Part shown: piece after piece, positions 1 to 38,271 of the stretch | Position numbering within the stretch: the stretch's first letter is position 1 | Layout: every line of letters starts with the position of its first letter | Source: Nocardioides sp. | GTDB lineage: Bacteria > Actinomycetota > Actinomycetes > Propionibacteriales > Nocardioidaceae | Assembly (NCBI GenBank): GCA_025965275.1 | Contig: JAOPXG010000257.1 | Location: forward strand, 1-38,271 | Direction of reading: 5' to 3' | Length of the DNA: 38,271 nucleotides | Position numbers and translations under genes: made by a program | Notes under the pieces: model-generated | The model's database searches: none | Told to the model about the DNA's origin: nothing | What the model saw: the letters and a program-made list of their open reading frames with translations, nothing else

Positions 1-104
1 CGGGAGCCAGCCTGGAGCGACTCCATCTGCAATGCGAGATGGTCGTGTCGGCCGTGGGCGATGGTCACCACCACGACCCGCCCGGGGTCGGTTGCGCTCG
101 ACAC
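1..104 (-). CDS. Glycosyltransferase family 2-like protein, N-terminal fragment
   Basis: Partial gene running off the left edge. Read leftward from a GTG at 104, the frame gives 34 residues beginning MSSATDPGR followed by VVVVTIAHGRHDHL. A hydrophobic strand followed by a short polar HGRHDHL stretch is how many family 2 (GT-A fold) glycosyltransferases of actinobacteria begin, so I infer a sugar-nucleotide-dependent transferase. The GTG lies three bases beyond the stop of the CBS gene (108-110), so the two are probably cotranscribed. No DXD motif or other catalytic part is inside the window. The call rests on a short N-terminus only. Confidence 0.5.
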   Translation of the reverse strand, partial: MSSATDPGRVVVVTIAHGRHDHLALQMESLQAGS

Positions 105-107
105 GCG

Positions 108-392
108 TCAGTTGTTGGCGGGGGCGGCGGAGATCGCCTCCACCAGGTCAGCGATGCGGTCGTCGGAGAGGTTTTTCGCGACGTCGGCCTGGGAGAGCAT
201 GCCGACCAGGTCGCGCCCGTCGATGACCGGCAGGCGTCGCACGCCGTGCTCCGCCATCGTCCTCAGCGCCTCGTTGACAGACGTCGGCGCCGATCCTGAT
301 GGTCTCCGCATCCTTCGCGCAGCGTCCGCGACCATCTCGTCGATGCGCACGCACTTCGCGCTCCCACTCATGATCTCGCGAGCGGTGGTCAT
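108..392 (-). CDS. Internally deleted CBS-domain protein (likely decayed)
   Basis: 94 residues. The N-terminus (MTTAREIMSGSAKCVRI) and C-terminus (EALRTMAEHGVRRLPVIDGRDLVGM, then SQADVAKNL) match the two ends of the common actinobacterial paired-CBS protein of about 140 residues. The middle, which normally holds the rest of CBS1 and the linker, is missing. Around residues 29-37 the frame reads RRPSGSAPT, but the next frame there encodes ETIRIGAD, which is the canonical sequence before CBS2. A large deletion and a 2-base indel have therefore cancelled in frame. The start is supported by AAGGAG six bases upstream. Intact relatives bind adenosyl nucleotides as a CBS pair; this product has only one full CBS motif and may be non-functional. 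It could equally be annotated as a pseudogene. Confidence 0.75.
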   Translation of the reverse strand: MTTAREIMSGSAKCVRIDEMVADAARRMRRPSGSAPTSVNEALRTMAEHGVRRLPVIDGRDLVGMLSQADVAKNLSDDRIADLVEAISAAPANN

Positions 393-510
393 GACGTCTC
401 CTTCGTCCACCGGACCGTCCGGCGCCTCTGCCGAGTCGGTACCCGATGCCGGGCCGACGCTTCTCAACCGTTCGGGTGAACCGTGAGCGACGCCCGGGCG
501 CGCGCCGGCC

Positions 511-539
511 TTGAGGTGCTTGCATCCACGACCTAGGTT
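511..539 (+). promoter_or_regulatory. Candidate promoter for the response regulator, leaderless
   Basis: TTGAGG at 511-516, a 17-base spacer and TAGGTT at 534-539 resemble a housekeeping promoter. The GTG start codon begins at 546, where transcription would be expected to begin, so the mRNA may be leaderless. No properly spaced Shine-Dalgarno sequence is present. This is pattern matching only. Confidence 0.35.
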
Positions 540-545
540 GAAGGT

Positions 546-1202
546 GTGGTCAGCGTCAGACGGCCCCTGCGCGTGGCGATCGTCGGCGACTACGAGATCG
601 TGGTCGCCGGCATCGCGGCTGTTCTGGAGCCCTATGCCGACCGCGTCCGGCTGATCCAGGTCGCCCAGGGGTCCGCCGACTCGTTCACCGCCCACGACGT
701 CGACATCGTGCTCCGCGACGGCTTCGGCCGTGCCGATGAGGTCGGCGACCTTCGGACCCTCGACGATCCGGGTCACCCGCGGGTGGTGGCGTTCAGCTGG
801 AACGTGGAGCCGGCCGTCGTCAGCCGCGCGATCGGCGAGGGTGCCGCCGGCTACGTCGCGAAGTCGCTGCCGGCCGAGGAGATCGTGGTGGCCCTGGAGC
901 GCGTGCACGCCGGGGAGCGTGTCCTCGCCCTCGGGCTCGAGGACGACTCCCGGGCCGACGTCCCGCTCGGCAGCGAGGCCGGCCTGTCCGGTCGCGAGTA
1001 CCAGGTCCTGACCCTGATCACCGAGGGGTTCACCAACCAGGAGATCGCGCGGCAGTGCTTCCTCAGCGTCAACTCGATCAAGACCTACGTCCGCACCGCC
1101 TACCGCAAGATCGGGGTGACCCGCCGTACCCAGGCTGTCGCCTGGGGAATCGAGCACCGGCTCGACCAGCATGTCGCGAGCAACGATGTCGCGGCCGAGT
1201 AG
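546..1202 (+). CDS. LuxR/NarL-family response regulator
   Basis: 218 residues. The N-terminal receiver domain (about 8-125) carries the acidic site near D15, a likely phosphoacceptor D58 in DIVLRDGFG, and the conserved lysine in YVAKSLPAEE. The C-terminal LuxR helix-turn-helix (about 147-210) has LSGREYQVLTLITEGFTNQEIA and a recognition helix around SVNSIKTYVRTAYRKIG. It should bind DNA as a dimer when phosphorylated. No sensor kinase is adjacent, so it is an orphan regulator. It lies divergent from the CBS gene and 37 bases before the GAF-ANTAR pair. Its target is unknown. GTG at 546 is chosen because the receiver begins directly after it and a promoter-like element places transcription start there. 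Confidence 0.85.
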   Translation: MVSVRRPLRVAIVGDYEIVVAGIAAVLEPYADRVRLIQVAQGSADSFTAHDVDIVLRDGFGRADEVGDLRTLDDPGHPRVVAFSWNVEPAVVSRAIGEGAAGYVAKSLPAEEIVVALERVHAGERVLALGLEDDSRADVPLGSEAGLSGREYQVLTLITEGFTNQEIARQCFLSVNSIKTYVRTAYRKIGVTRRTQAVAWGIEHRLDQHVASNDVAAE

Positions 1203-1239
1203 TGTCGGCCCGATCTGAGTTCGCGGACAGGAGCCCGTC

Positions 1240-1941
1240 GTGCCCGAGCGCACCACCCTTGTCACGAGCCTGACGCGCGAGTTCGCCCGCCTGACGCCGG
1301 ACGAGCCGTTCGCGCTTCGGCTGTGCCGCGCGTTCACGAGGCTGGCCAGCGCGGACGGCGGCGCGATCTCACTCAGCCTCACGACCTCGGAGCGCACGGT
1401 ACTCTGCGCCACCGACGACCTGGTCTCCCTGCTCGAGGACGTCCAGGACACGCTCCGGGAGGGTCCCAGCCTCGACGCCCTGCGGACCGCCGAACCGGTG
1501 GTGAGCACCTCCTGGCAGGAGCAGGTGGACCGCTGGCCCGTGTTGATGACGTCGGCGCCGCCGGTCGTCTCCTCCACCCTGGTCCACGCGTTCCCGATGC
1601 GGCCCGAGCGCACGCTCGTCGGTGTCGTCAGCCTCCACGTACGACGGTCGCGCTCGCTGATGCGACCGGTCGACGACCTCGCCTTCCTCGCCGACGTCCT
1701 GGGAGCCGCGATCGTCGGCGGGATACCCGAGCGGGACGGAGACCACGTCCTGTGGTCCGAGCGCGACAGGATCTCGCAGGCCACGGGCATGATCGTCGCG
1801 CAGCTGGGACTCGGACCCGTCGACGCGCTCGCCGTGCTCCGCGCCCACGCGTTCGCCCACGAGGCATCCGTCGCCGAGATCAGCCGGTCCGTCATCGCGC
1901 GCGAGCTGGTCTTCACCTATCCCGACGAGAGTGAGGCCTGA
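1240..1941 (+). CDS. GAF and ANTAR domain-containing protein
   Basis: 233 residues. A GAF-like sensory region covers about 15-160. A C-terminal ANTAR module (about 170-225) is recognised by WSERDRISQATGMIVAQLGLG followed by DALAVLRAHAFAHE. ANTAR domains bind paired-hairpin RNA and act as antiterminators; the GAF domain would sense a small ligand or redox state. The GTG start has AGGAG six bases upstream. The stop overlaps the start of the next GAF-ANTAR gene by one base (TGATG), so the two are translationally coupled and may work as a pair. The ligand and RNA target cannot be told from sequence. Confidence 0.8.
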   Translation: MPERTTLVTSLTREFARLTPDEPFALRLCRAFTRLASADGGAISLSLTTSERTVLCATDDLVSLLEDVQDTLREGPSLDALRTAEPVVSTSWQEQVDRWPVLMTSAPPVVSSTLVHAFPMRPERTLVGVVSLHVRRSRSLMRPVDDLAFLADVLGAAIVGGIPERDGDHVLWSERDRISQATGMIVAQLGLGPVDALAVLRAHAFAHEASVAEISRSVIARELVFTYPDESEA

Positions 1942-2639
1942 TGTCGACCCAGCCGGTCGCCGGAGCATTCGCGAGCGCCGTCGCCGCCCTGGTGGGCGAA
2001 CCGGATGTCGCCGACGTCCTCCATCACCTGGTCTCGGACTGCGCGACGGTGCTGGAAGCGGACGCCGTCGCCATCCTCGCCCGGGGCACCGACGGCGAGC
2101 TGTCCCTGCTCAGCGCGACGTCGCACGGCGTCGCCGAGCTCGAGATGCTCCAGGCCCAGCGGGACGAAGGACCCTGCGTCGACGTCATCGCCCGCAGCGA
2201 GGCTGTGTCTGCGGCGGGCGCCGATCAGCTCACCTCCCGCTGGCACGACGTCGGTCGGGCGATCACCGACGCAGGATTCACCAGCGTCGATGCCTTCCCG
2301 CTGCGCTGGCGTGGTGCGGCGCTCGGAGGGCTCAACGTCTTCTGGGAGACGCCGTCCGGCCGGCACGGCGACCCGACCGTCGGGCAGGCCTTCGCCGACG
2401 TCGCCATGCTGGCGATCATCCGCTCGACCCCGGTCTCGACCGAGCAGGCCCTTGCGCACTTGCACGACGCCCTGAGCGCCCGGGCGCTGGTCGAGCAGGC
2501 GAAGGGGGTCATCGCCCAGGTCGACGACCTCGACATGAGCGCCGCCTACGACGCGTTGGTGCGTTACGCCGAGGAGGCCGGCGAGACCCTGACCCAAGCC
2601 GCCCGCCGCGTGGTCGGCGCCCAGCACCGGGAGCCGTGA
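1941..2639 (+). CDS. GAF and ANTAR domain-containing protein
   Basis: 232 residues, the second of a coupled pair. The GAF domain (about 15-160) contains the typical GPCVDVIA segment and the WRGAALGGLNVFW strand. The C-terminal ANTAR module (about 172-226) reads LSARALVEQAKGVIAQ, then a helix with DALVRYAEEAGETL and AARRVV, close to the family consensus. It is predicted to be a cytoplasmic RNA-binding antiterminator controlled by its GAF domain. It starts inside the stop codon of the preceding gene. No two-hairpin ANTAR target was recognised in the downstream leader. Confidence 0.85.
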   Translation: MSTQPVAGAFASAVAALVGEPDVADVLHHLVSDCATVLEADAVAILARGTDGELSLLSATSHGVAELEMLQAQRDEGPCVDVIARSEAVSAAGADQLTSRWHDVGRAITDAGFTSVDAFPLRWRGAALGGLNVFWETPSGRHGDPTVGQAFADVAMLAIIRSTPVSTEQALAHLHDALSARALVEQAKGVIAQVDDLDMSAAYDALVRYAEEAGETLTQAARRVVGAQHREP

Positions 2640-2709
2640 CCTCCTGAGTCCAGGGTGCGTGTCCTCGGCCGGACCGGGTACCGCACACCATCGACTCTGG
2701 AGGTGACGC

Positions 2710-3858
2710 ATGCGAGCGATGGTGTACCGAGGCCCCTACCGTGTCCGCGTCGAGGAGAAGCCGCGTCCGGCGATCGAGCATCCTGGTGATGCGATCGTGC
2801 GCGTCGGCCTCGCTGCGATCTGCGGCTCCGACCTGCACCTCTACCACGGGATGATGCCCGACACCCGGGTCGGCTTCACCTTCGGTCACGAGTTCATCGG
2901 CGTCGTCGACGAGGTCGGACCTTCGGTCCGCGAGCTCGCGGTGGGCGACCGGGTGATGGTGCCGTTCAACGTGTTCTGCGGGTCGTGCTGGTTCTGTGCA
3001 CGCGGGCTCTACTCGAACTGCCACAACGTCAACCCCAACGCGACCGCAGTGGGCGGGATCTACGGCTACTCGCACACGTGCGGCGGCTACGACGGCGGTC
3101 AGGCGGAGTACGTCCGGGTGCCGCTCGCCGACGTAGGCCCGAGCAAGATCCCGGAGTGGATGGACGACGAGGACGCGGTGCTGCTGACGGACGCGTTGTC
3201 CACCGGCTACTTCGGGGCCCAGCTCGGCGATATCGTCGAGGGTGACGTGGTCGTGGTCTTCGGGGCCGGACCGGTGGGGCTGTTCGCCGCGAAGTCGGCG
3301 TGGCTGATGGGCGCGGGGCGCGTGATCGTCGTCGACCATCTCGACTACCGGCTCGAGAAGGCGCGTACCTTCGCGCACGCGGAGACCCGCAACTTCACCG
3401 AGCACGACGACATCGTCGTCGAGATGAAGAAGGCGACCGACTACCTCGGGGCCGACGTGGTCATCGACGCCGTCGGCGCGGAAGCCGACGGCAACCTGCT
3501 CCAACACGTCACGTCGGCGAAGCTCAAGCTCCAGGGCGGATCGCCGGTCGCGCTGAACTGGGCCATCGATTCCGTCCGCAAGGGCGGGACGATCTCGGTG
3601 ATGGGCGCATACGGACCACTGTTCAGTGCGGTGAAGTTCGGCGACGCGATGAACAAGGGCGTGACGATCAACACCAACCAGTGCCCGGTCAAACGGCAGT
3701 GGCCGCGACTCATCGAGCACGTCCGCAACGGCCACCTGAAGCCGAGCGACATCGTGACCCACCGGATCCCGCTGGAGCACATCAGCGAGGCCTATCACAT
3801 CTTCTCGTCCAAACTCGACGGCTGCATCAAGACGTTGATCCTCACCGACGCGGCCTGA
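2710..3858 (+). CDS. Zinc-dependent alcohol dehydrogenase, formaldehyde dehydrogenase-like
   Basis: 382 residues, medium-chain dehydrogenase/reductase family. The catalytic zinc site is seen in AICGSDLH (Cys) and GHEFIG (His-Glu). The structural zinc loop is FNVFCGSCWFCARGLYSNC, with four cysteines. The Rossmann motif GAGPVGLFAA and an acidic strand end (VVDHLD) indicate NAD specificity. The long insert resembles glutathione-independent formaldehyde dehydrogenases of the FdhA type, but the physiological aldehyde or alcohol is not proven. The ATG is preceded by a strong GGAGGTGA. A GGGTAC box at 2676-2681 lies upstream. The next gene follows after 15 bases and is its habitual partner. Confidence 0.88.
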   Translation: MRAMVYRGPYRVRVEEKPRPAIEHPGDAIVRVGLAAICGSDLHLYHGMMPDTRVGFTFGHEFIGVVDEVGPSVRELAVGDRVMVPFNVFCGSCWFCARGLYSNCHNVNPNATAVGGIYGYSHTCGGYDGGQAEYVRVPLADVGPSKIPEWMDDEDAVLLTDALSTGYFGAQLGDIVEGDVVVVFGAGPVGLFAAKSAWLMGAGRVIVVDHLDYRLEKARTFAHAETRNFTEHDDIVVEMKKATDYLGADVVIDAVGAEADGNLLQHVTSAKLKLQGGSPVALNWAIDSVRKGGTISVMGAYGPLFSAVKFGDAMNKGVTINTNQCPVKRQWPRLIEHVRNGHLKPSDIVTHRIPLEHISEAYHIFSSKLDGCIKTLILTDAA

Positions 3859-3873
3859 TCGGAGGTTCTGCAC

Positions 3874-4461
3874 ATGACGACCTTTCCCTACACCGCCACG
3901 AGGCCGCCGCTGCCCGAGACGGCCGACGAGCTGCGTGCCCGGATCCCGGGTTGGGGTGCCGACCTCGACCCCCGGGACCGCCCGGCGGTCCCGCGACTGC
4001 AAGCGCGTCCCGGCCTGAGCGGGGGCCGCCCCGAGCCGCCCGACCAACAGCAGGAGCGGGTGCCGCGCGAGCGCTCGATCGAGCACTTGTTCCTGACCCC
4101 GGTCTTCGGGACCACCTGTCCCACGAAGGGCGTCTCGGGCGCGATCCGCCGGTACTCCTACGCGCACTACAGCGAGGGTCGTGCGGCGCACTGGCTGCTG
4201 CTCATGGCCGCCGACCGGGTGGACGTCCTCGAGAACACGCTCCGTGCCCTCGTCACCGGACGTCCGGACAACCCGGTAGCCGAGTCCGGGGTACGCAGCG
4301 AGCTCTCCCACCACGGCGTGTCGTCCCGAGCCGGTCACCGACGGACGGACGTGGTGCACCAGGCACTCGACCCGGTGATCGTGGCCGGGCCGTGGGTCCT
4401 CGCAGGGGCGGCGACGGCCGCGGTCGCCCGGCGGGTCATCCGAGCCCGCCGTCGTGCCTGA
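3874..4461 (+). CDS. Conserved protein of unknown function, partner of the FDH-like ADH
   Basis: 195 residues. I recall this family as a regular neighbour of FDH-like zinc dehydrogenases in actinobacteria and rhizobia, but no function is known to me. Conserved-looking blocks are an N-terminal IPGWGADLDPRDRP, a central ERSIEHLFLTPVFGTTCPTKG, AAHWLLLMAADRVDVLE and GRPDNPVAESG. A probable single membrane helix near the C-terminus (about 167-187, VIVAGPWVLAGAATAAVA) is followed by an arginine-rich tail, so it may sit on the inner face of the membrane. The segment at about 45-60 (proline- and glutamine-rich) looks divergent. It has GGAGG upstream and is cotranscribed with the dehydrogenase. Confidence 0.7.
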   Translation: MTTFPYTATRPPLPETADELRARIPGWGADLDPRDRPAVPRLQARPGLSGGRPEPPDQQQERVPRERSIEHLFLTPVFGTTCPTKGVSGAIRRYSYAHYSEGRAAHWLLLMAADRVDVLENTLRALVTGRPDNPVAESGVRSELSHHGVSSRAGHRRTDVVHQALDPVIVAGPWVLAGAATAAVARRVIRARRRA

Positions 4462-4473
4462 GCGACCCTCAGG
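4457..4473. terminator. Hairpin spanning both convergent stop codons
   Basis: CCTGAG, loop CGACC, CTCAGG. The TGA of the plus-strand gene (4459-4461) and the TCA (minus-strand stop, 4469-4471) both lie inside the stem. It could act as a short bidirectional terminator, but there is no T-run on either side. Confidence 0.3.
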
Positions 4474-5263
4474 GCGCGAGACTCACACTCTGTCCTCGAT
4501 GCACGACCCGGAGCGACCCGGGGAGCTGCCGTTCCTCGAACGTCGCGACGAAGTCGGCGAGCGGTGACTTGAAGACCCCGTAGTCGTCGTAGTGGACCGG
4601 CACCACCACCCGCGGTCCCAACAGGTCCACGAGGTCGGCCCCCTGCCGGTCGTCCATCGTCACGAGGAGGCCGAGGAGCCGGGTTCCGCCGAGGTGGAGG
4701 ACCGCGGCATCCAGCGGCCCGGTGCGCTCGACGACCGAGGCCAACCACGGGTAGGCGAGGGTGTCCCCGCTGATGTAGAGCCGGAACTGCTCCCGGCCAG
4801 GGCCACTCAGCTCGAGAACGCTGCCCATCACGGGCGGGAGGATGCCGCGCGCCAGCCCGGGCGCGTGCTGCCCCGGGACGGCGGTGATGGTCAAGCGGTG
4901 TTCGCCGGAGGTCAGCGTCGTGGAGTCCCAGGTCGCCATCCCCGCGGCGTGGTCGAACCCCCATCGCCGCAACCGTCGTGCGGCAGCAGGCGTCGAGACC
5001 ACCGGCAGGTCGCGGCCCAGCCCTGCGCGCGCCACCCGGTCGAAGTGGTCACCGTGCAGGTGGGACAGCAGCACCAGGTCGAGGCCAGGGAGCTCGGGGG
5101 GTTGGAGACTGGGTTCGGTACGGCGCCGGGAGGAGAACCCCTTGCCCAGGTAGGCGCGCTGCCCACGATGCAGGAAGTTGGGATCGGTGAGCACCACGAA
5201 GGGACCGAGCCTCAGCAGCGTGGTCGCCGTCCCGATGAACTCCAACATCGGTCCCGCAGTCAT
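4469..5263 (-). CDS. MBL-fold metallo-hydrolase
   Basis: 264 residues. The metallo-beta-lactamase metal motif is HLHGDHFD at about 68-75. Further ligands are likely in ISGDTL (about 174) and the late VPVHYDDYG histidine (about 224). The N-terminus MLEFIGTATTLLRLGPF, then LTDPNFL, is typical of the UlaG-like/lipid-hydrolase branch that binds two metal ions in the cytoplasm. The substrate cannot be assigned. ATG 5263 is chosen because GGGAGG lies just upstream; an ATG five codons later is possible. It is convergent with the preceding gene. A 158-base gap separates it from malQ, and I see no gene there. Confidence 0.8.
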   Translation of the reverse strand: MTAGPMLEFIGTATTLLRLGPFVVLTDPNFLHRGQRAYLGKGFSSRRRTEPSLQPPELPGLDLVLLSHLHGDHFDRVARAGLGRDLPVVSTPAAARRLRRWGFDHAAGMATWDSTTLTSGEHRLTITAVPGQHAPGLARGILPPVMGSVLELSGPGREQFRLYISGDTLAYPWLASVVERTGPLDAAVLHLGGTRLLGLLVTMDDRQGADLVDLLGPRVVVPVHYDDYGVFKSPLADFVATFEERQLPGSLRVVHRGQSVSLAP

Positions 5264-5421
5264 GTGCCTCCCGCTCAGAGTCCGGTGTCGGCCGTGGACC
5301 GGAACCCGTTGCGACAGCCCCGGCGCTCGTCCCGGTGCCCGTCCGTCATGAGTCCCTGGCCCTCCGCTGCGAGGCCGGCGTCTCGTGGAGGCGGTGCCCA
5401 TTCGGCGCCTGGCGCATTCAC

Positions 5422-7272
5422 CTACGCCTTCTCTGCTGTTCGACGCAACGCGGCCAGAACGGGGGGCGGCCCGTGCTGCCGGACGAGCTCGTCCACGGGA
5501 ACGGGCAACGGGATGCACCAGTTGTCCCGCGCGGTGGTGCCGGGCAGGTTCGGCCGTCGAGGTGCACCCAGCGCGTCCTCGAGCGAGAGCGCCAGCAGCA
5601 TGGACGGTGCCTCCGCCAGCCGTGCGTAGGCGTGCGCCACCGCTTCCTCCGGGCCGGCCGACGCGGACAGTTCGCCGCGGCGCAGGCGCTCCAGGAGCTC
5701 CTCGCGGCCGGCACGCACGTCGTCCGGGTCCATGCCGGAGCTGGCCAGCTGGTCCTCGACGTCGACTCCGGTCCACAGGCCGGTGACGGTCGGCAGGTCG
5801 TGCGTGGTGACCGACGCCAGGGAGAGCACCGGCCAGTCCGACGGCTCGTCGTCCTCGAACCACAGCACCCGGTAACCCAGGATGCCGCGTTCCTCGAGAG
5901 CCTCGGTGACGCCGTCCTCGACGGTGCCCAGGTCCTCGCCGACGACGACCGCGCGGGCGCGGTGCGACTCCAGGCAGACGATGTCGAGGAGGTCCTCGGC
6001 CGGGTAACGGACGTAGCAGCCGTCACCGGGACCGGACCCCTGCGGGATCCACCAGAGCCGGAACAGCCCCATGACGTGGTCGATGCGCAGGCCGCCGGTC
6101 CCGGCCATCGTCGCCCGCACCGACTGGATGAACGGTTCGTAGTCCGCCATGCGCAGGCGCCACGGGACGAACGGTGGCGACCCCCAGTCCTGGCCGACGG
6201 TGTTCAGCGCGTCCGGCGGTGCGCCCACCGTGGTCCCCTCCGCGAGGACGCCCTGCCAGGACCAGGCATCGGCGCCACCACCGGAGACACCGATCGGCAG
6301 GTCCTGGATGACGGTCAACCCTCCGGTCGCCTCGGCCAGCTGCCGGTCGAGCAGCCACTGCAACCAGGCGTGGAACTCCACCTCGTCGCCGAGATCGCGA
6401 GCGACGTCGCGGACGGCGTCCCCGGTCGGGTCACGGAGCTCGGCGGGCCACGACCGCCAGTCTCCTCCGTGCTCGGCGGCCAGCACCGACCACACCGCGA
6501 AGTCCTCGAGCGGCTGCCCCTGCGCGGCGCGCCAGGCATCGAAGCCCTCGCGGTCGTCGCGCTCCGCGTAGGACTCTCGCAGCGTGGCCAGCTTGAGGGT
6601 CCAACCCGCATCGCGGTCGACGCGGCCCGGAGACACCGGATCGGCCCGGCCGGTGGCCACGCGGAGGTAGACGGGGTTGCGGAAGCGCCGGGTGGCCGGC
6701 AGGTAGGGGCTGGTCTCGAGAGGGACGACCGGGGCCACCGCGTGCAACGGGTTGACCAGCAGGAAGCCCCCGCCCAGCTCCTCGGTCCACTCGCGGAGCG
6801 CGCGCAGGTCTGCCAGGTCGCCGATCCCGGCGCTCGTCGTGGAGAGGGCGGCGTACAGCTGGACGGCCCACCCCCACTGCGGTTCGTCGGGCAGCCAGCA
6901 CCGGCCGGGCGAGACCACCAGCCGCCGTTCGTTCCCTGCGTCGTCGAGGAGCACGTGGTAGCCCAGGGGCATGTCGGCCGGCACCACGTCGTCCAACCGC
7001 GACGTCCCGCCGTGCTCGAGCCGCACCTCGCCGGTGAGCCCGGTGCTCCTCCCGGGGCGGGTGACGACCGGGGCGCGTTCGTCGAGGTCCGGAGGTGGTA
7101 CGCCGATGGTCCGGAGCATCCGCCGGGCCACCGCCTCGTCCACCCGGTGCGGACCATCGTTGGCGTCCACCCAGTCGAGCTGCAGGCCGGCCTGTCGGAA
7201 GACCTCGTCGGACTCGCTTCCTGTATGCGGCACCGGCATGAGGTCGGGGCCCGTCCCTGTCGTGTCGTCCAT
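5422..7272 (-). CDS. malQ: 4-alpha-glucanotransferase
   Basis: 616 residues, glycoside hydrolase family 77 (amylomaltase). It transfers maltooligosaccharide segments between glucans in cytoplasmic maltose or glycogen metabolism. Catalytic residues can be placed as nucleophile D398 in GLRIDHVMG, acid/base E446 in VVVGEDLGT, and D492 in VTTHDLPT. The N-terminal region has the extra beta-rich domain ending near SPGRCWLP (about 121-128), seen in actinobacterial MalQ. It is somewhat shorter than E. coli MalQ (694). ATG 7272 has GGAGG upstream; an in-frame extension further upstream has no such support. It stands alone, divergent from the sigma factor gene, with no other glycogen genes nearby. Confidence 0.9.
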   Translation of the reverse strand: MDDTTGTGPDLMPVPHTGSESDEVFRQAGLQLDWVDANDGPHRVDEAVARRMLRTIGVPPPDLDERAPVVTRPGRSTGLTGEVRLEHGGTSRLDDVVPADMPLGYHVLLDDAGNERRLVVSPGRCWLPDEPQWGWAVQLYAALSTTSAGIGDLADLRALREWTEELGGGFLLVNPLHAVAPVVPLETSPYLPATRRFRNPVYLRVATGRADPVSPGRVDRDAGWTLKLATLRESYAERDDREGFDAWRAAQGQPLEDFAVWSVLAAEHGGDWRSWPAELRDPTGDAVRDVARDLGDEVEFHAWLQWLLDRQLAEATGGLTVIQDLPIGVSGGGADAWSWQGVLAEGTTVGAPPDALNTVGQDWGSPPFVPWRLRMADYEPFIQSVRATMAGTGGLRIDHVMGLFRLWWIPQGSGPGDGCYVRYPAEDLLDIVCLESHRARAVVVGEDLGTVEDGVTEALEERGILGYRVLWFEDDEPSDWPVLSLASVTTHDLPTVTGLWTGVDVEDQLASSGMDPDDVRAGREELLERLRRGELSASAGPEEAVAHAYARLAEAPSMLLALSLEDALGAPRRPNLPGTTARDNWCIPLPVPVDELVRQHGPPPVLAALRRTAEKA

Positions 7273-7400
7273 CTCGAACCTCCGTCTGTCGGACTCGCGG
7301 TATCCAGATCCCCAGCGGCGATGCGCTCCCGAGACCGCTGTCGCAGAAGCACCCCTGTGGGTGAGTCCGCGTCGGCTCCCCACGATGGTGTGCTGGGGGG

Positions 7401-8192
7401 GTGACGACATCTCGGACCAACACGGACACGACCACCATGAGCCGCCAGGCGGAGACGAACCGGATGCTGGTCGAGGCACGGGACGCCTCGCCGGTCGAAC
7501 GCCAGCGGCTGGTCGATGAGGTGATCGTCCGCAACGTCCGGGTGGCGAGGGCGGTGGCGGCCCGCTACCGGGACCGGGGCGTCCCCGAGGAGGACCTGAT
7601 CCAGGTCGCGTGCATCGCCCTCGTCCGGGCAGCCAACAGGTTCGACCCCGACAAGAGCCACGACTTCTTGACCTACGCGGTGCCGACGATCCGCGGCGAG
7701 GTCAAGCGGTACTTCCGCGACCACAGCTGGGCCGTACGCCCGCCCCGCCGGATCCAGGAGGTGCAGGCGCTGATCCAGAGATCGGGTGTGGCGTTCGGGC
7801 TCGAGGGCAACCGCCAGGAGCTGGCTGCCCGGCTCGGGTTGGAGGAGAAGGAGGTGGAAGCGGCGCTCCTGGCTCAGGGCTGCTTCGCCCCGACGTCACT
7901 CGACGCCCCGAGCCGCTTCGAGGACCAGACGCTCGGCGACAGCCTGGCCGAGGACTACAACGACTTCGAGGCCGCCGAGGCCCGGGCGATGTTGCGGGCC
8001 CTGGTCGGCGAGCTCAGCCCCTGCGACCGTCTCATCCTCTATCTCCGCTTCTTCGAGGGCCGCAGCCAGAAGGAGATCGGCGAGGAGATCGGTGTCACCC
8101 AGATGCAGGTCTCCCGGCTCATCTCCCGGATCCTGGCGAGCATGCGCCACCAGCTCGAGGACTGGCAGGCCGGTGGCTCGATCGGCGCCTGA
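7401..8192 (+). CDS. RNA polymerase sigma factor, SigB/SigF/SigG-type
   Basis: 263 residues, group 3 sigma-70. Region 2 (about 40-105) has EEDLIQVACIALVRAANRF, then DPDKSHDFLTYAVPTIRGEVKRYFRD, the hallmark of general-stress and sporulation-type sigma factors. Region 3 spans about 115-170. Region 4 (about 200-255) has LILYLRFFEGRSQKEIGEEIGVTQ, then QVSRLISRIL. It would direct RNA polymerase to GTTT/GGGTA-type promoters, and a matching promoter lies at 10446-10470. No anti-sigma kinase or antagonist gene adjoins it, which is unusual for this class. The start is uncertain: GTG 7401 has GGGGGG directly adjacent, and ATG 7437 lacks a clear ribosome site. Confidence 0.88.
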   Translation: MTTSRTNTDTTTMSRQAETNRMLVEARDASPVERQRLVDEVIVRNVRVARAVAARYRDRGVPEEDLIQVACIALVRAANRFDPDKSHDFLTYAVPTIRGEVKRYFRDHSWAVRPPRRIQEVQALIQRSGVAFGLEGNRQELAARLGLEEKEVEAALLAQGCFAPTSLDAPSRFEDQTLGDSLAEDYNDFEAAEARAMLRALVGELSPCDRLILYLRFFEGRSQKEIGEEIGVTQMQVSRLISRILASMRHQLEDWQAGGSIGA

Positions 8193-8250
8193 CCGGCAGC
8201 TCCAGCCGCAGCTGAGGCATGCGCCCGAGTTGTAGGGGTACTCGACCGCA

Positions 8251-9003
8251 ATGCGACCCAGATGGACCGACGGCCCCCAGGCGATCACCGTGGTCCGACA
8301 CGGCCAGAGCGTCGGCAACCAGGCCGACGACGCGGCACGTGAGGCCCACGCCGAGCAGCTCGACCTCACCGAGCGCGACGCGGACGTCGAGCTGTCGACC
8401 ACCGGCCGTGAGCAGGCCGACGCGGTCGCCGCGTGGATGGGGCAGGCCGACCTCTCCGAGCTGCCCGGTGTCGTGCTGAGCTCGCCGTACCGGCGCGCGT
8501 CGGAGACCGCCGAGCGGGTCATGCGCGGGCGCGGCATCGACGTGGTCCTCGACGAGCGGCTGCGCGAGCGCGACCTGGGCGTGTTCGACGGGCTCACCGG
8601 ACTCGGCATCCGGGCGCGGTACCCCGACGAGGCCGCCCGTCGCAAGAAGGTCGGCAAGTTCTACTACCAGCCGCCGAGCGGGGAGAGCTGGGCTGACGTG
8701 GTGCTCCGGGTCCGCAGTCTCCTCGACGACCTGCGGCACGGGTACGACGGCGAACGGGTCTGGATGTTCACCCACCAGGCCGTGATCATGAGCTTCCGCT
8801 ACACGCTCGAGGGGCTCGACGAGAAGTCGCTGCTCGACGTCGACCGGGAGATCCAGATCCCGAACTGCTCGTTCACCCGGTTCTGCCGCGCAGGTGACGT
8901 GTTCGAGCTCGACACCTTCGCCGACACCTCGGCCGTCGATCGAGCCGGTGCCGAGATCACCCGCGAAGCCCCCCAGCGAGGGCGGGGCGATGACGACGTC
9001 TGA
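8251..9003 (+). CDS. Histidine phosphatase family protein
   Basis: 250 residues. The catalytic RHG motif is in ITVVRHGQSVGNQ (about 12-24). The second arginine is in SSPYRRASETAERV, the acid/base glutamate region is RERDLGVFDG, and the second active-site histidine is in WMFTHQAVI. It is a phosphoglycerate mutase-fold phosphatase; the substrate is unknown. The ATG lies nine bases after a GGGTAC box (8236-8241), so a leaderless or very short leader is possible. The last 14 bases overlap the downstream hydrate dehydratase gene, so the two are coupled, which may link the phosphatase to nucleotide repair or metabolite damage control. Confidence 0.85.
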   Translation: MRPRWTDGPQAITVVRHGQSVGNQADDAAREAHAEQLDLTERDADVELSTTGREQADAVAAWMGQADLSELPGVVLSSPYRRASETAERVMRGRGIDVVLDERLRERDLGVFDGLTGLGIRARYPDEAARRKKVGKFYYQPPSGESWADVVLRVRSLLDDLRHGYDGERVWMFTHQAVIMSFRYTLEGLDEKSLLDVDREIQIPNCSFTRFCRAGDVFELDTFADTSAVDRAGAEITREAPQRGRGDDDV

Positions 9004-9868
9004 GCCCACGGTCGTCACACCGGCGACGTTGCGCGACTGGGAGCTGCCCGCGCCGGGATCGGGCAAGGAGTCGCGAGGACAGCTGCTCGTGGTGGGCGGC
9101 GCGGAGCACACCTACGGGGCCGTCCTGCTGGCGGGTGAGGCAGCCCTGAGGGCCGGGGCCGGCAAGCTCGCCATCGCAACGGCGGACGCCGGCGCGAGCG
9201 CCCTGGCGGTGGCTGTCCCCGAGGCCCAGGTCCTGGGCCTGCCCACGGAGGGCGCCCACATCGCGGCGACGGCCGCCGAGACGGTGGTCGAGCGGGCCCA
9301 GGGCGCCGACCTGGTGCTCGTGGGGCCGGGATTCGCCGACCCCGACGCGAGCGTGGCACTCCTGGAGCAGGCGCTCCCGCCGCTGCGGTTGCCTCTCGTC
9401 GTGGACGCCCTCGCGTCGGCGTACCTCACCGCCCACCCCGACGGGCTGCACCACCTCGACGGCCGGGTGGTGCTCACGGTCAACCCCACCGAGCTCGCCC
9501 GTACCGCCGGCCGCGACCCCGACGACGTGACCCGGGACCCCCTGGAGACCGCGCGCGACGTCGCCCGGCGCTCACGCGTCGTCGTGCTGTGTGGCGGCAC
9601 GAGCAAGCACGTGGTCACTCCCTCCGGCCGGTCCTGGCTGATCGAAGGGGGCGGCCCCGGACTGGGCGTGTCCGGGTCGGGTGACGTGCAGGCCGGCACC
9701 GTCGCCGGCCTGCTCGCCCGCTGCAGCGACCCCGCGCAGGCCGCCGTCTGGGGGGCCTACGTGCACGCCCGCACCGGCGAGCGGCTCGCGGCCTCCGTCG
9801 GGACGGTCGGCTACCTGGCGCGGGAGCTGCCCGTCCAGGTCCCGGCCGTGGTCTCCGAGCTGCTCTGA
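8990..9868 (+). CDS. nnrD: ADP-dependent NAD(P)H-hydrate dehydratase
   Basis: 292 residues, ribokinase-like YjeF C-terminal (CARKD) family. It dehydrates the S form of NAD(P)H hydrate using a nucleoside diphosphate or triphosphate. Diagnostic segments are the N-terminal GGAEHTYGAVLLAGEAALRAG, LVLVGPGF, LTVNPTELARTAGR and the catalytic GVSGSGDVQAGTVAGLLAR. The N-terminal epimerase domain found in bifunctional NnrDE proteins is absent. ATG 8990 is preferred over an upstream in-frame ATG at 8894 because the family alignment begins here and a G-rich ribosome site precedes it. It overlaps the phosphatase gene by 14 bases. Confidence 0.88.
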   Translation: MTTSEPTVVTPATLRDWELPAPGSGKESRGQLLVVGGAEHTYGAVLLAGEAALRAGAGKLAIATADAGASALAVAVPEAQVLGLPTEGAHIAATAAETVVERAQGADLVLVGPGFADPDASVALLEQALPPLRLPLVVDALASAYLTAHPDGLHHLDGRVVLTVNPTELARTAGRDPDDVTRDPLETARDVARRSRVVVLCGGTSKHVVTPSGRSWLIEGGGPGLGVSGSGDVQAGTVAGLLARCSDPAQAAVWGAYVHARTGERLAASVGTVGYLARELPVQVPAVVSELL

Positions 9869-9921
9869 GAGCACTCCACGCCGGACGGTCGCCCGGCGTA
9901 CTCGGCCGTGGTGCGGCAACG

Positions 9922-10086
9922 TCAGGTCTGGTAGCGGAGCACGGTGATGGTGGTGAACACCACCGCGAGCACCACGAGCAACCCCAAAACCGCCAACCAG
10001 CCCGACCACCGGGGGCGAGGCTTCGCGTTGTGGGGCTGGTTGGTGGTCGCCCTCGAGTGGTTGATGTCGTCCGTGTCGTCAGTCAT
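9922..10086 (-). CDS. Small single-pass membrane protein
   Basis: 54 residues: a polar N-terminus (MTDDTDDINHSRATTN), a basic stretch AKPRPRW, then a single hydrophobic helix (about 30-50: WLAVLGLLVVLAVVFTTITV). AAGGGA precedes the ATG, which supports real translation. It resembles in layout the small DUF6480-like membrane proteins of actinobacteria, but I am not confident of family membership. It lies 14 bases downstream of another small protein gene on the same strand. Function unknown. Confidence 0.6.
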   Translation of the reverse strand: MTDDTDDINHSRATTNQPHNAKPRPRWSGWLAVLGLLVVLAVVFTTITVLRYQT

Positions 10087-10100
10087 GGCTATCCCTTCCG

Positions 10101-10343
10101 TCAACCGGTCGTCTCGACGTCGTCCTTCGCGGGATAGCGATCCTGGCGCGGGTCGTTCGTGGGCGCGTCGGGTCCGGTGGGGCCTTCGTCGACGTGACCG
10201 CTCTCGCCCTCCGGTGCCCCCGCGACAGCATCTCCCGGTGAGATCGCCTCGCCGGCCTGCTTGAAGCTGGCGACCTCCGACACCTGGCCGTCGGCGTCTT
10301 CGGGCTTGCGGTCGGGCTGGGGTTCGGTAGGTGTGTTCACCAC
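10101..10343 (-). CDS. Small acidic disordered protein
   Basis: About 80 residues, rich in Pro, Gly, Asp and Glu, with no predicted secondary structure core or membrane helix. The segment QAGEAISPGDAVAGAPEGES looks like the low-complexity GG/PP/E linker of small actinobacterial stress proteins. Two GTG codons in a row (10343 and 10340) can start it. GTG 10343 lies six bases after a minus-strand GGGTAC (10355-10350), so the message may be leaderless, as no ribosome site is seen. Function unknown; it is probably expressed with the small membrane protein that follows. Confidence 0.45.
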   Translation of the reverse strand: MVNTPTEPQPDRKPEDADGQVSEVASFKQAGEAISPGDAVAGAPEGESGHVDEGPTGPDAPTNDPRQDRYPAKDDVETTG

Positions 10344-10364
10344 TTCGCGGTACCCACATCCGCG

Positions 10365-10381
10365 TGTCCCACCCAGGGACA
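10365..10381. repeat. Inverted repeat in a divergent intergenic region
   Basis: TGTCCC, spacer ACCCA, GGGACA: perfect 6-base arms. It lies between the divergent small-protein gene (start 10343, minus) and the membrane protein gene (plus), about ten bases upstream of the minus-strand GGGTAC box. It is a candidate operator. Confidence 0.35.
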
Positions 10382-10445
10382 GCCGCTCGCGGACCTGAGC
10401 GGGCGCCCGACCCGGCCAGCTGTACCGCGTCGGGTCGGTACTGGT

Positions 10446-10470
10446 GTTTCTCCGAGGCCGCGATGGGTAC
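10446..10470 (+). promoter_or_regulatory. SigB/SigF-type promoter, leaderless
   Basis: GTTT at 10446-10449, a 15-base spacer and GGGTAC at 10465-10470 match the known general-stress consensus (GTTT, 14-17 bases, GGGTAY). Transcription would start around 10477-10480, exactly at the in-frame ATG 10480. This rules out an upstream GTG at 10444 as the start codon if the promoter is real. Confidence 0.5.
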
Positions 10471-10479
10471 GAAATGCAG

Positions 10480-11481
10480 ATGCAGCCGATTCGCGTCGGG
10501 CTCGTGGCTGATCCGGCTGCGCCGACCGAGCTCGCACGTCGGATGGCGGACCTGAGCCCGCCGAACAGCGGCGGGGCGTGGGACATCACCGTGGTGAGCG
10601 AGCCGTTCACCACTGGATCCGAGGACGTCGAGATCGCGATGGGTCGGCTGCAAGACCATGCCCGTCGACAAGACTGGCACCTGGTCGTCGGCCTGACCGA
10701 GCTTCCCCTCCACGACCACGAGGGCCGCCACGTGCTGGTCGAGACCGATCCGGAGCGTCGGACCGCGGTGCTCTCCCTGCCTGCCCTGGGCGGACTACGG
10801 ATGCACGCCCGCTCCCGTCGTGCGGTGCGCTCGCTGCTCAGCACGATGATGGAGCCGAGCAGAGCAGATGATGAGCACCGCGTAGTTCTCCCTCGCCGGC
10901 GGGGCCGGTGGCGCCTGCTCCAGGGCATGGTGCTCGCCAATCGTCCGTGGCTGTTGGTGCCCGGCCTGAAGTCGGCGCTCGTGGCGGCGCTGGCGACCGG
11001 AGCGGTGGCGACGATCAACTCGACGGTCTGGCTGCTCGCGGGCTCGCTGTCGTGGTGGCGCCTCGTGGTCGCGACGATCGCCTCGGTCGCCCTGGTCGCA
11101 GCCTGGCTCATGATCGACGGCGAGCTGTGGGACCGCCCCGACGACGACTCCCCGCAGGCGCGGGAGAGGTCACGTCTCTACAACGCGTCGACGCTGGTGA
11201 CGCTGATGGCTGGCGTGTTCATCTGCTACGTCGCCCTCTACGTGGTGAACCTGGCGTGGGCGTTCTTCGTCCTCGACCCCGATCTGATGGGCAGCTACCT
11301 CCATGCCTCGCTCGGCTACGGCGACATGTTCGTCCTGGCCTGGTTCGTCGCGTCAGCAGCAACCGTCGGAGGTGGTCTCGGTTCGGGCCTGGAGTCGGAC
11401 GAAGCAATTCGTGCGGCCGCTTACTCCAAGCGCGAGGAGGACCGACGTGACCGCCTCGCGCGCCGCAAGCATTCCCAGTAG
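10480..11481 (+). CDS. Four-helix membrane protein of unknown function
   Basis: 333 residues from ATG 10480. The first 110 or so are soluble and begin with a Rossmann-like strand (MQPIRVGLVADPAAPTELA), a later WDITVVSE and WHLVVGLTELPL. The remaining part has four likely membrane segments at about 160-185, 193-215, 238-267 and 279-302, and a charged C-terminal tail with RREEDRRDR-like composition. I do not recognise a named family. A GTTT-N15-GGGTAC promoter directly upstream suggests general-stress control, with transcription starting at or next to this ATG. An ATG two codons earlier (10474) would overlap the promoter. The N-terminal domain may bind a nucleotide or ligand, but this is speculative. 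Confidence 0.65.
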   Translation: MQPIRVGLVADPAAPTELARRMADLSPPNSGGAWDITVVSEPFTTGSEDVEIAMGRLQDHARRQDWHLVVGLTELPLHDHEGRHVLVETDPERRTAVLSLPALGGLRMHARSRRAVRSLLSTMMEPSRADDEHRVVLPRRRGRWRLLQGMVLANRPWLLVPGLKSALVAALATGAVATINSTVWLLAGSLSWWRLVVATIASVALVAAWLMIDGELWDRPDDDSPQARERSRLYNASTLVTLMAGVFICYVALYVVNLAWAFFVLDPDLMGSYLHASLGYGDMFVLAWFVASAATVGGGLGSGLESDEAIRAAAYSKREEDRRDRLARRKHSQ

Positions 11482-11510
11482 CCCTCCCGACCACGCCGTG
11501 CCTTTACCGA

Positions 11511-11524
11511 CCTACGCGAGTAGG
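11511..11524 (+). other. GNRA-loop hairpin in the leader of the MEDS-LuxR gene
   Basis: CCTAC, loop GCGA, GTAGG. Perfect 5-base arms with a GNRA-type tetraloop, 23 bases before the start codon. It is followed by a 6-codon reading frame (MTKGPI, ATG 11531) whose TGA overlaps ATG 11548. Confidence 0.25.
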
Positions 11525-11547
11525 CTCGCCATGACCAAGGGACCAAT

Positions 11548-12417
11548 ATGAATGTCGTCGACATCGGGATCCCGGGCGTGGACCAGATCCCGCCAGGAAC
11601 GCACCTCTGTGCTCTCTACTCCGGCTCGGCGGAGCGGGACGACCTCCTGTTCCCCTTCCTCCGGCAGGGCCTCCAGCACGGGGACACCTGTCTGTGCTAC
11701 ATCGACGGCCTCGAGCCCGGCGCCGTGCGTGCCCGGGCGGTCGGCGAGGCCGGCGTCACGGACCCACCGACGGATCGGTTCGACGTACGCCCGGCGTCGG
11801 AGGTCTACCTGCAGTCCGGAAAGTTCTCGGTCGAGCACATGACCTCGGTGCTCTCGGACAACCTCGACCAGGTTGTCGCGCGCGGCTCCGGACTGCTGCG
11901 GGCCAACGGGGAGATGCCGTGGCCCGGGGTGTTGTCGCAGCCTCGCGGGGCCGATGACTTCTTCGTGTACGAGGCAGCCCTCAACGACGTCGTGGACCAG
12001 AAGCCGGCGATCTTCATGTGCATGTACGACCTGCAGCGCTTCGGGCTCGACATGCTCGTTGCCGTGCTCAAGACCCACCCCGTCGTGCTCCTGGACCGGA
12101 CGGTTCTCGACAACCCGCACTTCCCGACCCGGGCCGAGTACGACGCCGAGGGGGCAGAGCCCACGGAAAGACGTCCCCTGGGCGCTGCATCCGCGGCCAC
12201 GCACGGGCCGGACCCGTGGCCCTCGCTCACCCCGAGCGAGATGCGGATCGCCGGCTTCGTTGCCATGGGTCTGACCAACAAGGACATCGCCCAGCGGCTG
12301 TGCCTGTCGCCGCACACCGTCGATGCACACCTGAAGCACATCTACACGAAGCTCGACATCCACTCCCGAGTCGAGCTGACCGTGCTCGCCATGCAGCACC
12401 GGACACCAATCGTCTGA
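11548..12417 (+). CDS. MEDS-domain LuxR-family transcriptional regulator
   Basis: 289 residues. The N-terminal MEDS (DcmR-type sensory) domain covers about 10-190 and starts with PPGTHLCALYSGSAERDD, the usual conserved His-Cys opening. The C-terminal LuxR helix-turn-helix (about 226-285) has LTPSEMRIAGFVAMGLTNKDIA and LCLSPHTVDAHLKHIYTKLDI. MEDS domains are thought to bind hydrocarbon derivatives or feed signal to partner kinases. AAGGGA precedes the start. It faces the PAS-HisKA gene across a 21-base gap, so the two may form a sensory pair. The DNA target is unknown. Confidence 0.82.
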   Translation: MNVVDIGIPGVDQIPPGTHLCALYSGSAERDDLLFPFLRQGLQHGDTCLCYIDGLEPGAVRARAVGEAGVTDPPTDRFDVRPASEVYLQSGKFSVEHMTSVLSDNLDQVVARGSGLLRANGEMPWPGVLSQPRGADDFFVYEAALNDVVDQKPAIFMCMYDLQRFGLDMLVAVLKTHPVVLLDRTVLDNPHFPTRAEYDAEGAEPTERRPLGAASAATHGPDPWPSLTPSEMRIAGFVAMGLTNKDIAQRLCLSPHTVDAHLKHIYTKLDIHSRVELTVLAMQHRTPIV

Positions 12418-12438
12418 GATCGACGCTCCTCGACGAGG

Positions 12439-13095
12439 TCAGTCGCGTTGGTCCCGGCCGTCGAGAATGGCGGACACCGAGTCGAGCGCACGTCGGAGGC
12501 GGTCGCCGGCCCGCGACATGCAGGCGAGCGACAGTTGCACCTCCTTCGGCAACGCATGGCCGTGGTCCTGGAGGAGCTCGACATGGCCGAGGAGTGCCGT
12601 CAGCGGGGTGCGCAGCTCGTGCTGCAGGGCGTCGAGCCGCTGTCGACGCAACTCCGGAGGCAGTGACACGATGGGCTGCTCGTCGGTCGCGTCAGTGGCC
12701 ACGAGCAGGGCTCCCCGGATCTCTCCGTCGGCGCTGCGAAGCGGGGCCGCGGTGCAGCGCAGCAGCCGGACGGGACCGGCTTTCGGCTTCACCGTGACGT
12801 AGGAGTCCTGGACGCTCTCACCCGCGCAGGCGCGCACCAAGGTGAGTTCGGAGGGGTCGAGGGTCTGGATTCCGGACGCATCGTGGAGATTGAAGTACGC
12901 CGGGACCTGATCGCTGGGGATGGGCTCGAACCGGGTGTCCGCGAGGCACTCGAGGGCGGGACTGACATGGGCGAGCCGGAGGGATTCGTCCATCACTGCC
13001 ATCGGCAGGGCGAGCTCGCCCAGCACCGTGTGGAGCAGGTCCCAACCACTCGAGTCCGCCTGCAGGTCGTCGTCCATCCACCGATGGTCACCCAT
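12439..13095 (-). CDS. PAS and HisKA domain protein lacking an ATPase domain
   Basis: 218 residues from ATG 13095. The PAS-like domain covers about 15-135, with LPMAVMDESLRLAHVSPALECL and a closing GEIRGALLVATDATDE. It is followed by a histidine kinase dimerisation/phosphoacceptor helix with LDALQHELRTPLTALLGHVELL, H159 being the phospho-accepting histidine. The protein ends about 60 residues later, with no N, G1 or G2 boxes. It cannot phosphorylate itself and could be a phosphotransfer or signalling adaptor. An ATG six codons later (13077) is also possible; neither has a strong ribosome site. It is convergent with the MEDS-LuxR gene. Confidence 0.7.
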   Translation of the reverse strand: MGDHRWMDDDLQADSSGWDLLHTVLGELALPMAVMDESLRLAHVSPALECLADTRFEPIPSDQVPAYFNLHDASGIQTLDPSELTLVRACAGESVQDSYVTVKPKAGPVRLLRCTAAPLRSADGEIRGALLVATDATDEQPIVSLPPELRRQRLDALQHELRTPLTALLGHVELLQDHGHALPKEVQLSLACMSRAGDRLRRALDSVSAILDGRDQRD

Positions 13096-13123
13096 GCCGG
13101 ACGGCAGAAGCCGTGTTCGCTCA

Positions 13124-13144
13124 CGAGCCGCGCATCCCGGCTCG
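13124..13144 (-). terminator. Stem-loop after the chaperone-redox operon
   Basis: CGAGCCG, loop CGCATCC, CGGCTCG: a 7-base GC stem 25 bases beyond the AraC stop. It may end the nine-gene operon. No T-run follows. Confidence 0.4.
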
Positions 13145-13145
13145 A

Positions 13146-13159
13146 GATCTGCGCAGATC
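13146..13159. repeat. Perfect 14-base palindrome
   Basis: GATCTGCGCAGATC, perfectly symmetric with no spacer, in the 73-base gap between the AraC gene and the PAS-HisKA gene and next to the stem-loop at 13124-13144. It could be an operator for the PAS gene or part of a terminator. Confidence 0.35.
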
Positions 13160-13168
13160 GGCCAGCCA

Positions 13169-14164
13169 TCAGAGAGCGTTGAGCGTCTCCGACGGGAGTT
13201 CGCCGAAGGCATCGCGGTACGCAGCCGCGAAGCGGCCCAGGTGTGCGATGCCGCACCGAGCCGCGACCTGGGCGACCGTGGTCCGGTCAGGGTCCGCCAC
13301 GCGGAGCAGGTCGCGGGCGCGGTGGAGTCGGACGTCACGCACGTAGGACATCGGCGGCATGCCGACCTCGCGGCGGAACCCCTCCTGCAGGGCTCGCACG
13401 CTGAGGTGCACCTCGGTCGCCAGCCGGACGGTCGACCACGGCTCGTCCGGCCTGTCGTGCACGAGGTCGATCGCACGGCCCACGGACGACCGCGGCGCTG
13501 CGGACGCGGCGGCGCTGAGCACGTCGCTGTAGGTGTGATGGTGTCCGAGCAGCAGACCATCGACCACCAGACCCCGGACATGACGACCCACGCCCGGGTG
13601 GTTGATCAGGCCCGGACCGTCGTCGAGCTCACCGGCCAGCATGCCGAGCACCTCCCGCCACGCGCGGCTCGTCGGCGACGTGAGGTCCATGGCGGGGTTG
13701 AAATCCAGGCGGGTCCGCAGGGACCGGCCCAGCAGTGCCTCGAGCTCGGCCTCCACGTCGTAGCGGGAGATCATCATGCAGAGCTGGGTGCAGTTCTCCG
13801 CCCAGGCGATCTCGGCCTGGCGTCCGGGACCGAACACCGCGGCCGTCCCCGGCGTCGTGACGACCGCCGGGCCCGGCCAGCCGCCCGAGGAGCGTGCCTG
13901 GCCCGACAGCGGCGCGTTCACGTGGAAGTCGCCGGCCTCGGCGGTCGTCAGCACCACCGACCGGCCGTAGGACAGTCGCCCCACGGTCAATCCGCCCAGG
14001 CGAATGCCGGTGATGCGCATGTCGAGCGGCTCGAGCCCGCGCCTGAGATCGAGGCGATTGGGCAGGAACAGCTCGCCGACGACGCTCTCGGCGCGGTCCC
14101 GGTCCTCGGTCTGGACCCTGGTCACCGGCGACCGACGACCGGGTGCGGCGGCGGGCCCGTTCAT
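13169..14164 (-). CDS. AraC-family transcriptional regulator
   Basis: 331 residues. The N-terminal effector/dimerisation part (about 25-190) resembles the AraC-binding-like domain of ActS/FeaR-type regulators (GRLSYGRSVVLTT, DFHVNAPLSG, CTQLCMMISR). The C-terminal double helix-turn-helix (about 225-330) has VRLATEVHLSVRALQEGFRREVGMPP and VAQVAARCGIAHLGRFAAAYRDAFGE, clear AraC signatures. It is the last gene of the dnaK operon, overlapping the flavoprotein gene by four bases, so it is expected to be made with the chaperones. Its inducer and targets are unknown. Confidence 0.87.
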   Translation of the reverse strand: MNGPAAAPGRRSPVTRVQTEDRDRAESVVGELFLPNRLDLRRGLEPLDMRITGIRLGGLTVGRLSYGRSVVLTTAEAGDFHVNAPLSGQARSSGGWPGPAVVTTPGTAAVFGPGRQAEIAWAENCTQLCMMISRYDVEAELEALLGRSLRTRLDFNPAMDLTSPTSRAWREVLGMLAGELDDGPGLINHPGVGRHVRGLVVDGLLLGHHHTYSDVLSAAASAAPRSSVGRAIDLVHDRPDEPWSTVRLATEVHLSVRALQEGFRREVGMPPMSYVRDVRLHRARDLLRVADPDRTTVAQVAARCGIAHLGRFAAAYRDAFGELPSETLNAL

Positions 14165-15819
14165 CGTCGACCTGCGCTCTCGAGGAAGTCATGGACGAGG
14201 CGAACGGCCATGGCGCCCTCGCCGACCGCGGAGGCTACGCGCTTCACCGACCCGCTGCGCACGTCACCCACGGCGAACACCCCCGGCGCGTCCGTCTCGA
14301 GCACGCTGCCACGCCGGCTGGTCACGCCGGTCCGCACGTATCCCTGCTCGTCCAACTCGATCCGGCCCTCGAGCCAGGCGGTGCGAGGCTTCGAACCCAC
14401 CAGCACGAACACGGCCGCGCTCTCGACGACGTGCTCCCGGCCGCTCTCGCGCTCTTTGAGGACAACGGACTCCACGGCCACGTCTCCGTCGAGCCGGCCC
14501 AGCTCGCAGCCCGGCCACACCCGGATCCGAGGGGTTCTCTCGATCCGGTCCGCCAGGTAGCGGGACATGTCGCGATGGAGGTCGTGGTGGCGGATGACGA
14601 GGTGGACCGCGGAGGACCGTCGAGAGAGGAAGAGGGCGGCCTGGCCCGCAGAGTTCCCGCCGCCGATCACCGTGACGGGTTGGCCGCCGCACCACTGTGC
14701 CTCGGCCTCGGTCGCGGCGTAGTAGACGCTGCTGCCCTCGAGACGATCGAGCCCGGGCACGTCCAGCCGCCGGACCTGGACACCGGTCGCCAAGATCACG
14801 GCGTGCGCCGTCACGTCCTCCCCGTCGGTCAGTCCCACGACCTGGTAGCCGTCGACGTCGCGAAGGGTCTGCGCCTCACCGGGGACGGTGAAGGTGGCTC
14901 CGAACTTCCGCGCCTGGACCACGGCTCGGTCCGCGAGCTCGGCGCCGGAGATGCCCGCGGGGAAGCCTAGGTAGTTCTCGATCTGAGACGACGTCGCGGC
15001 CTGCCCGCCGGTCGCCACCGCGTCGAGGACGAGCGACGAGAGCCCCTCGGACGCGCCGTACACCGCTGCCGCGAGGCCGGCCGGGCCGGCGCCGACGATG
15101 ACAAGGTCGTAGGCCTCACGGGCGGGAGCTGAGCGCAAACCGATCAGGGTCGCGAGCTCGGCGTTGCCCGGGTTTCGCAACACGTGCTCACCCTTCCAGA
15201 TCACCACCGGCGTCTGCTCCGGGGAGATACCGAGCCGCCGGAGAAGGCCTTCGGCCTCCGGGTCCTCCTCCAGGTCGAGCCAGCGGTACGGAATCCGGTT
15301 CCGGCTCGCGAAGTCCCGGATCCGGCGGCTGTCCGTGGAGAACCGGGACCCGATGATCCGGAAGCCGGCGCCGATTCCAGCGTGGAGGCTGCGACGCACG
15401 AGGAAGGCCCGCAAGATCAGGTCGCCGAGCCCGGGATCCTCGACGACCGCCTCCTGGAGTCGCTCGACGGGAACCGCGAGCACCTCGACGTCGTCCTCGG
15501 CGATGGCCGTGACGTAGATAGGTTGCCCGGTGAGCAGCGACAGGTCGCCGAGGAACCGTCTGGGACCATGCACCGCCACGAGCTGAGGCTCGCGATCGGT
15601 CTGCTGCCACACTGACACCAGACCGTCCAGGATGACGAAGAAGTCGCAGTCGTGGTCCCCTTCGCGGAAGAGCGCGTCCCCCGGTGGCACCCGTCGCCGA
15701 GTGCCGAACCTGGACAGCATCATCACCTGCTCGTCGCTGAGCCTCGGGTAGGCGCCGGACATGTCCGGCGTCTCAGGTCGTTGCGGCACAGCCGACTCAG
15801 ACGTACTGGTCGTGGGCAT
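14161..15819 (-). CDS. Cyclic nucleotide-binding / thioredoxin-reductase-like flavoprotein
   Basis: 552 residues in three parts. About 25-140 is a cyclic-nucleotide-binding (CRP-like) domain. About 145-225 is a glutaredoxin-fold segment (FRIIGSRFSTDSRRIRDF, TPVVIWKGEHVLRNPG). About 238-550 is a thioredoxin reductase-like two-dinucleotide domain with FAD motif VIVGAGPAGLAAAVYG, NAD(P) motif VIGGGNSAGQAALFLS and GVFAVGDVRSGS. The CxxC of true thioredoxin reductases is replaced by AATE (in YYAATEAEAQWC), and the glutaredoxin-like part has no CxxC, so classical dithiol transfer is unlikely. The start has a strong GGAGGTGG. It overlaps the UBP zinc-finger gene by 23 bases and the AraC gene by four. 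It is probably a nucleotide-gated NAD(P)H oxidoreductase; acceptor unknown. Confidence 0.85.
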   Translation of the reverse strand: MPTTSTSESAVPQRPETPDMSGAYPRLSDEQVMMLSRFGTRRRVPPGDALFREGDHDCDFFVILDGLVSVWQQTDREPQLVAVHGPRRFLGDLSLLTGQPIYVTAIAEDDVEVLAVPVERLQEAVVEDPGLGDLILRAFLVRRSLHAGIGAGFRIIGSRFSTDSRRIRDFASRNRIPYRWLDLEEDPEAEGLLRRLGISPEQTPVVIWKGEHVLRNPGNAELATLIGLRSAPAREAYDLVIVGAGPAGLAAAVYGASEGLSSLVLDAVATGGQAATSSQIENYLGFPAGISGAELADRAVVQARKFGATFTVPGEAQTLRDVDGYQVVGLTDGEDVTAHAVILATGVQVRRLDVPGLDRLEGSSVYYAATEAEAQWCGGQPVTVIGGGNSAGQAALFLSRRSSAVHLVIRHHDLHRDMSRYLADRIERTPRIRVWPGCELGRLDGDVAVESVVLKERESGREHVVESAAVFVLVGSKPRTAWLEGRIELDEQGYVRTGVTSRRGSVLETDAPGVFAVGDVRSGSVKRVASAVGEGAMAVRLVHDFLESAGRR

Positions 15820-16072
15820 AACACCACCTCCAGCTCTCCCCGGGTTCGAGCGACCGCACGATCACGTGCCCGGACGAACCGGCGTGTGCTCGTGCGTGCC
15901 GCATCGGGGACGAGTCGCAGCACCCGACCTTGCCGCAGGTGAGGCACAGACGCAGGTGCACCCACGGAGTGCCCAGCTTGAGGCACTCCTCGCAGCCGTC
16001 GCTGCGGGGCAGCACCGGACGCACCAGGGCGAGGTGGGGGTCGGGACCGGGCCGGCCCGGCGACGTACTCAC
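15797..16072 (-). CDS. UBP-type zinc finger protein
   Basis: 91 residues from GTG 16072, which overlaps the thioredoxin stop (GTGA). The zinc-finger ubiquitin-binding fold is seen in DGCEECLKLGTPWVHLRLCLTCGKVGCCD and HARAHAGSSGHVIVRSL, giving the ordered Cys/His ligands, and it ends with ESWRWCYAHDQYV. In eukaryotes this fold binds ubiquitin C-termini; bacteria lack that ligand here, and its role is unknown. In actinobacteria I recall it being paired with the cyclic-nucleotide/flavin oxidoreductase that follows here, so a redox or protein-binding partner role is likely. Confidence 0.85.
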   Translation of the reverse strand: MSTSPGRPGPDPHLALVRPVLPRSDGCEECLKLGTPWVHLRLCLTCGKVGCCDSSPMRHARAHAGSSGHVIVRSLEPGESWRWCYAHDQYV

Positions 16073-16527
16073 GCCGGCTCCCGCGCGAGCTTGTCTGTCA
16101 GCCACGCCCGCAGCGCGGTCACCGGTGCGGCTCCGGTCTGCCGATCGACGACCTCGCCGTGATCGATCAGGACCAGGGTCGGGATCGCCTGCACCTCGAA
16201 GCGCCGGCTCACCTCAGGAGCCACGTCCGCGTTGACCTTGACCAGCTTCAATCGGCCCGCCAGCTCACCGGCGAGCTGCTCCAGAGCGGGGCTCACCATC
16301 CGGCAGGGCCCGCACCAGGGCGCCCACAGATCGACGAGCACCGGGACGGTCGCCTGGTCAGCGACGGCCTCGAAGTCGACATCGGACGCATCGACGATCC
16401 ACGGCAGCGGCGACTGGCACCGGCCGCATCGAGGCACCCCGCTGGCGACCGGCAAGACCCGGTTCTTGGTCTTGCAGCTCGGGCAGACGACGACCCGGGC
16501 GGGGGCGGGGCCGGTTGTGGCGCTCAT
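16069..16527 (-). CDS. trxC: Thioredoxin with N-terminal zinc ribbon (thioredoxin 2 type)
   Basis: 152 residues. The N-terminal zinc ribbon has two CxxC pairs (CPSC at about 15-18 and CGRC at about 34-37), as in E. coli TrxC. The thioredoxin fold follows with the active site [13 protein letters not shown] (about 68-80) and the cis-proline region AIPTLVLID. It is a cytoplasmic dithiol reductant, and the zinc ribbon in relatives is linked to oxidative stress. It overlaps clpB by four bases and the UBP gene by three. It is expected to be heat- or redox-induced with the operon. The flavoprotein downstream lacks the CxxC needed to reduce it, so its reductase probably lies elsewhere. Confidence 0.9.
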
Positions 16528-19160
16528 GCGACTGCCCTCCCCTCGTCCGGTGCCCTGGTCGGCGTCACCGTGAGTTCGCCGCCGACCAGGTCGACGGTGA
16601 CCGACCCGTCCTCGAGCACGTCGCCGCGCAGGAGTGCCCGGCCGAGCCGGGTCTCCAGCTCGCGGGCGATGAACCGCCGCAGCGGGCGCGCGCCGTACGC
16701 CGGGTCGAAACCCTGGTCCGCGATGAACCGCAGAGCAGGTTCGGTGACCTGCAGGGTGATACGCCGGTCCGCGAGGCGAGCGCGCAGGTCGTCGAGGAGC
16801 AGGTCCGCGATCCGCTCGATCTCGGCAAGGGTCAGCGGCTTGAACAGCACGATGTCATCGACGCGGTTGAGGAACTCCGGGCGGAAGTGGCTGCGCAGCG
16901 AGGCCATGACGAGGCTGCGGGCCTCGTCCTTGATCTCGCCGTCCGCAGTGACACCCTCCAGCAGGTACTCCGACCCGATGTTCGAGGTCATGATCACCAC
17001 GGTGTTCCTGAAGTCGACGGTGCGCCCCTGGGAGTCGGTCAGCCGACCGTCGTCGAGGACCTGCAGCAGCGTGTTGAACACGTCGACGTGCGCCTTCTCG
17101 ATCTCGTCGAGGAGGACCACGGAGTAGGGCTTGCGCCGGACCGCCTCCGTGAGCTGACCGCCCTCCTCGTACCCGACGTAGCCCGGCGGTGCACCGACGA
17201 GCCGACTCACGGTGTGCCGCTCCTGGTACTCACTCATGTCGATACGGATCATGTTGTTCTCGGTGTCGAACAGCGCGGCGGCCAGCGTCTTGGCGAGCTC
17301 GGTCTTCCCGACACCGGTCGGGCCGAGGAAGACGAAGGAGCCGATCGGACGGCGCGGGTCCTTGATGCCGGACCGCGCCCGGACGATCGCATCGGCCACC
17401 AGCTGGACCGCCTCGTCCTGGCCCACCACGCGCTCGTGAAGGACATCGTCGAGGCGGAGCAACTTGTCCCGCTCGCCCTCCTGGAGCCGGCTGACCGGGA
17501 TCCCGGTCCACCGAGCCACGACCGCGGCGATCTCGTCCGCGGTGACGACCTCCCGGAGGAGTCGCCTGCCACCCTGCTTGCCGGCGAGCCTCGCTTCGGC
17601 CGCCTCGAGGCGGCGCACGAGCTCCGGGAGCCGGCCGTGTCGCAGCGACGCGGCCCGGTTCAGGTCGTACTCCCGCTCCGCCTGCTCGCTCTCCTGGCGC
17701 ACCTGCTCCAGCTCCTGGCGCAGGCTCTGCACCTCGCGGAGCGCCGTCCGCTCGGCCTCCCACTGGGCCCGCATGGCGTCAGCCTCGGCGCGCACGTCCG
17801 CGAGCTCACGGCGCAGCTCCTCGAGCCGGGTCTTGCTGGCCGAGTCGTCCTCGGCGGCCAGGGCCGCCTCCTCGATCTCCATCCGGGTCACCCTGCGGGT
17901 GAGCTCGTCGAGCTCGGCCGGCATCGAGTCGATCTCGGTGCGCAGCATCGCGCACGCCTCGTCGACCAGATCGATGGCCTTGTCGGGGAGGTAACGGTCA
18001 GAGATGTAACGGTGGCTCAGGGTCACCGCAGCAACCAGCGCCCCGTCGTGGATCTTGACGCCGTGGAACACCTCGAGCCGTTCGCGGAGTCCGCGCATGA
18101 TCGACAGGGCGTCCTCCTCGCTCGGCTCGTCCACGATCACCGGCTGGAAGCGGCGCTCGAGCGCGGCGTCCTTCTCGATGTGGGAGCGGTACTCGTCGAG
18201 AGTCGTCGCGCCGATCATGTGCAGCTCTCCGCGGGCGAGCATCGGCTTGAGCATGTTGCCCGCATCCATCGCGCCCTCGGCGGCGCCGGCGCCGACCACG
18301 GTGTGCAGCTCGTCGACGAACAGCAAGATCCCGCCGTTTGCGCTCAGCACCTCGTTGAGAACAGCCTTGAAGCGCTCCTCGAACTCGCCGCGGTACTTCG
18401 CGCCTGCGACCAGCGCCCCCATGTCCAAGGCGAAGATCGTCTTGTCACGCAGCCCTTCGGGCACGTCACCGTTGTTGATGCGCTGGGCCAGGCCCTCGAC
18501 GATCGCGGTCTTCCCGACGCCGGGCTCGCCGATCAGCACCGGGTTGTTCTTGGTCTTGCGCGACAGGATCTGGACCGTGCGCCGGATCTCCCCGTCGCGC
18601 CCGATGACCGGCTCCAGCCGCCCGGCGGCGGCATCCGCCACCAGGTCGCGGCCGTACTTGGAGAGGGCCTCGTAGGTGCCCTCCGGTGTGGCCGAGGTGA
18701 CCCGCTGGTGTCCACGGACCTCGGTGAGCGCAGAGAGGAAGCCGTCGCGGGTCACGCCTTCCTGCCGCAGCAGGCGGCCCGCGGCCGACCCGGAGCCCTC
18801 GTTGAGGAGGGCCACCACGAGGTGTTCAACCGAGACGTACTCGTCCTTGAGCCGGCGTGCCTCCTTGTCGGCGTCGTCGAGCAGCCGGGAGAGCCGTTGG
18901 GTGACGTGCACCTGACCCGGCGAAGCGCCCGGCCCGGTGACGCGTGGACGTCGCTCCAGCTCTGCCTCGAGCGCCGTGCGTAGCCGGTCGGGGTCGGCAC
19001 CGGCCCTGCTCAACAGCGGTCCGGCCAGACCCTCGGTCTGATCCAGCAGGGCGAGCAGCAGGTGCTCTCCGTCGACCTCGCTGTGGCCGAAGCGGAGGGC
19101 CTTGGTCTGGGCGTCGTGCAGGGCTTCCTGTGACTTCTGGGTCAGTCGGTTCATGTCCAT
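16524..19160 (-). CDS. clpB: ATP-dependent disaggregase ClpB
   Basis: 878 residues. The N-terminal Clp repeat domain (about 1-145) starts [21 protein letters not shown]-1 has Walker [14 protein letters not shown] and Walker [11 protein letters not shown]. The coiled-coil middle domain (about 400-530) is full of Glu/Arg heptads. AAA-2 has [13 protein letters not shown] and [11 protein letters not shown]. It rescues aggregated proteins together with DnaK. AGGAGG lies upstream of ATG 19160. The first ten bases overlap the CbpM-like gene, and the end overlaps trxC by four. Full length, no missing motif. Confidence 0.93.
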
Positions 19161-19471
19161 CGAGCTTTTCCTCCTGGAAGTGGGCGCCGCGATGACCTCT
19201 CGAGCTCGGAGACCCGGTCGAGCAGGTCGACGATCAGTCCGAGCGACGCGTAGCTGAGGTTCAGCCCCAGGTGCAGTCGCTGGATCCGGGCCATCGCGCG
19301 CACTTGTGCCGGGTCGAACCACAACCGGCCCCGGCCGTCGCGGCTGACCTCGAGCAGCCCCATGGCAACCAGCCGACGAACCAGGTCGGGATGCACCCCC
19401 GTGAGCCGGGCGTAGCTGTCCAGGCTCAGCAGGTAGGGCCGGGCGAGCGCGTAGTGAGTGCGCGTGGTCAT
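19151..19471 (-). CDS. cbpM: CbpM-like chaperone modulator (MerR-type HTH)
   Basis: 106 residues. It matches the actinobacterial CbpM/MerR-HTH family: [44 protein letters not shown], then [32 protein letters not shown]. CbpM of E. coli binds the J-domain of CbpA and inhibits it. In many actinobacterial dnaK operons this slot holds HspR, a true repressor; the present protein lacks the typical HspR N-terminus and fits CbpM better. It overlaps the dnaJ stop (4 bases) and the clpB start (10 bases). A DNA-binding repressor role remains possible. Confidence 0.78.
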
Positions 19472-20406
19472 CGACTGCTCCGGGGGTCGAAGGTGGAGAT
19501 CTTCGCAAGCTTTTGGAAATGCCGGCGCTCCTCGGAGGTCAGCTTCTCGGGCACCATGATCTGGGCCTCGGCGAAGAGGTCGCCGGGCTTGCCTCCGCGG
19601 TGGGGCAGCCCCTGGCCGGCCAGTCGCAGCCGGCGGCCGCTCGACGTACCCGCCGGCACGGTGACCTTGAGCTTGCCCGCCGGGCTCTCGACGTCGACCT
19701 CGGTGCCGAGGGCGGCCTCCCAGGGCGCCAGCGGGAGGGTGAGGTGGAGGTTGCGGCCCTCGAGCCGGTAGCGGCGGTCCGGCGCGATCCGGACGACCAG
19801 GTAGAGGTCGCCCGAGTCGGCACCGCCCGTGCCCTGGCCACCCTGACCGCGGAGCCGGATCCGCTGGCCGTCCACCACCCCCGCCGGGATGTCGACGTCG
19901 ATGGTGCGAGGACCATCGGGGCCGGTGATCGTCAGGCTGCGCTTGGTGCCGTGGAAGGCCTCGTCGACGGTGACCTCCACCTCGGTCTCGTGGTCGGAGC
20001 CGGGGATCGGCCCCCACCCTCGCCGGCCGCGGCCTCGTCCGCCGAAGACCCCGCCCAGGAGTTCTTCGAGGTCGACCTCGTCACCGAAGTCGGTGAAACG
20101 CACCCCGCCACCGCCGCCGGGTCGCGCACCCGCGCCGGCATAGGCACGGGAGCGGCGCTGGGCGTCGGGGTCGGCATCGGGCGACACCCTGCGGAAGTCC
20201 TCCCCGAAGGCGTCGTACCGCTGGCGCTGCTCGGGGTCGGACAGCACGTCGTACGCTTCGGAGACCTCCTTGAACCGTTCCTCGGAGCCCGGGTCCTTGT
20301 TGACGTCGGGGTGGAGCTGGCGAGCCAGCCGGCGGAAGGCCCGCTGGATCTCGGCCTGGTCGGCACCGCGGGGGACGCCGAGGGATTCGTAGAAGTCACG
20401 CGTCAT
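19468..20406 (-). CDS. cbpA: DnaJ-family co-chaperone without zinc finger (CbpA type)
   Basis: 312 residues. J domain at 1-70 with RDFYESLGV and the essential HPD in [14 protein letters not shown] Gly/Arg-rich stretch (about 75-135) leads to two beta-barrel C-terminal substrate domains (about 140-300). There is no CxxCxGxG zinc-finger region, so it is a class B J-protein like CbpA, not classical DnaJ. It stimulates the DnaK ATPase and delivers clients. It overlaps grpE and the CbpM-like gene by four bases each, consistent with a CbpA/CbpM pair built into the dnaK operon. Confidence 0.9.
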
Positions 20407-20906
20407 CGCGCACCCCGGGTGACGACGACCACGGCGGACGGCCGCAGGACCTCGTCGTCCGTCCCGTAACCGGGTCGGACGACCTCGGCCACCGTCCCCG
20501 GCACGAGCTGGTCGTCGGCCACGGTGCCGACGGCCTCGTGGACGGCCGGGTCGAAGGGCCTCCCGAGGTCGTCGCGGCGCGGGAAACCGAGGTCGCCGAT
20601 GGTCGCGCTCGCCTGCTGGAGAACGGCTCGGACCCCCTCGATCACCTGGTCCGACTCGGCGGGCGCGTGCTCGAGGGCCCGTTCGAGGTTGTCGAGGACC
20701 GGCAGCCACGCCGACGCGACCCGGGCTCGCTCCTGCCTTCTGGCCCGCTCGACGTCCGTCGCGGTCCGCTTGCGATGGTTGTCCAGCTCGGCGGCGGTAC
20801 GACGCCAGTTGTCCTCGAGCTCGACCACCCTCTGCGTGGCCGCCTCGAGCGGGTCGGGACCGTCCTCGGCCCCGTCTTCCAGCTGGGGAGTCTGCGGCTC
20901 GGACAT
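20403..20906 (-). CDS. grpE: Nucleotide exchange factor GrpE
   Basis: 167 residues. The long N-terminal helix is followed by VVELEDNWRRTAAELDNHRKRT, and the beta domain has FDPAVHEAVGTV and GTVAEVVRPGYGTDDEVLRPSAVVV, typical GrpE signatures. It exchanges ADP on DnaK. It starts eight bases after dnaK and overlaps dnaJ by four (ATGA). Near the usual length for actinobacterial GrpE, slightly short at the acidic N-terminus. Confidence 0.92.
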   Translation of the reverse strand: MSEPQTPQLEDGAEDGPDPLEAATQRVVELEDNWRRTAAELDNHRKRTATDVERARRQERARVASAWLPVLDNLERALEHAPAESDQVIEGVRAVLQQASATIGDLGFPRRDDLGRPFDPAVHEAVGTVADDQLVPGTVAEVVRPGYGTDDEVLRPSAVVVVTRGAR

Positions 20907-20914
20907 GGCGGCGG

Positions 20915-22804
20915 TCAGTGCGTCGTGAACTCGGCGTCGATGACGTCGTCGTCCCCGGCGTCTGCGCCCGAGCTCGGCGAGGACCCGTCATCCCCCGGCG
21001 GCGGACCAGAGGAGCCCGACGCGGCCAGGGCCTGGGCCATCTGGTGAAGCTCGCCCGCCAGGGCACGGAGACGGTCGATCGAGGCCTCCTGCTCGACGGC
21101 AGTGCGTGCGTCGCCGACCAGCATCTCCGCGCGGGCCCGATCGTGCTCGGCCACCGCGTCTCCGGCCTCGTCCAGCCGGCGCTGCACCTGGTAGGCGACC
21201 GCGTCGAGCTCGTTGCGCGCATCGACCAGCTCCCGGAGCGCCGCATCGTCACTGCGGTGGGCCTCGGCGTCCGCGACCATCTTCTCGACGTCGGCCTCGG
21301 TGAGGTTGGACGTCTCGCTGATGGTGACCTGCTGCTCGGCTCCGGTGTCCTTGTCCCGCGCCGAGACGTTGAGGATTCCGTTGGCGTCGATGTCGAAGGT
21401 GACCTCGATCTGCGGCACGCCGCGCGGCGCAGGCCGGATGTTCTCCAGCCGGAACCTGGCCAGGACCCGGTTGTCGCTGGCGCGCTCGCGCTCGCCCTGG
21501 AGGACCACCACGTCGACGGCGGACTGGTTGTCCTCCGCGGTGCTGAAGACCTCGGTACGGCGGGCCGGAATCGTGGTGTTGCGCTCGATGACCTTGGTCA
21601 TCACGCCACCGAGGGTCTCGAGGCCGAGCGAAAGCGGCGTGACGTCGAGCAGGAGGACGTCCTTGATCTCTCCCTTGAGGATCGCGGACTGCACGGCCGC
21701 TCCGACGGCCACGACCTCGTCGGGGTTGACGGTCATGTTCGGGTCCTTGCCGCCGGTCAGTCGGCGTACCAGCTCCTGGACGGCCGGGATCCGGGTCGAG
21801 CCGCCGACCAGGATCACTTCGTCGAGGTCGTCGGTGCTGACCTTCCCGTCCGCCATCGCCTGCTTGACGGGGCCGAGGCATCGCTCCACGAGGTCCCGGG
21901 TCAGCTCGTCGAAGGTCGATCGCATGAGATTGACGTTGAGGTGCTTGGGCCCCGACGCGTCTGCGGTCACGAACGGCAGGTTCACCGACGTCTGGGTGAC
22001 TGCCGAGAGCTCCACCTTGGCCTTCTCGGCGGCCTCGAACAGCCGTTGCAGGGCCTGGGGGTCGTCGCGCAGGTCGATGCCGTTCGACTTCTTGAACTCC
22101 TCGGCGAGGTGGTCCACGATTCGCCGGTCGAAGTCGTCGCCGCCGAGGTGGGTGTCACCCGCGGTGGACAGCACCTCGACGACGCCCTCGCCAACGGTGA
22201 GGATGCTGACGTCGAAGGTACCGCCGCCCAGGTCGAAGACCAGCACGGTCTCGTTCTCGAGCTTGTCCATCCCGTACGCCAGGGCCGCGGCGGTGGGTTC
22301 GTTGATGATGCGGAGAACCTCGAGCCCCGCGATCCGGCCGGCGTCCTTCGTGGCTTGGCGCTGCGCGTCGTTGAAGTGGGCGGGCACCGTGATGACCGCC
22401 TCCGTGACCCGCTCGCCGAGGAACTTGCCCGCGTCGCTCACGAGCTTGCGCAGCACCTGCGCGGAGATCTCCTCCGGCGCGTAGAGCTTGCCGTTGATGT
22501 CGAAGCGCGCGGCGCCGTCGGGACCGGGGACGACGTCGAAGGAGACCGCGTTGGTCTCGCTCGCGACCTCGTCGTACGCCCGTCCGATGAAGCGCTTGGC
22601 GGAGTAGATCGTCCCTTTCGGGTTCAAGATGGCCTGTCGTCGGGCCATCTGGCCCACGAGCCGTTCACCCGACTCGAGGAACGCGACCACAGACGGGGTC
22701 GTCCGGCTTCCCTCCGCGTTCGGAATCACCTGCGGCTGACCGCCTTCCATCGCCGCGATCACCGAGTTCGTCGTCCCGAGATCGATACCGACAGCTCTAC
22801 CCAT
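20915..22804 (-). CDS. dnaK: Chaperone DnaK (Hsp70)
   Basis: 629 residues. Phosphate-1 loop [12 protein letters not shown], phosphate-2 loop [16 protein letters not shown], adenosine motif [14 protein letters not shown], linker [16 protein letters not shown], then the substrate-binding domain and a Gly/Ser/Asp-rich tail ending VIDAEFTTH. First gene of the operon. AAGGAG stands six bases before ATG 22804. An extended inverted repeat (22829-22862) lies 12 bases upstream of that ribosome site and probably controls the operon. Given the CbpA-type J-protein, this may be a second, stress-specific DnaK rather than the housekeeping copy, but that cannot be decided from this window. Confidence 0.95.
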
Positions 22805-22828
22805 GACCCGCTCCTTCGCTCGATGCCT

Positions 22829-22862
22829 GCCGAACTTCCATGCTGTTGAGCATGAGTTCGGC
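22829..22862 (-). promoter_or_regulatory. Long inverted repeat in the dnaK leader
   Basis: Plus-strand reading: outer arms GCCGAACT (22829-22836) and AGTTCGGC (22855-22862); inner arms CATGCT (22839-22844) and AGCATG (22849-22854); loop GTTG; one unpaired TC on the left. That makes 14 base pairs with a 2-base bulge. It ends 12 bases before the AAGGAG of dnaK. It could be a repressor operator or, if transcribed, a leader RNA hairpin. It does not match CIRCE or the HspR HAIR sequence. Confidence 0.6.
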
Positions 22863-22868
22863 CGACAT

Positions 22869-22880
22869 CCCGTAGACGGG
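22869..22880. repeat. Short inverted repeat upstream of the dnaK palindrome
   Basis: CCCGT, AG, ACGGG: perfect 5-base arms, six bases beyond the larger repeat. It may be a second half of the same control region. Confidence 0.3.
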
Positions 22881-23240
22881 TTAGTTCCGAGGCGGGCCCG
22901 GGTCGCCGACAGGTCCGATCACCGTCCACAGACGGCGCCGGGCCCCAGGACGATGCCGAGCTTGCTGCCACGACGCCAGACCAGATTCGCACCGGCTGGC
23001 GCGTTGAGAGCGCGTGACGGATCGATCCCGATCACGATCGAAGACCGACGAACGTGCAGCGGTCAGAGCCCATGTGGCTCGCGGGCCCTTCAGTCAGCGA
23101 CGAGGTGGTCGTGGCTGGAGTTCCACGCCCTGCAGAGCGGCCGGGATCTCAGGTTTCGAGCATCGATCAGGGCTGGCCCCGGAGCCCCACTGAGCAGCGT
23201 TGCACCTCGTCCGAGCCGATCGTCTCGCCTGCCGCCACCA

Positions 23241-23267
23241 GTGCGTGCTCGGCAAGGACTCACGCAC
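23241..23267 (-). terminator. Stem-loop at the end of the catabolic operon
   Basis: GTGCGTG and CACGCAC, perfect 7-base arms with a 13-base loop; one arm covers the stop codon of the aldolase gene (23260-23262). Likely operon end, without a T-run. Confidence 0.35.
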
Positions 23268-24279
23268 GGAGGTCGGCGGTGAGGTCGAGCGCTATGTCGA
23301 CGATCATGTCCTCCTGCCCGCCGACGAGCCCCCGGCGTCCGACCTCGAGCAGGATGGTGCGCACATCCACCCCGTACCGCGCCGACGCCGACTCGGCGTG
23401 ACGGAGGAACGATGAGTAGACGCCGGCGTATCCCAGAGTCAGGGTCTCTCGGTCGACCCGAACCGGCCGGTCCTGGAGTGGGCGAACCAGGTCATCGGCG
23501 GCGTCCTGGAGGGCGAACAGGTCACACCCGTGCCTCCAGCCCTGGAGTTCGGCGACCGCGATGAACGGTTCGATCGGACAGTTCCCGGCTCCCGCGCCGT
23601 GGCCTGCGAGGGAGGCGTCCACCCGGGTCACGCCTTCCTCGACGGCGACGACGGAGTTCGCCACGGACAACGAGAGGTTCTCATGTGCATGGATGCCGAT
23701 CTCCGTGGCGGCGTCGAGGCAGTCGCGATACGCCCGTACCCTTTCGCGGACACCGTCCATGGTCAGGCGTCCGCCGGAATCGGTGACGTAGACACAGTGC
23801 GCGCCGTACGACTCCATCAGCCTGGCCTGGGCGGCCAACTCGGCCGCCGGCGCCAGGTGGCTCATCATCAGGAAGCCCGAGACGTCCATCCCGAGCTCGC
23901 GCGCGGTCCCGATGTGCTGCGCCGACACGTCCGCCTCGGTGCAGTGCGTCGCCACCCGCACCGACCGGACCCCCAGCGCGGCGGCCCGCTTCAGATCGGC
24001 GACGGTGCCGATCCCCGGCAGCAGCAGGGTGGTCAGCCGCGCCCGTTCGATGTGGGCGGCCGCCACCTCGATCCACTCCCAGTCGGTGTTGCTCCCGGGC
24101 CCGTAGTTGAGGGAGCCGCCGGCAAGCCCGTCACCGTGCGCGACCTCGATGCCGTCGACGCCGGCGGCGTCGAGGGCGAGCACGATCCGACCGACGTCCT
24201 CCGGCGAGATGCGGTGCCGGACGGCGTGCATGCCGTCGCGGAGCGTGACGTCCTGGATGAACAGCGTGGGCGTGGTCAT
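23260..24279 (-). CDS. mhpE: 4-hydroxy-2-oxovalerate aldolase
   Basis: 339 residues, DmpG/BphI/MhpE family of the HMGL-like TIM-barrel aldolases. It splits 4-hydroxy-2-oxovalerate into pyruvate and acetaldehyde, and channels the acetaldehyde to the dehydrogenase. Motifs: [15 protein letters not shown] (metal Asp and catalytic Arg/His), [20 protein letters not shown], and metal histidines in [12 protein letters not shown]. The C-terminal communication domain (about 280-339) contacts the partner enzyme. It overlaps the acetaldehyde dehydrogenase gene by four bases, as expected for a complex. Last gene of the operon. Confidence 0.93.
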
Positions 24280-25229
24280 CGGGCGGCCTCCGCGGCGGTC
24301 GAGTCTTCGGCGATCCGTTCGGCGACGCGGAGCGCTGCCGAGGTCATGATGTCGAGGTTCCCGGCATAAGCAGGGAGGTAGTGCGCGGCGCCCTCGACCT
24401 CGAGGAAGACGGACACCTGGTGGGTCACGCGTGCGTCACCGGCAAGCGTGTGCACCGGCTGGTCTTCCGGGACCGGAGCGATTTGCACCGCCTGCTTGAG
24501 CCGGTAGCCCGGGACGTAGGCGGCGACCCGCGCGACCATCGCGGCGATCTCGTCGCGGATCGCGTCGTGCACTGCCTCGTCAGGGTCGCCGATGAGGCAG
24601 AAGACGGTGTCGCGCATGATCAGCGGCGGCTCGGCCGGATTGAGAATGATGACGGCCTTGCCGCGAGCGGCGCCCCCCACCGTCTCGATCGCGTGCGACG
24701 TGGTCTCGGTGAACTCGTCGATGTTCGCCCGGGTCCCGGGTCCGGCCGAGCGCGACGCGATGGACGCGACGATCTCGCCGTACGCCACCGGAGTCACATG
24801 GGAGACCGCGGCCACGATGGGGATCGTGGCCTGCCCGCCACAGGTCACCATGTTCACGTTCTCGGCGGCCAGGTGCTTCTCGAGGTTGACCGCCGGGACC
24901 ACGAACGGACCGACAGCCGCGGGGGTGAGGTCGATGAGGCGCTTCCCGTACGGCGCAAGGGCGGCCGCGTTGGCCCGGTGGGCTCCCGCAGACGTGGCGT
25001 CGAAGACGATCTCGATGTCGTCGAAGCCCGGTAGGTCGATGAGTCCGCGCACACCCTCCGAGGTGGTGGGTATGCCGAAGCGGGCGGCACGCGCGAGCCC
25101 GTCGGAGTCGGGGTCGATGCCCACCATCGCGCCCATCTCGAGCGACGTGGAGAGACGCATCACCTTGATCATCAGGTCAGTGCCGATGTTGCCCGAGCCG
25201 ATCACAGCGACCTTGGAGCGGGCGCTCAT
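24276..25229 (-). CDS. mhpF: Acetaldehyde dehydrogenase (acetylating)
   Basis: 317 residues, DmpF/BphJ/MhpF family. It oxidises acetaldehyde to acetyl-CoA with NAD and CoA. NAD motif [17 protein letters not shown] at 7-23; catalytic Cys130 in [14 protein letters not shown]; further conserved [18 protein letters not shown] and [18 protein letters not shown]. It forms a channelling complex with the aldolase downstream. Overlaps of four bases on both sides show tight coupling. Confidence 0.94.
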
Positions 25230-26029
25230 GCCACCGCCGCCGAGACAGCGGCACTGACCGTGCCGAGGCCAGTGATGTGGGCGGTGACCGCCGACCCGGC
25301 GACGAGCGGCGCCATTCGACCGAGAGCTCCCGAGAGCACGATGTCGCCCGCTCGCAGCGGGTCGCCGATCTCGCAGGCCTTCGCCGCAAGCCAGGCCAAG
25401 GCCAGCAGCGGGTCGCCCAGGCAGTCGGCTCCGGTGCCGGTGGAGACGACCTCACCGTCGAGACTCATGGACATCTCCGCCAGCATGGGCACGAAGACGT
25501 CGAGCGCGACCCTCTCCGAGCCGAGCACGAACAAGCCGCTCGACCCGTTGTCGGCCACGGTGTCGCCGAAGGTGATGTCCCAGTCCGCGATGCGACTGTC
25601 GACGATCTCGAGCGCGGCGGTCGCGTGGTCGACAGCGTCGCGGACCCGGGCGACATCGACAGGACCCTCGACGAGGTCGGCGCCCAGGACGAAGGCGATC
25701 TCCGCCTCCACCTTGGGCTGAAGGAGCCGGCCCAGTGGCAGCGTCGCGCCATCGGTGTATGCCATGTCGTCGAAGAGCATCCCGAAGTCGGGCTGGTCGA
25801 CTCCGAGCTGTGCCTGGACGGCGGTCGAGGTGAGCCCGATCTTGCGTCCGACCACTCGCGCCCCGTCGGCGACGCGGTGCTTGGCCACCTGCTGCTGAAC
25901 GGCATACGCCGCCATGACGTCGTCGGTGCCGATCAGGTCGCGAACCGGTGCGCACGGGATGCACGTGGCGGCCGCAGCCAGCAGCCGCTGAGCGGCGTCG
26001 GCGACCGACGCCGTGGGGCCGGTCGTCAC
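25226..26029 (-). CDS. mhpD: 2-keto-4-pentenoate hydratase
   Basis: 267 residues, FAH-fold hydratase (MhpD/DmpE/BphH). It adds water to 2-hydroxypenta-2,4-dienoate to give 4-hydroxy-2-oxovalerate. The acidic metal site is visible in [17 protein letters not shown] (E-x-E). The N-terminus [27 protein letters not shown] is typical. Overlaps of four bases with its neighbours. It lies between the meta-cleavage-product hydrolase and mhpF, the same order as in the E. coli mhp operon. Confidence 0.9.
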
Positions 26030-26946
26030 GGCAGCCCCAACAGGAATGAGACCGCCAGCTCATTGAAGTGCGTGGCCTGCTCCCACTGCGGCCAGTGACC
26101 GGCGTTCTCGATCAGCTCGAACCGCGCGTCGGAGATCTTCTTGGACATCTCGATGCCCGCGGCCGCAGGACCGGAGGGGTCGTCGCTGGTCCAGACGACG
26201 AGCGTCGGAGCCGCGACGGCGGCCAGCTCGTCGTCCGTCACCAGGTTACGACGACGGGTCTCCTCCTCCTGGAGACACAGGATGTGTCGCATCGACTCGG
26301 AGAACCGTGGCTGGGAGTAGATCCGGCGCCGGATGTCGACCAGTTCGTCGGTGACGCTGGCGGGGTCGGCCATCAGCCATTCCAGCCGGGCGCGGATCCG
26401 CTCGAGGCTCGGGTCGTCGGCTGCGGCCTGGCTCAGGTCACGGATCCGGGCCATCACCTCGGGGCGGGCCATGGTGCCGCCCGGCGTGTTGAGCACGACC
26501 TTGAGGACACGCTCGGGGTGCGTGGCGGCGAACTTGACCGCGATCCAGCCTCCGAGCGACTCGCCGTTGAGGTGGACCTTGTCGAGGCCCAGCGTGTCGA
26601 GGAGGCCCAGCAGGTGCTCGAGGTAGTCCGGGAGCTCGAGGTCGTGCTCGGTCAGGGTGGTGTACCCGTGGCCGGGGTAGTCGTAGGCCACCACGTGGAA
26701 GTGCTCGGCCAGCGCCGCGACGTTGCGTGAGTATGCCTCGAGGTGCCCGCCGGTCCCGGGCATGAGCACGAGGGTCTCACCTGCGCCCGCCTCGAGCACG
26801 CGGGTGCGCCAGGGGCCGACTGTCACGTAGGAGACCCGGTGCTCCAGGTGCCCGAGTGCGGTCCACACACTTCCCTGCTCGCCGCTCATCGCGTTGGTCT
26901 CCTCAGTGGTCGGATCGGTCGTCGTATCGGTGGTCGGATCGGTCAT
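26026..26946 (-). CDS. Alpha/beta hydrolase, probable meta-cleavage-product hydrolase
   Basis: 306 residues from ATG 26946, in the MhpC/BphD type position. Nucleophile Ser in HLNGESLGGWIAVKF, acid in VVWTSDDPSGPA, catalytic His in IENAGHWPQWEQ, oxyanion region LMPGTGGHLEAYS. It would break the C-C bond of a ring-cleavage product, releasing 2-hydroxypentadienoate and a carboxylic acid. The first 19 residues are a threonine/aspartate repeat (TDPTTDTT, TDPTTEET) coded by a 24-base tandem repeat. ATG 26889 has GAGGAG upstream and may be the real start; ATG 26946 overlaps the previous stop (ATGA). Confidence 0.82.
   Translation of the reverse strand: MTDPTTDTTTDPTTEETNAMSGEQGSVWTALGHLEHRVSYVTVGPWRTRVLEAGAGETLVLMPGTGGHLEAYSRNVAALAEHFHVVAYDYPGHGYTTLTEHDLELPDYLEHLLGLLDTLGLDKVHLNGESLGGWIAVKFAATHPERVLKVVLNTPGGTMARPEVMARIRDLSQAAADDPSLERIRARLEWLMADPASVTDELVDIRRRIYSQPRFSESMRHILCLQEEETRRRNLVTDDELAAVAAPTLVVWTSDDPSGPAAAGIEMSKKISDARFELIENAGHWPQWEQATHFNELAVSFLLGLP
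26906..26944. repeat. 24-base tandem repeat at a gene start
   Basis: GTGGTCGGATCGGTC occurs at 26906-26920 and again at 26930-26944, period 24, in frame, coding an 8-residue repeat in the hydrolase N-terminus. It may vary in copy number. Confidence 0.6.
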
Positions 26947-27920
26947 CGGATCACCAGCGGGTTGACCGGGGACGCGACTGCGCCGGTGATGGGCAACGGC
27001 GGCGCCACGAGCATGAACTCGTAGCGCCCGTCGGCTGCGCACCGCTCGGCGAGTTCCTCGAGATCGAACATCTCGCCGATGAGCATGCCCATGTGGACGA
27101 GCATGATGATGTGGAGCGGCTGGAAGACGTCTCTCGTCTCGTTGGGGAGCACCTCGGTGCCCCACGTGTCCGTGGCGTAGCCCGCGACCTCGCGCTCGGC
27201 GAACCAGTTCGCCGTTGTCATGCTGAGGCCGGGCGCAGCGCCGCCGGCGTAGTCACCCCAGGAGCCGCGGTCCCGCACCTGCGCCAGCTGACCGGTGCGG
27301 ATCAGGACGAAGTCCCCGGTGCCGATCGAGACGCCCGCCATCTCGGCGGCGGCGTCCAGCGTCTCGGGGAGGATCGCTTCGCCCGGCTCCAGCCACGGGC
27401 GGCCGGAGGCCCGGGGCATGTCGAGGAGCACCGCTCTGCCGACGACCTTGTCGCGCATGTTCTGCACGCCGTTGCGTGCCGCGCCGTCGCTGCTGACGAG
27501 CGCTGCGGAGTGCCCGTTGTACATCTTCCCTTCGTAGAAGATGTGGGACAGGCCGTCCCACTGGGTCCCGCAGGAGAGCGGCATGGTGATGCCGTCGTCC
27601 GCGTGCCGCGTGGTGGGCATGTGGTCCTGGGCCCCGGCCAGCGCGTCCGTGCCCGTCGCCATCATGTAGTGGACCGGGTTGTTGCGTCCGAAGGCACCGG
27701 TCTGCGGGCCGTTCGCGTCGAAGGGCAGCGCGAGGCTGATCACCTCGCCGGTTCGCACCGTCGCCACCGCGTCCATGCGGTGCTGGTCGGTGAGGTGGTT
27801 CAGCGTCCCGATCTGGTCCTCGGATCCCCATCGACCCCAGTTGGAGTGGCGCTTGGCGAGCTCGTCGACGTCGGAGACGTCGAAGACCTGGTTCGACTCC
27901 TGGGGGGTGGTGCTGGTCAT
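26943..27920 (-). CDS. Cyclase family protein (kynurenine-formamidase-like hydrolase)
   Basis: 325 residues, PF04199-type metal-dependent hydrolase. The metal motif appears as SCGTQWDGLSHIFYEG (HxGTHxD variant with Cys and Gln replacing the first histidines, as in one branch of the family). Other blocks: GRWGSEDQIGTLNHL, GDFVLIRTGQ, MLVHMGMLIGEMFDLEEL. Family members hydrolyse amides or lactones such as N-formylkynurenine; the substrate here is unknown. It has no counterpart in the E. coli mhp operon. Overlaps of four bases with the SDR gene and the alpha/beta hydrolase gene. A lactone or amide opening step in the pathway is a reasonable inference. Confidence 0.82.
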   Translation of the reverse strand: MTSTTPQESNQVFDVSDVDELAKRHSNWGRWGSEDQIGTLNHLTDQHRMDAVATVRTGEVISLALPFDANGPQTGAFGRNNPVHYMMATGTDALAGAQDHMPTTRHADDGITMPLSCGTQWDGLSHIFYEGKMYNGHSAALVSSDGAARNGVQNMRDKVVGRAVLLDMPRASGRPWLEPGEAILPETLDAAAEMAGVSIGTGDFVLIRTGQLAQVRDRGSWGDYAGGAAPGLSMTTANWFAEREVAGYATDTWGTEVLPNETRDVFQPLHIIMLVHMGMLIGEMFDLEELAERCAADGRYEFMLVAPPLPITGAVASPVNPLVIR

Positions 27921-28720
27921 GAGTTCTCCTGGGTGGTGTCCGAGAAGGCCTTGGCCTTCATGCCGAGATGGAGGCCGGAGTCGACGATGAGCGTCTGGGC
28001 GGTGACGGTGCGGGCGTGCTCTGCGAACCACATGACGGCGTCCGCGATGTCCTCCGGCTCGCCCACGCGTTGGAGCGGCATGGTCGCCGCCATCTCGCGG
28101 GCAAGCGCGTCGGCCTGCTCCGGGGTCGAGTCGCCGCCCTTTTCCCACCAGCGGGTCCGCACGAAGCCGGCGGCCACGGCGTTGACGCGGATGTTCGGGG
28201 CCAGGGCCCGCGCGAGCGCCACGGTGAGGGTGTTGATCGCGGCCTTGCTGACGACGTAGGCGATGCTGCTGCCGTCGGCGCGGATGCCGCCGACGGACGA
28301 GATGTTGATGATGGATCCGCCCTCGAGCCGCATCCCTGGCGCGACGGCCTTGCTGCAGTGCCAGGTGCCCATGAGGTTGACGTCGAGGGTACGGCGCCAG
28401 ATCTCGTCGGTCATGGCCTCGAGGTCGCTGAACTCGACGAAGCTCGTGTACCCCGCGTTGTTGACCAGCACGTCGACCGGACCCCAGACCCGCTCGACGT
28501 CGCCGACCATCGCACGGACCGATCGCTCGTCCGAGACGTCGGCCTGCAGCGCCATCGCGTCAGTGCCGAGCGCCGTGATGGCCTCGACGGTCGCGTGCGC
28601 GGCATCGGCGGAGCGTGAGTAGTTCACGACCACGCGGGCGCCGCGCTCGGCGGCGCGCAGGGCGCACTCGGCGCCGATTCCGGTGCCGCCGCCGGTCACC
28701 AGGACAACCTTGTCCTTCAT
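27917..28720 (-). CDS. SDR family oxidoreductase
   Basis: 267 residues, classical short-chain dehydrogenase. Cofactor motif VLVTGGGTGIGAECAL (about 5-20), NNAGYTS, catalytic Ser in INISSVGGI and Tyr-x-x-x-Lys in IAYVVSKAAIN. Arg/Asn after strand 2 (VVVNYSRSAD) suggests NADPH. The substrate is unknown; in this pathway it could reduce a double bond or carbonyl, or oxidise a dihydrodiol. Overlaps of four bases with the dioxygenase and cyclase-family genes. Confidence 0.88.
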   Translation of the reverse strand: MKDKVVLVTGGGTGIGAECALRAAERGARVVVNYSRSADAAHATVEAITALGTDAMALQADVSDERSVRAMVGDVERVWGPVDVLVNNAGYTSFVEFSDLEAMTDEIWRRTLDVNLMGTWHCSKAVAPGMRLEGGSIINISSVGGIRADGSSIAYVVSKAAINTLTVALARALAPNIRVNAVAAGFVRTRWWEKGGDSTPEQADALAREMAATMPLQRVGEPEDIADAVMWFAEHARTVTAQTLIVDSGLHLGMKAKAFSDTTQENS

Positions 28721-29700
28721 CGGCCCGCCCCCACGGTCTCGCGCGCGGCGCCGGCAACAGCCAGGAGCGATCCCATGCCAGTGATCCACCGAGGCACCGG
28801 CTCATACGACCGGTCGAACGACGCCGTTGACAGGTCGTTGCCGGAGCCGACGTAGGCACCCGCCGCAGCGATCCAGGTACGGATCTCCTGTCCGCCGTTG
28901 CCGCCGCTGTGGTCGATCTGCTCCTCGGTGAGGTCGAGCAGCGGCTCCAGCTCGCCGGACTGGATGCAGTCGAGCACCCACTCGTCCCAGACCGCGTTGA
29001 CCTTGCCGTTGGCCTCGCCCATGGCGGCGACCCGCAACTGGCGGCCCTCCTCCCGCGCGGTCAGCTGGTCCCGGTCGCCGAGCAGGAAGTCCCGGTCGCG
29101 CTCTCCGAGCGAGGGGTCCTTCGGCTCGAGTCGAGGTGGCCAGTGTGAGAGCCCACCGGAGCCGACAACGGCGACCCGCTCGTCGCCGGGGTGGTTGGCC
29201 AGGGCGCGTCCCACCGCGAGGCCGAACTCGTACGCGCGCCGGACCGTGCACAGCGGCGGCGCGCTGGTGTTGACCATGATCGGCACCAGGGGGACGTCGA
29301 GACCGGGGAACAGCGCGCCGTAGGTCTGGGCGATCCCGTGGTCCACGCTCATCCGCAGTGACAGGGCGGGGTCGAACCCGTCCTCGCAGACCGAGTCGTG
29401 GACGAATCTGGCCAGGTCGGCAGCGACCGGCAGCGGGCCGGCAGGACTGTTGTAGTCACCGGCTCCGACGACCTCCTGGACGCCGATGCAGAATCGCGGC
29501 ATCAGATCGTAGAAGGCGAAACGGAAGTGGTCGGGCCCGAAGACGACCACGGCCGAGACGTCCAGGTCGGCGAGGACACGCGAGGCACGTTGCGTGCCGT
29601 CGACGAAGACCGCGCCCGACTCTTCTGGGGCCGAGGGCGGGGTGACCCCCCACAACGGGGAGTGAGAGTGGCCCATCAGGGAAACCACGCGAGTTGTCAT
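28717..29700 (-). CDS. mhpB: Class III extradiol ring-cleavage dioxygenase, MhpB type
   Basis: 327 residues, LigB superfamily. It aligns end to end from memory with E. coli MhpB (2,3-dihydroxyphenylpropionate 1,2-dioxygenase). Shared blocks are GHSHSPLWG, VVFGPDHFRFAFYDLMPRFCIG, VDHGIAQTY, VVGSGGLSHWPP and QEIRTWIAA. Iron ligands H13, H58 and E272, and catalytic H121 and H186 (equivalent to E. coli H115 and H179), are present. It should open a catechol-type ring next to the diol using Fe(II) and O2. The side chain of the substrate cannot be read from sequence. Overlaps the permease stop and the SDR start by four bases. Confidence 0.88.
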   Translation of the reverse strand: MTTRVVSLMGHSHSPLWGVTPPSAPEESGAVFVDGTQRASRVLADLDVSAVVVFGPDHFRFAFYDLMPRFCIGVQEVVGAGDYNSPAGPLPVAADLARFVHDSVCEDGFDPALSLRMSVDHGIAQTYGALFPGLDVPLVPIMVNTSAPPLCTVRRAYEFGLAVGRALANHPGDERVAVVGSGGLSHWPPRLEPKDPSLGERDRDFLLGDRDQLTAREEGRQLRVAAMGEANGKVNAVWDEWVLDCIQSGELEPLLDLTEEQIDHSGGNGGQEIRTWIAAAGAYVGSGNDLSTASFDRSYEPVPRWITGMGSLLAVAGAARETVGAGR

Positions 29701-30809
29701 GGACGAGTTCCTTCAGGAGATGTCGACAGGGTGTTGTCGAGGGGGAAAGCGCGGACGTCGCTGTCCGGGCTGGCGGACGGGGCCTTCTGGGCGCCGTCGG
29801 TGAGGGCCGTGTCCGGGTCGGACGGGCCAGGAGTTCTCGAGGACCGGAGGCGACCTATCTGGCTCCGGAAGCTGAACCGGTCACCGGCCACCGCGATGAT
29901 GAGGATCACGCCGGTGACGACGTTCTGCCAGTCGCTCGCAACGCCGGCGAGGCTGAGGCCGTTCTGCAGGACGGCGATGAAGAGCACCCCGAGCGCGGTG
30001 CCACCGACACCTCCGTGACCTCCGGTCAGCGCTGTACCCCCGAGCAGGACCGCGGCGATCGCCTGCAGGGCCAGCGTGCCGTCCACGGTCGGCACCGCAG
30101 CCCCGACCCGGCCGACGCCAATGGTCCCGGCCAGCGCCGCACAGGCGCCCGCGAGCGCATACACCAGGATCAGCGTTCGCGGGACGTGGATGCCCGAGAG
30201 CCGCGCCGCGATGGGGCTTCCGCCGATCGCGTAGATGTCGCGACCGAAGTAGGTCCGGTTCTGCACGTACACCGCGACGAGGAAGACCGCGGCCATGATC
30301 CAGATCGGCATGGGCAGCCCGAGGAACCGCTCGGTCGCGAGCCAACGCGCGACCGGGTCGGTGACCAGGAACGAGTTACTGCCCGACCACAGGCTGACCA
30401 CACCGGTCAGGCTCGTCATGGTCGCCAGCGTGACCACGAAGACGGACAGGCCGATCTTCCCGACGGCGACGCCGTTGAAGAGGCCGCCGACCACGGCCCC
30501 GGCCAGCACGCAGAGCACCACGACAAGAGGACCCGGTAGGCCGAGCTCGAGGAGCTTGGCCATCAGGATCCCCACCAGGGTGGCGGTCGCGCCGACCGAG
30601 AGGTCGAAGCCCCCCGAGAGGAGGACGAACGTCATGCCCATCGCCACGATCCACAAGAGCGCGGAGTTCGCGACCAGGTTCTGCACGTTGGTGCTGGTGG
30701 AGAAGGCGGGTTGGGTGACGGAGAAGACGATGAACATGCCGACGACGAGCAGGAGCACCAGTCGGAACTGTGCCGTCGCCGCCCACGCTCGACCGATGAT
30801 GGAACTCAT
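29697..30809 (-). CDS. ABC transporter permease, CUT2 (ribose) type
   Basis: 370 residues, RbsC-like. About nine membrane segments; the family signature GMTFVLLSGGFDLSVGATATLVGIL lies near 55-80, with later GRDIYAIGGSPIAARLSGI and LLGGTALTGGHGGVGGTALGVLF. The C-terminal tail (about 325-370) is soluble and Ser/Pro-rich, longer than usual. It forms the channel for the substrate delivered by the lipoprotein. Four-base overlaps with the ATPase and dioxygenase genes tie transport to catabolism. Confidence 0.9.
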   Translation of the reverse strand: MSSIIGRAWAATAQFRLVLLLVVGMFIVFSVTQPAFSTSTNVQNLVANSALLWIVAMGMTFVLLSGGFDLSVGATATLVGILMAKLLELGLPGPLVVVLCVLAGAVVGGLFNGVAVGKIGLSVFVVTLATMTSLTGVVSLWSGSNSFLVTDPVARWLATERFLGLPMPIWIMAAVFLVAVYVQNRTYFGRDIYAIGGSPIAARLSGIHVPRTLILVYALAGACAALAGTIGVGRVGAAVPTVDGTLALQAIAAVLLGGTALTGGHGGVGGTALGVLFIAVLQNGLSLAGVASDWQNVVTGVILIIAVAGDRFSFRSQIGRLRSSRTPGPSDPDTALTDGAQKAPSASPDSDVRAFPLDNTLSTSPEGTRP

Positions 30810-32338
30810 GACGGGTGACCTCCGGCCAGTTTCAGGATCTCGGACTCATGGGTGTCTGCCGCGGCGACGTCGGCGACCACGCGGCCGCGGAACATGACCA
30901 GCACGCGGTCGCACAGGGTCAGCAGCTCGCTGATCTCCGACGAGCTGACGAGCAGCGCGCTGCCCGCCGCCGCCGTCGCATGCAGCTCTTGATGGATGTC
31001 CGCCTTGGCCATCACGTCGACGCCGCGGGTGGGCTCGTCGAGGAGCAGCACCTTCGGCCGCCGTACCAGCCATTTGGCCACGGCCACCTTCTGTTGGTTT
31101 CCGCCGCTCAGCCGGGCCGTCGGCACGTCGACAGCTCCCGGCGCGATACGCAGGGCGGTGCACAGTCGGGCGACGGCCGCGGCTCCGCGTCGTCGAGCGG
31201 GTGGCATCAGGCGAGGAGCGTCGTGCGTCTCCACCATCGTCATGTTCGTGACGCCGGACATGGCGAGGACGAGGCCGTCGGTCTTCCGGTCGGCGGGCAC
31301 CAGCGCGAGACCGCGCTGGATCGCGCGCCGCGGACCACGCGGGACGTACGGCGTCCCGTCCACCGCGAGCGTCCCGGCGTCAAGGGCGCGAGCCCCGAAG
31401 ATCGCCTCGAGCACCTCGCTGCGGCCCGCGCCGACGAGACCGGCGAGCCCGACGATCTCGCCGCGCCGCAGGGTGATGTCGAAGTCCTCGACCAGGCCGG
31501 TGACCGTGAGCGCCCTGACGCGCAACGCGACAGGGTTTGCGGTGGCTACCGAGGCTGGCTCGGACCTGGTCGCCTGGTCCACGAGTCGTGCCTGTCCGAG
31601 CATGGCCTCGACGAGCGACTCCGGCGTGAAGGAGCCGGCACCACCCTGCGCGACCGTCGTGCCGTCGCGCAGGACGGTGATGTCGTCGGCGATCTCGAAG
31701 AGCTCCTGCATCCGGTGAGACACGAAGATGATCGCGACGCCCTGCGCCTTCAGCCTGCGCACCGTCGCGAACAGTCTCTGAACCTCGTCGTCGGTGAGCG
31801 AGCTCGTGGGCTCGTCCAGGATCAACACCTTGGCGTCGGCCGTGAGCGCTCGCGCGATCTCGACCATCTGCCGCTGGTCCGGGCGGAGCCGGCGGACCCG
31901 GACGTCGGGGTCGATGTCGAAGTCGAGCCGCTCCAGGACCTCGTGCGCCTTTGCCCTGCTGGCGGACCGGCTCACGCCGGTCCGCCCGCGGACCAGTCCG
32001 CGACCGAGAAGCACGTTCTCGGCCACACTGAGATCCGGCGCGACAGCGACCTCCTGCGACACCATCGCGATGCCGTGCCGCAGGGCTGCGACCGGACTGC
32101 CGAACCGGACCGAGTGCCCCTCGATCTGGACGATCCCCGTGTCGTGCCGGGTCTGGCCCGAAAGGACGCCCAGCAGTGTCGACTTCCCACTGCCGTTCTC
32201 GCCGATGAGGGCGTGCACGACCCCGGGCACCGGGATGCTCAGGTTCGCATCCTTGAGTGCCCGCGTAGGACCGAAGCTCTTCTGCACGCCCCGGAGCTGC
32301 AGCAGCGGCGGCCCGGGCGCGTCTTCCATGCCTGTCAC
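30806..32338 (-). CDS. ABC transporter ATP-binding protein, CUT2 (RbsA) type
   Basis: 510 residues with two fused nucleotide-binding domains. The first has Walker A IGENGSGKSTLLG, signature LRPDQRQMVEIARAL and Walker B VLILDEPTSSL. The second has the degenerate Walker A LVGAGRSEVLE typical of RbsA/MglA, signature LSGGNQQKVAVAKWL and LLLDEPTRGVDVMAK. It powers import with the permease and lipoprotein. The start is GTG 32338 or ATG 32329; the gap to the lipoprotein stop is only four bases. Four-base overlap with the permease. Confidence 0.92.
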   Translation of the reverse strand: MTGMEDAPGPPLLQLRGVQKSFGPTRALKDANLSIPVPGVVHALIGENGSGKSTLLGVLSGQTRHDTGIVQIEGHSVRFGSPVAALRHGIAMVSQEVAVAPDLSVAENVLLGRGLVRGRTGVSRSASRAKAHEVLERLDFDIDPDVRVRRLRPDQRQMVEIARALTADAKVLILDEPTSSLTDDEVQRLFATVRRLKAQGVAIIFVSHRMQELFEIADDITVLRDGTTVAQGGAGSFTPESLVEAMLGQARLVDQATRSEPASVATANPVALRVRALTVTGLVEDFDITLRRGEIVGLAGLVGAGRSEVLEAIFGARALDAGTLAVDGTPYVPRGPRRAIQRGLALVPADRKTDGLVLAMSGVTNMTMVETHDAPRLMPPARRRGAAAVARLCTALRIAPGAVDVPTARLSGGNQQKVAVAKWLVRRPKVLLLDEPTRGVDVMAKADIHQELHATAAAGSALLVSSSEISELLTLCDRVLVMFRGRVVADVAAADTHESEILKLAGGHPS

Positions 32339-32342
32339 GTCA

Positions 32343-33398
32343 TCACTCGGTGGGGGTCGCGTCGTCGACGTTGTCGGCCGTGATGGCGGTGCCCAGCAGC
32401 GAGACCGTCTCCGGCAGTGGCAGGTTCTGACCGGTCACGGAGCTGTAGGCAGCGTTGACGAGCGCCGTGCCCTGCGCTGCCCACGGGACCTGGTACGACA
32501 TGGCGATGTCGCCGGCCTTGATGGCCTCCATGACTGCCTCGCCGGTGCCGGAGTTCGCGATGATCTTCACGTCGTCCCTGCCGGAGGACTTGACAACGGT
32601 GGCCGCGGTGAGCGCGACCAGGTCGTTGTACACCCAGATCTGGTCGATGTCGGGGTTCTTCGCGAGCAGCTCGCTCACCGCGGGCCCGTAGCCCGCCGCG
32701 GTGTCCTCCTTGGAGTCGACCAGTCCGACGAAGTCCAGACCGAACCGCTCGCCCCAGTACTGCTCGCGGTCCGCCATGTACTTGAGGGCGGCGATCGGGG
32801 CGGCATTGCCGATGATGCCGAACGAGCCGCCCGGCTGCTCCGACGCGCCGTACTCGGCCATCGCGTAGGCCTCCCGGTCGATCGGCGCCTCGAGGTCGAC
32901 CTCGTAGCCCTCGCCGAGCGGCTTGCTCACATCCGGGCGGGCGTTGGTGGCGATGACGGGGATGCCGGCCGCCTTGGCCTCGGCCAGTGCGGGTCCGAGG
33001 GACTCGGGTACGACGGGGTACACGATGATGGCGTCTACGCCCTCGGCGAGCAGCTCGTCGAACTGCGAGACCTGCTTCTGCGGGTTCAGCTCGGCGTCCT
33101 TCACGATCAGCTCGACACCGAGCTCCTCGGCCCGGTTCTCGGCGCCACGCTGCTGCACGGCGAGCGTCGGCAGGGCGCCGTAGATCTGGAGGTAGCCGAT
33201 CGTGAAGTCGTCACCCGTCGACTTCGGAACGGGGAAGTTCTCGGGCAGGTCCTTCGCCGGGCCGTCGTACGCGACGGGCTTGGGTTCGGTGGACCCGCCG
33301 GACGCGGACTCCGAGGCGGAGTCGCTGCCGCAGGCCGAGAGGGCCAGCGCACTGGTGAGGGCCATGCTCGCGAGCAGGAAACGCTTGTTCATGTTCAT
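32343..33398 (-). CDS. Sugar-type ABC transporter substrate-binding lipoprotein
   Basis: 351 residues. Lipoprotein signal peptide with lipobox LALSAC (Cys23) and a Ser/Gly/Glu linker. Two-lobed periplasmic-binding fold: FTIGYLQIYGALPTLAV, VDAIIVYPVVPE, IPVIATNARPDV, IWVYNDLVALTAATVVKS. Although the fold is the ribose/galactose one, the setting inside an aromatic pathway suggests an aromatic or heterocyclic ligand. Starts ATG 33398 or 33392; AAGGA is better spaced for 33392. A 109-base gap separates it from the hydroxylase genes. Confidence 0.88.
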   Translation of the reverse strand: MNMNKRFLLASMALTSALALSACGSDSASESASGGSTEPKPVAYDGPAKDLPENFPVPKSTGDDFTIGYLQIYGALPTLAVQQRGAENRAEELGVELIVKDAELNPQKQVSQFDELLAEGVDAIIVYPVVPESLGPALAEAKAAGIPVIATNARPDVSKPLGEGYEVDLEAPIDREAYAMAEYGASEQPGGSFGIIGNAAPIAALKYMADREQYWGERFGLDFVGLVDSKEDTAAGYGPAVSELLAKNPDIDQIWVYNDLVALTAATVVKSSGRDDVKIIANSGTGEAVMEAIKAGDIAMSYQVPWAAQGTALVNAAYSSVTGQNLPLPETVSLLGTAITADNVDDATPTE

Positions 33399-33507
33399 CC
33401 TTGGTATGTCGATGGGTCGGGTCGTTGCCCGGTGACCCCGAGTTCTGGGCAGGCAGGAGCCCGCCGGGACCGAGTCCGGCGTGTTCGCTGTCAGAGCTGG
33501 TGCTGCG

Positions 33508-34020
33508 TCAGCCGCGCTGGGGGATCTCCCGCTGTCGGACTGCGGCGGTGCGTACGGCGGCGACGATGGCCTCGTAGCCCGTGCAACGGCAGAGGTTGCC
33601 GCTGATCGCCCAGCGAATGTCCTGGTCGCTGGGGTCTGGATTCTCCGCGAGCAGCTCGGAGGCCGCGAAGATCATTCCCGAGAGACAGAAACCGCACTGG
33701 AAGGCCTGCTCGTCCCAGAACGCCTGCTGGACGACGTCCAGCTGACCGTCCTCGGCCAGGCCCTGGGTAGTCACGATCTGGCTGCCCTCGGCCGACACCG
33801 CCAGCCTCAGACAGGTCTTGGTGATCTGACCGTCGACGCGGCTCGTGCACGCGCCGCAGTCGCCGGTCGCGCAGCCGATCTTCGGGGCGGTGACGCCGAA
33901 GTCGTCGCGGAGCGCCTCGACCAGGAGTGATCGCGGGTCGACGTCGGCGGTCCGGTCGGTGCCGTCCAGGTTCAGCGAGAGCCGGGTGCTGATGCTGTGG
34001 ACCTGCTCGTTGGTGCTCAT
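33508..34020 (-). CDS. Molybdenum hydroxylase, [2Fe-2S] small subunit
   Basis: 170 residues, CoxS/QorS type. Plant-ferredoxin cluster cysteines C50, C55, C58 and C70 (GCATGDCGACTSR, KTC). Second helical cluster C109, C112, C144 and C146 (FQCGFC, NLCRCTGYE). It passes electrons from the molybdenum subunit to FAD. The four-base overlap with the FAD subunit gene and complete cluster ligands indicate an active enzyme. Confidence 0.93.
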   Translation of the reverse strand: MSTNEQVHSISTRLSLNLDGTDRTADVDPRSLLVEALRDDFGVTAPKIGCATGDCGACTSRVDGQITKTCLRLAVSAEGSQIVTTQGLAEDGQLDVVQQAFWDEQAFQCGFCLSGMIFAASELLAENPDPSDQDIRWAISGNLCRCTGYEAIVAAVRTAAVRQREIPQRG

Positions 34021-34862
34021 GACTCCTCCTGGTGCGCGGCCATCTCGAGGGCGCGGCGGGCGACCGGGCCGGCGACGGCCGCGCGGTAGGTGGCAGGGGC
34101 CAGCTCGTCCTCCCACGGCGTGGAGACCGAGTCGGCGGCCCGGCGTACGGTCTCCTCGATCGTGTCGGGGGTCAGCGGCCGTCTGGCCAGGACGGGACCG
34201 AGGTCCACGTGCACGGGGGTCGCGCTGACACCCCCGAGCACGAGGTGAGGCTGTTCCCCGAGCACGCAGGCGGCGGTGGCGATCGGCCAGCTGCTCGCCG
34301 AGCGCTTCAGCTTGTAGTAGCCCCATCGGGCGGCGGGGCGCACGGCGAACTCCAGGCGGGTGAGGATCTCGCCCTCACGCAGGCACGAGGTCGAGGCGTC
34401 TGGGAACATCCCTGTCCCGGTGACCCTGCGCTCGCCGTCCGGGCCGGCGATGACGAGCGTGGCGTCCAGGGCGGCCACGGCCGCCGGTGCATCCGAGGAC
34501 GGCCGCGCCGCCACGACGGAGCCGCCGACGGTGCCCTGTGACTGGATCTGCCGACCTCCGGTGATGCCGCTTGCCATCGCCGCGAGCAGTGGGAGGTGAC
34601 GGGCGACGTCCGGAGACGACATCAACGCGGAGTAGGTGGCGGTGGCCCCGACGCAGACGACGTCGCCGACGACGTCGATCCCGCCGAGCCCGGCCCGGCG
34701 CAAGTCGACCAGGACCCCGGGCCGGGACTCGTCCCGGTTGCATTCCGGCACCACCCAGGTCCCGCCGCCGATCACCCGGGAGATCCCCGGAGTCTCGGCC
34801 AGGATCTCGATGGCCTCGGCGACGCTCGTCGGTGCGCGGTACACGAAGGGATGGGTGATCAT
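34017..34862 (-). CDS. Molybdenum hydroxylase, FAD-binding medium subunit
   Basis: 281 residues, CoxM/QorM type. FAD contacts in VIGGGTWVVP (about 36-45) and GTVGGSVVAARPSSDAPA (about 108-125); the C-terminal CO dehydrogenase flavoprotein domain has YYKLKRSASSWPIATAA and LVLGGVSATP. It accepts electrons from the small subunit and hands them to an external acceptor. Four-base overlaps on both sides. Confidence 0.92.
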   Translation of the reverse strand: MITHPFVYRAPTSVAEAIEILAETPGISRVIGGGTWVVPECNRDESRPGVLVDLRRAGLGGIDVVGDVVCVGATATYSALMSSPDVARHLPLLAAMASGITGGRQIQSQGTVGGSVVAARPSSDAPAAVAALDATLVIAGPDGERRVTGTGMFPDASTSCLREGEILTRLEFAVRPAARWGYYKLKRSASSWPIATAACVLGEQPHLVLGGVSATPVHVDLGPVLARRPLTPDTIEETVRRAADSVSTPWEDELAPATYRAAVAGPVARRALEMAAHQEES

Positions 34863-37255
34863 CGCTCCCCACCTCCGATCGCGGCCAGGACGCGGTGCGG
34901 CACCGCCGGCAGCTCGTTGATGCTGGCGCCCAGCGGGCTCAGCGCGTCGTTCACCGCGTTGAGAAGCGACGCCATCGTGCAGGCCACGCCTCCCTCTCCG
35001 GCACCCTTGGTGCCGAGCGGGGTGAACGGGCTGGGCGTCACCTGGTGCTGGATCTCGAACGCTGGCACGTCGGAGGCCCGCGGAAGCAGGAACGTCTTGA
35101 ACCCGGCGCTCAGTTGCCGCCCCTCGCGGTCGTGGAGGACCTCCTCGGTCAGGGCAGCGCCGATGCCGTTGACCACGCCGCCCGTGAACTGGCCGGTGAC
35201 GAACCGCGGATTGATCATCACACCGCAGTCGTGGACCATCACGTGCCGCAGGATGTCGACGACACCGGTGTCGATGTCGACCTCGACGACCGACAGGTAG
35301 ATACCGTTGGAGAACGTCGAGAACGGCATGATCTTCCCCTCGTCGTCCGCGTGGTGCCGGATGTTGCGCATCCGGAAGGTCCGGGTCGACTCGAGCGTCG
35401 GCTCGACGTCCGGGGCCACGATGTAGCCGACGGTGTACAACGCATGGGCGACGACGGCGATCGGCAGCGCCTGTTCGGGATCACCATCGACGGATACGAA
35501 GCCGTCGCGCAGGACGAGGCGCTCGGCATCGTCGACGTGGAGCATCGATGCGCCCACCTGACGCAGCTTCGCGGCGACGTCGTCGGCAGCGAGAGCAGCC
35601 GAACCACCGCCCGTGAGGATGCCCCGGCTGCTGACGTTGCCGAACCCGAACGGGCAGACATCGGTGTCGCCCTGCACGATCGAGACGGAGTCCATCGCGA
35701 CCCCCAACCGGTCAGCGACGATCTGCATGATCGCTGTGTCGTTGCCGTTGCCCGGACTCGTCACGCCGGTCAGGACGGTGACGTCGCCGGACGGGCTCAT
35801 CCGGACGGTGGAGATGTCCGAGGCGCCGATCAGCGCGCCGGGAATGTCGGCTCCTTCAGGCAGGACCTCGAACCCGATCCCCAGGCCGAGGTAGCGGCCC
35901 TGCTCACGGGCCCGGGTCTGCTCCTCGCGGAACGCCGCGTAGTCCATGACGGTCAGCGCCTTGTCGAGCAGCCCTTCGTAGTCGCCACTGTCGAGCTCGA
36001 GGCCGGTAGTGGTGACATACGGGAACTGGTCGACCTTGACCCAGTTGCGCCGCCGGACTTCGAGCGGGTCGAGACCGGTGCGCCGGGCGACGGCGTCCAT
36101 GACGGTCTCCATCAGCAGGACCCCGGCCTCCTTACCGAACGGACGCAACGGGCTCCAGGGGCCCTTGTTGGTCACCACGACCCGGTAGTCGCAGCGGAAG
36201 TCGGGGACCTGGTAGCCGCTGGGCATCGCCAGGGAACCCGCGAACGCCATGCCGAAGGCGCCGGTCGCGGAGGCAGCGCCGTGGTTGGCGACCATGTCGC
36301 ACGCCACCGAGGTGACGCGACCGTCGTCGTCGTACGACGCGGTGTAGTCGATCCGCGAGTCGCGGGCGCCGTACCGCAGCGTGCTCGCTCGGTCCTCGAT
36401 CCACTGGACAGGACGTGCGAGCCCGAGGGCGAGCACGCACACGAGGTACTCCTCGGGATGGCCGAAGTTCTTGAAGCCGAAGGATCCGCCAACCGGGGGC
36501 GCCACCACGCGCACGTCGCGCTCGCGCAGGCCGAGAAACTCGGCGATCGCGTGACGCAGCGGGTGCGGGGCTTGGGTCGTGCCGTACCAGGTGAGCCGCC
36601 GGGTCCTCGCGTCCCAGTCGGCGCAGTAGGCGCGCGGCTCCATGGGAACCGGGGCACCGCGGCCGGTGCGCAGGGTGCCGTGGATGACGCCGGCCGAGCG
36701 AGCTGCGGCCGCCTCCGCATCGCCACTTCCGACAGTTCCCGACAGCATCACGTTGGAGCCCCAGCTCTCGTAGAGCAGCGGGGCGTCGGCGGCGAGCGCT
36801 GCTTCGGGATCCAGCACGTGCGGAAGTGGTTCGTAGTGGACCTGGACGTCAGCCGCCGCAGAGAGCGCCTGCGCCAGTGACTCGGCCACGACGGCCGCGA
36901 CCGGCTGACCGACGTACACGACCTTGTCGATCGGCAGGACGTGGATCTCCAGTGGCTGGCCCCCCGTCGGGACTGGATCCATCGCGTTCGGGATCGGGCC
37001 GAACTCCCCGGCGAGTGAACGTCCGGTGGCGACGGTGAGCACGCCGGGACGCGTCAAGGCGTCGCGCACGTCGACCGTGATCCGGGCGTGCGGGACGTCG
37101 CTGCGCACGAGGACCACGTGGGCTGTGCCCGGGAGGCTCAGGTCGTCGGTATAGCCGATCCGGCCCGTGACGTAAGCGTCGCCGTCGTGCCTGCGCACGG
37201 AACTGCCGGCCAGAGGCCTCGCCTCATCCAGGTGAGGAGCGGTCCCATGTGACAT
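34859..37255 (-). CDS. Molybdenum hydroxylase, molybdopterin-binding large subunit
   Basis: 798 residues, xanthine dehydrogenase family (CoxL/QorL type). Cofactor-binding VAPPVGGSFGFKNFG (about 251-265), GVTSPGNGNDTAIMQIVADRL, and the catalytic glutamate E754 in PLGTKGAGEGGV. It lacks the AYxCSFR loop of true form I CO dehydrogenase, so it is more likely an aromatic or N-heterocycle hydroxylase (water-derived oxygen added to a C-H). RPFGKEAGVL at about 390 replaces the more common RGAGRPEA. First gene after the promoter at 37303-37330, with AGGGAA upstream of the ATG. Confidence 0.9.
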   Translation of the reverse strand: MSHGTAPHLDEARPLAGSSVRRHDGDAYVTGRIGYTDDLSLPGTAHVVLVRSDVPHARITVDVRDALTRPGVLTVATGRSLAGEFGPIPNAMDPVPTGGQPLEIHVLPIDKVVYVGQPVAAVVAESLAQALSAAADVQVHYEPLPHVLDPEAALAADAPLLYESWGSNVMLSGTVGSGDAEAAAARSAGVIHGTLRTGRGAPVPMEPRAYCADWDARTRRLTWYGTTQAPHPLRHAIAEFLGLRERDVRVVAPPVGGSFGFKNFGHPEEYLVCVLALGLARPVQWIEDRASTLRYGARDSRIDYTASYDDDGRVTSVACDMVANHGAASATGAFGMAFAGSLAMPSGYQVPDFRCDYRVVVTNKGPWSPLRPFGKEAGVLLMETVMDAVARRTGLDPLEVRRRNWVKVDQFPYVTTTGLELDSGDYEGLLDKALTVMDYAAFREEQTRAREQGRYLGLGIGFEVLPEGADIPGALIGASDISTVRMSPSGDVTVLTGVTSPGNGNDTAIMQIVADRLGVAMDSVSIVQGDTDVCPFGFGNVSSRGILTGGGSAALAADDVAAKLRQVGASMLHVDDAERLVLRDGFVSVDGDPEQALPIAVVAHALYTVGYIVAPDVEPTLESTRTFRMRNIRHHADDEGKIMPFSTFSNGIYLSVVEVDIDTGVVDILRHVMVHDCGVMINPRFVTGQFTGGVVNGIGAALTEEVLHDREGRQLSAGFKTFLLPRASDVPAFEIQHQVTPSPFTPLGTKGAGEGGVACTMASLLNAVNDALSPLGASINELPAVPHRVLAAIGGGER

Positions 37256-37282
37256 CGAGTTCCCTGCCCGTCTTCCGTGCTA

Positions 37283-37298
37283 CAGAAATAGGATTCTG
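37283..37298. promoter_or_regulatory. Candidate IclR operator 2
   Basis: CAGAA, ATAGGA, TTCTG: 5-base perfect arms with a 6-base spacer, lying across the expected transcription start. It shares AGAA-N6-TTCT with the copy at 37329-37344; centres are 46 bases apart. Confidence 0.5.
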
Positions 37299-37302
37299 GA
37301 GA

Positions 37303-37330
37303 AGAGTAACGGACGTCACGTCATTGTCAA
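37303..37330 (-). promoter_or_regulatory. Promoter of the Mo-hydroxylase operon
   Basis: Minus strand: TTGACA (37330-37325), a 16-base spacer and TACTCT (37308-37303). The -35 is a perfect consensus match. It gives a leader of about 40 bases before ATG 37255. Confidence 0.55.
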
Positions 37331-37344
37331 GAATGTGCATTCTT
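37329..37344. promoter_or_regulatory. Candidate IclR operator 1
   Basis: AAGAATGTGCATTCTT: 7-base arms around a central TG, overlapping the -35 box by two bases. Same AGAA-N6-TTCT pattern as the copy at 37283-37298. Confidence 0.55.
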
Positions 37345-37354
37345 CAGGGCGGAA

Positions 37355-38161
37355 TCACCTGCTGAGCGCCTCGGCCTGGGCGACCGCCCCCGCCAGCAGT
37401 GCCGCCAGCTCGGCCTCCCTTTCCGGGGTGTGGCGCTGGACCGGGCACGACAGGGACAAGGCGCAGACGCCGGTGCCGTCGGGGGCGTGCACGACGCGCG
37501 CAATCGCCCAGATGTCCGGCTCGTTCTCACGGTTGCCGACCGCGTACCCGTTCTCCCGGACGCGTTCGAGCTCCGCGAGGAGCGCGCTCCGTGAGCGAAT
37601 CGAGAACTCGGTCACCCCGGGGATGTCCTCGCGCGGATAGCGGCGCAGGATCTCCTCGGTCGAGAGCTCGGCGAGGAGCGCCTTCCCGCCGGACGTGCAG
37701 TTCGCCGGCCGCACCAGCCCGACACGCGAGGTCGTACGAACGGGCCTGTCGCACTCGACCGCGTCGAGAAAGATCGTGTCGACCCCTTCCAGGGCCAGCA
37801 GGCTGCAGGTCTCATCAGCCAGCTCAACCAGTGACCGGATGATCGGGCGCAACTGGGCACGTAGGTCGTGGCGCACGACCGAGAGTCCCAGCGTCAACAA
37901 CGTCGGACCGGGTGAGTAGCTCTTGGCCTGGACGTTCTTCTGGACCAGGCCGTAGTGCTCGAACATGGCAAGGAGCCTGTGCGCGGTGGACTGCGCTACA
38001 CCCAGTTCCTCGCTCGCCTCCGACACCCGTATCGAGGGCCGGTCCCGCAGGAGCAGCAAGAGCCTGATCGCGTTGTCGACCGACCCAATCGGGTGCTTGG
38101 GCTCTGCACTGCCTGCCGATTCAGTCACAATCTTCCCGTCGCGTAGAGCGCTCGTGACCAT
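37355..38161 (-). CDS. IclR-family transcriptional regulator
   Basis: 268 residues. N-terminal winged helix (about 25-95): VDNAIRLLLLLRDRPSIRVSEASEELGVAQSTAHRLLAMFEHYGLV. C-terminal IclR effector domain (about 100-265): LRAQLRPIIRSLVELADETCSLLALEG, CTSGGKALLAELS, GYAVGNRENEPDIWAIARVV. It probably controls the hydroxylase/meta-pathway operon just downstream; E. coli MhpR is also an IclR protein. ATG 38161 is the longest start; GTG 38128 (GGGAAG upstream) is a good alternative. The stop is ten bases from operator 1. Confidence 0.88.
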   Translation of the reverse strand: MVTSALRDGKIVTESAGSAEPKHPIGSVDNAIRLLLLLRDRPSIRVSEASEELGVAQSTAHRLLAMFEHYGLVQKNVQAKSYSPGPTLLTLGLSVVRHDLRAQLRPIIRSLVELADETCSLLALEGVDTIFLDAVECDRPVRTTSRVGLVRPANCTSGGKALLAELSTEEILRRYPREDIPGVTEFSIRSRSALLAELERVRENGYAVGNRENEPDIWAIARVVHAPDGTGVCALSLSCPVQRHTPEREAELAALLAGAVAQAEALSR

Positions 38162-38216
38162 TTCGGGTCATCGATCCGCGCGATGCCACACGATAGGCCA
38201 CGGCATCACCAGACGT

Positions 38217-38240
38217 CGCGGGAACGTTCACGTCCCCGCG
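38217..38240. repeat. Imperfect inverted repeat upstream of the IclR gene
   Basis: Outer arms CGCGGG/CCCGCG and inner ACGT/ACGT pair in 10 of 12 positions. Just left of it GATGCC (38182-38187) and GGCATC (38202-38207) form another spaced inverted repeat. Possible autoregulatory site, or the terminator of a gene outside the window. Confidence 0.3.
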
Positions 38241-38271
38241 TCCAGCCGCTGGCTGGCCGCCGTAGCTCCAC

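Follow-up and report, generated by a model that had tools for sequence, protein, structure and literature searches.

Operons controlled by HspR possess the layout dnaK-grpE-dnaJ-MerR-clpB. LuxR-type activators bind near -42 from the transcription start, with the lux box at -42.5, and the sites of NarL show a 7-2-7 geometry. Second copies of dnaK are common in Actinobacteria, and the portion of PMC11019930 that deals with them reports 19.4% of 3,247 genomes. The MEDS domain is described, in the relevant passages of PMC11507031, PMC8727900 and PMC8784404, as a sensor of simple hydrocarbon derivatives. In the open-licence PMC literature no paper was found on MEDS control of dnaK, or on the switch of the second dnaK described below.

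The stretch of DNA analysed here (the window, 38,271 nucleotides of a Nocardioides sp. contig) harbours a second dnaK, dnaK2, in an operon with the gene order dnaK, grpE, dnaJ, MerR_2, clpB. The features of this operon are the following.

22811-22816, minus strand: AAGGAG ribosome site of dnaK2, from the sequence
20915-22804, minus strand: dnaK2, second DnaK paralogue, ATG at 22804 (Pfam HSP70)
20403-20906, minus strand: grpE (Pfam GrpE)
19468-20430, minus strand: dnaJ, start approximate (Pfam DnaJ, DnaJ_C)
19151-19483, minus strand: MerR_2 protein, CbpM/HspR-like, below both NCBIfam cutoffs
16524-19508, minus strand: clpB-like open reading frame, named by eye from its translation, true start probably internal

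Thioredoxin-like and thioredoxin-reductase-like genes (14161-16527 of the window, by eye) follow clpB on the same strand, and may share the operon. Two other contigs of the genome, C361 and C296, carry pieces of another dnaK, of the housekeeping type. Orthologues of dnaK2 with 76-97% identity were present in 14 other genomes of the 215 genus genomes (E <= 1e-250), and in 33 others of a class-level sample of 394 (E <= 1e-290). The MerR_2 gene was found in all twelve searched genomes with a long dnaK2 (that of G229 with a broken frame).

The operon shares the layout of actinobacterial dnaK operons under HspR/HAIR control, but differs from them in its regulator and in its leader. The MerR_2 protein scored 25.5 bits against the HspR model, for which the cutoff is 105, in agreement with the original prediction that the operon contains no HspR. 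The same prediction, that the leader carries neither CIRCE nor HAIR, was borne out as well. Within 22802-23104, the best fit to CIRCE (TTAGCACTC-N9-GAGTGCTAA) had 9 mismatches of 18, and the best fit to HAIR (CTTGAGT-N7-ACTCAAG) had 6 of 14. The likeness to the HrcA/CIRCE system lies in the presence of an inverted repeat before a chaperone gene, and not in its sequence. In contrast, a HAIR-like site with zero to three mismatches of 14 was present in all 21 examined leaders of dnaK1 (20 loci, and L003 of the own genome). With HAIR-like sites at dnaK1 and not at dnaK2, the two chaperone sets appear to be under different control.

Two inverted repeats lie between the ribosome site of dnaK2 and the upstream genes. 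The elements of this region, and the regulator that we propose to act on it, are listed here.

22829-22862, minus strand: 34-base inverted repeat, overlapping spacer, -10-like hexamer and predicted start of the dnaK2 promoter
22866-22880 (read 22880-22866), minus strand: palindrome plus ATG, CCCGTCTACGGGATG, candidate MEDS-LuxR operator, from near-invariance in 26 promoters, a genome-wide scan and regulator co-occurrence
22869-22880, minus strand: palindrome CCCGT-N2-ACGGG, core of the 15-mer
22840-22845, minus strand: -10-like hexamer CAGCAT, 20 nt after the operator motif
about 22833, within a few bases, minus strand: predicted transcription start (+1), placed from the -10-like hexamer
11548-12417, plus strand: MEDS-LuxR (GerE) one-component regulator, proposed trans-acting factor (Pfam MEDS 3.6e-32, GerE 4.1e-16)

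The functional element before dnaK2 is probably the short palindrome module, as a regulated promoter, and not the 34-base repeat. The 15-mer CCCGTTCACGGGATG is near-invariant in 26 promoters, 19 of dnaK2 and seven of genes with an ABM domain, while the spacer drifts. The 19 aligned dnaK2 leaders, comprising 16 loci of the genus set (two taken from the named twin records L127 and L129) and three loci known from the genome-wide scan only (L132, L136 and L138), likewise showed a near-invariant motif and a variable spacer. Outside the 26 promoters stand the second module of L053, the module of L135, which precedes an FMN reductase gene, and that of L141.

The second block of the module, the hexamer, follows the motif after 20 or 21 nt in 25 of the 26 promoters, and its second position is A and its sixth T in all of them; these counts carry a mild bias from placing the hexamer by best match in an 11-nt range in all promoters, and a further one from four promoters (L132, L133, L136 and L138) known only via a search demanding AGCAT. 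The hexamer of L052, AAGGGT at the common spacing, was placed by eye. Relative to the predicted start, the palindrome is centred at -41.5 or -42.5 in 25 promoters (about -41.5 in the window), and at -38.5 in L050, where the spacing is 3-4 nt shorter. The -10-like hexamer of the window lacks the usual first T, and a sigma-70 promoter scan of 22301-23200 gave no match.

Two conserved blocks at a near-fixed distance could also represent -35 and -10 elements recognised by an alternative sigma factor, the palindromy being incidental. We consider this highly improbable, as the blocks are 20-21 nt apart (once 17), a long distance for a sigma site, and the CCCGT arm would be left unexplained. Moreover, L057 carries module copies in opposite orientation between divergent genes, and the module co-occurs with the MEDS-LuxR regulator. 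Two dnaK2 loci showed peculiarities of the module. One has an additional palindrome module, CATGTTCACGGGATGC, at L053:3557-3572, some 105 bp upstream of that of dnaK2; it is weaker and possibly has a second block. In Nocardioides baculatus (L127/L085) an intact palindrome and -10-like block stand between fragments of dnaK2 and MEDS-LuxR, in a decaying locus.

The regulated promoter, as we read the module, is found before second dnaK genes of Nocardioides, Dietzia and Mycetocola, and most named records that possess it belong to Nocardioides. ABM-domain genes, assigned by PF03992 with 23.3 bits against a cutoff of 23.1, are the second target class (seven of the 26 promoters). In some loci the ABM gene is followed by an FMN reductase gene, and L057 has divergent ABM and dnaK2 promoters. 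That two genes unrelated in coding sequence have 15-mer, spacing and hexamer in common argues for control at the DNA level.

A genome-wide scan of 84,980 species with the exact two-part pattern CCCGTNYACGGGATGYN{17,22}AGCAT returned 19 stretches, of which 15 adjoin dnaK2, ABM, FMN reductase or MEDS-LuxR genes. Ten of these 15 were loci already in the genus set, and the five new ones belong to Dietzia cinnamea, Mycetocola miduiensis (two places), a Marmoricola MAG and N. jiangsuensis. The matches L131, L144 and L145 look like chance. The gammaproteobacterium Alloalcanivorax xenomutans carries a copy of the two-block module (L141:4006-4046) with the extra matches TCGGTGACC and AGCATGGC; its 8-kb locus contained no dnaK2, MEDS, ABM or FMN-reductase match.

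With the central bases left free, the 15-mer occurred at 18 places in 13 dnaK2-bearing genomes, 15 of them beside dnaK2 or ABM and three elsewhere; in the own genome it was found at dnaK2 only. A 16-mer query with one mismatch allowed gave 33 sites in the genus, a count that leaves out the sites of the window and of G160, which differ from the query at three and two positions. Twenty of these sites lie beside dnaK2 or ABM, in regulator-bearing genomes or in G070. The remaining 13, all in genomes without a MEDS-LuxR match, were treated as chance copies. A loose test for the second block was passed by 22 of the 33 sites and failed by 11, with a wrong hexamer read at L094 and L097 missed (locus offset 6 bases); the promoter counts rest on the 26-promoter alignment and the gene context. 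Three sites (L087, L088 and L099) passed this test though not beside dnaK2 or ABM, and in L088 AGCAT stands near the right distance.

In 36 dnaK2 leaders of other genera (29 class-level loci and seven of 12 order-level loci) the 15-mer was never closer than 3 mismatches in 300 nt, and whole-locus scans of all 12 order-level loci detected no 16-mer within 2 mismatches. The absence of MEDS at these 36 motif-less leaders refers to the fetched flanks. In each of four order-level genomes (G042, G047, G055 and G057) dnaK2 is present twice, the leaders of the two copies being dissimilar, and the fetched loci contained no 16-mer palindrome within 2 mismatches. A plasmid search with the leader and the start of dnaK returned eight records, with matches at the dnaK end that covered 13-21% of the query; the one record inspected was unannotated.

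The distribution of the MEDS-LuxR regulator follows that of dnaK2. Among the 215 genus genomes, the regulator (E <= 1e-60) was detected in 16 and dnaK2 (E <= 1e-250) in 15, with both in 14. The regulator is therefore present in 14 of 15 genomes with dnaK2, versus 2 of 200 without it (Fisher p 5e-19, the genomes being related and thus not independent). In G004, a genome 85% complete, dnaK2 is cut at a contig end and no regulator was found. In G229 the frames of dnaK2 and of the regulator are both broken, which places dnaK2 below the cutoff. Two features of a LuxR-type operator are found here, a conserved inverted repeat and a GerE-domain regulator in the genome, the latter seen in the copy of the window and in the co-occurrence.

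In 15 of the 26 promoters the module comes immediately after the regulator gene, in the same orientation. Two have an ABM gene between regulator and module, one (L050) has a divergent regulator, and in eight, including the window, the regulator is not adjacent or is outside the fetched flank. On the single contig of G066 the regulator (1,190 kb) lies far from both dnaK2 (335 kb) and ABM (2,211 kb), and both targets carry the motif. The regulator of the window belongs to a diverged subgroup (53.6% identity to the query), lies about 10 kb from dnaK2 and has no motif copy in its flanks (L121). The sequence HTVDAHLKH in the HTH is identical in all 20 aligned regulators, which comprise 17 of the 18 proteins from the genus search (the broken copy of G229 was excluded) and three from the genome-wide scan. 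Three LuxR proteins encoded beside motif-less dnaK2 genes carry HTVESHLRH, HTVAFHLRH and HTINSHLRS; this difference in the HTH helix is weak evidence, as these three proteins are more distant homologues anyway. Regulator and operator appear to have moved together across orders.

Two frames near the regulator of the window were also observed. The gene preceding it (10444-11481) has homologues, identified by eye, that also stand beside the ABM-regulator cluster in other species. The frame opposite the regulator gene (12439-13581) resembles, by eye, a PAS and HisKA histidine-kinase-like piece without an ATPase domain.

The palindrome might instead be the site of the operon's own MerR_2 protein, in an HspR-like autoregulatory loop. 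This CbpM/HspR-like protein is encoded in the dnaK2 operon, is weakly similar to HspR and accompanies every long dnaK2 that was searched. Nonetheless, G147 (98% complete) possesses the regulator and an ABM gene with the motif, and harbours neither MerR_2 nor dnaK2. In G070 the motif is present and dnaK2 and the regulator occur as fragments in the fetched stretch, again without MerR_2. The motif is also missing from the dnaK2 leaders of other genera. Autoregulation by MerR_2 is therefore very unlikely.

The 34-base repeat itself had been correctly described. It occupies 22829-22862 with 14 base pairs, a single 2-base bulge and a 4-base loop, ends 12 bases before AAGGAG, and has a second short repeat, the palindrome, close by at 22869-22880. 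On the dnaK (minus) strand it reads GCCGAACTCATGCTCAACAGCATGGAAGTTCGGC, with its right arm at 22836-22829 and a predicted folding energy of -18.7 kcal/mol. In the whole window, 34-mers with at least 14 predicted pairs fall into 15 clusters on the minus strand and 14 on the plus strand, and six dinucleotide shuffles gave 7, 10, 18, 19, 9 and 10 clusters per strand. Hairpins of this kind show no excess over chance in the GC-rich window; by the same counts, about 0.15 clusters are expected per 450-nt stretch of one strand. Folding of the 121-nt leader gave a z of -1.82, with 12 of 200 shuffles equal or better. The possibility that the repeat is an intrinsic terminator of the upstream catabolic operon was ruled out by the lack of a T-run after the hairpin, and a terminator scan of 22301-23200 gave no match.

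The original prediction considered control by an RNA hairpin in the dnaK leader, and named an alignment of orthologous leaders and compensatory changes among them as the check. As a thermometer or stability element, the repeat would have its good fold and its place 12 bases before the ribosome site in its favour. Over all 19 leaders, 52.3% of stem cells pair, versus 32-42% in slid controls, and covariation is 0.242 versus at most 0.112 in these controls; none of 500 shuffles was as high on three measures of pair counting. However, the 34-base repeat is common only to the window and one close relative (L129/L049; DnaK identity 97-98%) among the 19 aligned leaders, and L057 has a partial, different hairpin. 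Without these three sequences (window, L129 and L057), 45.4% of cells pair, a level reached by 77 of 1000 shuffles and lying within the controls, which gave 31-45.5% when slid by up to 3 columns and as much as 47.6% when slid by up to 6. The favourable signal thus fell to control level on removal of the window's own group of three sequences.

With the same three sequences dropped, the inner helix pairs in 27%. The outer helix pairs in 56%, matched by 382 of 1000 shuffles, with slides of up to 3 columns giving 14-52%. After near-identical rows were collapsed to nine, 313 of 1000 shuffles reached the observed pairing. The best remnant of pairing, the middle three pairs, was reached by 43 of 1000. 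RNAalifold on the 19 leaders recovered the short palindrome and a 4-bp helix only, with no compensated pair.

Other evidence also stands against an RNA element. A search of 22600-23300 found no Rfam family at curated score, the sub-threshold match being an L31 leader elsewhere in the dnaK leader (22894-22947, E 0.64, 19.2 bits versus 35). The ribosome site is not covered by the stem, and the conserved bases of the right arm are accounted for by the -10-like hexamer, which is common to ABM promoters. In addition, the predicted start lies in the right arm of the repeat, so that only some five bases at the end of the repeat would be transcribed, and the hairpin would fall outside the mRNA. A conserved RNA element is not supported by these comparisons. 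The thermometer reading was rejected on the lack of conservation and the position of the predicted start, and a hairpin in the leader, of whichever kind, has in our estimate a very small probability.

Alternatively, the arms of the repeat (GCCGAACT-N18-AGTTCGGC) could overlie the core promoter as another DNA operator, specific to the lineage, where a repressor would act together with the MEDS-LuxR site. Both arms are kept in the window and in L049/L129, and in L057 and L058 different sequences around the -10 likewise fold into hairpins (-17.3 and -19.9 kcal/mol). Between the window and L049, one of the 34 bases of the repeat differs, in the loop, versus 52 of 363 fourfold sites (binomial p 0.035). 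This low divergence, which could be counted for an RNA hairpin as well, favours some constraint, as would be expected over a promoter. However, the outer arms (GCCGAACT-N10-24-AGTTCGGC) were found at a single place in the own genome (G000, 87% complete) and at a single place in G160, and genome searches detected none in G077 and G148, despite the same CTAA flank at their dnaK2 promoters. An asymmetric 2-base bulge fits poorly with binding by a dimer, and similar repeats are no commoner than in shuffles. A second operator in the repeat is thus unlikely. Of the earlier suggestion that another repressor controls dnaK2, the part that called for another regulator stands, as MEDS-LuxR is indicated; the 34-base repeat as the control element does not, since conservation of its pairing does not extend beyond its small group. 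The repeat is most likely a local sequence over the spacer, the -10 and the start of the promoter, particular to two close relatives.

The most likely explanation of the locus is a second chaperone operon controlled by MEDS-LuxR, with 22866-22880 as the operator together with the core promoter. CCCGT-N2-ACGGG(ATG) would be the DNA site of a MEDS-LuxR protein, here most likely the product of 11548-12417. From about -41.5 relative to the start set by CAGCAT, a LuxR-type activator would touch the RNA polymerase of a promoter whose -35 is weak, activating rather than repressing it. The 34-base repeat would remain mostly untranscribed. By family, the MEDS domain may sense a small hydrocarbon derivative as its signal. 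Its targets, to be switched on by the regulator, would be dnaK-grpE-dnaJ-merR2-clpB and, in relatives, an ABM monooxygenase as well.

Similar to LuxR/NarL-type (GerE) sites, the operator candidate is an inverted repeat that has a 2-bp centre, lies at about -42 relative to the predicted start of a weak promoter and is accompanied by a GerE-domain regulator. It differs from them in sequence, in the MEDS sensor and in having a chaperone operon as target. DcmR and EtnR2, MEDS regulators of hydrocarbon catabolism, share the sensory domain family; here MEDS is combined with a LuxR-type HTH and associated with dnaK and ABM, and the motif was seen at no catabolic operon.

On a wider scale, we regard it as about an even chance that these loci form a horizontally moving regulon, in which MEDS-LuxR would switch on a second Hsp70-ClpB set and an ABM monooxygenase, sometimes with a flavin reductase. 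Such a regulon would provide chemical-triggered, heat-independent protein repair beside the HspR-controlled housekeeping dnaK. A named candidate regulator, an operator and a small list of targets make the control of the second dnaK testable in environmental Nocardioides. If the MEDS domain senses a hydrocarbon derivative, exposure to solvents or pollutants would be tied directly to the supply of chaperones.
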